Assembly (NCBI RefSeq): GCF_002305895.1
Contig: NZ_CP022203.1
Coordinates: 5,558,501-5,622,500, forward strand
Direction of reading: 5' to 3'
DNA length: 64,000 bases
From: Corallococcus macrosporus DSM 14697
GTDB lineage: Bacteria; Myxococcota; Myxococcia; Myxococcales; Myxococcaceae
The position numbers were made by a program, and so were the translations under genes. Positions within the stretch are counted from its first letter, which is position 1, and every line of letters starts with the position of its first letter. Positions 1 to 64,000 of this stretch are shown one piece after another. The notes beneath the pieces were generated by a model. The model saw only the letters and a list, made by a program, of their open reading frames with translations. It was not told where the DNA came from and ran no database searches.

Positions 1-104
1 CGGCCGGCGAGCCCGCACCCGTGCCTCCTCCAGCGGACCCCACCTCAATCGCCCGCGCCCTCCGGCTCATCACGCAACGCAAGGTCCGGCTCATCGCTGA
101 CTGA
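1..104 (+). CDS. 3' end of an unidentified protein, probably eCIS
   Basis: Only the last 33 codons are in the window, in the frame that begins at base 3 and ends with TGA at 102-104. The visible tail is proline/alanine-rich and then basic, ending RKVRLIAD. Nothing in it identifies a family. The next gene starts 18 bases downstream on the same strand and encodes an eCIS hub protein, so this is probably the preceding gene of the same operon. In other eCIS loci that slot often holds a LysM-type baseplate protein, but this tail is too short to confirm it. Confidence 0.55.
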   Translation, partial: AGEPAPVPPPADPTSIARALRLITQRKVRLIAD

Positions 105-122
105 GTCCACTCCCCGCTCCCC

Positions 123-1199
123 ATGCCCGACGCCACGTCACACACAGAGCATCACCGCCCCACGGTGCGCATCTTCGGCAGGGCCGACGCCCGGGTCACC
201 GGTCTGGTCAGCAGCATGCGGATGGATGAGACCGAAGGCGGCCTGTGCTCGCTCGAGCTGCGGTTCGAGGCACTGGCGCGCTACGCCGACACCGCGGCCG
301 AGCTGGTCTTCGAGGACGAGCAGTTGCTCCGGCTGGGCGCCCCCATCGGGGTCTACACCGGCCCGGAGAGCGCCCCTCAGGAGATTTTCAGCGGCGTCAT
401 CACCGGAATCGAAGCCGTGTTCGCGCATGACTCGGCTCCAGAGTTCATCGTGCTCGCCGAGGACTCGCTCCAGAAAGCAAGGCTCGCGCGGCGCACGCTC
501 GTCCACGGCACGCTCACGCTGGCCGAGCTGGCGGAGAAGCTCGCCCGGGACCTGGGCCTGACGCCCGTCATCACGGGCCTCCGAGAGCCCCTGGGCCTCC
601 AGGTCCAGTGGAACGAAAGCGACCTGGCCTTCATCCGGCGCCTGCTGGCCTCACGAGACGCGGACCTCCAGGTGACAGGTGACGAGCTCCACGTCTCGCC
701 GCGGAGCGAGGTGCGCCGGGGCACCCTGGAGCTGAACCTCTACGCCGAGCTGCGCCGGGTGCGCGTCACGGCGGACCTGGCGCACCAGGCCACCGAGGTC
801 ACCTGCACCGGGTGGAACGCCCTCCAGGGAGCCGCGGTCTCTGGCCGGAGCGCCAGCGCGCGTCCCGGCCCGGGCGCGGGACGTACCGGCGCGGAGCTGC
901 TCAAGCAGGCGCTGGGCCCTCGGGCGGAGCACCTTGGCGCGTTGCCGGTCTCCACCAACGACGAGGCCACCGCCATGGCCAGGGCCGCCTTCGACGCGCG
1001 CGCCCGGCGCTTCGTCTGCATCGACGCCACCGCGGAGGGCACCCCCGCGCTGCGCGTGGGGACCCACGTGCGGCTCAGCGGCCTGAGCCCTCGCTTCGAC
1101 AACACCTACTACGTGGTCCGCGCCAGCCACCGCTACGACACCCTCCACGGCTACGAGACGGACTTCGAGGCCGAGTGCGCCTTCCTGGGAGAGCCATGA
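123..1199 (+). CDS. eCIS spike hub protein, gp27/phage late control D-like
   Basis: This 358-residue protein resembles the phage late control D / VgrG N-terminal (gp27-like) family, which forms the trimeric hub linking the inner tube to the spike. Family-typical stretches are the N-terminal beta-rich part around residues 20-110 and the middle segment near residues 150-185 (WNESDLAFIRRLLASRDADLQV), which matches the conserved E-x-D-xx-F-xx-R-L-L block of VgrG/gpD hubs. The stop TGA overlaps the ATG of the next gene, a gp5-like spike. Hub and spike, fused in VgrG and Afp8, are therefore separate here. The assignment rests on motif and gene order; which eCIS lineage it belongs to is not settled. 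Confidence 0.85.
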   Translation: MPDATSHTEHHRPTVRIFGRADARVTGLVSSMRMDETEGGLCSLELRFEALARYADTAAELVFEDEQLLRLGAPIGVYTGPESAPQEIFSGVITGIEAVFAHDSAPEFIVLAEDSLQKARLARRTLVHGTLTLAELAEKLARDLGLTPVITGLREPLGLQVQWNESDLAFIRRLLASRDADLQVTGDELHVSPRSEVRRGTLELNLYAELRRVRVTADLAHQATEVTCTGWNALQGAAVSGRSASARPGPGAGRTGAELLKQALGPRAEHLGALPVSTNDEATAMARAAFDARARRFVCIDATAEGTPALRVGTHVRLSGLSPRFDNTYYVVRASHRYDTLHGYETDFEAECAFLGEP

Positions 1200-1894
1200 C
1201 CGACACCGCACACGCTCGGGAGCGCGGCCTGCTGGGGGCCATGCTCGGCACCTATCTGGCGAAGGTCGTCTCCGTGGAGGACCCCGAGCACCTGGCGCGC
1301 GTTCAGGTCCGCCTGCTCACCGCGCCCGAGGGCCTGGCCGACGCGGACGTGGCCTTGTGGGCGCGGGTCGCCGTGCCGTTCTCCGGCGGCGGGCGGGGCG
1401 CGCTCTTCCTCCCGGACAAGGATGACGAGGTGGCCGTGGTCTTCGCTGGCGGAGACCCGCGCCAGCCGCTCGTGGTGGGGGGCCTGTGGAACGGGAGCGC
1501 CCGTCCGCCGGAGACGCCGGGGGGAGAGCGCGTGGACCGCTATGTCATCAAGGCCCGGAACGGCAGCCGCATCGCCATCGTGGAAGCGAGCGAGGGCACC
1601 GCGCAAATCTCCCTGGAGGTCCCCGGCGGCGTGAGCGCCACGCTGAACCAGGCCAGAGAGGGCGAGCTCACGCTGGAAGCAGCGGGCAACACCGTCACGC
1701 TCAACCCGCAAGGCGTCACCGTCCGTGCCGCGACCAAGGTGACCGTCACCGCCAGCGAGGTGGAGGTGAGCGCCGGTCAGGTCACGGTCAACTCGGCGAT
1801 GTCGTCCTTCACGGGCGTCGTGAAGTGCGACGTGCTGCAGACCAACTCGGTGATGGGCGTGACGTACACGCCAGGGGCGGGCAACGTATGGTGA
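1196..1894 (+). CDS. eCIS spike protein, gp5/baseplate V OB-fold
   Basis: The 232-residue product has the OB-fold of the gp5/VgrG spike at residues 15-105. Typical blocks are L-A-R-V-Q-V-R-L, ALWARVAVPF and the G-D-P-R-Q-P-L-V-V-G-G-L-W-N-G motif that ends the domain. The rest is a repetitive V/T-rich region with alternating residues (VTVRAATKVTVTASEVEVSAG) expected to form the triple-stranded beta-helix needle. The start ATG lies inside the hub gene's TGA (ATGA), and the following gene begins before this stop, so the three are probably translationally coupled. A PAAR-type tip protein is not seen nearby. Confidence 0.88.
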   Translation: MTDTAHARERGLLGAMLGTYLAKVVSVEDPEHLARVQVRLLTAPEGLADADVALWARVAVPFSGGGRGALFLPDKDDEVAVVFAGGDPRQPLVVGGLWNGSARPPETPGGERVDRYVIKARNGSRIAIVEASEGTAQISLEVPGGVSATLNQAREGELTLEAAGNTVTLNPQGVTVRAATKVTVTASEVEVSAGQVTVNSAMSSFTGVVKCDVLQTNSVMGVTYTPGAGNVW

Positions 1895-3432
1895 GCCACC
1901 CCGTCAAGCTGCGCGGACTCGTCTTCGACGGTGCCACCGGAGCCCCGCTGGCGGCCCAGCGCGGCGCCCCCGCGTTCATCGAGCGGCAGGACCAGGAGTT
2001 CGTGCAAGCCCTCTTCGGCGAGCTCAGGTCCGAGGAGGGCCGCAAGGCGCTGGCAGGCACCGTCATCTCCAATGGGGCGCTCCACTCCGAGGCCCTCAAG
2101 CTGCTCCAGCCCGTCCACGGGGTGTTCAACGTGGCCCTGCTGGAAGCCTGCTGCGACGTCTTCGGCGAGCCGCGGGTCGAGGCGACCCGAATTGAAAGCG
2201 CGGGGCTCGTCATCCGCCGAGTGGGCGCGGGCAACACGCGCGAGGCCTGGGTGCGGCGGGACGGCAAGGTCGCTGGCTGGGTCACGCTGGAGGGAGAGGA
2301 GCAGGAGCGCGACCCCGACCCGAGCCGGCGCGAAGGGCCCGCGGGCCCCGGCCCGGCGGACGTCCGACGCGAGCTGCTGCGCCTCATGCGCGCCACCAGC
2401 CGGGACCGGGAGACCGTGACGTCGCTCTTCATCGCGCCGCCCGACGCGTGCGCCGCGGCGAAGCGCACCGTGCTGTACGGACTGCTCCAGGTGGCGAGCG
2501 GCGAAGCACCGGAGGGCGCCTCCACCACGGCGCCCGCCTTCGACGACGAGCAGGTGCGGAGCCTGCTGTCCCCCTACTTCGCCACGGGGAAGACGGTGGA
2601 CTGGACAGGGCTCGAAGGGCTGTCGGTCACCTACCAGGACGTCGCCCAGCGCAGGCTGCCGCAAGCGACGCACGACAAGCTCTCCCTCTTCATCGACTTC
2701 CTGCGCGGACTGGTCGCGGTGTTCAACGCGTTCCAGGCCCCCGCGCTCATGGCGGCGATGAACCGGGTGCAGCTCGATTATGGCAACGGCCAGAAGCGGG
2801 CCGCGGGCACTGCGCTCTCCGCGCTGGCGGACGTGCTCGTCCAGGGGAAGGCGGGCACGGCGGTGTTGCCTCGTTCATGGACCCAGCCCAACGGCTCGGA
2901 CGCGGCCCAGGTCCTCCAGGCGGCCAAAGCCGCCACCGCGCCGCGGATGAAGGACCTCATCCCGCCCGAGCGTCGCTTCGAGCGGCGCGGCGCGCGCTAC
3001 GTGGCCCGGGCCTTCGTCCGGGTCCACCGCGAGGACGGCTGTCCCCCCGCCATCGTCTGGAGCGAGGAGAGCGCCCCCTTCACCATCGCCGCCTGGCACG
3101 AGCGCGGGAAGCTGCCGCCCGTCCTCATCCCGCTTCCGTCACTCAAGGACCTGAGCGCCTTCAAGCCCAACGTCACCTTCCAGGTGCCACCCGGGCTGAA
3201 CGAATTGCTGAACAAGAACTCGCCGAAGGACTTCCTCGAAGGCTCGGCCAGCACCCCCGCGGGTCAGGGCATCGGGTGGCTGTGTGGGTTCAACATTCCC
3301 ATCATCACCCTCTGCGCCTTCATCGTCCTCAACCTGTTCCTGTCGCTGCTGAACATCGTCTTCTTCTGGATTGCCCTCATCAAGATCTGCATCCCCATTC
3401 CCGCCTCGCTGCGCGAGCGGTTCGAGGACTGA
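1888..3432 (+). CDS. Unknown eCIS protein with a strongly hydrophobic C-terminus
   Basis: This 514-residue protein starts with ATG four codons inside the previous gene's end. I do not recognise its fold. The N-terminal two thirds are soluble, alanine-rich and helical. Residues near 390-470 carry a stretch suggesting a beta domain (RRGARYVARAFVRVHREDG). The last 50 residues hold a long aromatic/isoleucine-rich segment with cysteines (CGFNIPIITLCAFIVLN and then SLLNIVFFWIALIKICIPIP), long enough for one or two membrane passes. Its place between spike and gp25 makes it a baseplate, spike-tip or cargo candidate. A membrane-active tip or an anchor is inference. Confidence 0.7.
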   Translation: MVSHPVKLRGLVFDGATGAPLAAQRGAPAFIERQDQEFVQALFGELRSEEGRKALAGTVISNGALHSEALKLLQPVHGVFNVALLEACCDVFGEPRVEATRIESAGLVIRRVGAGNTREAWVRRDGKVAGWVTLEGEEQERDPDPSRREGPAGPGPADVRRELLRLMRATSRDRETVTSLFIAPPDACAAAKRTVLYGLLQVASGEAPEGASTTAPAFDDEQVRSLLSPYFATGKTVDWTGLEGLSVTYQDVAQRRLPQATHDKLSLFIDFLRGLVAVFNAFQAPALMAAMNRVQLDYGNGQKRAAGTALSALADVLVQGKAGTAVLPRSWTQPNGSDAAQVLQAAKAATAPRMKDLIPPERRFERRGARYVARAFVRVHREDGCPPAIVWSEESAPFTIAAWHERGKLPPVLIPLPSLKDLSAFKPNVTFQVPPGLNELLNKNSPKDFLEGSASTPAGQGIGWLCGFNIPIITLCAFIVLNLFLSLLNIVFFWIALIKICIPIPASLRERFED

Positions 3433-3439
3433 GCGCGCC

Positions 3440-3841
3440 ATGAGCCCGAAGCTCCCAGACAGGCGCCCTCCCGTGGGCTTCCCGCTGCGGCTCGTACCGG
3501 ACGAGCGCGGTGAGCTGGCGTTTCCTTCGCTGGAGGCCAGTGTGCGTCAGTCCATCGAGGTCATCCTCCGCACGCGCCCCGGTGAGCAGCTCATGCGGCA
3601 GGGCTTCGGCGCCGGGCTGGAGCGGATGATGGGGCAGCCCAACACCGTGTCCACCCGCCGGCGCATCCAGGAGCTGGTGCAGCGCGCGCTCACCGAGTGG
3701 GAGCCGCGCCTGGAGCTCATCCGCGTGGACGTGCTGGAGCTGGCGGACCTGCCCACCCAGGTCCGCGTGGAAATCGTCTACCGCCTGCGCCGCACGGGTG
3801 ACGTGCAGCAGCTCGGGCTCGCCATGGACCTCGGAGGCTAG
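3440..3841 (+). CDS. Baseplate wedge protein, gp25/GPW family
   Basis: This 133-residue protein has the length and layout of the gp25/GPW lysozyme-like baseplate family, which links sheath to baseplate in T4-like phages, T6SS (TssE) and eCIS. Conserved features are G-F-P-L-R near residue 14, S-V-R-Q-S-I-E-V-I-L-R-T-R-P-G-E near residues 35-50, a Q-G-F-G motif near 55, and a C-terminal beta strand (RVEIVYRLRRTGD). The start was set at the ATG 7 bases after the preceding stop. It abuts the gpJ gene with no gap, so co-translation with the other wedge proteins is expected. Confidence 0.9.
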   Translation: MSPKLPDRRPPVGFPLRLVPDERGELAFPSLEASVRQSIEVILRTRPGEQLMRQGFGAGLERMMGQPNTVSTRRRIQELVQRALTEWEPRLELIRVDVLELADLPTQVRVEIVYRLRRTGDVQQLGLAMDLGG

Positions 3842-6184
3842 ATGCCCATCATTCCTCCCCGACTCGACGACAGGAGCTTCCCGGACCTCGTCGAGGAGCT
3901 GCTCTCCCGAATCCCGGGCCACACCCCGGAGTGGACCCATGCTCGCGTGGGCGACCCGGGGCGCACCCTGCTGGAGCTCTTCGCCTGGCTGGCGGACTCC
4001 ATCCTCTACCGCGCCAACCTCATCCCCGAGCGCCAGCGCCTGGCCTTCCTTCGGCTGCTGGGCGCGAGCCTCCGTCCCGCCGAGGCCGCCACCGGCGTGG
4101 TGAGCGTGCACTTCGACACCGACGTGCTCCAGCCCTCCGTGGCGCTGCGGGCCTTCGCCTCGGTGCGCAAGCCCGTGCCCTTCGAGACGCTGGATGAGCT
4201 GACCGTGGTGCACCTCACCGCGGAGGCGTACCGCAAGCGCCCGCTCACGGAGGCGGAGCGCCAGCAGCACGCGTCGATGCTGCCCCGGCTCGCCCAGGTC
4301 TATGGCCTGGACCCCAAGGCCCAACACGGCTTCTACGCGACGACGCCCGTGTTCCCGCTCGGCGCCGCCGACCCGCGCGGGCTGGACCTGGTGACGGAGA
4401 CGGTGGACGGCAGCCTGTGGCTCGCGCTGCTCGCGCCCAAGGCGGAACATGTCACGGCCCTGCGTGAAGACCTGACGAAGGGGAACGGCCAGGGGCCCCG
4501 CGTCCTCAGCGTGGGCGTCTCCCCCGTCATGGAGGTGCCCGCCCTGTCCGAGCTGCTCGGGGCGCGCGGCCGGCTCCCGCATGTCTGGGAGGTGACGGGC
4601 ACGCCCGCCGTGGACGCGTCGCCGGTGTACCACCGGCTCACCGTCGTGGCGGACTCGACGCAGGAGCTGTCGCGCCGGGGCGTCGTGCGGCTGCTGTTGC
4701 CGTCCGACCTTGGCGCGCCGGTCAACGACGTGAGGGCGGACGCGCGCGCTGGCCTGGGCGACCGGCCCCCCCGCCTGGACGACCCGAGGGTGGCGGCGCG
4801 GCTGGTGACCTGGCTGCGCCTGCGTCCCAGCGGGAGGCCGGAGCGCTTCGCCCTGGGCTGGGTGGACATCAACGCCGTCGAAGTGGACCAGCGCGAGACG
4901 ACCGGCGGACGCCTGATTGGCCAGAGCGACGGCAACGCGGAGCAGGAGTTCCGCCTGCCCTCAGGCTCCGTGGAGCGTGGGACATTCCAGCTCTTCATCG
5001 AAGAGCCAGGGGCGGGCTACCGCGAGTGGCGGCTCATCGAAGACCTCGCGCTGGCTCGGCGCGACGAGCCCGTCTACGCGCTCGACTCCGAGGCCGGCAC
5101 CGTCCGCTGTGGAGACGGCGTGCGCGGACGCGTGCCTCCCATGGGTGCCCAGGTGCTGGTGGCCCGGATGCGCAGCGGCGGGGGCGCCGCGGGGAACCTC
5201 CCGCCAGGCAGCCTGAAGGACCTCAGCGCCTACCGGGTCGATGGAAGCCCGGCACCCGGGCTGAAGGTGCAACAGCCGGAGCCCACGTTGGGCGGCCGGG
5301 ACGCGGAGACGCTGGCGGAGGCCGAGCGCCGCATCCCCGCGCTGCTGCGCCACGTGGACCGGGCCGTGACGGAGGAGGACTACCGGCGGCTCGCGGCGAG
5401 CACCCCCGGCGTGCAGTTGGGCCGGGTGGAAGTGCTGCCCCGCTTCGAGCCCAGGCGGCGGCGAGACGGCGTGCCCGGCGTCGTGTCCGTCATGGTGCTG
5501 CCCACGGCCACGCGGCTGGAGGCGCCCTACCCGCGCGCGGACCGGCCCCTGCTGGAAGCCGTTCACGCGTACCTGGATGCCCGCCGGCCGCTCACCACCG
5601 AGCTCTACGTGATTGGCTGCGAGTACGTCCCCCTGGGGCTCGGCGTGGGCATCACCGTGCGCGAGGGCTTTGGCAGGGAGACGGTGGTGCAGGCGGTGCG
5701 GCAGGCCGTGCGCCGCTTCCTCTTCCCGCTTCCGGCGGGAGGCCCCACGGGCGAGGGCTGGCCGCTCGGCCGCGACGTCCAGGACCGGGAGCTGTATGTG
5801 GCGGTGGCGCAAGTCCCCGGCGTGGCCAGCATCGCCGGCGTGAGCCTCTTCGCCTGGGGAACGGTGACGCGCGTGCTGCGCGACCCGCGTCGCGCCGGAG
5901 CCACGGCCGACGTGGCGCGCTTCACGGTGGAGCCGCCCGCGCCGTCCGTCCGTCAGGCGGAGGGTCCCGTCAACCCGAGCTGGCTCCAGCTCAAGGGCAG
6001 CACCGCGACGACGCCGGTGGAGCTGTCCATCGCGGACTGGCAGCTCCCGGAGCTGCTCAAGGTGGCGGTGAACGCCGACGGCGAGGTGCCGGCGGTGCTT
6101 CACGGCATCGGCGATGAGGGCGGCGGCGGCATGGACTCCTCGCAAGCGGGCGTGGCGGTGCCCATGGTCCCCGAGGTCTGCTGA
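3842..6184 (+). CDS. Baseplate assembly protein, gpJ/gp6-like
   Basis: This 780-residue protein opens with the N-terminal block of the putative baseplate protein family related to phage gpJ and T4 gp6 (P-R-L-D-D-R-S-F-P-D-L-V-E-E-L, then HARVGDPGRTLLELFAWLAD). The middle contains the baseplate-J-like beta region with V-R-C-G-D-G-V-R-G-R-V-P near residue 425 and a R-S-G-G-G-A-A-G-N motif near 445. The A-V-T-E-E-D-Y-R-R-L-A motif typical of gpJ follows near 515. It forms the wedge ring with gp25 and the gpI-like protein. The C-terminus ends one base into the next gene's ATG. Confidence 0.9.
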   Translation: MPIIPPRLDDRSFPDLVEELLSRIPGHTPEWTHARVGDPGRTLLELFAWLADSILYRANLIPERQRLAFLRLLGASLRPAEAATGVVSVHFDTDVLQPSVALRAFASVRKPVPFETLDELTVVHLTAEAYRKRPLTEAERQQHASMLPRLAQVYGLDPKAQHGFYATTPVFPLGAADPRGLDLVTETVDGSLWLALLAPKAEHVTALREDLTKGNGQGPRVLSVGVSPVMEVPALSELLGARGRLPHVWEVTGTPAVDASPVYHRLTVVADSTQELSRRGVVRLLLPSDLGAPVNDVRADARAGLGDRPPRLDDPRVAARLVTWLRLRPSGRPERFALGWVDINAVEVDQRETTGGRLIGQSDGNAEQEFRLPSGSVERGTFQLFIEEPGAGYREWRLIEDLALARRDEPVYALDSEAGTVRCGDGVRGRVPPMGAQVLVARMRSGGGAAGNLPPGSLKDLSAYRVDGSPAPGLKVQQPEPTLGGRDAETLAEAERRIPALLRHVDRAVTEEDYRRLAASTPGVQLGRVEVLPRFEPRRRRDGVPGVVSVMVLPTATRLEAPYPRADRPLLEAVHAYLDARRPLTTELYVIGCEYVPLGLGVGITVREGFGRETVVQAVRQAVRRFLFPLPAGGPTGEGWPLGRDVQDRELYVAVAQVPGVASIAGVSLFAWGTVTRVLRDPRRAGATADVARFTVEPPAPSVRQAEGPVNPSWLQLKGSTATTPVELSIADWQLPELLKVAVNADGEVPAVLHGIGDEGGGGMDSSQAGVAVPMVPEVC

Positions 6185-8604
6185 TGGACGCCAACCGCCT
6201 CCGGTTCTACATGCTGGCGGACGCGCCGGACTGGCTCACGGAGAGCTCGGTCTCCGCGAGCGAGGTGTGTCTCTACGACGCGAAGCGAAGGACGCTCCGG
6301 CTGGGGAGCCTGGGCGAAACCCGCACCTTCGATGAAGCGCTCGACCTCGCGATGCTCGAGCCAAGGCTCGCCCGCGTACCAAGCGCGGTGGACGCCTTCG
6401 GCACCTGGGCCTGGTGGGATGAGGTCGCCGGGCAGGTGCGCACGGCGGGCGGAGGCGCGGGCACCACGCCGCGCTTCGAACCCGCGCAGGTCGGCTTGTC
6501 CGGCGCGGTGACGGACCTGTCGCCCGGAGCCGGAGGGGTCCTCTACCTCGCGGTGGACCAGCGCGTGGTGGCGCTCCACCTGCGCAAGGTGTGGTCCGCC
6601 GTGGTGTTCCCGGCCGGGGGTATCGCCGCGCACCGCATCGCCGCGGATCCACGGGGTGGCGCCTACGTGCTGAGCGGCCCGCCCTCCTTCGCGCCCGCCG
6701 CGCCCCCCGCAGTGCTCGGCCGCGTGGACGGGCAGCCGCTTCCGGAGGTCCTGTCCAGTCCCTCCGGCGCCGGGCTGTTCCGCCCCATGGAGGAGAACCC
6801 GGACCCGCCGCGGACCCGGGTGCTGGAGACGCTCGCCTGGCCGGGCGAAGTGCCGGTGGCGCTCGCTTGCGACACCGAGGGACGGCTGGCGGTGCTGAGC
6901 TGGGTCATGGACCCGGCCCTCGCGGGCGTGCCCGCGGACGCGGCCCATGCGCGGCTGCGCTTCTTCACGAGCCGCTTCTCCGCGCCAGTCGCGCTTCCGG
7001 GCGTGCTGCGGCCCTTCAGCCTCGCGTTCCTTCCGGATGGCCGCGCCGTGGTGCTGTCGCTGCTCGAAGACGGCAAGGTGGAGGCGGTGGCCTACGCGCT
7101 CCCGGCCGATGCGTCCGAGGCGATTCCCCAGGGAGACTACTTCCCGCTTCCCGGCCATGACGGAGGACCCTTCCTTCAGGGCGCGCGGCCTCCGCACCAC
7201 GCCGTCAGCCCGGGGCTGGCGGACCAGGCGCCCGTGCCGCTTCAAGCCCTGTCCCTGCCCCGGTGCGCCGAACGGGGCCGCGCCTCCAACCCGCCGAACC
7301 GCCCCTTCGATTCGGGCGACGGGCGCACGGTGTGGCACCGCCTGTACGTGGAGGCCTTGCTGCCCCCGCGCACCGGCGTGCGCGTCTGGCTCGCCGCCAC
7401 CGACGAGCCCCTGGCTCCGCCTGGTGACTCGCCGCACTGGCACGAGCACCGCCTGGGCCTCATCCCGGAAGCCCCGGTCCATCCGGACGTCCCGCACGGG
7501 AGCTGGGTGCCGCTGCCGTCGGAGGTGCCCTTCCAACCGGGGATGCTGCCCGCGCCGCCCGCGCCGGGCGAGAGTGGCCTGTTCACGGTCCTCATCCAGC
7601 GCGCCCACTCGCAGGTGCGAGCGCTCTCCGGACGGTACCTCTGGGTGCGCGTGGAGCTGTTCGGTGACGGCCGCCGGACGCCCGAGGTGGGAGCGCTGCG
7701 CGCGTATGCATCGCGCTTCTCCTACGTGGACAACTACCTGCCGTCCCTCTACCGCGAGGAGCGCTTCGGCGACGACGCGGACGCCCCCGGCCGGGCGACG
7801 CCCGCGGACTTCCTGGAGCGGTTCCTCGGCATCGTCGAGGGCGTGCTGACGCCCATCGAGGACCGCATCGCCCATGCGCACGTCCTCACCGACCCGGGGC
7901 ACGTGCCGGGTGATTCGCTGGAGTGGCTCGCGAGCTGGGTCGGCCTGTCCTTCGACCCCGTCGTAGGTGAAAGCCAGCGGCGCGCGATGCTCCGGGCCGC
8001 GCCCGCGCTCGCCCGGCGGCGCGGCTGCGTCGAGGGCCTGCGGCTGGCGCTGGACCTGGTCACGGACGGCGCGGTGAACCGGGGCGCGGTGGTGGTGGTG
8101 GAGGACTTCCGGCTCCGGCGCACGCTGGCCACCATCCTCGGCGCGGACCTCGCGGACGAGGAGGACCCCTTGCTGCAGGGCCTGTCCCGCGGCGGGAACG
8201 CCTACGTGGGCGACACCCTCTTCCTCGGGGACGAGACGCGCGCGGAGTTCCTGGCCGTCTTCGGGGACGAGACGCTGCGGACCCGGGCGGAAGCGGAGGC
8301 GGTGGAGCAGTTCCTGGAGCGCCTGGCACACCGGCTCACGGTGCTGGTGCACCAGGGCACGGACACGCGGACCCTGGGCCTCATCCGGAAGGTGGCGGAG
8401 CAGGAGGCCCCCGCGCACGTGCAGGTCTCCGTCATCACCGCGAGCCGCCCGCTGCTCGTCGGAGTCGCTTCGCTGGTGGGCGTGGACACCTACGTCGGGC
8501 CCGCCCCTGCCGCCACCTCGGTGCGCGTGGGCCACAGCGTGCTGGGGCTCGCGGACGTCATCGAGCGTCCGGCGAGCCTGGACCCCAGATTGGAAGGAGG
8601 TTGA
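6184..8604 (+). CDS. gpI-like tail protein with N-terminal propeller-like region
   Basis: The 806-residue product has two parts. Residues 1 to about 330 look like repeated beta strands of a propeller (AADPRGGAYVLS and similar). From about residue 515 the phage-tail-domain family begins with V-D-N-Y-L-P-S-L-Y-R-E-E, followed by L-E-R-F-L-G-I-V-E-G-V-L-T-P-I-E-D and the R-A-M-L-R-A-A-P-A-L-A-R-R-R-G block around 600. That corresponds to gpI / T4 gp53-type or Afp12-like proteins that complete the baseplate wedge. The ATG overlaps the gpJ stop by one base. The extra N-terminal domain is unusual for a minimal gpI and may decorate the baseplate rim. Confidence 0.82.
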   Translation: MDANRLRFYMLADAPDWLTESSVSASEVCLYDAKRRTLRLGSLGETRTFDEALDLAMLEPRLARVPSAVDAFGTWAWWDEVAGQVRTAGGGAGTTPRFEPAQVGLSGAVTDLSPGAGGVLYLAVDQRVVALHLRKVWSAVVFPAGGIAAHRIAADPRGGAYVLSGPPSFAPAAPPAVLGRVDGQPLPEVLSSPSGAGLFRPMEENPDPPRTRVLETLAWPGEVPVALACDTEGRLAVLSWVMDPALAGVPADAAHARLRFFTSRFSAPVALPGVLRPFSLAFLPDGRAVVLSLLEDGKVEAVAYALPADASEAIPQGDYFPLPGHDGGPFLQGARPPHHAVSPGLADQAPVPLQALSLPRCAERGRASNPPNRPFDSGDGRTVWHRLYVEALLPPRTGVRVWLAATDEPLAPPGDSPHWHEHRLGLIPEAPVHPDVPHGSWVPLPSEVPFQPGMLPAPPAPGESGLFTVLIQRAHSQVRALSGRYLWVRVELFGDGRRTPEVGALRAYASRFSYVDNYLPSLYREERFGDDADAPGRATPADFLERFLGIVEGVLTPIEDRIAHAHVLTDPGHVPGDSLEWLASWVGLSFDPVVGESQRRAMLRAAPALARRRGCVEGLRLALDLVTDGAVNRGAVVVVEDFRLRRTLATILGADLADEEDPLLQGLSRGGNAYVGDTLFLGDETRAEFLAVFGDETLRTRAEAEAVEQFLERLAHRLTVLVHQGTDTRTLGLIRKVAEQEAPAHVQVSVITASRPLLVGVASLVGVDTYVGPAPAATSVRVGHSVLGLADVIERPASLDPRLEGG

Positions 8605-8609
8605 TGACC

Positions 8610-9530
8610 ATGTCGCCCCCGAATGACGCCTTGCTCGACGCGGAGACGCGAGACCGGCTCCACTACGACACCGGCGTGCTCCTGGACGCGGGAGACTTCT
8701 CCGCCGAGCAGACCTATCACCGAGGCCGGCTCACCCGGGCCCTGGCGTACCTCCATGGCTTCGGAACGGTGGCCGGGCTGGAGGTGAGTCACCACGAGGG
8801 CACCGAGCCGGAGCAGGAGGAGCTCCGGGTGTCCGCCGGGCTCGCGCTGGACCCCTTCGGCCGGTTGGTGGAGGTGCCCACGGACGCGTGCCTCAAGCTG
8901 GACCGCTGGTACTGGCAGGAGCCGCTGGCGTTCGCCGACTTCGGCGTCTTCACCCCCGCCGAGTACCGGCTGAGCCCCGGTGCCGCGGGGTTCCCGCCCT
9001 CGGGCGTGGTGGCGGACCTGTTCCTGCGTTTCCAACAGTGTGAGCGCGGCAAGACGCCCGCCTTCGCGTCGGGGCCCTTCGACGCCACGGACGCCGTGGT
9101 CGCCTCGCGCCTCCGCGACGGCTACGAGCTGCGGCTGGTGCCGCGCTCCACGGCGTATCCGCCCCCGGAGGCCCCCCAGAGCCCCTTCCCGGACCCGGTG
9201 GACGAGCCAGACCCGGTGCAGCGGCGCATCAAGCTCCGTCAGGCCATCTTCAACGCCTGGCGAGGCAGCCGCGCCCAGGAGCTGGCGAGCCTGTGGAGCG
9301 ACACCTTCATCCCGGCCTCACTGCTGACGGACCCGACCCAGCCCGACCTGAAGATGAGGGACCCGGCGTGGGTCTTCCTCGCGCGCGTCGTCATCGGCGC
9401 GACGGACGTGGAGGACGTGCGCGGCACGGAGGTGCGGCCCACGCGGCAGGGGAATGTCTACGTCGACAACGACCTGAGGCCCTTCAGCCTCTCGACCGCC
9501 GCGCTCGCCCGGTGGATGGGCGTCTTCTAG
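8610..9530 (+). CDS. eCIS-associated protein with shared EQxYxxxR module, short form
   Basis: I chose the ATG at 8610 because the AAGGAGG at 8594-8600 sits 9 bases upstream of it, while the ATG at 8604 is too close. The 306-residue protein has no named family that I can assign. Residues 17-85 (D-T-G-V-L-L-D-A-G-D-F, then E-Q-T-Y-H-R-G-R-L, G-F-G-T-V-A-G-L-E-V and D-P-F-G-R-L-V-E-V-P) form a module repeated in the two following genes. The remainder is predicted soluble. Position after the wedge genes suggests a baseplate- or fibre-associated part. Confidence 0.75.
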   Translation: MSPPNDALLDAETRDRLHYDTGVLLDAGDFSAEQTYHRGRLTRALAYLHGFGTVAGLEVSHHEGTEPEQEELRVSAGLALDPFGRLVEVPTDACLKLDRWYWQEPLAFADFGVFTPAEYRLSPGAAGFPPSGVVADLFLRFQQCERGKTPAFASGPFDATDAVVASRLRDGYELRLVPRSTAYPPPEAPQSPFPDPVDEPDPVQRRIKLRQAIFNAWRGSRAQELASLWSDTFIPASLLTDPTQPDLKMRDPAWVFLARVVIGATDVEDVRGTEVRPTRQGNVYVDNDLRPFSLSTAALARWMGVF

Positions 9531-9557
9531 GCCCGACTCTCTCGAAGGGGGATTACC

Positions 9558-11411
9558 GTGTTCAACCCAACCAGTGGACCCGCCCGGGAGAAGCTCACCT
9601 GGGAGACGGCACAAGCGCTGGAGACCGCCCGGGCAATGGTGCACGACGACCGGCGCGTGCGCTCCTTCTTCTTCGACGGGCGCTTCCTCACCGCGAAGGA
9701 CCTCACGCGCGAGCAGAACTACTTCCTCACGCGGCAGGCCGACCTCTCCCGCGCCAATGGCACCGGGGTGATGCATGGGCTGACCGTCACGCCCAGCCCG
9801 GACCGCGCGACGCTCACCGTCCGCCTGGGCCATGGGCTCACCCCCGGCGGCGAGCTGGTGGTCGTCCCCCGTGACTTGACGGACATCCGCCTGGACGACA
9901 TCCCGGAGATTCAGCGGCTGGACGCGGCCTTCGGGCTGGCCCCCGTGCCGCGCGAGCTGGCGCGGAGCCGCTCGGGGCTGTACGTGCTGGTGCTGCGCCC
10001 CGTGGAGTACACGGCCAACCCGATTGCGTCGTACCCCACCTCCCTGGGCGCCGCGCGGACCACGCAGGACGGCGACATCATCGAGGCGGTGGCGCTGACG
10101 CTCATCCCCTACCCGGACCCGGTGGGCGGCGGCACCTTCGAGACGCGCCGCGGCCGCGCGGCCCATGAAATCTTCGCCGGGGCGGGGATGCGCAACCTCC
10201 CCGTGGACGCGCTGCCGCTGGCGATGCTGGCCCTGGACCGAGGCACCCTCCGCTGGCTGGACACCTTCCTGGTGCGGCGTGAGGTGGGCGCGGAGCAGCG
10301 CAGCGTGGTGGGCTTCGGCGTGGCCTCGCGCGAGCTGCGTGAGGCCCACGCGCTTCAGTATCAGCAGCACCTGAAGGAGGTGCTCCAGGCGCGGCGCGCG
10401 GCGGGCCAGAGCGAGCGCTTCCTCGCGAGCGAGCACTTCTTCACGCTGCCCGCCGCGGGGACCCTGCCCGCGGCGGCCATCGAGGCGGGCAGCCTCACGG
10501 AGTTCTACTTCCCGCCCGAAGTGGACGTCGAGCTGACGGTGGTGGCCGAGGACGAGCTCGGCGCCATCCTCGACGAGTCGCTGCAACTGCCCCCCATCGA
10601 CCTCACGCGGACGGGCGAGGCGCTGGAGTCGCTGTCCATCCTGGTGATGGTGCCCGTGGCGCGGCATGGCATGGCGCAGCGGCTGGAGGGGCTGCGCGAG
10701 GTGCTGCGCTCGGCGCCGCTCAAGCTCCGCGCGGCGGCCGTGGGACAGGTGGCGCGGCGGCTGCCCGCGCATGCCCTGCTGGACCTCACGCGCCGCTGGC
10801 AGGTCCAGCCCGCGACCGAGCCGCCTGTCACGGATTTGGTGGACGCGGCGTGGAGCGAGCTGCTCTCCGGGTCGCGGACCCTCTGGTACGCCTGCCGGCG
10901 CAGCCTGCCGCACCACCACTCCGCGGCGGGCCAGCCGTTGCCCGAGCCGGAGGACCACGACGGCGAGCAGCACTTCGAGGAGCTCGTGAAGAAGCTCCGG
11001 CAGGCGGAGCTCTATGACGAGTTCTCCGCCCTGCCCCAGCGCGCCACCGCCATGGCCATTGGCCAGCTCGTCCCACGGCTCAGCACGCTCGCTCACGGCA
11101 CCACGCGGTGGCAGTTCGCGGGGCTGGCCTCCCTCACGCTGCGGCTGGAGCGCCTCCAGCACAAGGAGTACATGGCCGCGCTCAACCGCTTCCCGGCCGA
11201 CGTGCAGCAGGGCCTGGCGAGGCTCGAGGCGGAGCCCAGCCTCATGGACGTCCCCCTGGCCACGCTGGCCGCGTCCTACCGGATGCCGGACATCGGGGCC
11301 TACGTGATGACGCTCACCGCCGCGGCCTACGCCACGTTCGTGACGGAGCTGAAGAAGCTGCTGGATGAAGGCGTGTCGCTCGACGAGGCGTTCCTGACGC
11401 TGCGGAGCTGA
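9558..11411 (+). CDS. eCIS-associated protein with shared EQxYxxxR module, middle form
   Basis: The gene uses GTG at 9558, preceded by a purine-rich GAAGGGGGA. The 617-residue protein carries the shared module at residues 35-110: FFDGRFLTAKDLTREQNY, then G-T-G-V-M-H-G-L-T-V, and G-G-E-L-V-V-V-P-R-D-L. The rest is helix-rich with many arginine/glutamate pairs. No enzymatic motif is visible. It lies 27 bases after the first module gene and 3 bases before the third. The three together look like products of duplication that then diverged by adding different C-terminal parts. Confidence 0.75.
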   Translation: MFNPTSGPAREKLTWETAQALETARAMVHDDRRVRSFFFDGRFLTAKDLTREQNYFLTRQADLSRANGTGVMHGLTVTPSPDRATLTVRLGHGLTPGGELVVVPRDLTDIRLDDIPEIQRLDAAFGLAPVPRELARSRSGLYVLVLRPVEYTANPIASYPTSLGAARTTQDGDIIEAVALTLIPYPDPVGGGTFETRRGRAAHEIFAGAGMRNLPVDALPLAMLALDRGTLRWLDTFLVRREVGAEQRSVVGFGVASRELREAHALQYQQHLKEVLQARRAAGQSERFLASEHFFTLPAAGTLPAAAIEAGSLTEFYFPPEVDVELTVVAEDELGAILDESLQLPPIDLTRTGEALESLSILVMVPVARHGMAQRLEGLREVLRSAPLKLRAAAVGQVARRLPAHALLDLTRRWQVQPATEPPVTDLVDAAWSELLSGSRTLWYACRRSLPHHHSAAGQPLPEPEDHDGEQHFEELVKKLRQAELYDEFSALPQRATAMAIGQLVPRLSTLAHGTTRWQFAGLASLTLRLERLQHKEYMAALNRFPADVQQGLARLEAEPSLMDVPLATLAASYRMPDIGAYVMTLTAAAYATFVTELKKLLDEGVSLDEAFLTLRS

Positions 11412-17724
<6,313 letters not shown>

Positions 17725-17728
<4 letters not shown>

Positions 17729-19698
17729 CGACGCCCTCCCTGCCCCTTCGCACCACGGTCCTCGCGGCGTTGGCCCTCACACAAGAGGACTCGGGGGATG
17801 GAGAGGCCATCGAGCTGCGCTTCCTCCGACAGCACCTGGACGCAACGGGACAGGACTGGGTGGCGCGCGCCCGGGAGCGCCTCACGCATCCAGGCGCCGA
17901 GGATGTGGGGCTCGTCAGGCTCGGCGAAGCGCTCGGGCTCTCCCTGGTGGAGCTCCTGGCCGTGGCCCTGGTCGCGGCCGTCGAGCAGGACCCGATGGTG
18001 GGCCGGGCCGTCGCGTACCTTCAAGCCCCCGTGGGAGCCTCCCGGCCAACGCTGGGCCTGGTGTCCAGCGCGCTGGCCCCGGCCGCTCCCATGGGCCAGG
18101 AGGCACTGCTGCTCCTCACCGCCGGAGCGGCCCTGGGCAGCGGGCTGCTGATGCGCCTCCGGGAAGAGCTGCCCCTGTGCGAACAGACGCTGGCCATGCC
18201 GCTGCCGCTCTTCCTGGCACTGTCCGGCCATGAGGTCACCTGGCCTGGGACGACGCCAGGCTCGGCCCACCCTCTGGACGTACCGCTGCCACCCTCCATC
18301 ATGGAGGGAGTGGACCGGCACGCGCGCTTCCTCGCGACCAAGCCCCGGTCGACCCTGGTGCTGCGCGGCACGGCCCTCTCTGAAACCCGCGCTGTGGCGG
18401 CCGCGGTCGCTCGGGCGCTCGGGCGCGCGCCGCTCTTCCTCGGAGCAGAGCCACAGCCGGGGCTGGGGCTGGGGCCCTTCCTGCTTCAGCGAGGACTGCT
18501 CCCCGTCCATGTCCACGAGCTCGCGCCCGGCGAGCGGAAGGTGCTTCCCAGCCTGCCGTACTACGGCGGCCCCGTGCTGGCCATCACGGGTCCAGAGGGC
18601 ACGCTCGACGCGGCGGACCGCGCGGTGTTGCGCTGGTCGGTGCCGCGGCCACCCAGGGAGGAGCGGCGGACACTGTGGGAGTCCTCGCTGGGCGCATCGG
18701 CGCTGGCGGAGGAGCTGGCCCGGCGACACCGCCAGGGCGCGGGACGGATTGCCCACCTTGGCCGGCTGGCGCGGCAGCAGGCGGAGCTGGACGGACGCCA
18801 GGCGCCCGAGCTCAAGGATGTCCTCGCCGCGGCGTGGGTGGCGGAAGCCGAGGGCATGAGCACGCTCGCGGAGCCGATGATGGACGCCATCCACGACGAC
18901 GCCATCGTCCTGGTGCCCCAGGTGAAGCGCGAGCTGGAGCTGCTGCTGGCGCGGTGCCGCGCCCGGGACGACCTGGTCCATGGCCTGGGCGCCTCCGCGA
19001 CGGCGCGCTATCGCTCGGGCGTCCGGGCGCTCTTCATGGGCGCGTCAGGCACGGGCAAGACGCTGGCGGCGGGTTGGCTGTCCACGAAGCTCGGGCTGCC
19101 GCTCTACCGGGTGGACCTGGCATCGGTGACGAGCAAGTACATCGGTGAGACGGAGAAGAACCTCTCACAGCTCTTCGCGCGGGCCGAGCACTCCGACCTG
19201 GTCCTGCTCTTCGATGAGGCGGACTCGCTCTTCGCGAAGCGGACCGACGTGAAGGATTCGAACGACCGGTTCGCCAACGCGCAGACGAACTACCTGCTCC
19301 AGCGAATCGAGGCGTTCGATGGCGTGGCCATCCTGACCAGCAACAGCAAGAGCCGGTTCGATTCAGCCTTCACGCGCCGCCTCGATGCCATCATCGACTT
19401 CACCTTGCCCGGACCCGCCGAGCGGCGCGCGCTCTGGGCCTCGCACCTGGGCACGGCGCACGAGCTCCCCGCCAAGGAGTTGAGCCGGCTTGCGGCGACG
19501 GCGGACCTGGCGGGAGGCCAGATTCGAAACGTAGTGTTGACGGCCGCGCTCATCGCGCGTGAGGCGGGGCGCCCCATCCAACCACCGGACATCCTCGAGG
19601 CGCTCGCGCATGAATACCGGAAGCAGGGCCGCGAGCCCCCCTCCGAGCTCCGCGCCATGCCCCAGGGGAGCGCTGGCGTCACCCGCTCCCGTGGGTGA
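17725..19698 (+). CDS. eCIS AAA+ ATPase, Afp15-like
   Basis: The 657-residue protein has a C-terminal AAA+ module from about residue 420. Walker A is G-A-S-G-T-G-K-T at 439-446, Walker B L-L-F-D-E-A-D-S-L near 495, sensor 1 I-L-T-S-N-S-K near 535, and the arginine-finger region S-A-F-T-R-R-L-D. The N-terminal 400 residues are helical with no clear motif. Such an ATPase is the usual last core gene of Afp/PVC/MAC-type loci and is thought to act in assembly or cargo loading. It differs from ClpV in having one AAA+ module. The start ATG overlaps the tape-measure stop. Confidence 0.88.
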
Positions 19699-19701
19699 CG
19701 C
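19676..19701. terminator. Hairpin closing the eCIS operon
   Basis: A perfect 9-bp inverted repeat, GCGTCACCC at 19676-19684 and GGGTGACGC at 19693-19701, with an 8-base loop, spans the AAA+ stop codon. A convergent gene ends 25 bases further on. There is no long T run, only CTTATTTA nearby, so a bidirectional terminator role is inferred. Confidence 0.5.
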
Positions 19702-19725
19702 TCGCCGTCCGTGGGGCCGCCGTTC

Positions 19726-20418
19726 TTATTTACGCAGCTTGTACCTCAGCCAGACGAGGTCGCCCTTCCGAGGCTCAGCGGAGAGCAGCTTGAGCTGGCG
19801 GACGGGGCCCCGTCCCTCGCGCGCATCGAACAGAGAAGGCGTTCCCACGGAGCCATCCGCGATGGGCGCAACCAGGATGCTCAGCTCGTCAATCAAGTCC
19901 GCGGCCAGGAAGGAGCCGTTGATTTTCCCGCCACCTTCCAGGAGCAGGCGCTTGATGCCGAACTCCTTCCGGAGCTTCTCCAGCACCTTCTTCAGGTTCA
20001 GGTCCGCCTTGCCGCCAAACAGATAGGAGACGCCCTTCGACTGAAGGAAGGCCAGGTAGTCGTCGGAGACCTCCTCCGTGAGAATGGTGATGACGTGCTC
20101 TTCATCGATGGAGCCCGACTTCCAGGTCAGCTTGCCCGACGGGTCCAGCGCGATGGCGTAGGAGTCCGCGTCACGCTTCGCGATGAAGTCCGTCCTCGGA
20201 ATCGGCTCCGCTGACTTGCGGGCCGGAACCTTCGCCTTTCCCGCGTAGGGCTCCATCGAAATCCGGCCAATCATCCAGGCGTCGGCGTCGAACGTCTCCG
20301 CCGTCCGCTCGTACTCGCCCATGGCGCGCTCCGAGAGCTTCCAGCCCTTCGTGACGATGCGCCCATCGAGGGATGGAATCATGTGGCAAATCACGTACGG
20401 GCGCTTCGCTCCGGTCAT
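19726..20418 (-). CDS. RibD C-terminal / DHFR-like reductase
   Basis: I place the start at the ATG at 20418, which has GAGGAG seven bases upstream; a longer frame would add 52 low-complexity residues. The 230-residue product resembles the RibD C-terminal reductase family (NADPH-dependent, DHFR fold). It shows an N-terminal Y-V-I-C-H-M-I-P-S-L-D-G-R-I, a G-R-I-S-M-E region, and the family's L-L-L-E-G-G-G-K-I-N-G-S-F-L motif near residue 165. Standalone copies act on diverse small substrates and are not evidence for riboflavin synthesis. It is convergent to the eCIS operon and alone on its strand. Confidence 0.85.
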   Translation of the reverse strand: MTGAKRPYVICHMIPSLDGRIVTKGWKLSERAMGEYERTAETFDADAWMIGRISMEPYAGKAKVPARKSAEPIPRTDFIAKRDADSYAIALDPSGKLTWKSGSIDEEHVITILTEEVSDDYLAFLQSKGVSYLFGGKADLNLKKVLEKLRKEFGIKRLLLEGGGKINGSFLAADLIDELSILVAPIADGSVGTPSLFDAREGRGPVRQLKLLSAEPRKGDLVWLRYKLRK

Positions 20419-20811
20419 CTGCGGTCTCCTCGGAATCAGAGTGCGGTCCTCAAGAGCACGTCGCCTCGACGCGCTCATGGGCGCACCTGTGGACGGGCTC
20501 GACACTACTGAGTCGACGTGACGGCCGCCCGCCGCTGGCTCCCCAGCGGCGGGCCGTCGCGGCGTCCCCGACACTCCAACGCCCGCTCAGGAGCCCTCGC
20601 GCTGGACGTTATCGAATGACAGCTTGAGCGTAGCCAACCAGCCGTAGGAGCCCGCCACGGCCACAATCATCTCGACAAACGAACGCTCAGTCGCCGAGTC
20701 GACACGGCCGGATTGAGTCCGGCCCACATGGCCCGTCAGGCTATGCAAGACTTCATTGCATCGCCTCATCCCCTGGAAGTCCGGGGCAAGGTCCAGCGAG
20801 GCGAGCCAACC
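20419..20811. other. Intergenic stretch with weak coding signs
   Basis: This 393-base gap separates two minus-strand genes. Its first 150 bases contain the leader of the reductase gene. The rest includes a 60-codon minus-strand frame, listed separately. I see no RNA gene, repeat or clear terminator here. Confidence 0.5.
20587..20769 (-). pseudogene. Possible remnant of a small AhpD-like protein
   Basis: The frame encodes 60 residues with C-N-E-V-L-H near the start and R-S-F-V-E-M-I-V-A-V-A in the middle. The second block resembles the conserved helix of carboxymuconolactone decarboxylase/AhpD proteins, which usually run to 100-180 residues. If related, this is a fragment lacking most of the domain. 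It has no good ribosome binding site. The base composition is slightly less GC-rich than the neighbours. Chance similarity is a real alternative. Confidence 0.22.
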
Positions 20812-22503
20812 TCAGTCCCGCAGCGGCCCCTTCGTCGTCGCGTTCCGATTCAGGCTCTGGGGCAACAGCCGCTTCTTCTCGCGCTGCTCCTTCAAGACCT
20901 TCTCGAGCGCATCACGGACATCTTGCGGCAAGGGCTGGGCCGCCACCGCGCTGCACCGGTTCCGCGTCTCCAGCGGGTCCTCCGTGAGGTCGTAGCACTC
21001 GTACTCACGGGGGATGAAGCGCGCCGTGGCGACCTCGTCCGTGTTCCCCGGCGCGCCCGCGAAGAAGCGCGGGTTGTCCGAGTAGCAGCTAAACTTCCAG
21101 AGCGTGTCGCCCGTGAGTTCGGGAAGGCGCGTCACCACCGTCTCGATGTGCTTGGGCTGGATGACGCCCGCGTACTCCTGGCCCGTGAGGTTGTTGGTCA
21201 TCTGGAGCCCTGACTCGACGTTGTCGTCGGTCATGAAATAGATGGGCTCGTGCCGCTCGGGCTCCCGGCCCAGCACCAGACCGGACAGGTCCCTCCCCAC
21301 CAGCGGCTGCGCCTCCGAGTGGTCTCGCGCCAGCTCCCGCCGGGCCGCGTCCACGTCGATTCCGGCGAGTCCGAGCAACGTCGGGACCAGGTCCACATGC
21401 GACGTCACCAGCTCCGTCCTCCTCGGCTCCGGGAACAACCCCGGGTTGGAGATGACGAACGGCACGTGCAGCGTCTCCTGATAGGCATTGTACCACTTCT
21501 GCATCATGCCGCCGTGCGCCCCGAGCATCTCGCCATGGTCGGAGGTGAGGACGACGATGGTGTTCTCGAAGAAGGAGGTCCGCTTGAGATGTTCATACAC
21601 CCGGTGGATGTGTTTACTCACCTCCGCCATGAGGAAGTAATAGAGCTGCCGGTACGACGCGGTGTCGCGCTGCGGCAGGTACATGCGGGGATATGTGTAG
21701 ACGTAATCCTTCTGGCAGCGCGGCTTGCTCTCGAGCGATTCGCCCGCCGTCGGCGCAGGCTCCACGTCAGGCAGCTTCCCTGCCGCCTGAAGGTTGTTGA
21801 ACACGGTGAACCAGGGCAGGCCCGAGAAGACGATGTCGTGCGGATTGACGAAGGAGCTCACGAGGAGCCACGGCGCCGCCTCACCCGCCGTTGCCTGCCG
21901 GTCCAGGTCGCTCAGCAGCCGGCACACCTGGTCCGCGAAGCCCGGGTCGCGCACCGTCCCGTCGTTCGCCTGCGACGAGCCGTGGGGCTCCGGGCCAATC
22001 CAACCGGAGAAGCCGAACTTCTCCAGCCGCCCGGACTGCTCGTACAGCGCGACGCGCTCCGGGTAGACGTCACCGCTCGCGTCGTTGCTCATGAGCGGCG
22101 TCTGCGTCCCTGGGACGAGGATGTCCTCATCGGAGAGGTGCCACTTGCCTCGGTAATGCGTCTGATAGCCGCCCTTCCGGAAGTACGCCCCCAACGTGGG
22201 CACGGTGTTGGGCGCCAGCCAGTACATGTCCGGGTCGAACGAGGACTTCCCGATGCCAGGCGTCTGGCTCACGCCATGGAGCGACGGATACTGCCCCGTG
22301 TAGAGCGTGGTGCGGCTGGGCGCGCAGGCCGTGGAGGCCGTGTGATGCCGGAGGAACTCGATGCCATGCTCGCGGAGCTCCTGGCCGACCCGGTCATTCT
22401 CCACACGAAACCGCCGGGCCTCCTCGTTCTCGTAGGGAGGCGGGAAGCGCTCCTCGTCCGTGGTGATGATGAGGAAGTTGGGGCGCTTGCCGGCAGCCTT
22501 CAT
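20812..22503 (-). CDS. Type I sulfatase, formylglycine-dependent
   Basis: This 563-residue alkaline-phosphatase-superfamily enzyme carries the sulfatase signature C-A-P-S-R at residues 60-64, followed by T-T-L-Y-T-G. Cys60 would be converted to formylglycine. Other family marks are the N-terminal PNFLIITTDEERFP metal-site strand, L-T-S-D-H-G-E-M-L-G-A-H-G near residue 335 and the K-W-H-L-S motif near 125. No signal peptide is evident. It hydrolyses a sulfate ester of unknown identity; a formylglycine-generating enzyme is not in the window. The thiaminase gene lies 70 bases upstream on the same strand, so an operon is possible. AGGAGG precedes the ATG but sits inside a strong hairpin. Confidence 0.92.
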   Translation of the reverse strand: MKAAGKRPNFLIITTDEERFPPPYENEEARRFRVENDRVGQELREHGIEFLRHHTASTACAPSRTTLYTGQYPSLHGVSQTPGIGKSSFDPDMYWLAPNTVPTLGAYFRKGGYQTHYRGKWHLSDEDILVPGTQTPLMSNDASGDVYPERVALYEQSGRLEKFGFSGWIGPEPHGSSQANDGTVRDPGFADQVCRLLSDLDRQATAGEAAPWLLVSSFVNPHDIVFSGLPWFTVFNNLQAAGKLPDVEPAPTAGESLESKPRCQKDYVYTYPRMYLPQRDTASYRQLYYFLMAEVSKHIHRVYEHLKRTSFFENTIVVLTSDHGEMLGAHGGMMQKWYNAYQETLHVPFVISNPGLFPEPRRTELVTSHVDLVPTLLGLAGIDVDAARRELARDHSEAQPLVGRDLSGLVLGREPERHEPIYFMTDDNVESGLQMTNNLTGQEYAGVIQPKHIETVVTRLPELTGDTLWKFSCYSDNPRFFAGAPGNTDEVATARFIPREYECYDLTEDPLETRNRCSAVAAQPLPQDVRDALEKVLKEQREKKRLLPQSLNRNATTKGPLRD

Positions 22504-22553
22504 GTCACGACCTCCTGGAGGGAAACGGAAACCCTACCCCAGAAGGTCGTGAC
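22504..22553 (-). promoter_or_regulatory. Leader hairpin enclosing the sulfatase ribosome binding site
   Basis: On the - strand, GTCACGACCTTCTGG (22553-22539) and CCAGGAGGTCGTGAC (22518-22504) can pair over 15 positions with one G-U wobble. The loop can add an AGGG/CCCT pair. The second arm contains the AGGAGG ribosome binding site and ends right at the ATG. The same dyad could serve as a protein operator. This is structure read by eye, not folded. Confidence 0.6.
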
Positions 22554-22573
22554 GCGTGGCGACACCCTGCCGA

Positions 22574-23773
22574 TTATTGCAACGCGTCCATCAGCGCCGC
22601 CTGCAGCGCCCTCCGGTTCTCTGGAAAGCCCTGGTTGGGATAGGGTCGGACACCGCGCAGGAACTGCTCATACTGCTGATACATCGGGTCGGAGCGCGCG
22701 GGCTCCTGCTGATAGAAGGCCTGGGTGGCCTGCAACAGGTAGCGCGGCGTGGTGCCCTGCGGCGCGTCCCCGCTGAAGGCGATGAGGCTGCGCACGGCCG
22801 GGTCCTTCATGAAGTCGGTGAAGGCCCGCGCATCCTCGGCGCACGTCCCCGTGCATTGCGCGTTGACCACCAGCGCATCCACGAACACCGCTGGCGCGGA
22901 GCCCGTGCCCAGCGGCACCGAGATGACCTCCGGAAGCGCCATGCCCGGGTTGGCCTTCCGGATGAAGAACAGCCGCTCCGTGTAGCCCATGAAGCCATTG
23001 GCCTGCCCCGTGGCGAAGGCCTCCTCCGCCAGGGCGTTGTCCGCGTACGTGCCGTCCAGGCACGGGTTGACGCCCGCCTCCAGCTCGCAGCTCCGCACCA
23101 CGTCCTCGAAGGCGTCCAGCGCCGTCCCATCCAATGGCAGCGACAGGGCCTGAGACAGCGCGCCCGTGGGGTTCGTGTCCGCCCATGCATCCAGATAGGA
23201 CGAAGGCAGGGTCCAGCTCCCGTTGTAGTTCACCGACAGCGGACGCACTCCGGGCGCCACGTCGGTGAGAACCTGGACCAGGGACGCGCCGTCCGTGGCC
23301 GAGGGCAGGTCCGGGCTGTTCGAATAGACGACGTAGCTGCACAGGTAGGTCGGCACGCCGTAGCTCTGCCCCGAGATGGAGACGGCCTCTTCCGCCGCGG
23401 GATGGGCGACGCCCGACTCCAGCGCCACGGGCCGCACCCAACCCTTCGTCACGAGGTCGCCCAGGATGAGCGTGTCGATCTCCACCACTTGCGCGGCCCC
23501 TGGGCCCTGGCCCAGGAGCTGATTCAGGGTTCCCCCTTCATCCAGGTCATAGAGGTCCAGGTTCGCGTCGAACACGATGTCCACGTCGATGTCCGAATGC
23601 TCCCGCTCGAAGTCCGCTTCGAGCCGCTGCTCGAGGCTGGCGAAGCCGTCCCCCGCGGCGTCTGGGATGTACGGGAAGAGAACGACCTTCAAGGGCCGCG
23701 GCTCCTCGGGCGCGGGTTCCGAGCAGGCGCCCAGGGACAGGGCGAGGGCGCAGGGCAAGACTCTCCATTGCAT
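22574..23773 (-). CDS. Lipoprotein thiaminase I (thiamine pyridinylase)
   Basis: The 399-residue protein has a lipoprotein signal with lipobox L-G-A-C at residues 14-17, so it is exported and lipid-anchored. The body matches thiaminase I, a periplasmic-binding-protein-fold enzyme that exchanges the thiazole of thiamine for another base. Key points are L-K-V-V-L-F-P-Y-I-P-D at 28-38, Y-G-V-P-T-Y-L-C at 138-145 with Cys145 in the nucleophile position, and F-M-G-Y-T-E at 261-266 with Glu266 in the general-base position. The Cys-to-Glu spacing is close to that of the Bacillus-type enzyme. A sugar-binding ABC lipoprotein is the alternative, but no permease or ATPase genes are adjacent. Confidence 0.78.
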   Translation of the reverse strand: MQWRVLPCALALSLGACSEPAPEEPRPLKVVLFPYIPDAAGDGFASLEQRLEADFEREHSDIDVDIVFDANLDLYDLDEGGTLNQLLGQGPGAAQVVEIDTLILGDLVTKGWVRPVALESGVAHPAAEEAVSISGQSYGVPTYLCSYVVYSNSPDLPSATDGASLVQVLTDVAPGVRPLSVNYNGSWTLPSSYLDAWADTNPTGALSQALSLPLDGTALDAFEDVVRSCELEAGVNPCLDGTYADNALAEEAFATGQANGFMGYTERLFFIRKANPGMALPEVISVPLGTGSAPAVFVDALVVNAQCTGTCAEDARAFTDFMKDPAVRSLIAFSGDAPQGTTPRYLLQATQAFYQQEPARSDPMYQQYEQFLRGVRPYPNQGFPENRRALQAALMDALQ

Positions 23774-23986
23774 GGCGTGGCTCCGGCGAAACGTGGGCGA
23801 GGACTCGTCGCGGAGCCTACCACTGCCTCCGACTGGGATTGCGTCCGCTCCAGAACACAGCAACCTTCACCTGCCCCGCGGGCCACCTGCGTTTGTCATT
23901 GATTCAAGCGGCTCCCTTGGGAGCGCTCCGTCAGGAATCCCGGCACCGAACGTCCGCGGCCCCGGACCGCGAGGAGGCAACACCGA

Positions 23987-24772
23987 ATGGAACTCACCCA
24001 AACCGAAGTGGACCAGTTCATCGAGCAGGGCTTCGTCCGGCTGGACCAGGCCTTTCCCCGAGCGCTGGCGGACGCGTGCCGTGAGCACCTCTGGCGCGAC
24101 ACGGGCTGTGCGCCCGACGACCCGGCCACCTGGAAGCAACCCGTCATCCGGCTCGGGGAGTATGCGCAGGAGCCCTTCCGGCTCGCTGCGAACACGTCCC
24201 GGCTTCGAGGCGCGTTCGACCAATTGGCGGGCCCGGGACGTTGGCTGCCCCGGGGCAGTCTGGGCACCTTCCCCGTCCGCTTCCCCAGCCCGGACGCGCC
24301 CGGTGACGACGGCTGGCACGTGGACGCCAGCTTTCCGGGAGACGACCCGGGCAACTTCTTCTCCTGGCGGATGAACGTGGCCTCGAAGGGCCGCGCCCTG
24401 CTGATGCTCTTCCTCTTCTCCGACGTGGGCGAGGACGACGCGCCCACCCGCCTCCGCGTGGGCTCGCACCGGGACGTCGCGCGGGTGCTTGAGCCGGCGG
24501 GAGACGCGGGGATGTCCTTCATGGAGCTCGCGGGCAAGCTGGACGTGTCCGCCCACCGTCCGCTCGCACTGGCCACGGGCGAGGCCGGCACCGTGTACCT
24601 CTGCCACCCCTTCCTGGCCCACGCCGCCCAGCCGCACCGGGGCACCCGGCCGCGCTTCATGGCCCAGCCGGTCCTGATATCCAGGGAGCCCTTCCCGCTC
24701 CACGGCCCCGAGGCGCTGGCGCCTCCCGTGGCGCGCGCCATCCAGCAGGCCCTGGCCGAGCCGCGCGCGTAG
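23987..24772 (+). CDS. Phytanoyl-CoA dioxygenase (PhyH)-family oxygenase
   Basis: This 261-residue protein has the Fe(II)/2-oxoglutarate facial triad of PhyH enzymes: H111-x-D113 in G-W-H-V-D-A-S-F and a distal histidine at 211 in L-A-H-A-A-Q-P-H-R-G-T-R. Arg220 is placed to bind 2-oxoglutarate. AGGAGG lies nine bases before the ATG. The gene converges on the fatty-acyl synthetase gene with a hairpin between them, so it may hydroxylate that pathway's fatty acid or product. That link is by neighbourhood only. PhyH proteins act on many substrates. Confidence 0.85.
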   Translation: MELTQTEVDQFIEQGFVRLDQAFPRALADACREHLWRDTGCAPDDPATWKQPVIRLGEYAQEPFRLAANTSRLRGAFDQLAGPGRWLPRGSLGTFPVRFPSPDAPGDDGWHVDASFPGDDPGNFFSWRMNVASKGRALLMLFLFSDVGEDDAPTRLRVGSHRDVARVLEPAGDAGMSFMELAGKLDVSAHRPLALATGEAGTVYLCHPFLAHAAQPHRGTRPRFMAQPVLISREPFPLHGPEALAPPVARAIQQALAEPRA

Positions 24773-24782
24773 CCCGCAAGCA

Positions 24783-24820
24783 CCACGCGCCGCCCTGGCT
24801 TCCACCGGGACGGCGCGTGG
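24783..24820. terminator. Hairpin between convergent genes
   Basis: CCACGCGCCG at 24783-24792 pairs perfectly with CGGCGCGTGG at 24811-24820 across an 18-base loop. It lies in the 78-base space between the convergent PhyH and synthetase genes. No T tract follows on either strand. Confidence 0.55.
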
Positions 24821-24850
24821 CCGCGACTTCACCCTGTCCGCGTCCGGAGA

Positions 24851-31306
<6,456 letters not shown>

Positions 31307-31673
31307 GTCTTCTCCTGCTCAGGACACGGCCCGGGCTGACACACGGCCACAACGCCAGACTGAGCACGGAGAACCCCCGGTAATACCTTCCGGTCAAGCC
31401 TCCCCGAGACAGCGTGCCGCTTCGCCCGGAAGAGGAAGCACGCTCGTACCGCGCCTGAGCGCCCCCCTCGATACAAAGGCGCTTGTGCCACCGCCGTTGC
31501 CTGCTTGTCCATATAAACGATAAGATCGATTATTACAGCGATAGCGGTTCCTGATAAAAAGATTCCGCCACGCCAATGGCACCCGGTAGAGGGACGTCCT
31601 GGACGTGCTCACGCGACGCCGGACGCGCATCCGACACTGAGTGGCACCCATTCACGGAAGGCCCGCTGACGGC
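31307..31673. promoter_or_regulatory. Divergent promoter region, NRPS and exporter
   Basis: The gap between the divergent synthetase and MFS genes contains the most AT-rich stretch in the area (about 31505-31562). TTGTCC at 31505-31510 and GATTAT at 31528-31533, 17 bases apart, make a plausible sigma-70-type promoter for the exporter. No equally clear pair is seen for the synthetase. The assignment is by eye. Confidence 0.35.
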
Positions 31674-33041
31674 ATGGCTTCTTCGAGCAGGCGCATCGCC
31701 ACCCAACCCGCCCGCGTCTTCAGCCTCATCTGGCTGGGGCAGCTCGTCTCGTCCTTGGGGACAGGGCTCACCCAGTTCTCGGTGGGCGTCTTCGTCTACC
31801 AGAACAGCGCTTCGGTCACGGAGTACTCGCTGGCCTCCTTCTTCGGGTTCCTCCCGATGGTACTGCTCGCCCCTGTCGCGGGGTCCTTCGTGGACCGCAG
31901 CAACCGCCAGCGGGTGATGTTGCTGGCGGACCTGGGGGCCATGACCTCCATCCTGCTGATGTGGGGTCTGGTCTCCGCGGACAGCGCCGGCCTGTGGCCG
32001 CTGCGGAACTGGCACTTCTACCTGCCGCTCGCCATGGGCGCCGCCGCCAGCACCTTCCGCGTGCTGGCCTTCTCCACGACCACGCCCCTGCTGGTCTCCA
32101 AGGAGAACCTGGGCCGGGCCAACGGCATGGTGGAGCTGGCGATGAGCGCCGGCCAGCTCCTGGGCCCCGCCATGGCGGGCGTGCTCGTGGTGCGCCTGGG
32201 GCTCCAGGGCGTGCTGCTCATCGACCTCGCCACCTACGTCTTCGCGCTGGGGACCCTGCTGTGCGTGCGCATTCCCCAGCCCGAGCTGGACGCCACGCAG
32301 GCGGCGGCCCGGAAGTCGCTCTGGACGGACATCGCGCTGGGCTGGCGCTTCATCCGGGAGCGCCAGGGCCTGCTGGGGCTGCTGGCCTTCAGCTCCGCCG
32401 TCAACCTGGTCTCCGTCCTGGTGACGGTGCTGATTACGCCCCTGGTGTTGAGCTTCACGGACCCGACGACGCTGGGCTGGGTGGTGTCGTGCTCCGGTGT
32501 CGGCATGGTGATGGGCGGCATCACCATGGGCGTCTGGGGCGGCCCGAAGCGGCGCATCCAGGGCGTGCTGGGCGCCGAGCTCATCGCGGGGCTGGCCCTG
32601 CTCGCGGCCGCGCTTCCGGCCAGCGTGTTCGTCGTCGCGTGCGCCGCCTTCGTCTTCATGTTCACCGCGCCGGTGGCCATGGGGTGCTCACAAGCCATCT
32701 GGCAGAGCAAGGTGCCCCCCGCCATCCAGGGCCGCGTGTTCGCCACGCGCCGGATGCTGGCCCTGAGCGCCCCGCCCATCGCGGCCCTGCTCGCGGGCCC
32801 GCTGACGGACAAGCTCTTCGACCCGTTGATGGCGCCGGACGGCGCTTTGGCCAGCAGCGTCGGACAGGTGCTGGGCACCGGCCCGGGCCGGGGCATCGCC
32901 CTGCTCTACATCGTCCTGGGGCTGATGCTGGCGACGTGCGTCGTACTGGCCTGGTCCGCCCCCCGGGTGCGCGCCGTGGAGGACGAGCTGCCGGACGCGC
33001 TGCCGCCCCAGGTCGTCCCCGCGGCCCAGTCACAAGCCTGA
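31674..33041 (+). CDS. MFS exporter (MFS_3 / enterobactin-exporter type)
   Basis: From the ATG at 31674, which has GGAAGG upstream, the protein has 455 residues; an upstream GTG at 31641 would add eleven with no ribosome binding site. It shows about 12 hydrophobic segments and the MFS signature after the second helix (G-S-F-V-D-R-S-N-R-Q-R). A large-substrate exporter subfamily is suggested by the layout (I-W-L-G-Q-L-V-S-S-L-G start, R-V-F-A-T-R-R-M near 355). Divergent to the synthetase, it is the obvious candidate for exporting or giving resistance to its product. Confidence 0.85.
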   Translation: MASSSRRIATQPARVFSLIWLGQLVSSLGTGLTQFSVGVFVYQNSASVTEYSLASFFGFLPMVLLAPVAGSFVDRSNRQRVMLLADLGAMTSILLMWGLVSADSAGLWPLRNWHFYLPLAMGAAASTFRVLAFSTTTPLLVSKENLGRANGMVELAMSAGQLLGPAMAGVLVVRLGLQGVLLIDLATYVFALGTLLCVRIPQPELDATQAAARKSLWTDIALGWRFIRERQGLLGLLAFSSAVNLVSVLVTVLITPLVLSFTDPTTLGWVVSCSGVGMVMGGITMGVWGGPKRRIQGVLGAELIAGLALLAAALPASVFVVACAAFVFMFTAPVAMGCSQAIWQSKVPPAIQGRVFATRRMLALSAPPIAALLAGPLTDKLFDPLMAPDGALASSVGQVLGTGPGRGIALLYIVLGLMLATCVVLAWSAPRVRAVEDELPDALPPQVVPAAQSQA

Positions 33042-33207
33042 CCCGCCGCCGCGCGTCCGCTGCTCAACGCTTGGCACGAAGCGCGACTGTCCGATTATTC
33101 AGATTTTACCGCTTGCCGTACAGTCCTTGCGGCTCTGACTTCGGAGCCCGGGCCTCCGCCATCCCCGGGCGGAGCGCCCGCACCCCTCGTCCGCAAGGAG
33201 CATGTGT

Positions 33208-34422
33208 ATGTCTGGCAAGTTCGTGGTTCGCAGTCTGGCCCTGCTGGGAATCTGTGGCGGCCTGAGCGCCCTGGGAGGCTGTGGCGGCGCGGAGCCGGCG
33301 CCCGGCGCCGAACCGGTGGGCCAGGTGGAGGGCGCCGCCATCGTCGACAACGTCACCGAGGGCACCTACATCATCCGCTCGGTGATGACGGGCAAGTGCA
33401 TCGACGTCGCCTCGTCGAGCACGGCGGACGGCGCCAAGGTGCAGCAGTGGACGTGCAACAACACCAACGCGCAGCGCTTCCGCGTCACGCCCACGTCGGG
33501 CGGCTACTTCAGCATCCTCAACGTGAACAGCAACAAGGCGCTCGACATCAAGGAGGTGAGCACCGCGGCGAACGCGCTCGTCCACCAGTGGAGCTACGGC
33601 GGCGGCGCCAACCAGCAGTTCCGCTTCGTGAAGGAAGTGGGCAACGAGTTCAGCATCCGCGCGCGCCACACGGACATGGCCATCGACGTGTACTGGGGCA
33701 ACACGGCCGACGGCACGGAGCTGGTGCAGTACCCCTACGAGCAACGCACGAACCAGCGGTGGACGCTCGACCGCGTGGATGGCGGCGGTGGAAACCCCGG
33801 TACGGGGCTGGGGGCCATCCTCAGCGAGTCCATGTTCAACAGCATGTTCCCGAACCGGAACCCCTTCTACACGTACAGCAGCCTCATCGCCGCCGCGAAC
33901 ACCTTCCCGGCCTTCGCCAACACGGGCTCGCTGGAGACGCGCAAGCGCGAGGTGGCGGCCTTCTTCGCCAACACGGCCCACGAGACGGGCAACTACGTCT
34001 ACGTGGAGGAGATCAACCGCGGCGAGTACTGCGGCGCGTGGGGCCCGCCGGGCTGCTACTGCGTTTCGGGCAAGCGGTACTACGGGCGTGGGCCCATCCA
34101 GTTGTCCTGGAACGGCAACTACTGCGCCGCCGGCGCCGCGCTGGGCCTGCCGCTGCACACCGACCCGGACCTGCTGGCCCGTGACGCGAACGCCGCGTGG
34201 CGCTCCGCGTTCTGGTTCTGGACCACGCAGGCCGGCGCGGGGACCATGTCCGCGCACAGCGCCATGGTCAACGGCCACGGCTTCGGTGAGACCATCCGCA
34301 CCATCAATGGCTCGATTGAGTGCAACGGTGGCAACCCGGGCCAGGTGCAGAGCCGCATCAACAACTACTTGCGCTTCACCAGCATGCTGGGCGTGGCCCC
34401 CGGCGGCAACCAGGGCTGCTGA
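33208..34422 (+). CDS. Lipoprotein chitinase: ricin-B lectin plus GH19
   Basis: I start at 33208 because AAGGAG at 33195-33200 is seven bases upstream; the ATG at 33202 is too close. The 404-residue protein has a lipoprotein signal ending A-L-G-G-C. Residues 45-190 form a ricin-type lectin domain with repeats (Q-Q-W-T-C-N-N, H-Q-W-S-Y-G-G, N-Q-R-W-T). After a glycine linker, residues 205-404 are a glycoside hydrolase family 19 domain. Its catalytic glutamates are likely those in A-H-E-T-G and Y-V-E-E-I, with typical R-Y-Y-G-R-G-P-I-Q-L-S-W. It would cleave chitin or peptidoglycan-like glycans outside the cell, fitting predation. Confidence 0.92.
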   Translation: MSGKFVVRSLALLGICGGLSALGGCGGAEPAPGAEPVGQVEGAAIVDNVTEGTYIIRSVMTGKCIDVASSSTADGAKVQQWTCNNTNAQRFRVTPTSGGYFSILNVNSNKALDIKEVSTAANALVHQWSYGGGANQQFRFVKEVGNEFSIRARHTDMAIDVYWGNTADGTELVQYPYEQRTNQRWTLDRVDGGGGNPGTGLGAILSESMFNSMFPNRNPFYTYSSLIAAANTFPAFANTGSLETRKREVAAFFANTAHETGNYVYVEEINRGEYCGAWGPPGCYCVSGKRYYGRGPIQLSWNGNYCAAGAALGLPLHTDPDLLARDANAAWRSAFWFWTTQAGAGTMSAHSAMVNGHGFGETIRTINGSIECNGGNPGQVQSRINNYLRFTSMLGVAPGGNQGC

Positions 34423-34703
34423 GCCGCCTTCCTGGGGTAGGGGGTGATCGCACCTCCACCCCACACCGGACGCCGGGCGGCCTCATGCCCCAGGCCGCCC
34501 GGCTCCGGCCCCGTCCCCTGGCAGCATTCGCACCCGGAAGCGGGCAGCCCCCTGCCCCGCCTTCCGAAGAGACGCGCTGCCACGCCTGATGGCGCTCCCC
34601 TCCGTCGCCGCGCTCCCGGAACGTCCCCCCGAGCCGCCCCGGGTAGCATCGGACAACGCCCGCATCCGCCCTGAAGCATGGCTTTGGGGGCCGGGTCTGT
34701 CTT

Positions 34704-34719
34704 TACCACCCGGGTGGTA
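34704..34719. promoter_or_regulatory. Operator-like palindrome, copy 1
   Basis: TACCACCCGGGTGGTA is a perfect 16-bp palindrome. A near copy lies 78 bases downstream. The pair precedes the five-gene unit starting at 34940 and is likely bound by a dimeric regulator. Confidence 0.6.
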
Positions 34720-34781
34720 TGGGAATGACCGCGCTGGCGTGCCCAGACCCCTCCCCTTCCATTTATTTGACTTTTTGGGCA

Positions 34782-34797
34782 TACCACCCGGGAGGTA
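34782..34797. promoter_or_regulatory. Operator-like palindrome, copy 2
   Basis: TACCACCCGGGAGGTA differs from copy 1 at one base and keeps near-dyad symmetry. It sits just after a T-rich stretch (ATTTATTTGACTTTTTGGG) that may be part of a promoter. Confidence 0.58.
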
Positions 34798-34939
34798 CAG
34801 ACGCGGGTGCTGAACACTGAAAACCTCGCGCGGTCATGCGAAGGGTCCTCTGCGTCGAACTCGCTGCATCGGTTCCGAAGGAGCACACACCAACGCATTC
34901 AAACCGAGAACGGGGCATGTCTCCCGGCGAGGTGAGGGG

Positions 34940-35542
34940 ATGAGCTTTCCAACATGGGAAGTGGAGCTGAAGCTGCACGCGCGGGTTCTTCAAGGTGAGT
35001 CGTTGGCTTCAGAGGATGTCTTCCGGGTGCTCATGGACCCCATCGTGAAGGTCCTGAAGCATGAGGTGGGCTGCCAGGTCGATGACGATGCCTATGACTC
35101 GGCGGTGGACGCGGTGCTCTACTACTTGCGCCACCCCCAGCGTTACGACAGCCAGCGGGCCCGGCTCTCCACCTACTTGACGCAAATAGCCAAACGGCGG
35201 GCCGCTGACCGGCACCGGTCTGGCAAATCGCGAGTCCAGAGAGAAGAGGATTACGGCGAGGAATTCGCACTTCGCGCGTCGGCTCCGAAAGACGTCATGG
35301 AGCTATCCGTGGAGGCCCGTCTCACCGTGAGGAAACTCGAGCAAATCAATTTCCGGACGGAGGAGCGCAAGCTCTTGGGGCCCGTGCTCCAAGGTGAAGG
35401 CGCGACGGAGGAGCTGGGGAAGGTGCTCGGCCTTGACTCGCTGTCGGAGCTGGAACAGCGGCGCGAGGTGAAGCGGCATCGGGACCGGCTCATGAAGCGA
35501 TTGGCGCGCGTTGGAAAGGAGGACGCCCATGACAAGTCCTGA
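34940..35542 (+). CDS. ECF-like sigma-70 family protein
   Basis: The 200-residue protein has a region-2-like helix set at residues 45-95 (A-Y-D-S-A-V-D-A-V-L-Y-Y-L-R-H-P, then L-S-T-Y-L-T-Q-I-A-K-R-R-A-A-D-R-H-R), as in ECF sigma factors. The C-terminal part (N-F-R-T-E-E-R-K-L-L and E-L-E-Q-R-R-E-V-K-R-H-R) is a weaker match to region 4. It may be a true alternative sigma or a sigma-derived regulator. It is the first gene of a tight unit with ImmA/IrrE, NurA-like and HerA-like genes, and the next gene's start overlaps its last codons. Confidence 0.68.
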   Translation: MSFPTWEVELKLHARVLQGESLASEDVFRVLMDPIVKVLKHEVGCQVDDDAYDSAVDAVLYYLRHPQRYDSQRARLSTYLTQIAKRRAADRHRSGKSRVQREEDYGEEFALRASAPKDVMELSVEARLTVRKLEQINFRTEERKLLGPVLQGEGATEELGKVLGLDSLSELEQRREVKRHRDRLMKRLARVGKEDAHDKS

Positions 35543-35903
35543 ATGGCTTGAGCACGCGGCCCGGCGCAGCAAGAGCGAGTCCTGGATGCTGGGCCATGCG
35601 TTCGAGGAATACCGGCAGCTCGAAGGCCTCTCCGAGGAGGCGCTCGCCAAGGAGCTGGGCTGCTCGGCGGAGACGCTGCGCTGGCTGGCGTTGTGCCGTT
35701 GCCCGGAAGGCGCGACATTCGACGAGCAGGTCTCCGCCATCGCGGAGCGGCATGGCGTGGACGACCTGCTCCTGGTGCAGCTCCTGCGGCGGCTGGAGGT
35801 GGTGAAGGCCTTCAAGAAGCCCCCTGCCGACGGCTCGCCTCCCCAGCGCGTGCTGTTGATGGCCGCGCAGGACCGCGAACGCGAGGGAGAGGAGAACACG
35901 TGA
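35529..35903 (+). CDS. Small HTH-like protein
   Basis: The start at 35529 has AAGGAGGA five bases upstream and lies inside the sigma-like gene's end. The 124-residue product contains F-E-E-Y-R-Q-L-E-G-L-S-E-E-A-L-A-K-E-L-G-C-S-A-E-T-L at residues 24-49, which fits the helix-turn-helix of an XRE/Cro-type repressor, followed by leucine-rich helices. XRE repressors are the usual substrates of ImmA/IrrE proteases, and an ImmA/IrrE gene follows with a 4-base overlap. That partnership is inference from family knowledge and coupling. Confidence 0.6.
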   Translation: MTSPEWLEHAARRSKSESWMLGHAFEEYRQLEGLSEEALAKELGCSAETLRWLALCRCPEGATFDEQVSAIAERHGVDDLLLVQLLRRLEVVKAFKKPPADGSPPQRVLLMAAQDREREGEENT

Positions 35904-36631
35904 CGGAAATCTGGCTGAGGGAGGCGGTGGCGCTCTCCGGGCTGCCACCTCCCACGACCTTCCCCCGGGACATCGCGCGCGACGCCGGCCGGCGGCTCCC
36001 CGTCACCCTTGTCGTCGTGGATGGGTTGACGTCCGCGTCCGTGAGGGACTGGCTCTCGCGGCGGATGGGGCTCGACCACCCCGTCTCGGATACGCCCCGG
36101 CGGTTCCGGGGGTGCATGGTCGCGTGCTCCGGCCGGGGCGTCCTCTTCCGCGACAGCAATGACAGTGAAGACCACCAGCGCTTCACACTGGCGCACGAGG
36201 TCGCGCACTTCGTGCTCGACCATTTGACGCCTCGCGCGCGGGCGCTGAAGCGATACGGAGAGGCCATCCGCACGGTGCTGGACGAAGACCGCCCTCCCCA
36301 TCCACGAGAGCGGCTGGCGTTCGCGCTGGACCAGGTGCCCCTGGGCATCCAGGTGAAGCTGATGGAGCGGGACGCGGATGGCGCCATTCAGTCTGGAAGC
36401 GTCGCGGAGGCCGAGTGGCGCGCCGATCGCCTCGCGTTCGAGTTGCTGGCCCCCGCGGACATTGCATCCCCGCTGCTGAAGGAGCGCCATGACGACCCCG
36501 GAGACGTCAGGCTCGCCGGCCGGTTCGGCCTTCCGCGCATCCACGCGCGGACCTACGTCCGGATGCTGACCCGGCGTGAGCGGCTCCGCTCGTACTCGAC
36601 GGTCGATTTCCTCGGTGACGCTGGGAGGTAG
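35900..36631 (+). CDS. ImmA/IrrE-family metallopeptidase
   Basis: The gene starts with GTG overlapping the upstream TGA. The 243-residue protein has the zinc site of the ImmA/IrrE family: H-E-V-A-H at residues 99-103 and the third-ligand helix E-W-R-A-D-R-L-A-F-E-L-L-A-P from Glu172. Members cleave XRE-type repressors, as ImmA does in ICEBs1 and IrrE (PprI) does with DdrO in Deinococcus after DNA damage. Here it sits between an HTH-like gene and a nuclease/ATPase pair, suggesting a damage- or infection-triggered switch. RBS for the next gene, GGGAGG, lies at its end. Confidence 0.85.
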   Translation: MTEIWLREAVALSGLPPPTTFPRDIARDAGRRLPVTLVVVDGLTSASVRDWLSRRMGLDHPVSDTPRRFRGCMVACSGRGVLFRDSNDSEDHQRFTLAHEVAHFVLDHLTPRARALKRYGEAIRTVLDEDRPPHPRERLAFALDQVPLGIQVKLMERDADGAIQSGSVAEAEWRADRLAFELLAPADIASPLLKERHDDPGDVRLAGRFGLPRIHARTYVRMLTRRERLRSYSTVDFLGDAGR

Positions 36632-36634
36632 GCA

Positions 36635-37819
36635 ATGGCTGGTGGTTTCTCCTTCGAAGGCGACGCAGAGCTCGGTGGCGACGACGACTTCCGCAAGGCC
36701 TTCAACGAGGAGCTGAGCACGACGCTCGACATCGAGAGCTGGTCACGGGGGCTCGACCTCGAGAACGTCATGGAGCGGTTCCGCCGGGAGATTGCGAGCG
36801 CGGTCGACAAGGAGGGACGAGCGCGCTCCATCATCCGTGACGAGGTCTTCCCGCTCCTCGTGAACCGGCTCGGAGGGCCCAGGGAGTCCGGCGTCTACAA
36901 GACGACGCCGGAGGAGCTGGAGACCCTCCACAATGGCCTGCTCTTCGCAGGGAGGGTCGAAGCGGTCCACGGCATCACCTCCACCCATGAGAGCCTGCCG
37001 CTGGGCATCACCCAGATGGGCATCGCGATGGTGGGCTACGGAGGAACCTCGGGCACCTTCTCCCAGCGCCTCTTCCGCAAGGAGATGTCGGAGCGGAGCG
37101 CCAACCCCGTGCTGGACGCCGTGGACTTCATCAACCGCCGGACCCGTCGGTCCGCGGGCCCCCGGAAGGACCTGCTGTCGAAGCTGGCGCGCCGAGGCAT
37201 CCGGACCTATGCCGAGCGGGCCGTGCTGGTGGACCAGTCCAAGGCGGAGTGGCGCATCGGCCATGGCAACCCCTGCGCCTATGAGCTGCTGTCAGGGTCG
37301 GGATATCGCAGCGTGCTGCTGGCGTCTCTGGACGTGCTCCGGCGTCTCATCAAGGTGCAGAAGAAGTTCGTCTTCGTCCCCAGCGCGCTGGAGGAGCGCG
37401 GCCTCTTGACCCTCGGCCATGCGCTCGGCGCGGGCGAGTACGCCATCATCGAGACGCTTGAGCGGTTTGGTGAACGCGTTGTCGGCCGGTGGGAGTACGA
37501 AGGCGAGAACGCGCGGCTCGCCAAGGCCTTCGTGGAGGACTGCTGCCCGGATGTGGTCTGCGGCGTGTACCGCGCCTCGGAGCGCACGCCACCTCGCGGC
37601 TTCTATGCGCACCGCGAGCACGTGCACGTCGCCGTGCGAGTGGCCATGGCCGACAGCATCCTCCGTCCCGAGCGAGGCTTCCCGATGCTCCTCGACGTCG
37701 CCGAAGCCTCGTGCCGGAGCGCCTTTGGCGAGGACGGCTTCCTGGGCCTGGTCCATGACGCCTATGCGCGGGCCGGGGCCAACCTCGAGTACTTCAGTGA
37801 GCACATCAAGAGCCGGTAG
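36635..37819 (+). CDS. NurA-like nuclease-fold protein, possible partner of HerA
   Basis: This 394-residue protein is not identified by a strong motif, but its layout resembles NurA nucleases. Residues 107-115 read V-E-A-V-H-G-I-T-S where NurA has a V-D-G-S type strand, and the C-terminus has a V-R-V-A-M-A strand followed by G-F-P-M-L-L-D-V-A-E-A, as in NurA. If aligned this way, the usual first metal aspartate is a histidine, so activity may be altered. The gene is followed 15 bases later by a HerA-like ATPase, the normal NurA partner. A distinct HerA-associated effector is the alternative. Confidence 0.5.
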   Translation: MAGGFSFEGDAELGGDDDFRKAFNEELSTTLDIESWSRGLDLENVMERFRREIASAVDKEGRARSIIRDEVFPLLVNRLGGPRESGVYKTTPEELETLHNGLLFAGRVEAVHGITSTHESLPLGITQMGIAMVGYGGTSGTFSQRLFRKEMSERSANPVLDAVDFINRRTRRSAGPRKDLLSKLARRGIRTYAERAVLVDQSKAEWRIGHGNPCAYELLSGSGYRSVLLASLDVLRRLIKVQKKFVFVPSALEERGLLTLGHALGAGEYAIIETLERFGERVVGRWEYEGENARLAKAFVEDCCPDVVCGVYRASERTPPRGFYAHREHVHVAVRVAMADSILRPERGFPMLLDVAEASCRSAFGEDGFLGLVHDAYARAGANLEYFSEHIKSR

Positions 37820-37834
37820 GAGGGGGACATAGGC

Positions 37835-40186
37835 ATGGCTGACGACGGCAGGGGACAGCGCGCTTCTGGGCCGGGGGCATTTCGCAATCAAGCCACCCAT
37901 GCGGGTCCACCCGCGGGCAGGCCCCCCTACTCTGACGAGGACTCCGGAAATTGGGGTGACCCACCCCCCGGACCACGAGGGCCCGGCAGCGGAGCCACGC
38001 GGGCCGCTTCAAGGCCCGGCCCACCGGAGGGCTACAGCCGGCCGAGTCCACTGCCTGGAAACCCGGGCCGCGCCGCGCCTCCTCCGGAGGCCGCGCGTCC
38101 GCCACCCGGAGCGTTCCGGCCCAGCGCAGCCAGGGCGGGGCCCCCAGGCAGGGGCGAGCAGCCCACTCCCGCCAACGGGGGCGCGCGTGTCCAGCCGGCA
38201 TTCAATGGACAGCACCGTGCTCCGCCCGTGATGAATGGAAAGCACCCGGGTCCCCCGGCGCCGGGTGACGGCGCCTTCCTGCCCACGTCGCAAGAGACCC
38301 TGAAGGAACTGGACGACATCAAGCAGCAGGCCCAGTCCGGCCCCCAGGTCGATCCAGAGCTGGCCGCGGCGGTGGGCTTCACCCACTTCGACGTGACGTC
38401 GAGCCAGGACAACCTCATCACGGTGTTGCTCACGCGCGAGGACCTGCACCTGCTCGCGTCCCAGACGCTCGTTCGCGTGAAGTCGAGGGAGGACAACCGC
38501 GCCTACCTGGGCGTCGTCGTGCGCGGCCCCTTCGCGGAGCCGAACGCAGTGCCCGCCAACTCCACCATGGCCATTGGCGTCGTGACGCACGGCAAGAAGC
38601 TGGCGTACACGTTCGACTATCACGGGCGCGCGGAGATAGAGATTGTCGGCGAGGAGGTGGAGGGCACGTTGAGGCCGCCACGCTTCCGGCCCAGGCCGCA
38701 GAGCCCCGTCTTCCTTCTCGACGAGGCGGAGAGCGCGCGCGTGCTGGGCGTCGGGGGTGATTTGTGCCTGGGGCTCGTCGTGGGCTACGAGAAGATGGAG
38801 GCCCGTCTCAATCCTCGGGACAAGTCCATCCTCCCCCGGCACACCGGCATCATCGGGACCACGGGCGGCGGCAAGTCCACCACGGTGGCCACGCTCATCC
38901 ACCGCGCGCAGGCGGAAGGTATCGCCACCATCGTCTTCGATGTGGAAGGTGAATACACCCAGGTGGACCAGCCCACGGACCACACCGCGATGCTCGAAGC
39001 CTTGAAGCGCCGGGGACAGCGCCCCCAGGGCGTCAAGGACCTGCATATCCACCACCTCACCGGGCGCCTCAGCCGCAACGCAGGACACCGGAACAAGCAC
39101 GCGTTCTCGCTCCAGTTCTCCAGCCTGTCTCCGTACGCGCTCGCCGAGATTCTCGACATGTCGGACGCGCAGCAGGAGCGGTTCCTCAAGGCCTACGACG
39201 TCACGAAGCTCCTGCTCGAAGACTTCAACATCTACCCTCAAACCGAGCAGGAGCGCCGCCAGGCGCTCGACGTGGACGAGCTGTCCACCGGGTATCCGCA
39301 CATGACCATCGACCATGTGCTGGACGTGGTCAGCGCGTACATCTACAGCCTCAGCGACGAAGGAAAGTCGGAGACGCGCGGCAGGTCACGCGCGACTCCT
39401 CGAAAGCAGGCTTCGCTCCTCGAGGAGACGGACGACGCGGAGGCCGACTCGGACGTCACCGCCAAGGCCCCCTCGCGCGGATTGATGCTGCGCACCGAGT
39501 TCAGGAGCAACTTCGGCCGGGTCATGGCGCGCGTCATGGCCCAGAGCAGCCGACACGAAATCAGCTGGAAGGCGCTGGCCAGCAAGCTGCACCGCCTGCG
39601 GCGCCTGGGCATCTTCGACGTGGGCAACGAGAAAGGCGTCGCCTACGACTCCATGCTCACGCCCGGGCGCGTCTCCGTCATCGACCTGTCGGACACGGAC
39701 TCGCCGCAGCTCAACAACCTGGTCATCGCGGACATCCTGCGCGGCCTCCAGGAGGCCCAGGAGAAGCGCTATGAGCGGGCCAACGCGCGGGAGGAGTCCG
39801 TCACCCCGGTGCTCATCATCATCGAAGAGGCCCACGAGTTCCTCTCCGCCAACCGCATCACCCAGATGCCCGTGCTCTTCGAGCAGGTGGCCAAGATCGC
39901 CAAGCGGGGCCGCAAGCGGTGGATGGGGCTCGTCTTCGTCACCCAGCTCCCGCAGCACCTCCCCAACGAGGTGCTGGGCCTCATCAACAACTTCGTCATC
40001 CACAAAATCGCGGACAGCTCCGTCATCGCGCGGATGCAGAAGACAGCGGGCAGCATCGACGAGAGCCTGTGGGACCGGGTGTCGCGGCTGGCGCCGGGGC
40101 AGGCCCTGGTGTCGTTCAGCAACTTCACCCGCCCGCTGATGGTCGCGGTGGACCCCGCACCGGTGAAGCGGCTGCTGGTGGAGTGA
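37835..40186 (+). CDS. HerA-like hexameric DNA translocase/ATPase
   Basis: The 783-residue protein has a disordered proline/glycine-rich N-terminus (1-150), a HerA-type beta-barrel region (175-330) and a RecA/FtsK-like ATPase core. Walker A is G-T-T-G-G-G-K-S-T at 341-349, Walker B is V-L-I-I-I-E-E-A-H-E-F-L near 660, and V-F-V-T-Q-L-P-Q near 705 is the sensor region. HerA hexamers pump DNA through a NurA ring, and in bacteria they occur in anti-phage systems with varied effectors. AGGAGGGGG precedes the start. The long disordered N-terminus is unusual. Membership of the DUF87/HerA family is secure, the role is not. Confidence 0.85.
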   Translation: MADDGRGQRASGPGAFRNQATHAGPPAGRPPYSDEDSGNWGDPPPGPRGPGSGATRAASRPGPPEGYSRPSPLPGNPGRAAPPPEAARPPPGAFRPSAARAGPPGRGEQPTPANGGARVQPAFNGQHRAPPVMNGKHPGPPAPGDGAFLPTSQETLKELDDIKQQAQSGPQVDPELAAAVGFTHFDVTSSQDNLITVLLTREDLHLLASQTLVRVKSREDNRAYLGVVVRGPFAEPNAVPANSTMAIGVVTHGKKLAYTFDYHGRAEIEIVGEEVEGTLRPPRFRPRPQSPVFLLDEAESARVLGVGGDLCLGLVVGYEKMEARLNPRDKSILPRHTGIIGTTGGGKSTTVATLIHRAQAEGIATIVFDVEGEYTQVDQPTDHTAMLEALKRRGQRPQGVKDLHIHHLTGRLSRNAGHRNKHAFSLQFSSLSPYALAEILDMSDAQQERFLKAYDVTKLLLEDFNIYPQTEQERRQALDVDELSTGYPHMTIDHVLDVVSAYIYSLSDEGKSETRGRSRATPRKQASLLEETDDAEADSDVTAKAPSRGLMLRTEFRSNFGRVMARVMAQSSRHEISWKALASKLHRLRRLGIFDVGNEKGVAYDSMLTPGRVSVIDLSDTDSPQLNNLVIADILRGLQEAQEKRYERANAREESVTPVLIIIEEAHEFLSANRITQMPVLFEQVAKIAKRGRKRWMGLVFVTQLPQHLPNEVLGLINNFVIHKIADSSVIARMQKTAGSIDESLWDRVSRLAPGQALVSFSNFTRPLMVAVDPAPVKRLLVE

Positions 40187-40202
40187 CGCGCGCCCCGCGT
40201 TT

Positions 40203-40234
40203 CATCCCCCCGACACCTCGCGCGCGGGGGGATG
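40203..40234 (+). terminator. Hairpin after the HerA-like gene
   Basis: CATCCCCCC at 40203-40211 pairs perfectly with GGGGGGATG at 40226-40234 over a 14-base loop. It begins 17 bases after the HerA-like stop codon. No T tract follows. It likely ends the five-gene unit. Confidence 0.55.
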
Positions 40235-40407
40235 GGCCGCGCGCGCCAGATACCGGACATGAACCGACCGACGCAGGCGGCTGTCACCTCCGTGGCCGCG
40301 GGCGCTGGCCGCCTGCGGCAAGCGTGGACGCCCCGCTGGATGCCTGCTCACCTGGCGCGGGAGCGGCGGGCTGTCCCGGCGTCTGCCAGTGAGGCGGGCC
40401 TTGTGGG

Positions 40408-40566
40408 CTACGGCTCCTGCTTCTTCTTCGCCTCGGGCTGCTTGGACGTGTGGTGCTGACCTTCCCGATTCCGGTAGCCCCAGGTGGAGCTCCACATTCC
40501 GGGCCCGGTGAACAGCACCGTGATGAGCGTCATCACCACGGCGCCAATGAGAATCTCGAAAACCAT
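40408..40566 (-). CDS. Small single-span membrane protein
   Basis: The 52-residue product begins at an ATG with GGAGGGGAG eight bases upstream. Residues 2-22 are a hydrophobic helix (V-F-E-I-L-I-G-A-V-V-M-T-L-I-T-V-L-F), then a W-S-S-T-W-G-Y turn and a basic, glutamine/lysine-rich tail. I do not recognise a family. It stands alone between two plus-strand genes. Confidence 0.6.
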   Translation of the reverse strand: MVFEILIGAVVMTLITVLFTGPGMWSSTWGYRNREGQHHTSKQPEAKKKQEP

Positions 40567-40742
40567 TCCGCGAGCTCCCCTCCGTACACGTTCCGAACGG
40601 CAGGGCCGAGCCCCACCGCACGCGCTGTCATGCCGTAACACCCACCCGGAAGCAATGCGCGAGGAACCATGGCGCCTTCCGCGAACACCGCGCCCGCCTG
40701 CCCGGCTGCGCCGGCGCCGCGTTGGGGTAGGCTGCCGCCGCC

Positions 40743-41726
40743 ATGTCTCCCGCCTCTTTCGTCGCACAGTGGCGCGTCCCGCGTCTCCAGGCCGCCCTGC
40801 TGGCCACATTCCTGTCCCTGTCCGGATGCGAGGGACGCTGGACGCCGGAGCCGGAAGACGTGTGCGTGGGGACGGATTGCGGCACGCCGGAGCCGCCGGC
40901 CCCCGCGCCCGAAGGCAGCGTGCGCATCGCCGCCTTCAACGTGCAGCGCCTCTTCGACACCGTCTGCGACTCCGGGGCCTGTGGCGGCAACAACTACGAA
41001 GCCCTCCCCACCCCTTCCGAGTTCGGCCTCCAGGCGGACCGGCTCGCGTCCGCCATCTCGCGGCTGGAAGCGGACGTGGTGCTGCTGGCGGAGGTGGAGA
41101 CGCAGGCCTCGCTCGACGCCCTCACGGACCGGCTCCCGCGCTTCGGCTACTCGGAGCTGGGGGAGACAGGGGCCCCCGCGTCGGTGGACGTGGCCGTCCT
41201 CTCCGTCCACCCCATCACCCAGGTGCGGGGCCACCGCGACCGCGAGCTCTGGCGGCCGGACGGCACCTCCACGCGCTTCGCTCGCGAGCTGCTGGAGGTG
41301 CACCTGGACGTGGAGGGCAAGAAGGTCATCGTCTTCTCCGCGCACTTCCGCTCCAAGTCCAGCGACGACCCGGGCCGCCGCTTCGCCGAGGCCGCGGCGG
41401 CGCGGGACATCGTCGCGGACGTGGCGCGGGCCTCGCCGGAGGCGCTGGTGGTGCTCGGCGGGGACCTCAACGACGTGCCGGGCTCGGAGCCCATCAACGC
41501 GTTGGAGCGTGACGGCGCGTTGCTGCGCGTCTCCAGCGACCGGCCGGACAGCGAGACGTGGACCTACGCCTTCTACGGAGACCTCCAGGCCATTGACCAC
41601 CTGTACCTGGCGCGCGGCGGCGGCACCTACGTGCCCGGCTCGTTCCGCGCCGCGAGGGACCCGCGAGGCGGGTATGGCGGCTCGGACCACGCCGCCGTCT
41701 ACGCGGACTTCCTGCCCGCGCCCTGA
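40743..41726 (+). CDS. Lipoprotein endonuclease/exonuclease/phosphatase-fold hydrolase
   Basis: The 327-residue protein has a signal peptide with lipobox L-S-G-C ending at Cys29, then a proline-rich spacer. The body is an EEP-superfamily (DNase I-like) domain with F-N-V-Q-R-L near 64, A-E-V-E near 98, S-A-H-F-R near 198, G-G-D-L-N-D near 238, and A-I-D-H-L plus G-S-D-H-A at the C-terminus, which supply the acidic and histidine active-site residues. It would act at the cell surface on nucleic acid, a phosphodiester or a phospholipid. A surface nuclease is a reasonable guess for a predator. Confidence 0.88.
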   Translation: MSPASFVAQWRVPRLQAALLATFLSLSGCEGRWTPEPEDVCVGTDCGTPEPPAPAPEGSVRIAAFNVQRLFDTVCDSGACGGNNYEALPTPSEFGLQADRLASAISRLEADVVLLAEVETQASLDALTDRLPRFGYSELGETGAPASVDVAVLSVHPITQVRGHRDRELWRPDGTSTRFARELLEVHLDVEGKKVIVFSAHFRSKSSDDPGRRFAEAAAARDIVADVARASPEALVVLGGDLNDVPGSEPINALERDGALLRVSSDRPDSETWTYAFYGDLQAIDHLYLARGGGTYVPGSFRAARDPRGGYGGSDHAAVYADFLPAP

Positions 41727-41768
41727 GGCCAGCGCCTCCCCCCGAGGCGCCGGCCCGAGGCGCGTGGC

Positions 41769-42305
41769 TCAGGCCGCCGCGGGGATGGCCTGGATGTCGA
41801 GCTCGAGGTCGATCTTCTCGCTGACCAGCCAGCCGCCGTTGTCGAGCGTCTTGTTCCAGCGGATGCCGTAGTCGGTGCGGTTGATGGTGGAGCGCGCCGA
41901 GTAGATGAGGCGCGAGTTGCCCCACGGGTCCTTCGACGTGCCGATGTGCCGGGCATCGAAGGCCACGGCCTGCGTGACGTTGCGGATGGTGAGGTCACCC
42001 AGGAGGCGGAAGCTGGCGCCACCCACGGGCTCCACCTTGGTGCTGCGGAAGGTGAGCCTGGGCGCGGCCTCGGCGTCGAGGAAGTCCGGAGAGCGCAGGT
42101 GCGCGTCCCGGTCCGGCGCGCCTGTGTAGATGCTCGCCGTTTCCACGGTCATCTCGACTTCCCCCAACGTGGCCTGTTCGGGATTCACACGGAGGGTGCC
42201 AGAGAAGCGTTCGAAGCGGCCGTGAACGCGCGCCACCACCATGTGGCGCGCGACGAAGAGGACGGACGAGTGGGATGCGTCGATGTTCCAGGTACTGAAG
42301 GACAT
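41769..42305 (-). CDS. YceI-family lipocalin-like protein
   Basis: From the ATG at 42305 the protein has 178 residues and matches the YceI family: W-N-I-D-A-S-H-S-S-V-L-F at the start, V-H-G-R-F-E-R-F-S-G-T-L near residue 28, then D-A-H-L-R-S-P-D-F-L-D near 66 and an F-R-L-L-G-D-L-T-I-R-N-V-T block near 104. The fold is a lipid-binding beta barrel that holds isoprenoids or amphiphiles. There is no signal peptide in this start, so it may be cytoplasmic, as many YceI copies are. No strong ribosome binding site is visible. Confidence 0.9.
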   Translation of the reverse strand: MSFSTWNIDASHSSVLFVARHMVVARVHGRFERFSGTLRVNPEQATLGEVEMTVETASIYTGAPDRDAHLRSPDFLDAEAAPRLTFRSTKVEPVGGASFRLLGDLTIRNVTQAVAFDARHIGTSKDPWGNSRLIYSARSTINRTDYGIRWNKTLDNGGWLVSEKIDLELDIQAIPAAA

Positions 42306-42626
42306 AGCGGGGTCGCTCGGCGGGTGAGGGGCGGGGGGACGTCGTGCGTGCACGAGACGCTGCAAGCGGACCCTGACTAGATAATGACCCACCCATTGAA
42401 ATTCCATGCACACGGCGTGACGAAGCCGAATGCACGGTGCGTCGCGCGCGAAACACGACAATCAGGAACACGCGCGCAGCCGCGAGCTGGGCCGCTGTCA
42501 TTTTGCGTGAAGCGTGAAACAGGGGGATTCTGCTTTCACGGCCAGGCCGGGGGGAGCCGGACCAGCTGACGAGTGCTCCTTGCCGGGCCGTGGCCACGCC
42601 GCCTCGTCTTGGAGCCACGTCATCGC
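42306..42626. other. Divergent intergenic region
   Basis: This 321-base gap separates the divergent YceI and radical SAM genes. The stretch 42373-42440 is less GC-rich than the surroundings and probably carries promoters for both. I see no RNA gene or clear operator. Confidence 0.4.
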
Positions 42627-44042
42627 ATGCGGATCGCCGTCATCGCCACGTACACGCACCCCACCCGGCTGCGCCTCAAGGAACCCTCCATCATGCAGTC
42701 CTCCGTGCCGGAGCTCATCGCCGGCCTGTGCCCGCCGCACGCGGAGGTGGAGATCTTCAACGAGAAGGAGCGCGACCTCCCCATGGACCGCCATTGGGAC
42801 CTGGTCTTCTTCTCCTATCTGCACTCCTACTACGAGCACACCAAGGTGCTCTCCACCCTCTTCCGTCAGCGCGGGATGAAGACGGTCGCCGGTGGCCGCC
42901 ACGCCAGCTACTTCCCCGACGACGCCCAGCATTACTTCGACGCCGTCATCACCGGCGAGCCCGAGGCCAACGTCCCCGCGCTCATCGAGGACTTCGAGAA
43001 GGGCCAGCTCCAGCCGCGCTACCAGCGCCCGCCGCTGGGCCCCAGCGCCATCCGGCCCTACCGCCATGACCTCATCGACTTCACGCACAACAAGCTGCGC
43101 CTGCCCGGCATCGAGGCGTCGCGTGGCTGCCCCTTCTCCTGCAACTTCTGCGTCCTCACCGGCAACGAGCGCTACCGCTACCGCCCCGTCGCCCACGTCA
43201 TCGACGAAATCCAGCGGCACATGCACTGGAACCCCAACTACCTGGGGCTGATGGATGACGCCTTCGTCTTCCTCGACAACAACCTCGGCGGCTCACCGAA
43301 GTACCTGCGCGAGCTGTGCGAGGCGCTCATCCCGCTGAAGAAGACGTGGGGCTGCGCCCTCACCTTCAACGTGCTCAAGGACGAGTCGCTGGTGAAGCTG
43401 ATGGCCAGGGCGGGCTGCCGCTACGTCTACACCGGCCTGGAGTCCCTCAACCCCGACTCCCTCAAGGCCATGAACAAGGGCCAGAACAAGCTGAGCGAGG
43501 TGGACGCCGTCATCCGCCGCGTCTTCTCCGCCGGCATCCTGCTGTCCTTCGGCCTCATCGTGGGCTCGGACGGAGACACCAACGAATACCTGGAGAAGCT
43601 CCCCGAATACCTCTCCGACCTCCGGTACTTCTCCGTCACCTTCCTGGGCATCGTCTGCCCCTACCCGGAGACGCCCTTCTTCCGCGAGCTCCAGGCGGAG
43701 GGCCGCCTGCTACCGGGCACCTTGAGCCGCGACTATGACGGCTACACGCTCTGCCACCGCCCGAAGCACCTGGACGCGTCGGAGGTGATTGAGCACTTCC
43801 ACCGGCTCTGCGCGCAGCTCGGCAGCCTGCCCAACATCGCGCGGCACTACTGGTCCAAGCTCACCATGAGCGACATGCCCCGCTACAAGCAGACCATCCT
43901 CTTCTCCGGGCCCGAAATCGTGAGCATCCGCAACCCGGTGAAGAACACGGCCCGCCGCTACATCGCCGGGCAGGACGCGCTGGAGTACTGGGACGTGCAG
44001 CAGATGGCCCAGCTCGGCCTCCAGCCGCAGCGGCTCACGTGA
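42627..44042 (+). CDS. B12-binding-domain radical SAM protein
   Basis: I start at the ATG at 42627, where the Rossmann strand M-R-I-A-V-I-A-T-Y begins. The 471-residue protein has a cobalamin-binding-type N-terminal domain (1-125), which lacks the D-x-H-x-x-G cobalamin motif. A radical SAM domain follows with the 4Fe-4S motif R-G-C-P-F-S-C-N-F-C, cysteines at 168, 172 and 175. L-M-D-D-A-F-V-F-L-D-N-N near 214 and Y-T-G-L-E-S-L near 270 are standard for B12-radical SAM enzymes. Substrate is unknown; no neighbour suggests a pathway. Its stop overlaps the convergent cyclase gene's stop within a palindrome. Confidence 0.85.
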   Translation: MRIAVIATYTHPTRLRLKEPSIMQSSVPELIAGLCPPHAEVEIFNEKERDLPMDRHWDLVFFSYLHSYYEHTKVLSTLFRQRGMKTVAGGRHASYFPDDAQHYFDAVITGEPEANVPALIEDFEKGQLQPRYQRPPLGPSAIRPYRHDLIDFTHNKLRLPGIEASRGCPFSCNFCVLTGNERYRYRPVAHVIDEIQRHMHWNPNYLGLMDDAFVFLDNNLGGSPKYLRELCEALIPLKKTWGCALTFNVLKDESLVKLMARAGCRYVYTGLESLNPDSLKAMNKGQNKLSEVDAVIRRVFSAGILLSFGLIVGSDGDTNEYLEKLPEYLSDLRYFSVTFLGIVCPYPETPFFRELQAEGRLLPGTLSRDYDGYTLCHRPKHLDASEVIEHFHRLCAQLGSLPNIARHYWSKLTMSDMPRYKQTILFSGPEIVSIRNPVKNTARRYIAGQDALEYWDVQQMAQLGLQPQRLT

Positions 44043-44044
44043 GC
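44033..44044. other. 12-bp palindrome over two convergent stop codons
   Basis: GCTCACGTGAGC is a perfect palindrome that contains the TGA of the radical SAM gene (44040-44042) and, on the other strand, the TGA of the cyclase-like gene (44037-44035). The two genes overlap by 8 bases. It is too short and loopless to act as a terminator. Confidence 0.5.
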
Positions 44045-47000
44045 GCCGCGGCGGGCAGCGCCGGCGCCACGTCCTGGGGACCGGACTCCAGCCGCGCCAC
44101 CCGCCGCAGCTCCGCCTGGGCGTCAATGGCGGTGAAGACGTCCCGCGCGCGGGCGAGCAGCTCGGTGCGCCGGTGCGGCAGCGCCGCCGCCGCGTCCAGG
44201 TAGGCCACGCCCGTCTCCCAGCGGTTGGGCGTGGCCTCAAGCACCTGGAGCGCGCGCTCGAACAGCGGCTCGGCGGCCTTCGCGCCCCGCTTCAGCGCCT
44301 TCGCGCGCGCCATCACCCGCATGGCCGGGCCGCGCAGGTACGGGTAGAGCGCGCCCAGCGCCCGCGCCTTGAGCGCGCAGCGGCGGTAGATGGCCCACAA
44401 CTGCTCTTGCGGCACGGAGACGGCGCCCTGCTCCAGCGCGAAGAGCGCGCCCTCCGCCGCGTCCACCAGGCCAATCTGGAGGAAGGGCACCAGCACGTGG
44501 TAGCGCCACAGCGCCTCGTCGGCGCGCACCGCCATCAACGCGGCCTCCTCCACCTGGTGCTCGCGCACCGCCACGTTGACCAGGTGGTTCAGGCTGGCGC
44601 ACTGGTTGGCCAGGTCCTGCACCTCGATGCTGATGCGCAGCCCCTCCTCCAGCTCCGCGCACAGCTCGCCCACGTCTCCGTCGCCGCGCAGGTAGCGGCA
44701 CATGGGCACCCACGCGTGGGACCAGCCCTGGTGCATCAGCGCGTTGAGCTCCACGCCCACGCGCCCCATCTCCCGGTACGCGCGCTCCGCGTCCTCGAAG
44801 CGCGAGGCCAGGAACTGGCTGGTGGCCAGCATCATCAGCCCCGTCTGCACCTCCCACATGTCCCCCACCTGCCGCAGCAAGGCCACCGCCTGCTCGCCGT
44901 AGGCCGTGGCGCGGGCCTGCGCGTTGGTGAAGATGGACTGCGTGGCCAGCCGGCTCAGGGCCACGCCCTCCGCCGCCGTGTCCCGGGAGCGGCGCGCGTG
45001 CTCCAGCGCGCGCTGGCACCAGAACCCCGAGCGCCCCACCAGCCCGGAGCCGAACAGCAGCGAACCGTAGTAGCTGGTCGCCAGGCTCAGGCCGTATTCG
45101 CTGCGCGAGCGCTCCGCCATCGTCGTGGCCACCAGCGTGGCCCAGGTGAGCTTCCCGATGTCCGCGAAGTAGTAGATCTTGATGAGCGAGATGAGCGTGG
45201 AGAGCTGCTTCAAGTACAGCGGCAGCCGCGCGCCCAGCGGCCGCACCAGCCAGGGGAACAGGCCGTAGAGCAGGTGCAGGCCCATGGCCCCCACCGAGCG
45301 CAGCGCCAGCGCCGCCAGGCTCCGCGGCATCGTGCGCCCCATGAGCTCCAGCGCCGTCTCCAGCTCCTGGATGGCGCGCTTCGACTCGCCCTTCTCCTGG
45401 TGGGCCCGGCCCAGGCCCAGGTGGAGCTCCGCGCGGCGCGGCACCTGCTCCTCGTCCGCCAGGCACTGCTCGAACATGAGGATGGCGCCCGCGTAGTTGC
45501 CCGCGTTGAGCAGCGTCTCCGCCAGCTCCTTCATCACCGCGTGCGTCTTGCGAAGGACCTCCTCCGGGTCCAACGCCACGGTGCCACCCAGGATCTCCAT
45601 GGCCCGGTTGTAGTGGTGGATGGCGTCGTCGTTGGCGTACTGCTCGCGCGCGCTGCGCGCCGCCATCAGCGTGTACTCCAGGCCCTTCACCTCGTCGTTT
45701 CCGGCCAGCGAGTGGTAGGCCAGGATGCCCGCCGACTTGACGGCGTTGTCCCCCGCGCGGGCCTCGATGAAGCGCGCCATGCGCCGGTGCAGGTCCTCGC
45801 GCGCGGACACCAGCAGCGTGGTGTACGCCACGTCGCGGATGACGATGTGCTTGAAGATGCAGGTGAAGGGCTCCTCCAGCTCCAGCAGGATGAGCCCCAG
45901 CCGCGTCAGCGTGTCGATGGCCTCTCGAATCCGCTCCGGCGTCACCGAGCCCGGCGCCAGCGCGGCCACCGCCTCCAGCGTGAAGATGCGGCCCACCACG
46001 GAGGCCACGCGCACCACCAGCTTCTCCGTCTCCGTGAGCAGGTCGATGCGCGCCAGCACCACGTCCTGGATGGAGTCCGGCAGCTCCAGGCCCTGCAGGC
46101 CGCGCTTGAGCTCCAGCGTCTGGGCGCCCGGCGCCACCGGCCCCAGGTAGCCCTTCTCCACCATCCCCTGGACGATGGACTCGGTGAAGAACGGGTTGCC
46201 CTGCACCTTGGCCAACAGCAGGTCCTCCAGCGCCGTGTCCGGCGTCTCCATGCGCAGGTGCAGCCGCAGGAGCGCCCGCGTGTCCTCGTCATCCAGGCTG
46301 GACAGGTCCAACCACCGCATCCCGGGCAGGCCCTTGAGGCCCTTGAGGTGCTCGCCCGGCCGCATCGTCACCAGCAGCGTCACGCGCAGCGGGGACAGCC
46401 GCGCGGCCACGTACTCGATGAGGTCCACGGAGATGTTGTCGGCCCAGTGGAGGTCCTCGAAGAAGAGCAGCACCGGCGTCTGGCGCGACAGCTTCTCCAG
46501 GAGCTGGAGGATGACCTGGAAGAGCTTCTGGTTCTTCCGCCGGGCGTCCAGGTCGCGCGTGAGGGGTGACTCCTCCACGGGCAGGCCCAGGATGCCCGCG
46601 AGCACCGGTATCCACTCCGGCCCCGTGTCCTCCAGGCCCCCGAAGCCCTGGCGCAGCCGGGAGAGCTGCGTCTCCACGTCATCGCCCTCGTGCAGGCCAA
46701 AGAGCTGGACCAGCACCTCCTTCCACGGGAAGAAGGGCGTGAACATCTCGTAGGAGTAGCAGATGCCGTAGAGGCTGCGGGCGCCGCGCGCCTCCGCCAC
46801 CTCCACCACCTTCGCGCCCAGCCGCGACTTGCCGATGCCCGCCTCGCCGGACACCACGCAGGTGCGGCCGTGGCCCTCCAGGGCTTCGTCCACGGCCTGG
46901 CGCAGCACGTCCACCTCGCGCTGCCGGCCGACGAGGTCGCCCCTGCCCTTGAGGAACAGGCTGCGGCGGACCTCCGCGGACAGCCGGTAGACGGGCACCG

Positions 47001-48306
47001 CGCGGGACACCCCCTTGAGCCGCGCGTCCTCCACGAACTCGGTGGCGAAGCCGCCCTGGTGCAGCTTGCGCTCCGTCTGCGCGTCGATGTGGATGCCGCT
47101 GCCCTGCCCGTGCGTCATCAGGCGGGCGGACATGTTCACCACCTCGCCGAGCGCGGAGTAGCCCTTGCGCCAGGGCGAGCCCATGTCGCCGAAGTAGGCC
47201 GGGCCGGTGGCGATGCCCACCTGGAGCGACGTGACGAAGGGGAAGGACTCCCGCTCGCGCATCAGCTTGCACGCGAACCGGCAGGCCAGCACCTCCTTGC
47301 TCTGCAGGGCCGTGGGCGCGCCGAAGATGACGTAGAGGACGTTCCCCTTGTCGGTGAAGTCCGTCATCAACAGCACGCCGCCGTGGTGCGCGCTCTCCCG
47401 CTGGACGTATTCGTAGAAGGCGTTCAGCTCGCGGGTGAACGCCTCCGTCCGCGCGGCCGGATGCTGGCTGTCGAAGCGGAGGAAGCAGCAGGTGACGTCG
47501 CGGAAGTCACCGCTGAACTCCTGGTGCGCCGTGGTGATCTTCGTGAAGAGCACCGGGTGCAGCAGCAACGAGCACCGCGCCACCAGCTCCGGCCCCGAGG
47601 GCAGCACGAAGCCGGGCGCTGGCGGCGCGCGCAGCGGCGCGGTGGGCGCCAGGTGGTACGCCCCGCCGCGGGCCTCGCCCTGACGCGCGGGCTCCGGCAG
47701 CAGGGCCCAGGCCTCCGGGCTGAGGAGCACCTCCCCCACCGTGGCCCGCTTCTCCGCCGCCACCGCCTGCGCCAGGGGCTGGCCGATGAGCGCCGGGTGC
47801 ATCCACAGCCCCGTGGCGCCCAGCACCACCCGGTGGGCCTCCCCGAAGCCGATGCCGATGCGCGACGACACGGTGAAGCGCTGGCCCAGCAGCTCCAGCC
47901 GGGCGAAGCGGGACAGCCGCCGCTGGACGTCCAGCGCGCACCGGGCGGCGCGCTGCACCGTGGCGCTGGCGTCCGTGCCCGGCTCCACCTCGAAGCAGGC
48001 CAGGATGGAGTCACCGGCGAACTGGTAGATGTCGCCGCCGTGGTCCTTCACGACGTCGATCATCTCCGTGTAGTAGCTCGTCAGGAGCCGCTGGAGCGCG
48101 TCGATTCCCCGGGGGCCGGCGCCGCTCAGGCTGACGACGATGGGCGTGAAGCCCGCGATGTCCAGCAGCAGGATGGCGCCCTCCACCGGCTCCATGAGCG
48201 GCAGCGCGTGCGCCTCCGTGTGCTCCAGGCGCCGGAGCACGGCGCCGGGGATGTAGGGCGCCAGCGTCGCGAGGATGGGGTCGGCGTCCACCGGAGACAT
48301 GGCCAT
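44035..48306 (-). CDS. Soluble adenylyl cyclase-like protein: CHD1-CHD2-NTPase-TPR
   Basis: The 1423-residue protein has two class III cyclase homology domains. The first, residues 35-205, carries the metal aspartates in L-L-L-D-I-A-G-F-T and F-A-G-D-S. The second, residues 275-425, has F-T-D-K-G-N and V-I-F-G-A-P and lacks them, as in mammalian soluble adenylyl cyclase. A STAND-type NTPase follows with Walker A G-E-A-G-I-G-K-S near 488-495, then about 500 residues of TPR-like helices. This order is the same as in ADCY10, where bicarbonate activates cAMP synthesis. Whether it makes cAMP needs the substrate-specifying residues checked. A small membrane protein gene sits four bases upstream. 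Confidence 0.87.
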   Translation of the reverse strand: MAMSPVDADPILATLAPYIPGAVLRRLEHTEAHALPLMEPVEGAILLLDIAGFTPIVVSLSGAGPRGIDALQRLLTSYYTEMIDVVKDHGGDIYQFAGDSILACFEVEPGTDASATVQRAARCALDVQRRLSRFARLELLGQRFTVSSRIGIGFGEAHRVVLGATGLWMHPALIGQPLAQAVAAEKRATVGEVLLSPEAWALLPEPARQGEARGGAYHLAPTAPLRAPPAPGFVLPSGPELVARCSLLLHPVLFTKITTAHQEFSGDFRDVTCCFLRFDSQHPAARTEAFTRELNAFYEYVQRESAHHGGVLLMTDFTDKGNVLYVIFGAPTALQSKEVLACRFACKLMRERESFPFVTSLQVGIATGPAYFGDMGSPWRKGYSALGEVVNMSARLMTHGQGSGIHIDAQTERKLHQGGFATEFVEDARLKGVSRAVPVYRLSAEVRRSLFLKGRGDLVGRQREVDVLRQAVDEALEGHGRTCVVSGEAGIGKSRLGAKVVEVAEARGARSLYGICYSYEMFTPFFPWKEVLVQLFGLHEGDDVETQLSRLRQGFGGLEDTGPEWIPVLAGILGLPVEESPLTRDLDARRKNQKLFQVILQLLEKLSRQTPVLLFFEDLHWADNISVDLIEYVAARLSPLRVTLLVTMRPGEHLKGLKGLPGMRWLDLSSLDDEDTRALLRLHLRMETPDTALEDLLLAKVQGNPFFTESIVQGMVEKGYLGPVAPGAQTLELKRGLQGLELPDSIQDVVLARIDLLTETEKLVVRVASVVGRIFTLEAVAALAPGSVTPERIREAIDTLTRLGLILLELEEPFTCIFKHIVIRDVAYTTLLVSAREDLHRRMARFIEARAGDNAVKSAGILAYHSLAGNDEVKGLEYTLMAARSAREQYANDDAIHHYNRAMEILGGTVALDPEEVLRKTHAVMKELAETLLNAGNYAGAILMFEQCLADEEQVPRRAELHLGLGRAHQEKGESKRAIQELETALELMGRTMPRSLAALALRSVGAMGLHLLYGLFPWLVRPLGARLPLYLKQLSTLISLIKIYYFADIGKLTWATLVATTMAERSRSEYGLSLATSYYGSLLFGSGLVGRSGFWCQRALEHARRSRDTAAEGVALSRLATQSIFTNAQARATAYGEQAVALLRQVGDMWEVQTGLMMLATSQFLASRFEDAERAYREMGRVGVELNALMHQGWSHAWVPMCRYLRGDGDVGELCAELEEGLRISIEVQDLANQCASLNHLVNVAVREHQVEEAALMAVRADEALWRYHVLVPFLQIGLVDAAEGALFALEQGAVSVPQEQLWAIYRRCALKARALGALYPYLRGPAMRVMARAKALKRGAKAAEPLFERALQVLEATPNRWETGVAYLDAAAALPHRRTELLARARDVFTAIDAQAELRRVARLESGPQDVAPALPAAALT

Positions 48307-48310
48307 GCGC

Positions 48311-48706
48311 TCAGCCCAGGGCGTTGAAGCGGATCCACATGGCCACCACGCCTACCACCGCGTAGAAGGCGATCTCCACCGTCTCCGACACGGGCTGCGC
48401 CTTCTTCAGGGCCCCCCAGACGTGGACGACCACCATCCCCGCGCAGACCCACCCGATGAGGTCGAAGATGGCGGGCCCCGGCCGCGACACGAAGCGCGCC
48501 GCCGTGAGGATGATGGCCAGGGCCACCGCGCCCAGGCAGCGCCCGAAGTAGATGGTGAGGTGATTGTTACCCTCCGGCAGCCGCCAGCCGAACCAGCGCG
48601 CCCAGGTCAGGGGCATCAGCAGCAACGGGAGCGCGATGACGAGCAGGAAGAGCGTCCCGGCGATGGCGAGGAACCAGCTGGCGAGCGGAGCTTCGGCACT
48701 GATCAT
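48311..48706 (-). CDS. Small four-helix membrane protein
   Basis: The 131-residue protein has four hydrophobic segments, near residues 8-32, 55-70, 80-98 and 110-127, and a short polar loop with R-L-P-E-G-N-N. I do not recognise a family. It is encoded just upstream of the cyclase-like gene on the same strand with a 4-base gap, so the two are likely made together. It could place or sense for the cyclase, which has no membrane segment of its own. That is inference. Confidence 0.72.
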   Translation of the reverse strand: MISAEAPLASWFLAIAGTLFLLVIALPLLLMPLTWARWFGWRLPEGNNHLTIYFGRCLGAVALAIILTAARFVSRPGPAIFDLIGWVCAGMVVVHVWGALKKAQPVSETVEIAFYAVVGVVAMWIRFNALG

Positions 48707-48795
48707 GATGGCGCACTCGAGACGACACGGCCCTCCCTGCCTGGGTGGAGCCGGCCCGTTCCCCCGAGCGCGTCATCCTAGACGCATTACCGGAG

Positions 48796-49347
48796 CTACG
48801 GCGCGGCCAGACGCACCGGGTCCCCCACGACGGCGCGGAGGAACTCGGCCACCCGCTCCAGGGAGTCCGTCCGCTCCAGCTCCGACGGGAAGCGCCGGAA
48901 CGACTCTGGCGGCCCGTAGAGGATGACCGGCTTGCCGTAGCGCAGGGCCAGGGCCGCCTCGGCCGCCGTGCCCGCGCCCCCGGGCAGCGACACCAGGGCG
49001 TGCGGCGTGAGCACGTTGATGTGATTGCGGCTGAGCGGGTCCGTCCCCTGCTCGCCGCTCAGCGGCAGGTGCGTGTAGATGGGCAGCTCCACGTTGGGGT
49101 TGGGGTAGCCCGAGCGGGGCCGGTACTCGCCGCCCTCCACCGTGCCAGGGACGATGCCAATGGAGATGCCCTGCCGGTACTTCACCTGCACGAAGGCGTC
49201 CGCCGCCGTCCGCATCACCCCGCTGCCCGCGCCGGTGAGCAGGTCGAAGCCCGCTTCGGCGATCCACCGGACCAGGGGGACGACCCGCTCCGCGTGGTCC
49301 TCCTTGCCTGAACCAAAGACGCCGATGATCCGCCGTGGCCTGCGCAT
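48796..49347 (-). CDS. LOG-family Rossmann nucleotide-binding protein
   Basis: From the ATG at 49347, which has AAGGAG ten bases upstream, the protein has 183 residues. It fits the LOG/SLOG superfamily: an N-terminal I-I-G-V-F-G-S-G strand-loop, L-L-T-G-A-G-S-G-V-M near 36, and the P-G-G-A-G-T-A-A-E motif near 123 that matches the family P-G-G-x-G-T-x-x-E. Relatives release cytokinin nucleobases or bind nucleotide signals. No cognate pathway genes are adjacent. A plain housekeeping nucleotide-binding role is as likely as any signal. Confidence 0.85.
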   Translation of the reverse strand: MRRPRRIIGVFGSGKEDHAERVVPLVRWIAEAGFDLLTGAGSGVMRTAADAFVQVKYRQGISIGIVPGTVEGGEYRPRSGYPNPNVELPIYTHLPLSGEQGTDPLSRNHINVLTPHALVSLPGGAGTAAEAALALRYGKPVILYGPPESFRRFPSELERTDSLERVAEFLRAVVGDPVRLAAP

Positions 49348-49557
49348 GGGCTTGACTCCTTCCCCCGGTAAGACGGGCCCCAGCGCCAGCTTGTTCCAAG
49401 CACGCGCCGGTTTCCGCTCACGACGGTTGATTGCCCCACATTCCCCCCGCCGGGCGTTCACCGATGGAAGCCTCCTCTCGGTGGAGCGTGACGGATTGGA
49501 CGCTTCGCCTGTCAGACCCCCGCTCTACCTTCACCGGCATGTGACTGGAGGTCGTCC

Positions 49558-49866
49558 ATGTTCGACAGTTGTGGAGGCTGTGAGCGCCGGGGAGACGCCG
49601 GTGAGGTGTTCGACTGGTGCGCCAACTGCGAGCTGTCCCTGTGCCCCGGCTGCATGGAGCGCGGCTGCTGCGACAGCGAGCCCGCCGAGTCTGGCCGCTC
49701 GGCGCCCCGGTGCCTGCCGGAGCCTCCCCAGGACGACGAGGCCACCGCCCTGCCCGAGCACTTCGGCGGCCGCTGCTGCACCCGCGCCCGCGCCGTGGCC
49801 TGCTCCTGCGCCTTCCACTGGGTCTGCGAGCATCACGGCGATCAGCACATCGGCACGCACGACTGA
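49558..49866 (+). CDS. Small cysteine-rich protein, likely zinc-binding
   Basis: The 102-residue protein carries about 16 cysteines and several histidines. Pairs include C-G-G-C at 5-8, C-A-N-C at 21-24, C-P-G-C at 29-32, C-C at 37-38, C-C near 73, C-S-C near 81, and a histidine-rich C-terminus (C-E-H-H-G-D-Q-H). The pattern suggests two zinc sites like those of B-box or ZZ-type fingers. I do not recognise the family, and it has no signal peptide. It stands alone on the plus strand. Confidence 0.6.
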   Translation: MFDSCGGCERRGDAGEVFDWCANCELSLCPGCMERGCCDSEPAESGRSAPRCLPEPPQDDEATALPEHFGGRCCTRARAVACSCAFHWVCEHHGDQHIGTHD

Positions 49867-49999
49867 CGGGTCCGCTGGCGGCGGAGGGCCCGGCACCGCA
49901 CGCGGCGCCTCGGTCCGCGCCCGGAAAATATCAGGTGAAACGTCATTTTCCGGTCAGGCCCAATTGCTCAGTTCCTGAGAGGGTGTGAGGATGCGGGTG

Positions 50000-50020
50000 T
50001 GAGACGGCTTTTTTGTCTCA
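50000..50020 (+). promoter_or_regulatory. Small hairpin with T-run loop in a gene leader
   Basis: TGAGAC at 50000-50005 pairs with GTCTCA at 50015-50020 over a loop that contains TTTTTT. It lies 33 bases before the GTG of the repeat protein gene. It may be an attenuator or a chance dyad; the T run lies in the loop, not after the stem. Confidence 0.35.
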
Positions 50021-50053
50021 TCCCAGCCTTGAGTCCCCTTCGAGGAGCCACCC

Positions 50054-51892
50054 GTGAGCCCCCCTTCCGCGCGTCCCCGCGAGCTGGCCGTCACCGTGGA
50101 GACGTCGCTGCCCGCCGCGCTCCCCTCGCACGCCATCGAAGTCGACGTGGGGGTGGCCCTGCCTGTCGCCTTCGGCGGGCTGAGGAAGGTCCTCCGCGCG
50201 TGTGAGGCCGCCGCGCCCCAGGTCGTCCACACCCTGTCACGCGCCCATCCCTCCGAATGGAACCGGCTGTTTCCCGGGGCCATCGACGGGGTGCCGGACC
50301 TGGGAGACCTGGCGCTGACGCCCTCCGAGCGCCGGCTCCACCGCGAGTCGGAGCAGATGTTCTGGGTGCTCAACGTGGCCGCGAAGGCGCTGGTGGAGGC
50401 GCTGCGCGCCAGTGGAAGGCCGCTGGTGCTCCACGGCGCGGGCGAATGCGACCTGGTGAGCCTGCGCGCGGTGATGCGCGCCGCCGAGTGGAGCCGGCTG
50501 GAGGGGCTGGACGGCACGCTGCTGTTCACCGGGTGGAACGTGCGCCGGCCCCATGGGGCGGAGGCCTTCGAGGCCCGGCGGCAGGCCTACCTGGATGCGC
50601 TGTGCGACCGGATGCGCGCCCCCCGGGTGCCCACACCGGGGCCGGTGTCGTCGCGCGCGGTGGAGGCGCCCGTGGACCTGGAGGGGCGGTATCTCCAGCT
50701 CGCGGTGGACGCGGCCCAGGCGCCCGAAACGCGGGTGGCCGCCGCCATCCTCGCCATCCGGAGCTGCTTCTTCACCACCAACTATGAGGGGGCGATGCTC
50801 GCCGCCGAGCAGGGGCTGGCCGTGTTGGGAGCGAGCCCGGACGCGGCGCTGCCCTCGCGCGTCGTCCAGGCCTGGGAGGCGCTGGACACGGGCTTCGCCA
50901 CGCCCGCCATCGAGATTGACCGCGCCAGCCTGGGAGACGTGGAGGAGCTGAAGGCCCTGTTCGCGCGCAGCATGGGCGTGGTCCACGTCTATACGGGCGC
51001 GCACGACGCGGCCATGGCGGCGTTCGGCCGGGGACTGGAGTGCCGGATTCCGCCCGAGCTGGTGGCCCGGCTGCACATGTTCCGCGCGCTCACGCTGACG
51101 AAGCGCTTCGGGCAGCTCCCCAACGCGCGGGCGGAGGTGGCCGCGGGGCTGGCCGCGCTGGAGCGCAGCACGTCGGCGGATCGCGCGCTCCAGGAGGGCT
51201 GGCTGCGCAACGTCTGCGCGCTGACGTGGTTCCAGGAGCGCAAGCTGGACAAGGCGCTGGTGGAGGAGAAGCTCGCCATGCGCTGCGTGGGGGACCTGCA
51301 CGACGCGAGCGCCACGCACCTGAAGATCAACCTCATCTCCAACGCCAGCTATCTCCAGGAGACGGCGCGGCAGTTCGGCGACGCCATCTCCACGTGGCGC
51401 CGGTTCGAGAAGATCAGCGAGAGCTGGGGGGTGAACTTCGCCAAGCACCACCGGTACCGGCTGGCCGGGCTGGAGCTGGCCGCTGGAGAGCGCGACGCCG
51501 CGGTGGCGCACTTCACCGAGGCGTTCGCCAACGCCGACGCGCTGGGTGACTCCTTCCACCGGCAGGTGATTGCCGCGGAGCTGGGGCGCCTGTTCCTGGA
51601 CGAGCAGCAGCCCGCTGTCGCCGTGGACTGGTTCGCCAGGGCCGAGGAGCACGCTCGCGCCATTGGAGACCCGCTGAAGACGGCGGAGAGCCTGGCGGGG
51701 CAGGCCGTGGCGGCCGGCCGCTCGGACTGGTCGGAGGCGCGGCGCTGCGCCGAGGCGAGCACCACCTGGCCGAAGCAGACGGAGGCGCTGAAGGCGGCGC
51801 TCGCGCAGGGTGACGCGAAGGCGGTGCATGAGGCGCTGCCCCGCGCCCGGACGAAGCTCAACCGCCCGTTCGACCCGGTGAACCTGTACTGA
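50054..51892 (+). CDS. Large TPR-like helical repeat protein, unknown role
   Basis: The gene uses GTG with CGAGGAG six bases upstream. The 612-residue product has a non-repeat N-terminal part (1-205) with an A-G-E-C-D stretch, then a long array of helix pairs (205-600) resembling TPRs (for example A-G-E-R-D-A-A-V-A-H-F-T-E-A-F-A-N-A). I do not recognise a family. It has no membrane segment or enzyme motif. Its start region reads as a transport or signalling scaffold, but nothing beside it fixes a partner. Confidence 0.7.
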   Translation: MSPPSARPRELAVTVETSLPAALPSHAIEVDVGVALPVAFGGLRKVLRACEAAAPQVVHTLSRAHPSEWNRLFPGAIDGVPDLGDLALTPSERRLHRESEQMFWVLNVAAKALVEALRASGRPLVLHGAGECDLVSLRAVMRAAEWSRLEGLDGTLLFTGWNVRRPHGAEAFEARRQAYLDALCDRMRAPRVPTPGPVSSRAVEAPVDLEGRYLQLAVDAAQAPETRVAAAILAIRSCFFTTNYEGAMLAAEQGLAVLGASPDAALPSRVVQAWEALDTGFATPAIEIDRASLGDVEELKALFARSMGVVHVYTGAHDAAMAAFGRGLECRIPPELVARLHMFRALTLTKRFGQLPNARAEVAAGLAALERSTSADRALQEGWLRNVCALTWFQERKLDKALVEEKLAMRCVGDLHDASATHLKINLISNASYLQETARQFGDAISTWRRFEKISESWGVNFAKHHRYRLAGLELAAGERDAAVAHFTEAFANADALGDSFHRQVIAAELGRLFLDEQQPAVAVDWFARAEEHARAIGDPLKTAESLAGQAVAAGRSDWSEARRCAEASTTWPKQTEALKAALAQGDAKAVHEALPRARTKLNRPFDPVNLY

Positions 51893-52067
51893 CCTGGGCG
51901 TGCACGACGGGCTGGCGCAGCAGGAGGCCTTCACCGGGGCGCTCTGCTGAGCCCCCACCCTGCTCGTGCCCTCCGGATCATCCTGGACGTTCCCTCCTCC
52001 ACGTCACCGGAGCCCCGATGCCAGCCTCGCGCGTCGCTCAACGCGATTCGCGCGAACACGCTTGCGC
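51893..52067. other. Intergenic spacer before the ArsR operator
   Basis: This 175-base stretch separates the repeat protein gene from the ArsR operator. It contains no supported gene or repeat. Confidence 0.45.
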
Positions 52068-52107
52068 GTGATTAACCAATTGGTTACTTCACCAACTGGT
52101 TAATCAC
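52068..52107 (+). promoter_or_regulatory. Long dyad operator of the ArsR gene
   Basis: GTGATTAACCAATTGGT at 52068-52084 and ACCAACTGGTTAATCAC at 52091-52107 form a 17-bp inverted repeat with one mismatch and a six-base spacer. The stretch is much less GC-rich than its surroundings and ends three bases before the ArsR ATG. ArsR-type repressors bind such dyads and repress themselves, so autoregulation is likely. The promoter probably overlaps it. Confidence 0.72.
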
Positions 52108-52110
52108 GCC

Positions 52111-52500
52111 ATGTCAATCGACCCGCTCAGCGCCACCTTCGCCGCACTCGCCGATCCAACGCGGCGCGCCATCCTCGCGCGGCTCTCGAAGGGTGAGACC
52201 TCCGTCACGGAGCTCGCGCGGCCTTTCGAGATGAGCCTCCCCGCCGTGACGAAGCACCTCAAGGTGCTCGAGCGCGCGGGGCTGATTACGCGGAGCCGCG
52301 AAGCGCAGTGGCGCCCCTGCCGGCTCGCGCCGAGACCGCTGAAGGACGCGAACGCCTGGCTCGAGCACTACCGCGAGTTCTGGGAGGCCAGCTTCGACCG
52401 GCTCGAGGACTACCTCGCCGACCTCCAGGGGCAGCAGCGCCCGGCGCGCGCCCGCAAGGTTCCAACCCCGAAGAAGCCCAGACGAGGAGCACCCACATGA
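52111..52500 (+). CDS. ArsR-family HTH transcription repressor
   Basis: The 129-residue protein is a standard ArsR/SmtB regulator. It has A-L-A-D-P-T-R-R-A-I-L-A-R-L near residue 13, E-M-S-L-P-A-V-T-K-H-L-K-V-L-E-R-A-G-L-I as the recognition helix (40-60), and a basic proline-rich tail. No metal-binding cysteines are present, so it is not a heavy-metal sensor of the classical kind. The stop overlaps the next gene's ATG (ATGA). Together they form the common ArsR-SRPBCC pair found in soil bacteria. Confidence 0.92.
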   Translation: MSIDPLSATFAALADPTRRAILARLSKGETSVTELARPFEMSLPAVTKHLKVLERAGLITRSREAQWRPCRLAPRPLKDANAWLEHYREFWEASFDRLEDYLADLQGQQRPARARKVPTPKKPRRGAPT

Positions 52501-52964
52501 ACGCAGCGCTCGACCTCAACGAACTCGCGAAGCGGCAACTGGAACTCTCGCGGCTGATCAGCGCCCCGCGCGCGCTGGTCTTCCAGGCCTTCACCGACGC
52601 CGAGATGATCTCCCACTGGTGGGGGCCGAACGGCTTCCGCACGACGACGGTCAGCAAGGATGTGCGCCCGGGTGGCGCGTGGAAGTTCACCATGCACGGG
52701 CCCGATGGCACCGACTTCCCGAACCACATCGTCTACACGAAGGTCATCCCCGACGAGCGGCTCGAGTGGGACCACGGCTCGAAGGAGGGCGAGGTGCTGT
52801 TCAAGGCGGTCGTCACCTTCAAGGATGAGGAGGGAAAGACGCGCGTCACGATGCAGCACACGATGCCCACCGTCGAAGCGCGCGAGCAGGCGGCGAAGTA
52901 CGCAATCGAAGGCGGCAAGCAGACGCTCGCGCGGCTCGAGCAGCACCTCGCGACGCGGCAGTAG
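52497..52964 (+). CDS. SRPBCC (AHSA1-type) domain protein
   Basis: This 155-residue protein has the START/AHSA1 fold: I-S-A-P-R-A-L-V-F-Q-A-F-T-D-A-E near 21, H-W-W-G-P-N-G near 40, and a C-terminal G-G-K-Q-T-L-A-R-L-E-Q-H-L helix. Such proteins bind a hydrophobic ligand in a deep cavity. It is encoded in the ArsR unit and is presumably derepressed with it. The ligand is unknown. No signal peptide is seen. Confidence 0.92.
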   Translation: MNAALDLNELAKRQLELSRLISAPRALVFQAFTDAEMISHWWGPNGFRTTTVSKDVRPGGAWKFTMHGPDGTDFPNHIVYTKVIPDERLEWDHGSKEGEVLFKAVVTFKDEEGKTRVTMQHTMPTVEAREQAAKYAIEGGKQTLARLEQHLATRQ

Positions 52965-53062
52965 CCGCGCGTCGCGACGGCGCCGTGCGCGCGAGCGCCC
53001 ACGTCAGCGCGGCTTCGAGCTCAGCGGGCGTTGCATGGGGAGCGCCGGAGCCCGCGCGATAC

Positions 53063-54172
53063 TCAGGGCCCCGCCATCGCCACGCCGCGCAGGAGCCGTG
53101 CCGGAGCGAAGGGCGCGGCTTCCGCGCTGTCCCCGCGCGCCACGAGCTCCGCGAGCAGGGCGCCGGTATGCGCGCCCGTGAGAATCCCCTGCCCGCCCAG
53201 GCCCGTGGCGACGAACGTGCGCTGCGTACCGGGGTACGCGCCGATGTACGGACGCCCATCCGGCGTGGCGGAACGCAGCCCCGCCCAGGCGCGAACGAAG
53301 CGGGCCTCGCGCAGGCGCGGCGCCAGCTTCGCGACGGTGGCGCTCAGGTGCAGCAGGCCCGCCGGCGTGACGTGCTCCGCGAAGCCCGCGTCCTCCTCCG
53401 TGGCCCCCACGACGATTTCCCCCGAGCGCCACGGCGCCAGGTACGTGGGCCCGGAGACGACGCGCGTCAGGTGCAGTCCCGGTTGGTGCACCACCAGCAT
53501 CTGCCCACGCACGGGCTTCAACGGCAGCGCGGGCAGGCCCTCCACTCCCGAGGACCAGGGGCCCGCGCACACCAGCAACCGGTCCGCGCGCAGCACCTCG
53601 CTGTCCGTCTGGACCTCGACGCCGGGAGCCGTCTCCGTCACGGCCCGCGCCGCCACGCCCCGCCGGACCTGCACGCCCGCGCGCTCCGCGGCCTTCAGCA
53701 GCGCATCGACGTAGCCATCGGTGTCCACCAGGTGCCCCTGCCCCGTCTCGAAGGCGCCGTGGAGCGGCGTGCCTTCCAGCGCGGGCTCCAGCGCCACCAG
53801 GCTCGCGGCGTCCCGCCACGTGCCCAGCCCCTCCGCGTCACCCGCGGCCCTGGCCGCCAGCGCCTCCCGCGCCTTCGCGTCCGGGACGATGCGGAGGATG
53901 CCGTTGCCGCGCCGGAGCTGGCCGCCCTCGGGCAGCGCGCCCAGGTCCTCCGCCAGCGTGGCGCGGCCCGCTCGGGCGAACGCGAGCATCACCGGGTCAT
54001 CGAACAGGCGCACCGAGGGGATGGCCACCCCAGCGGCGGCGCGCGAGCCCCGGCCTCCCGGGTCCGCGGCGTCCAGGACGGTGACCTTCGCGCCCAAAGC
54101 AGAGAGCCGGCGCGCGGCCGAAAGACCGACGACACCGGCTCCCAGAATCACGATGTCTGCGCCGGGCCGCAT
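53063..54172 (-). CDS. FAD-dependent oxidoreductase, ThiO/DAO family
   Basis: From the ATG at 54172 the protein has 369 residues and matches the D-amino-acid oxidase family. The N-terminus has the FAD motif G-A-G-V-V-G-L-S-A-A-R-R-L, and near 300 a T-P-D-G-R-P-Y-I-G loop followed by A-T-G-L-G-G-Q-G-I-L. ThiO-type members oxidise glycine or other small amines for thiamine synthesis, but no thiamine genes are here. The GNAT-like gene ends two bases before this start on the same strand. With the LanB-type genes upstream, a role in modifying a peptide-derived amine is possible but unproven. Confidence 0.85.
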   Translation of the reverse strand: MRPGADIVILGAGVVGLSAARRLSALGAKVTVLDAADPGGRGSRAAAGVAIPSVRLFDDPVMLAFARAGRATLAEDLGALPEGGQLRRGNGILRIVPDAKAREALAARAAGDAEGLGTWRDAASLVALEPALEGTPLHGAFETGQGHLVDTDGYVDALLKAAERAGVQVRRGVAARAVTETAPGVEVQTDSEVLRADRLLVCAGPWSSGVEGLPALPLKPVRGQMLVVHQPGLHLTRVVSGPTYLAPWRSGEIVVGATEEDAGFAEHVTPAGLLHLSATVAKLAPRLREARFVRAWAGLRSATPDGRPYIGAYPGTQRTFVATGLGGQGILTGAHTGALLAELVARGDSAEAAPFAPARLLRGVAMAGP

Positions 54173-54173
54173 C

Positions 54174-54554
54174 TCAGTAGAGGCGCTTGGCGATGACGTG
54201 GAAGCCACCATCCACGTAGATGAACCCGTGCTTCTCCGCGCGCTTCACCACCGCGTCCAACTGCGTGGTGCCGAGGAGAATCTTGAACCCCAGCCGCGCG
54301 GACTCCGTGCAGATGGCCGCGACGATGAGGTCCACCGCCTCGTTGCGCTCCTCCTTCGACAGCCCCGGCGCGGCCACGAGGTTTTCAATCATGGCCAGCG
54401 AGCTGTCGGTCCGGTAGAGGAACCCCGCCGCCTTGCCGGGAATCACATACCCCGTCTGCGGCAGGCCGTCCGGCGTGACGACTTCGTCCCAGTGCTGCAG
54501 CCAGGACTTGATGTGCTCGAAGTGCAGCTCCGGGACGTAGGGGACGGGAGTCAT
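54174..54554 (-). CDS. GNAT-like small acetyltransferase-fold protein
   Basis: The 126-residue protein has a beta-alpha layout seen in GNAT acetyltransferases: G-K-A-A-G-F-L-Y near 40, A-M-I-E-N-L-V-A-A-P near 54, and G-L-S-K-E-E-R-N-E-A-V-D-L-I-V near 64. The C-terminal L-D-A-V-V-K-R-A-E-K-H-G-F matches the final GNAT helix. The acetyl-CoA loop is not obvious, so it could be inactive. It precedes the ThiO-like gene with almost no gap and follows the small 133-residue gene by 12 bases. Confidence 0.6.
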   Translation of the reverse strand: MTPVPYVPELHFEHIKSWLQHWDEVVTPDGLPQTGYVIPGKAAGFLYRTDSSLAMIENLVAAPGLSKEERNEAVDLIVAAICTESARLGFKILLGTTQLDAVVKRAEKHGFIYVDGGFHVIAKRLY

Positions 54555-54566
54555 CGTCCCAGGATA

Positions 54567-54968
54567 TTACGACACCAGGAACTGGGACATCCGCTGCGCC
54601 GACAGCTCGGCCGCGTTGTTCATGCCGAGCTGGCTCAGGCCCGTCTTGGCCGTGTTCTTCAGCATGTCGCCGATGACGTCGGTGACCTTGCTCTTGCCCG
54701 TGGCCAGGTTCAGCGCGCCGCTCAGCAGGCTGTTGCCACCCGCGCCGTCCATCAGGAAGTTGCTGGCGAACTTGCCCAGCGTGTTCTTGAACGCGCCGCC
54801 GCCCGGGATGAGGTCCGTCGCCGCGCCCAGCAGGGACTGGATGGGGTTCTTGCCCTGCGCCAGGCCGCTGGCGAAGCCCATCGCCGCGCCGAGCAGCGGG
54901 TTGACCATGGACACGAACGGCTTGACGACGTCCAGAACCTTGCCAATCGCCTTGAATGCCTTGGACAT
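54567..54968 (-). CDS. Small glycine/alanine-rich hydrophobic protein
   Basis: The 133-residue protein starts at the ATG at 54968 with a purine-rich AAAGGGG upstream. It is rich in Gly, Ala, Leu and Ser with helices such as M-V-N-P-L-L-G-A-A-M-G-F-A-S-G-L-A. There are no cysteines. I do not recognise a family. Candidates are a RiPP substrate, a small structural protein or a self-assembling export protein. Its placement downstream of the LanB-type genes and upstream of the GNAT-like gene is the only functional hint. Confidence 0.62.
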   Translation of the reverse strand: MSKAFKAIGKVLDVVKPFVSMVNPLLGAAMGFASGLAQGKNPIQSLLGAATDLIPGGGAFKNTLGKFASNFLMDGAGGNSLLSGALNLATGKSKVTDVIGDMLKNTAKTGLSQLGMNNAAELSAQRMSQFLVS

Positions 54969-55171
54969 GGTGACTGCCCCTTTCGAGCGTGACCGCGTGG
55001 CGGCCAGCGAATGTGTCAGATGTGAGGATTGTCGGAGGCTCGGGGCGATTGTTTCCCTGTTACCCGAAAAAACCGGACGCCGCGTGAAGTCGCCAGTAAA
55101 GCCAGGAACTTGAGGGAACTCCGGCGCCAGGGGGAGCCGCGCGGGGCGGCCCTCGCCCCCTCCGGCGTGGC
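54969..55171. other. Spacer between the two small genes
   Basis: About 203 bases separate the 149- and 133-residue genes. It contains a less GC-rich stretch (55015-55080) that may hold a promoter for the 133-residue gene. No repeat or RNA gene is seen. Confidence 0.4.
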
Positions 55172-55621
55172 TCACCCCTTCGGCTTCTTCTCCGAATTCC
55201 GCAGCTCGGCCGCGGAGGTGCCGGAGCGGCTCTCCGGGGCGCCCTTCTGGGCCGCGTCGGACGCGAGCGCCGTCTTGAAGCGGGCGTCGCCGTCGTCGGC
55301 GCTGAAGCCGTCCCGCTGGTGCGCGCGGCTGATGACGATGTCGCCGTCGATGATGCCCTGCAGGTGCGCCTCGACCTCGGCGATGGTGGGCACGTTCGGA
55401 TCCTTCGCCTTCAGCTCCTCGTCGGGGACGATCTGGATCTGCGGCGGCTTCTCCGGGTTGAGGGCGTAGTCGATGATCTTCTCGACGTAGTCCTCCAGGG
55501 GGACCTTGAGCAGGCGGGCCTGCTCCTTCACGTCCGCGTCGGCCAGCAGCTCCGCGCGAACCTCCTCCACCGGCCGCCTCAGCTTCTTGGCCGGGGGAGC
55601 GACGACGTTGTCACCGGACAT
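55172..55621 (-). CDS. Small acidic protein downstream of LanB-type gene, possible RiPP scaffold
   Basis: The 149-residue protein starts at an ATG with GAAGGAG at good spacing. It has an amphipathic charged N-terminal part (V-E-E-V-R-A-E-L-L-A-D-A-D-V-K), a P-P-Q-I-Q-I-V-P-D-E-E-L segment near 60, and a Ser/Thr/Ala-rich tail with charged residues. It has no cysteine. I do not recognise a family. The N-terminal half could act as a leader for a peptide-modifying enzyme, but nothing proves it is a substrate. Confidence 0.55.
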   Translation of the reverse strand: MSGDNVVAPPAKKLRRPVEEVRAELLADADVKEQARLLKVPLEDYVEKIIDYALNPEKPPQIQIVPDEELKAKDPNVPTIAEVEAHLQGIIDGDIVISRAHQRDGFSADDGDARFKTALASDAAQKGAPESRSGTSAAELRNSEKKPKG

Positions 55622-55727
55622 GGAATGTCTCCTTCTCAGGGCCTGCAATCCTGGCAAGGCGGGAAGCCCTGCCAGGCCGGGGAAGGAGCCATTCTGGTCG
55701 CGGATGCGGCCTGGATGTCAAAAATCC

Positions 55728-58025
55728 TCAGGCCGGCGCCGCGCTCCAGCGGGTGAACTGCATGCGCAGCTCACAGGTGTAGCGCCCCCGCGCGTCCTTC
55801 AGCCAGAGCTGCTCCGGCGCCGGGTACATCTCCTCCACGGACAGGCGCTCGGCGTCCCGGGCCAGGTGGGACAGCAGGTCCATGGCGAAGGGGCTGGCGG
55901 TGTCGATGAGGTACGGCTTGCGCTCCTTCGAGCTGCGCATGAACACGAAGCGAGGCCACCCGCCCGCGCGCCGCTCCCGCTGCACGGCGAGGAAGAGCTC
56001 GAAGCCGGCAGGCTTCCCCAGCCGCTCCGCCGCCAGGTTCCAGCGCTCGCGCTGATACACCGCGCCGCCCACGCTCAGCCGAGGCAGGTGACTGCCCTGC
56101 GTGCGCAGCGGCGCATGCAGCACCTGGGGATGCGCCAGCGCGGCGAACGGCGGATAGGAGGAGAAGTCATCCAGCGGCAGGTACAGGCTCAGCCGCGCCC
56201 CCTGCCCGTCCACCAGCACCGGCCCCTCCGGCGTGGGCTGCACCTTCACGTCCCCGGGCGTGAGGGCCCCCTCCTCCACGTCCAGCACGTCCGACACCGA
56301 GTACACCAGCCGCCGTCCCGGATAGACATAGAAGCCCTTGTTGCGCCGGCGGATGGCCAGCCCCACCAGCCCCCGGGCCGCGCCGTCCTTCTCCAGCCAG
56401 CGCGAGGCCACCGCCGCGTAGCGCTCCCGCTCCGGCTGGAAGGCGCTCAGCCAGCTCCACAGCAGCAGGTGGTGGTGGACGCGCGCCAGCATCACCTCGT
56501 AGCCGCTCCCGTCCGGCTTCGCGGCGAGGCACACGTCCGGCAACGCGTAGCGCCCTCCTGGCGACGACGTGCCCAGGAAGTCCACGGGCAGCGCGCGCGC
56601 CCGGGCGTCCTCCGGCTCCAGCATCACCGGGGGCACGGGTGAGAAGCGGCTGCCCGTCACGCCGTCTGGCCGCAGCCGCACGGCGTAGTCCAGCAGGTCC
56701 ATGGGGCCCGCGTCCGGCCCCAGCGCGTCCCGGACCTGCTCGCGAAAGCCCTGCTGCACCTTCTCGCCGTAGGCCGCCGACAGCTCCAGCGCGCCCGTCA
56801 ACGCCGCCTCCAACGCCTCGGTGAACCGCGCGCCGAAGCGCAGGCGGAAGGGCGAGCTCGCCTCCTCGTAGAGGATGAGCCGGTCCGCGTACACCTGCCC
56901 GTCGCCCCGGCGCGCGGGCTTGCCCGTGGCCTCGGTGAAGGCCGCCTCCAGCCGCGGCAACAGCTCGCGCCGCCGCGGCAGGTCCGCGCCCTCGAAGTCC
57001 GCCTTGAGACGCGCCAGGGCGTCCAGGCGCTCCAGCCACCGCGTGCGCGCCTCCAGCTCCGGGAGCGCCGCCACGGCGTCCCGCACACTCTCGAAGGTGG
57101 TGAAGTCATTCGGGCGGAACGGCAGGCCCCAGAGCAGCAGCGCGGTCTTCACCAGCGGCAGGGCCTGACGCTCGACGTCCACCACGGGGAGGCCGAGCAC
57201 CACCGCCGCCGCCGCGGGCGTGGGGTGTTCGCGCAGGACGGACAGCAGGCGCTCCGCCTCCGCGGACAGGGCGACGTCCAGCTTCAGCGGCTCGCAGTGG
57301 GCCCGGCCCGGCGTCAACGTGAAGAGCGGGTTGAGCCGCAGCGGCAGGTGCGGACGCAGCGTGCGCTCCCGCCCCACCGCGCGGGCCAGCTCCGTCACCG
57401 CCCAGAAGGAGAAGAACGTGCGGCGGCGCGTGTTGCCGCTGGGCACCGTGCGCACGTCGTAGCCGTCATCCGCGGTGCGCTCGCCATAGGAGATGGGGCC
57501 GAAGAAGCTGGTCGTCTCGTTCTTCGCGCAGAAGCGCTGGAGGTACGTGTAGACCTGCCGCTCGACACGGCGCGCGTCGGAGGTATCCGGCCGCTCCCCA
57601 CCGCGCAGGTAGCGGACCCAGACGTTGTCGAACATGGCCGGGCTGGAGAGGAACACCGCCTCCTGGATGGCGGGGTCCGCGGCCCGCTCGCGGAGGCGTT
57701 GGCGCAGCGACGCGCGCTCCGCCGCGTAGCGCGTCTGGGCGGACGCACGGCACGCCTGGTAGCGGCGCAGGGCCTCCTGACAGGGGGGGCCCAGGCGCGC
57801 GTCGATTCGGGGCTCGCGGCCCTGCGCCAGCGCGTCGAGGACGCCCCGCGCGCCGGAGGCGCCCTTCTCCGCGCGGACGGCCTCCACGAGCGCGTCCTCG
57901 GACTCGAGCAGCCGGGCGACGTCGTCCAGCACCTCCCGCGACATCCCGAGCGACTCCAGCCAGTCGAAGGGAAAGCCCGCGTGCCGCAGCACGAACACCT
58001 CGCCCAACGTCCAGGGCTCGCTCAT
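55728..58025 (-). CDS. LanB N-terminal-domain protein, first paralogue
   Basis: This 765-residue protein begins M-S-E-P-W-T-L-G-E-V-F-V-L-R-H-A-G-F-P-F-D-W-L-E and carries the lantibiotic dehydratase N-terminal motif near 160-180 (Y-L-Q-R-F-C-A-K-N-E-T-T-S-F-F-G-P-I). In LanB that domain transfers glutamate from Glu-tRNA to Ser/Thr of a precursor. The separate elimination (SpaB_C) domain is not seen. Lone LanB-N proteins also serve as peptide aminoacyl-tRNA ligases (TglB/AmmB type). The ATG overlaps the upstream gene's stop. A second paralogue is two genes upstream in the same transcript. Confidence 0.8.
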   Translation of the reverse strand: MSEPWTLGEVFVLRHAGFPFDWLESLGMSREVLDDVARLLESEDALVEAVRAEKGASGARGVLDALAQGREPRIDARLGPPCQEALRRYQACRASAQTRYAAERASLRQRLRERAADPAIQEAVFLSSPAMFDNVWVRYLRGGERPDTSDARRVERQVYTYLQRFCAKNETTSFFGPISYGERTADDGYDVRTVPSGNTRRRTFFSFWAVTELARAVGRERTLRPHLPLRLNPLFTLTPGRAHCEPLKLDVALSAEAERLLSVLREHPTPAAAAVVLGLPVVDVERQALPLVKTALLLWGLPFRPNDFTTFESVRDAVAALPELEARTRWLERLDALARLKADFEGADLPRRRELLPRLEAAFTEATGKPARRGDGQVYADRLILYEEASSPFRLRFGARFTEALEAALTGALELSAAYGEKVQQGFREQVRDALGPDAGPMDLLDYAVRLRPDGVTGSRFSPVPPVMLEPEDARARALPVDFLGTSSPGGRYALPDVCLAAKPDGSGYEVMLARVHHHLLLWSWLSAFQPERERYAAVASRWLEKDGAARGLVGLAIRRRNKGFYVYPGRRLVYSVSDVLDVEEGALTPGDVKVQPTPEGPVLVDGQGARLSLYLPLDDFSSYPPFAALAHPQVLHAPLRTQGSHLPRLSVGGAVYQRERWNLAAERLGKPAGFELFLAVQRERRAGGWPRFVFMRSSKERKPYLIDTASPFAMDLLSHLARDAERLSVEEMYPAPEQLWLKDARGRYTCELRMQFTRWSAAPA

Positions 58026-59578
58026 CCGTTCACCCTCGTCAGCACCGACCTGGCCACCAGTGTGTCCACCAGCTTCTCCCGCTGTGCCTGCGGAACGCCC
58101 CCGAGCGCGCTGGCCACGTCCGTGGGCCGCACGAGCCCCGCGAGCCTGGGCGCCAGCCGCGCGTCCATCGCGAGCACGGCGCCCGTGCGGAGGTTGGCCG
58201 CGAACCACGACGGCTTCGCCGCGCCGTCCAGCGCCGCCGGGAGCTGGACCCAGGCGCAGTCCACGTCCAGTTGAATGGCCGCCGCGCTCGCGGCCGTGGC
58301 ACGGGGCAGCGGCGCCTCGGGCAGGCACGCCGCGGCGACCCGCCCCGGGCTCAGCGGCGCGCGCGCGAGCAACCGCGTCGCCAGCGACGTGAGCACCCGG
58401 GGGATTTCGGCGCTGGGGATGGACCGCGCACACTCGAAGGGCAGGCTCCGGGCGAGGTCCCGGTCCTCGGGCGGCGTGCCCACGCGCACGTCCGGCCACT
58501 GCGGCGTGCACCCGCTGCGCGAAGGACTCCGAGGCCAGTGGAAGGGACGCACCCCGGCGAGGTGGTCGAACACCGGCTCCGCGCCGAGCGCGGCGAGCGT
58601 CGCGTCGAGCGCCGCTTCGTCCACGCCAGGCGCGCCGACCCACCACTCCGCCACGACATGAACCCCCGCGTCCCGCAGCCGGCGGGCACCGTGCGCCAGC
58701 GCCTCGCGGGGGATGCGCGCCCCCAGCGGGTCCAACCATCCGGCGCCATCCATGGCGCAGAACCCCACCACGGCCACCTTGCAGCCGCTCTCCACCAACG
58801 CGTCCGGCTGCAGGAGCGAGCCGAGCGAGACGTGCCCCGCCCACGCCGCCGCGCCGCCCGTGAGGGAGCGCAGCGCATCCGCGGAGGTGGCCCGCACCTC
58901 GAGCGACTCGGCCAACCAGACGAGCGACGCGGGCGACGCCTCGTCCAGCCGGGGCGCCACGCGCCAGCGCAGCGGGGGCGCCTCCACGAACGCGGCGCGC
59001 TGGAACATGGGCAGGCTCGACAGCGCGGCCCGGTGCGCCCACGCGAAGGGCCCCGCGACCTCCAGCGGCACCTGCTCCGGACACGCCCGCGCCAGCCAGG
59101 CCGCCGCGGGGAGCTGCAGGTCTCTTTCGAGCCAGAGGCGCACGCGCTCGGCGCGGGCGAAGCGCCCGGCGGCGAGCGTCAGGTCTTCCAGGTAGGACGC
59201 GGGCTGCTCCACGGCGCGCAGGACGTCCGCGCTCCGCTCCGTGGTGCCGCCCTCCAGCGCCACGTCGTCCAACCGGAGGTGCACCCCGTTGGGCGCCCCG
59301 GAGGTCGCGGTGAGCACGGCGCCCAGCGCGCGCAGGCCCGTGTTCACGCGAAGCCCTTCCCGGGCTCGCAGCGCCTGCGCGGCGCGCAACAGCAGCAGCT
59401 CCCGCATCGACTGCGCGGTGGCGGGGGCCCGCTCACGCGCCTCGGCCGCCGCCTCCACCGCGTCCCGGGCGAAGACGCGCTGGCAGAAGTCCCGCGCCAC
59501 GTCCAGGCACGTCCAGCCGTCGGGCGCCTCCGGGACGAGCGTCACGTCGCGGTGGGGCGGAAGGACGAGCAGCTTCAT
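58022..59578 (-). CDS. Radical-SAM-like protein without cluster cysteines, unknown role
   Basis: The 518-residue protein sits between two LanB-N paralogues with ATGA overlaps on both sides. No CxxxCxxC is present. The region near residues 255-330 (G-C-K-V-A-V-V-G-F-C-A-M-D, then R-R-L-R-D-A-G-V-H-V-V-A-E-W-W-V-G-A-P-G-V-D-E-A-A-L) echoes the G-x-E-S, R-x-A-G-I and F-I-V-G-L-P-G-E strands of B12-type radical SAM proteins. It may be a degenerate radical SAM fold kept as a peptide-binding partner. That reading is tentative. Confidence 0.55.
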   Translation of the reverse strand: MKLLVLPPHRDVTLVPEAPDGWTCLDVARDFCQRVFARDAVEAAAEARERAPATAQSMRELLLLRAAQALRAREGLRVNTGLRALGAVLTATSGAPNGVHLRLDDVALEGGTTERSADVLRAVEQPASYLEDLTLAAGRFARAERVRLWLERDLQLPAAAWLARACPEQVPLEVAGPFAWAHRAALSSLPMFQRAAFVEAPPLRWRVAPRLDEASPASLVWLAESLEVRATSADALRSLTGGAAAWAGHVSLGSLLQPDALVESGCKVAVVGFCAMDGAGWLDPLGARIPREALAHGARRLRDAGVHVVAEWWVGAPGVDEAALDATLAALGAEPVFDHLAGVRPFHWPRSPSRSGCTPQWPDVRVGTPPEDRDLARSLPFECARSIPSAEIPRVLTSLATRLLARAPLSPGRVAAACLPEAPLPRATAASAAAIQLDVDCAWVQLPAALDGAAKPSWFAANLRTGAVLAMDARLAPRLAGLVRPTDVASALGGVPQAQREKLVDTLVARSVLTRVNG

Positions 59579-61914
59579 TCCCGCGCGCCTCCCGCCGGAG
59601 CCGCGGCGGGCTCCGCGCCCCACAGCAGCGTGCAACGCAGCTCCACCGTGTGCCGCCCGCCCGTGGGGCTTCGCAGCCAGAGCTGGCCCGGCGACGGCAG
59701 CATCTCCGACAGGACGACCTCCTCCTTCTGCTCCAGCAGGTTGAGGAAGACGCGCAGCAGCGGCGGGCTGCGCACGTCCACCAGCACCGGCTTGCGCTCG
59801 TCCTTGAACTTCGCGAACACGCAGTCCGGCAGGCCCCTCGCGTCCCACACGGCCACGGCCGCCCGCAGCCGCGCCGAATCATCCCGGCCCTCGAGCAGCG
59901 ACTCCCGCTCCGCCTGGGACAGGCGCCACTGCTCGCGCTGCACCACCACGCCGCCCAGGGACAGGCGGGGGGTGTGCTCGCCCAGCGACACCCGCAGCGG
60001 GCGGATGCGCGGCAGCGAGAACGCCGTGTGCACCAGGCTCTCCAGCTCACCGTTGTAGAGGCACACCTCGGAGCCCAGCCGCTTCGACACCAGCCGGGCC
60101 CGCTTGCCGTCGCTCTCCACGAACAGGTCATCCAGCGGCAGCCGCCACGCGGAGGCCCGCGCGCTGACGCCGCCCAGCTCCACCACCGGCCCCGGGAACT
60201 CCGACGGCAACAGCCCGGTGCGCCGCGACGCCAGCACCGTCACCAGCGGCACCGGCCGGCTCAAGGCCCCGAGCGCCCGCACCATGGCGCTCTCCACCCG
60301 GCCGCGCGCTTCGTGGAACTGGAGCGCCCAGCCCCACACCAGCGCCGTGTCGTGCACGTCGCCCATCACCAGTTCGTACTCGCCCCGGCTCCAGGCCTCC
60401 ACGTCCCGGGCGCCCACCAGCAGGTCCACGGAGGTGACGAGCGGCAGCGCCCTCGCGTCGCCCGTCAGCGCCGGAGGCGTCACCTGGCCCAGGTCCACGC
60501 CGCGCGCGGCGGCATCCCCCACGGCGCCCGCGAGCACCTCCGCCACCGACCCATCCAATGGCACCGGCCGGTCCGCATACGCGGCCGCCACCTTCCAGAA
60601 CGGCACCGTGCGCGCACCCACCAGCCCCGCCACGGTGGCCCGGGCCGCCTCCCGGGTGCGCCGCGCCGCTTCCCCCATCCACGCCAGCGCGGGCTCCAGC
60701 CGACTCACCAGCTCGCGCGCCCGCTCGCCTCCGGCCTCCAGCCGCAAGTCGCCGCCGCACTCCTCCCGGAGCGCCAGCCGGTCCTGGTAGAAGTTGTGCG
60801 ATTCGGTGGCAGGCCCTCGCGCCGAGGGAGGCGTCACGCCCCACTGCTCGCTCGCGCGCTTCGCGAAGGCGGCCTGGAGCGCCATCTTCCCCGCGGCGTC
60901 CGCGGCGCCGTAGCCGGCCATCAACGCCAGCAGCGCGCTCAAGCCCTCCACGTGGCGACGGGCCGCGGGACACGGCAGGCCCGCAACGCGCTCGGCCAGG
61001 TCATCCACCGGGTGGTGCGTCGCCGCGGGCACCTCGAGCTGATGCGTCAGCAGCCCCTTCTCACACCCCATCCGGGCCGCCTCGCGCGCCAGGCCCGGAG
61101 CCACGCCCAGCGATGACGCGAGCCCCGCGAGCGTCCGCGTCCCGTCCACCGCCTCCACCAGCCGGGGCAGCAACGCCTCCGCGCTCTCCGGCGCCGGCAG
61201 CGCCTTGCGCGAGGGCACCTCCGCGAAGGCCTTGCGGCGCAGCACCAGCCACGCGGCCACCTCGGGGTCGAAGGCGATGGCGCGAACCAGCCCCTGGACC
61301 AGCCACGACGCCGCGAACGTGTTGCGCCCCGTCAGCACCTCCGGACCGGACCAGCGCACCGACACACCCGTCGGCGCCGCCGCGTCCGCCCGGCCGTAGT
61401 TGATGGGCCCGAAGAACCCCATCGTCTCGTTCTTCGCGCACATGCGCTGCAGGTAGCTGGCCACCTGTCGCCGCAGCCGCGCGCCATCGCGCCCGTCCAA
61501 CAAATCCCGGGCCACGGGGGGACTGGAGCTGGCCACCGCCTCGATGAAGCGCGGCGCCTGACGCAGCGAGCCCAGCGCGTCCTCCACCGCCAGGGACTCC
61601 TGCTTCATCGCGGCCTGGAAGGCGGCTTCAGCGGCCTGCGCCTCCCGGGCGCGGGTGTTCCATTCAGAGAACAGCTCGGGTGCGTCCAGGCCCTCGGTGT
61701 CCACCGGGCGCCCGGCCTTCAGGGCCGCGAGCACCGCGCGCGAGGGGCGCTTCACCCGGGGGCCCTGGGCCTTCAGCGCCTCCAGCGCCCGCCGTGCCGC
61801 CACCCACCGGCGGGCGGCCTCGGTGGCCTCCGGGCACCCCAGCCGCTCCAGCCAGTCAAAGGGAAAACCGGTGGTGCGAACCACGAGGTGGGGGAAGAGG
61901 GACCAGCCCGTCAT
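59575..61914 (-). CDS. LanB N-terminal-domain protein, second paralogue
   Basis: The 779-residue protein starts M-T-G-W-S-L-F-P-H-L-V-V-R-T-T-G-F-P-F-D-W-L-E-R and has Y-L-Q-R-M-C-A-K-N-E-T-M-G-F-F-G-P-I near 157-175, the same signature as its partner. The C-termini also agree (P-S-P-G-Q-L-W-L-R). It too lacks a SpaB_C domain. Two divergent copies suggest two sequential aminoacylation steps, or a heteromer. It is the first gene after a hairpin following the kinase gene, so it probably has its own promoter near 61920-61960. Confidence 0.8.
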   Translation of the reverse strand: MTGWSLFPHLVVRTTGFPFDWLERLGCPEATEAARRWVAARRALEALKAQGPRVKRPSRAVLAALKAGRPVDTEGLDAPELFSEWNTRAREAQAAEAAFQAAMKQESLAVEDALGSLRQAPRFIEAVASSSPPVARDLLDGRDGARLRRQVASYLQRMCAKNETMGFFGPINYGRADAAAPTGVSVRWSGPEVLTGRNTFAASWLVQGLVRAIAFDPEVAAWLVLRRKAFAEVPSRKALPAPESAEALLPRLVEAVDGTRTLAGLASSLGVAPGLAREAARMGCEKGLLTHQLEVPAATHHPVDDLAERVAGLPCPAARRHVEGLSALLALMAGYGAADAAGKMALQAAFAKRASEQWGVTPPSARGPATESHNFYQDRLALREECGGDLRLEAGGERARELVSRLEPALAWMGEAARRTREAARATVAGLVGARTVPFWKVAAAYADRPVPLDGSVAEVLAGAVGDAAARGVDLGQVTPPALTGDARALPLVTSVDLLVGARDVEAWSRGEYELVMGDVHDTALVWGWALQFHEARGRVESAMVRALGALSRPVPLVTVLASRRTGLLPSEFPGPVVELGGVSARASAWRLPLDDLFVESDGKRARLVSKRLGSEVCLYNGELESLVHTAFSLPRIRPLRVSLGEHTPRLSLGGVVVQREQWRLSQAERESLLEGRDDSARLRAAVAVWDARGLPDCVFAKFKDERKPVLVDVRSPPLLRVFLNLLEQKEEVVLSEMLPSPGQLWLRSPTGGRHTVELRCTLLWGAEPAAAPAGGARE

Positions 61915-61933
61915 GCGTTTCGCACCCTTCGTC

Positions 61934-61955
61934 CGGGACGCCGTCTGGCGTCCCG
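61934..61955 (-). terminator. Hairpin between kinase and LanB-type genes
   Basis: CGGGACGCC at 61934-61942 pairs with GGCGTCCCG at 61947-61955 over a four-base loop. It starts 12 bases after the kinase stop and ends 20 bases before the LanB-type start, on the - strand. No T tract follows. It likely separates the two transcripts or attenuates read-through. Confidence 0.55.
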
Positions 61956-61966
61956 CAGCGCGCCGC

Positions 61967-64000
61967 TCAATTTCGCGGCTGCGACTTCACTTCGATCTGC
62001 TGCCCTGGCACCGCCATCACCCATAGCTTGCTGACGCCGCTGGGGCAGCGCACCAGGACCTCCAGCTCCCGGCCCGCTTCGATTCGCGCCTTCAACAGCG
62101 GCGTGCCACCCGGCAGCAAGGCGCCGCTGACGTGGACCTCACAGCCGGGAGCCGCGCCCGTCACGCTGAGCAGGCCCGTGGTGCCCGGCTCCGGCGAGGC
62201 GTCCGCCAGCGTGCGCACGTCGATTCCCTCGCGCTGCTGCGTGGTCCCGAACCGCCGCAGCTTCCCGTCCACCGCCGTGGAGATGAGCAACGGGCCACCC
62301 GAAGGGTCATGCACGTCCGTCCCCGGCACGTAGCGCAGGCCGCCGACATAGACATGCTCGCCGGCCCCCACGTTGACGAAGCTGGAGTTCGTGTCGCGCG
62401 CCAGCACCACCGCCACCACGGCCAGCACCAGCGCGCCGCCGCCCGCGATGCCCAACCACTTCCACGGTGGCCGCTTGCCCGCGGCGTCGCTGTCGGGGGC
62501 GACGGCACGCGCCGCGGGACGCGCTGGAGCGGGCTCGGCGAGCCGCGCGGCGCTGGCCTGAGCGCCGTGGCCCTGCGCCGGTCCGGGAGGACGCGGCGAC
62601 GCATGCTGCGGCTGGGAGGCACGCGGCGATGCGGGCATGGCCGGCTGCGACTGGGAGGCACGCGGCGATGCGGGCATGGCCAGGTGCGGCTGGGAGGCGC
62701 GCGGCGCGGGAGGGGGCGGCGGCGAGGGCGGCGGCGGCGCTCCCAGGTTGAGCGGCACCACCTCGGTGCGGTCGTTCGCGTCGTCCTCGGAGACGGGGAT
62801 GCCCGGGAAGGAGTCATCCGGCGGAGGCGGCGCCGGGGGCCGCGACGCTGGCGCCGCGACACCGACGGGCCGAGGCGGGTGCGCCGTGGGGACCGGAGGC
62901 CCCGGACGGGAGAGGCTGCCGCTGCCGCCCGTGCCCGGACGGCTGCCAGCGACGGGCACGCTGCCCCGGCTGGGCGTCCGTCCATCCATGGGCGCGGACA
63001 TCTCCCCACTGCCGATGTTGCCGCTGCCGGTCCCCGAGGGCACGGGCCGCGGGTGGCTGCCCGTGCCGCCCACGGCGGAGGGCGCGAACTCCACCAGCCG
63101 GTCTCCCAGCGTGTCCTTGAAGAACTGGGCCACCGCCGCGGGCGACGAGTTGAGCCGGTGGTGCGCCATCACCGCTTCAATCTCCTCGCGCAGCGCCGCG
63201 GCGGACGGCGTGCGGCGCGCCGGGTCCTTCACCAGCGCGCGGAGGACGAGGTCGGAGACGTCCTGCGGGATGTTCGGCTTGAGCTGCGACGGCACCGGCG
63301 CCGGGTCCCGGACGATGGCCTGCAGCGTCGCCGCGTCGTGGTCCCTGCGGAACGGGAGCGTGCCGGTGAGCAGCTCGAAGAGCACCACGCCCAGCGCGAA
63401 CACGTCGTTGCGCGCGTCCAGCGTGCGCCCGGACGCCGCCTCCGGGGAGATGTACGAAATCTTCCCCTTCAGCACGCCGGCCTGCGTGTGCTCCTCGCCC
63501 GCCACCTTGGCGATGCCGAAGTCGCTCAGCTTGATGGCGCCGTCCAGCGAGATGAGGACGTTGTGCGGGCTGACGTCGCGGTGCACCACCGGGTGCGGCG
63601 TGCCCGCCGGGTCCACGTAGGCATGGGCGTAGTGCAGGCCCGCGGCCACCTCCGCCACGATGCGCAGCGCGTGCTCCAGCGGGAGCGCCAGCCCCTTGCG
63701 CCGCAGCTCGATGACCAGCTTCTTCAGGTCCGGCCCGCGCACGTACTCCATGAGGATGTACGCGACGCCGTCGGACACGCCCACGTCGAAGGTCTGCACG
63801 ACGTTCGGGTGCGTCAGCCGCGCGTTGGCGCGGGCCTCCGCGAAGAGCATGTCGACGAACTCGGGGTTCTCCGCGAACTGCGGGAGAATCTTCTTCATCA
63901 CCACGAACTTCTCGAAGCCCTTCACGCCCACCTGCTTGGCGAGGAAGACCTCCGCCATGCCGCCCTGCCCCAGCCGCCGGATGACGTTCAGCTTGGAGCT
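61967..64000 (-). CDS. Serine/threonine protein kinase, 5' end beyond the window
   Basis: The reading frame runs off the right edge; the first visible codons spell L-N-V-I-R-R-L-G-Q-G-G-M-A-E-V-F, the glycine loop. Then come a lysine (V-M-K-K-I), L-M-E-Y-V hinge, H-R-D-V-S-P-H-N-V-L catalytic loop, D-F-G-I-A-K activation segment and S-P-E-A-A-S. The domain is an RD-type Hanks kinase. A long proline-rich linker with 13-residue tandem repeats follows. A membrane helix is encoded at about 62399-62467. The C-terminal outside domain (P-G-C-E-V-H-V-S-G-A-L-L-P) resembles PEGA. The lanB-like cluster starts after its hairpin. Confidence 0.92.
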   Translation of the reverse strand, partial: SSKLNVIRRLGQGGMAEVFLAKQVGVKGFEKFVVMKKILPQFAENPEFVDMLFAEARANARLTHPNVVQTFDVGVSDGVAYILMEYVRGPDLKKLVIELRRKGLALPLEHALRIVAEVAAGLHYAHAYVDPAGTPHPVVHRDVSPHNVLISLDGAIKLSDFGIAKVAGEEHTQAGVLKGKISYISPEAASGRTLDARNDVFALGVVLFELLTGTLPFRRDHDAATLQAIVRDPAPVPSQLKPNIPQDVSDLVLRALVKDPARRTPSAAALREEIEAVMAHHRLNSSPAAVAQFFKDTLGDRLVEFAPSAVGGTGSHPRPVPSGTGSGNIGSGEMSAPMDGRTPSRGSVPVAGSRPGTGGSGSLSRPGPPVPTAHPPRPVGVAAPASRPPAPPPPDDSFPGIPVSEDDANDRTEVVPLNLGAPPPPSPPPPPAPRASQPHLAMPASPRASQSQPAMPASPRASQPQHASPRPPGPAQGHGAQASAARLAEPAPARPAARAVAPDSDAAGKRPPWKWLGIAGGGALVLAVVAVVLARDTNSSFVNVGAGEHVYVGGLRYVPGTDVHDPSGGPLLISTAVDGKLRRFGTTQQREGIDVRTLADASPEPGTTGLLSVTGAAPGCEVHVSGALLPGGTPLLKARIEAGRELEVLVRCPSGVSKLWVMAVPGQQIEVKSQPRN
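62611..62705 (+). repeat. 39-bp tandem repeats in the kinase linker
   Basis: The sequence GCTGGGAGGCACGCGGCGAT at 62611 recurs 39 bases downstream with one change, and a third partial copy follows. The unit encodes 13 residues (M-P-A-S-P-R-A-S-Q-x-Q-x-A) on the - strand. It lengthens a disordered linker and is probably prone to slippage. It is not a CRISPR array. Confidence 0.7.

Follow-up and report, generated by a model that had tools for sequence, protein, structure and literature searches.

A putative pearlin-type pathway in Myxococcus with an unlinked scaffold peptide, a clusterless radical-SAM-fold protein and a TPR partner

The window, a 64,000-nucleotide stretch at 5.56–5.62 Mb of an 8.97-Mb Myxococcus-type genome (G000:C1), holds a locus that quite probably specifies the enzyme half of a pearlin pathway divided between two loci; such a pathway would assemble an amino-acid-derived product on an Amm/Lyn-type carrier by aminoacyl-tRNA-dependent ligases. 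On the minus strand the genes run in the order Ser/Thr protein kinase, A (LanB-N1), B, C (LanB-N2), D, E, F (126 aa) and G, with an ATGA overlap at both the A/B and the B/C junction. The initial annotation had described two LanB-N proteins flanking a middle protein in overlapping genes, an architecture borne out by the PF04738 matches of A and C and by the ATGA junctions; to this A-B-C unit are added here the TPR protein J, read as a member of the system, and the conserved kinase gene upstream of A, both of which had been missed. The features are as follows.

50054–51892, plus strand: J, TPR protein with a conserved unstructured C-terminal tail (KLNRPFDPVNLY), 612 aa; 36% identity to Kitasatospora K1 (E 5e-88)
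53063–54211, minus strand: G, DAO-family flavoenzyme (PF01266), proposed BhaG/Amm14-like glycine oxidase, 382 aa; 49% identity to Kitasatospora K13
54174–54554, minus strand: F, 126 aa, part of an inserted module (54174–55621) judged to be outside the pathway
54567–54968, minus strand: E, 133 aa, part of the same inserted module, judged to be outside the pathway
55172–55621, minus strand: D, 149 aa, part of the same inserted module, judged to be outside the pathway
55728–58025, minus strand: C, PEARL-like LanB-N protein 2 (PF04738, residue test), 765 aa; 39% identity to Kitasatospora K5
58022–59578, minus strand: B, protein of predicted cobalamin/radical-SAM fold, no CX3CX2C, possible C-terminal RRE, 518 aa; 30% identity to Kitasatospora K4
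59575–61914, minus strand: A, PEARL-like LanB-N protein 1 (PF04738, PEARL residues), 779 aa; 40% identity to Kitasatospora K3
61967–63958, minus strand: Ser/Thr protein kinase (PF00069, 129 bits)

The kinase gene ends 52 nt before the start of A and is kept in this upstream position in Myxococcus, Citreicoccus, Archangium and the relative G033; no kinase gene was found in the Kitasatospora operon described below. It is probably co-transcribed with A, in a presumably regulatory role. Between J and G (window 52111-52964) lie genes for an ArsR-like regulator and an SRPBCC-like protein, for which the relatives compared gave no counterpart. The A-B-C locus has no dedicated protease or exporter gene next to it, Pfam identified no LanC in the scanned proteins of the unit, a PADLOC run gave no match, and a promoter/terminator scan gave results near the chance level.

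Both A (58.7 bits) and C (63.1 bits) match PF04738 above the cut-off of 28, and a Pfam scan found no PF14028 elimination domain in either, in agreement with what had been noted initially. The residues with which PEARLs use ATP to activate the peptide C-terminus have been published and comprise, in BhaB7 numbering, R34, D558, E575, H577, K763, E813, and R815 (PMC11962472, PMC12945691); they were located in A and C by published numbering, motif, alignment and spacing, BhaB7 itself not being part of the alignment. The suggested comparison with TglB/AmmB-type residues is favorable for A, which carries every listed residue with E575 replaced by D, while C has all of them but E575, which is Arg515; this Arg is invariant in 23 C homologues and is also found in Kitasatospora K5. 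A, C and all seven Kitasatospora LanB-N proteins carry the Tyr, Asp, His, Lys, Glu, and Arg of these positions, whereas in full-length LanBs from the same bacteria (n = 10) Tyr, Asp, Lys, and Arg are missing in 10/10 and His is missing in most. By these residues A and C look built for PEARL-type ligation, apart from the E-to-R change in C; given the Arg at the ATP-site Glu575 position, C may not be a standard ligase. Sequence searches of the PDB with the C profile and the B profile gave no useful relative. A third stand-alone PEARL-like LanB-N gene, which carries the PEARL ATP-site residues, is found in a PKS cluster (L062:10082-12388; G000:C1 about 4.275 Mb), where it is followed by genes for a 516-aa protein and a cupin-like protein.

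The likely carrier for A and C is a 56-aa Amm/Lyn-type peptide encoded in trans. This candidate scaffold (...EKLDEIEEIDFLLEEIESKIAPLALA, ending ESKIAPLALA) is encoded at G000:C1:2057658-2057828 and scores 55.2 bits against NF033737 (Amm_Lyn_leader, NCBIfam; curated cut-off 30); an ORF scan of the window and the fetched loci gave no scaffold near the window locus. A Rieske oxygenase gene (2057825-2058832; PF00355, PF19112) overlaps the scaffold gene, and homologues of the two are neighbors in 6/6 other genomes compared. The pattern K[IV]APLAL was searched in 61 relatives, with the reversed pattern as a control: the 25 Myxococcus genomes that have the locus all contain it, as does G033, and the two Myxococcus genomes without the locus do not, while the reversed pattern has no match in the genus. 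Over the Myxococcaceae relatives tested, the scaffold accompanies the A-B-C locus wherever that is present and is missing wherever it is not. The matches in a few distant genomes encode no such peptide where they were read. The scaffold ORF was read in 24 of the 25 locus-bearing Myxococcus genomes and in G033, the remaining genome (G005) having the DNA match alone, and the short peptides read end in EKLDE[IL]EEI[DN]FLL[EQ]EIESKIAPLALA. The co-occurrence of scaffold and locus gives a Fisher p of 0.003 within the genus and 1e-9 in the family sample, values that carry no correction for phylogeny. In the relative G148, the start of J lies within an ORF that ends ENKIAPLALA; after this pair of scaffold and J comes an SbnA-like gene (L135:6561-9625; 394 bits, cut-off 350), which hints at a diaminopropionate-type precursor. 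The link between scaffold and enzymes in Myxococcus, where the genes are 3.56 Mb apart, is thus drawn from their co-occurrence and from the two lineages with linked genes, G148 (scaffold with J) and Kitasatospora.

C, together with A, occurs in 25/27 genomes of the genus Myxococcus (Pyxidicoccus included) and in G033; B has the same spread and is found in addition in Citreicoccus, further Archangium genomes, and G148. The search for the same gene set in other genomes, as had been proposed, recovered at the locus a constant core of A-B-C-G with the kinase upstream of A; the small proteins were not part of it. A sequence titled Comamonas sp. KCTC 72670 (L069; BNCN01000007.1) contains the Myxococcus locus at 67-91% protein identity, and its label is probably wrong. 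Among Actinomycetota, for which the search covered a plasmid collection, a Kitasatospora plasmid operon (L101:3492-27826) encodes orthologues of J, A, B, C, and G at the identities listed above. Its order is J, LanB, A, B, C, then four LanB-N-like genes, an FMN-reductase-like gene, a TldD/E pair, and G, and it keeps the four-base overlaps around B; upstream of J lies an unannotated 40-codon ORF that ends ENKIAPLALA and scores 49.4 bits against NF033737. This operon connects J and G with the system on grounds other than myxobacterial synteny. The TldD/E pair of Myxococcus lies at 2.92 Mb, distant from the locus. The seven LanB-N-like proteins of the Kitasatospora operon, several of which have no Pfam match, may allow up to seven tRNA-dependent additions per scaffold.

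G matches the DAO family (PF01266, E 3e-58) and directly follows C in Archangium and G033. It had been called a ThiO-like oxidase, of which the flavoenzyme family assignment stands and identity with ThiO does not: against the ThiO equivalog TIGR02352 it scores 192 bits, below the cut-off of 250.8, and a distinct ThiO gene at 5.17 Mb scores 325 bits. BhaG and Amm14 oxidize a glycine that has been added by a PEARL and leave the amine behind (PMC11117183), and by analogy G is proposed to be a glycine oxidase of this type.

The structural model of B (pLDDT 85) has its best matches among cobalamin-radical-SAM enzymes (Foldseek E 7.5e-5), with Z 12.1 to AprD4 (over 270 residues) and Z 11.5 to TsrM in alignments of about 270-290 residues, so that the cobalamin-binding domain and TIM barrel of radical SAM enzymes are predicted for it. 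The CX3CX2C motif is found in none of 30 B homologues, Kitasatospora K4 included. Of the initial description of B as a cysteine-less radical-SAM-like protein, the resemblance therefore stands as a predicted fold, and the wording "cysteine-less" has to be corrected to the absence of CX3CX2C, since the window copy contains 9 Cys. Residues 433-518 align with the RRE of TbiB1 with Z 7.1 over 78 residues (rmsd 3.2), a value near the chance range, and the resemblance of this C-terminus to a PqqD-like winged-helix RRE is suggestive. Paralogues of B with 47% identity stand as orphans, without a neighboring LanB gene, in G144 (L150:10393-12228) and G105 (L151:9817-11532).

J is predicted to adopt a TPR fold (Z 21 to the TPR of LGN). 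J and B are present in the same 34/195 genomes, with the exception of G144, which has the orphan B only; a few other genomes, whose TPR- or barrel-type matches are very weak, are not counted. The gene adjoins the scaffold gene in G148 and in Kitasatospora, and since both lineages place the canonical scaffold beside J, the protein is interpreted as a binding partner within the system. A segment at about residues 82-101 (LTPSERRLHRESEQ; window 50297-50356) is invariant, of low model confidence and conserved as far as Kitasatospora.

The proposed pathway would begin with extension of the scaffold C-terminus by a LanB-N ligase, for which PEARL-type residues are present. The Rieske oxygenase would then oxidize the added residue in the role of BhaC1/AmmC1; no BhaC1-like enzyme was identified, and the oxygenase as its substitute is a guess. 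The second LanB-N protein would add another amino acid, which G would oxidize so that the amine is left, as BhaG/Amm14 do with glycine, and the product would be freed by the TldD/E pair, as it is by Amm12/13 in the amm pathway, which has four PEARLs (PMC12424672). An ammosamide-like step with glycine as nitrogen donor is plausible by this analogy, glycine oxidase, TldD/E and quinone reductase being documented enzymes of the bha and amm pathways (PMC11117183, PMC12424672). B would be catalytically degenerate and probably a scaffold-binding adaptor between A and C, and J would bind the scaffold or the enzymes as a TPR partner. More specifically, and with somewhat less than an even chance of being right, the clusterless fold of B may serve, without catalysis of its own, as an adaptor that keeps together two ligases (or one ligase and an altered C) and the carrier peptide, with the TPR protein as a further essential partner, in a multi-protein PEARL complex of a kind not described before.

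Because A and C belong to PF04738 and share its tRNA-binding motif, they might be taken for a split dehydratase of the class I lanthipeptide or thiopeptide type that glutamylates Ser/Thr. This is highly improbable, as the ATP-site residues of A and C are missing from full-length LanBs and PF14028 (SpaB_C) was found nowhere in the window genome by a search that gave matches in G018 and G033 as positive controls. The view of the initial annotation that the locus carries out peptide aminoacylation by TglB/AmmB-type enzymes, and is not a standard lanthipeptide cluster, is supported by this genome-wide result, by the PEARL-type residues and by the co-occurring Amm/Lyn-family scaffold. The part given there to the small proteins (149 and 133 residues, correctly noted to be without cysteines) as substrates and to a GNAT as the acylating enzyme has to be given up. 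A RiPP made from D and E is scarcely credible, although their genes are co-directional and most Myxococcus genomes have them between C and G: Archangium, Citreicoccus, and G033 keep A-B-C-G but have none of D, E, and F; G021 is without D and E and keeps only the GNAT-labeled F; and G031 has homologues of all three together with no LanB gene (L099:7228-9601). Their absence from relatives and this LanB-free trio mark them as an inserted independent module, and they were ruled out as substrates or pathway parts. F has no Pfam match that would support its "GNAT-like" label; it shows a weak match to the phage family phrog_17252.

A more substantial alternative, though still an improbable one, is that the tail of J is itself the carrier end extended by A or C, either in place of the PLALA scaffold or in addition to it. 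Few parts of J are as well conserved as this tail (11/16 columns invariant against a mean of 3.35), residues 602-612 are predicted to be unstructured (pLDDT < 50), and the phyletic spread of J is that of B; the final residue is variable, being Y, S or absent. A conserved tail could equally be a binding motif, the segment at about residues 82-101 is just as conserved, and the canonical scaffold is encoded in the same genomes and, in G148 and Kitasatospora, next to J. J as the sole carrier was dropped once PLALA peptides appeared beside it in these two. Within the pearlin reading, and compatible with it, A and C may act on the PLALA scaffold in a chemistry that is not ammosamide-like, without glycine as nitrogen donor and with G and the Rieske oxygenase performing other oxidations. 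This sub-case is a real contender, if one that falls a little short of even probability: a Rieske oxygenase is found instead of a BhaC1-like flavoenzyme, and the locus has two LanB-N proteins against four PEARLs in amm (PMC12424672), but the Kitasatospora orthologue of G is accompanied by TldD/E and an FMN-reductase-like protein, much as the amm glycine oxidase is by TldD/E and a quinone reductase.

Pearlin-type pathways are known in detail chiefly from Streptomyces, Bacillus, and Pseudomonas. No description of an A-B-C/J system with an unlinked scaffold was found in the searchable literature, and pearlin biosynthesis with an unlinked scaffold, a clusterless radical-SAM-fold partner and a TPR partner would be new. 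The pathway proposed for these genes is spread over much-studied bacteria, namely 25/27 Myxococcus genomes (Pyxidicoccus included), Archangium, and Citreicoccus, and it would escape tools that look for the peptide next to a LanB gene. The candidate parts, namely a carrier peptide with its two ligases, an oxygenase, an oxidase, and a further two partners of unexplained function, can be tested in a genetically tractable organism and raise the question of what a clusterless radical-SAM fold does between two tRNA-dependent ligases.

Among known systems, class I dehydratases of the NisB type have PF04738 and the tRNA-binding helix (Y..R) in common with A and C, but the window genome is without the elimination domain and A and C have ATP-site residues. 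In the TglB/3-thiaglutamate pathway (PMC9303977, PMC9016710) a small carrier peptide is extended by a LanB-N enzyme with aminoacyl-tRNA, as proposed here, and A and C contain equivalents of TglB R10, E542 (D here), E801, and R803; TglHI and the remaining tgl chemistry were not seen near the window locus, and the scaffold here is of the Amm/Lyn type. The cobalamin-dependent radical SAM enzymes AprD4, TsrM, and CysS have the fold predicted for about residues 1-407 of B (Z 11-12), but unlike these the B homologues are all without the CX3CX2C cluster motif. The amm and bha pearlin pathways (PMC11117183, PMC12424672) share with the Myxococcus system LanB-N proteins of PEARL type, a PLALA-ending scaffold and an FAD glycine oxidase (BhaG/Amm14; proposed for G), and with the operon of its Kitasatospora relative also TldD/E (Amm12/13). 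The Myxococcus system differs in having its scaffold and Rieske oxygenase in trans, no BhaC1-like enzyme identified and just two LanB-N proteins at the locus, and it has in addition B, with its clusterless cobalamin-radical-SAM fold, the TPR protein J, and a linked kinase gene.
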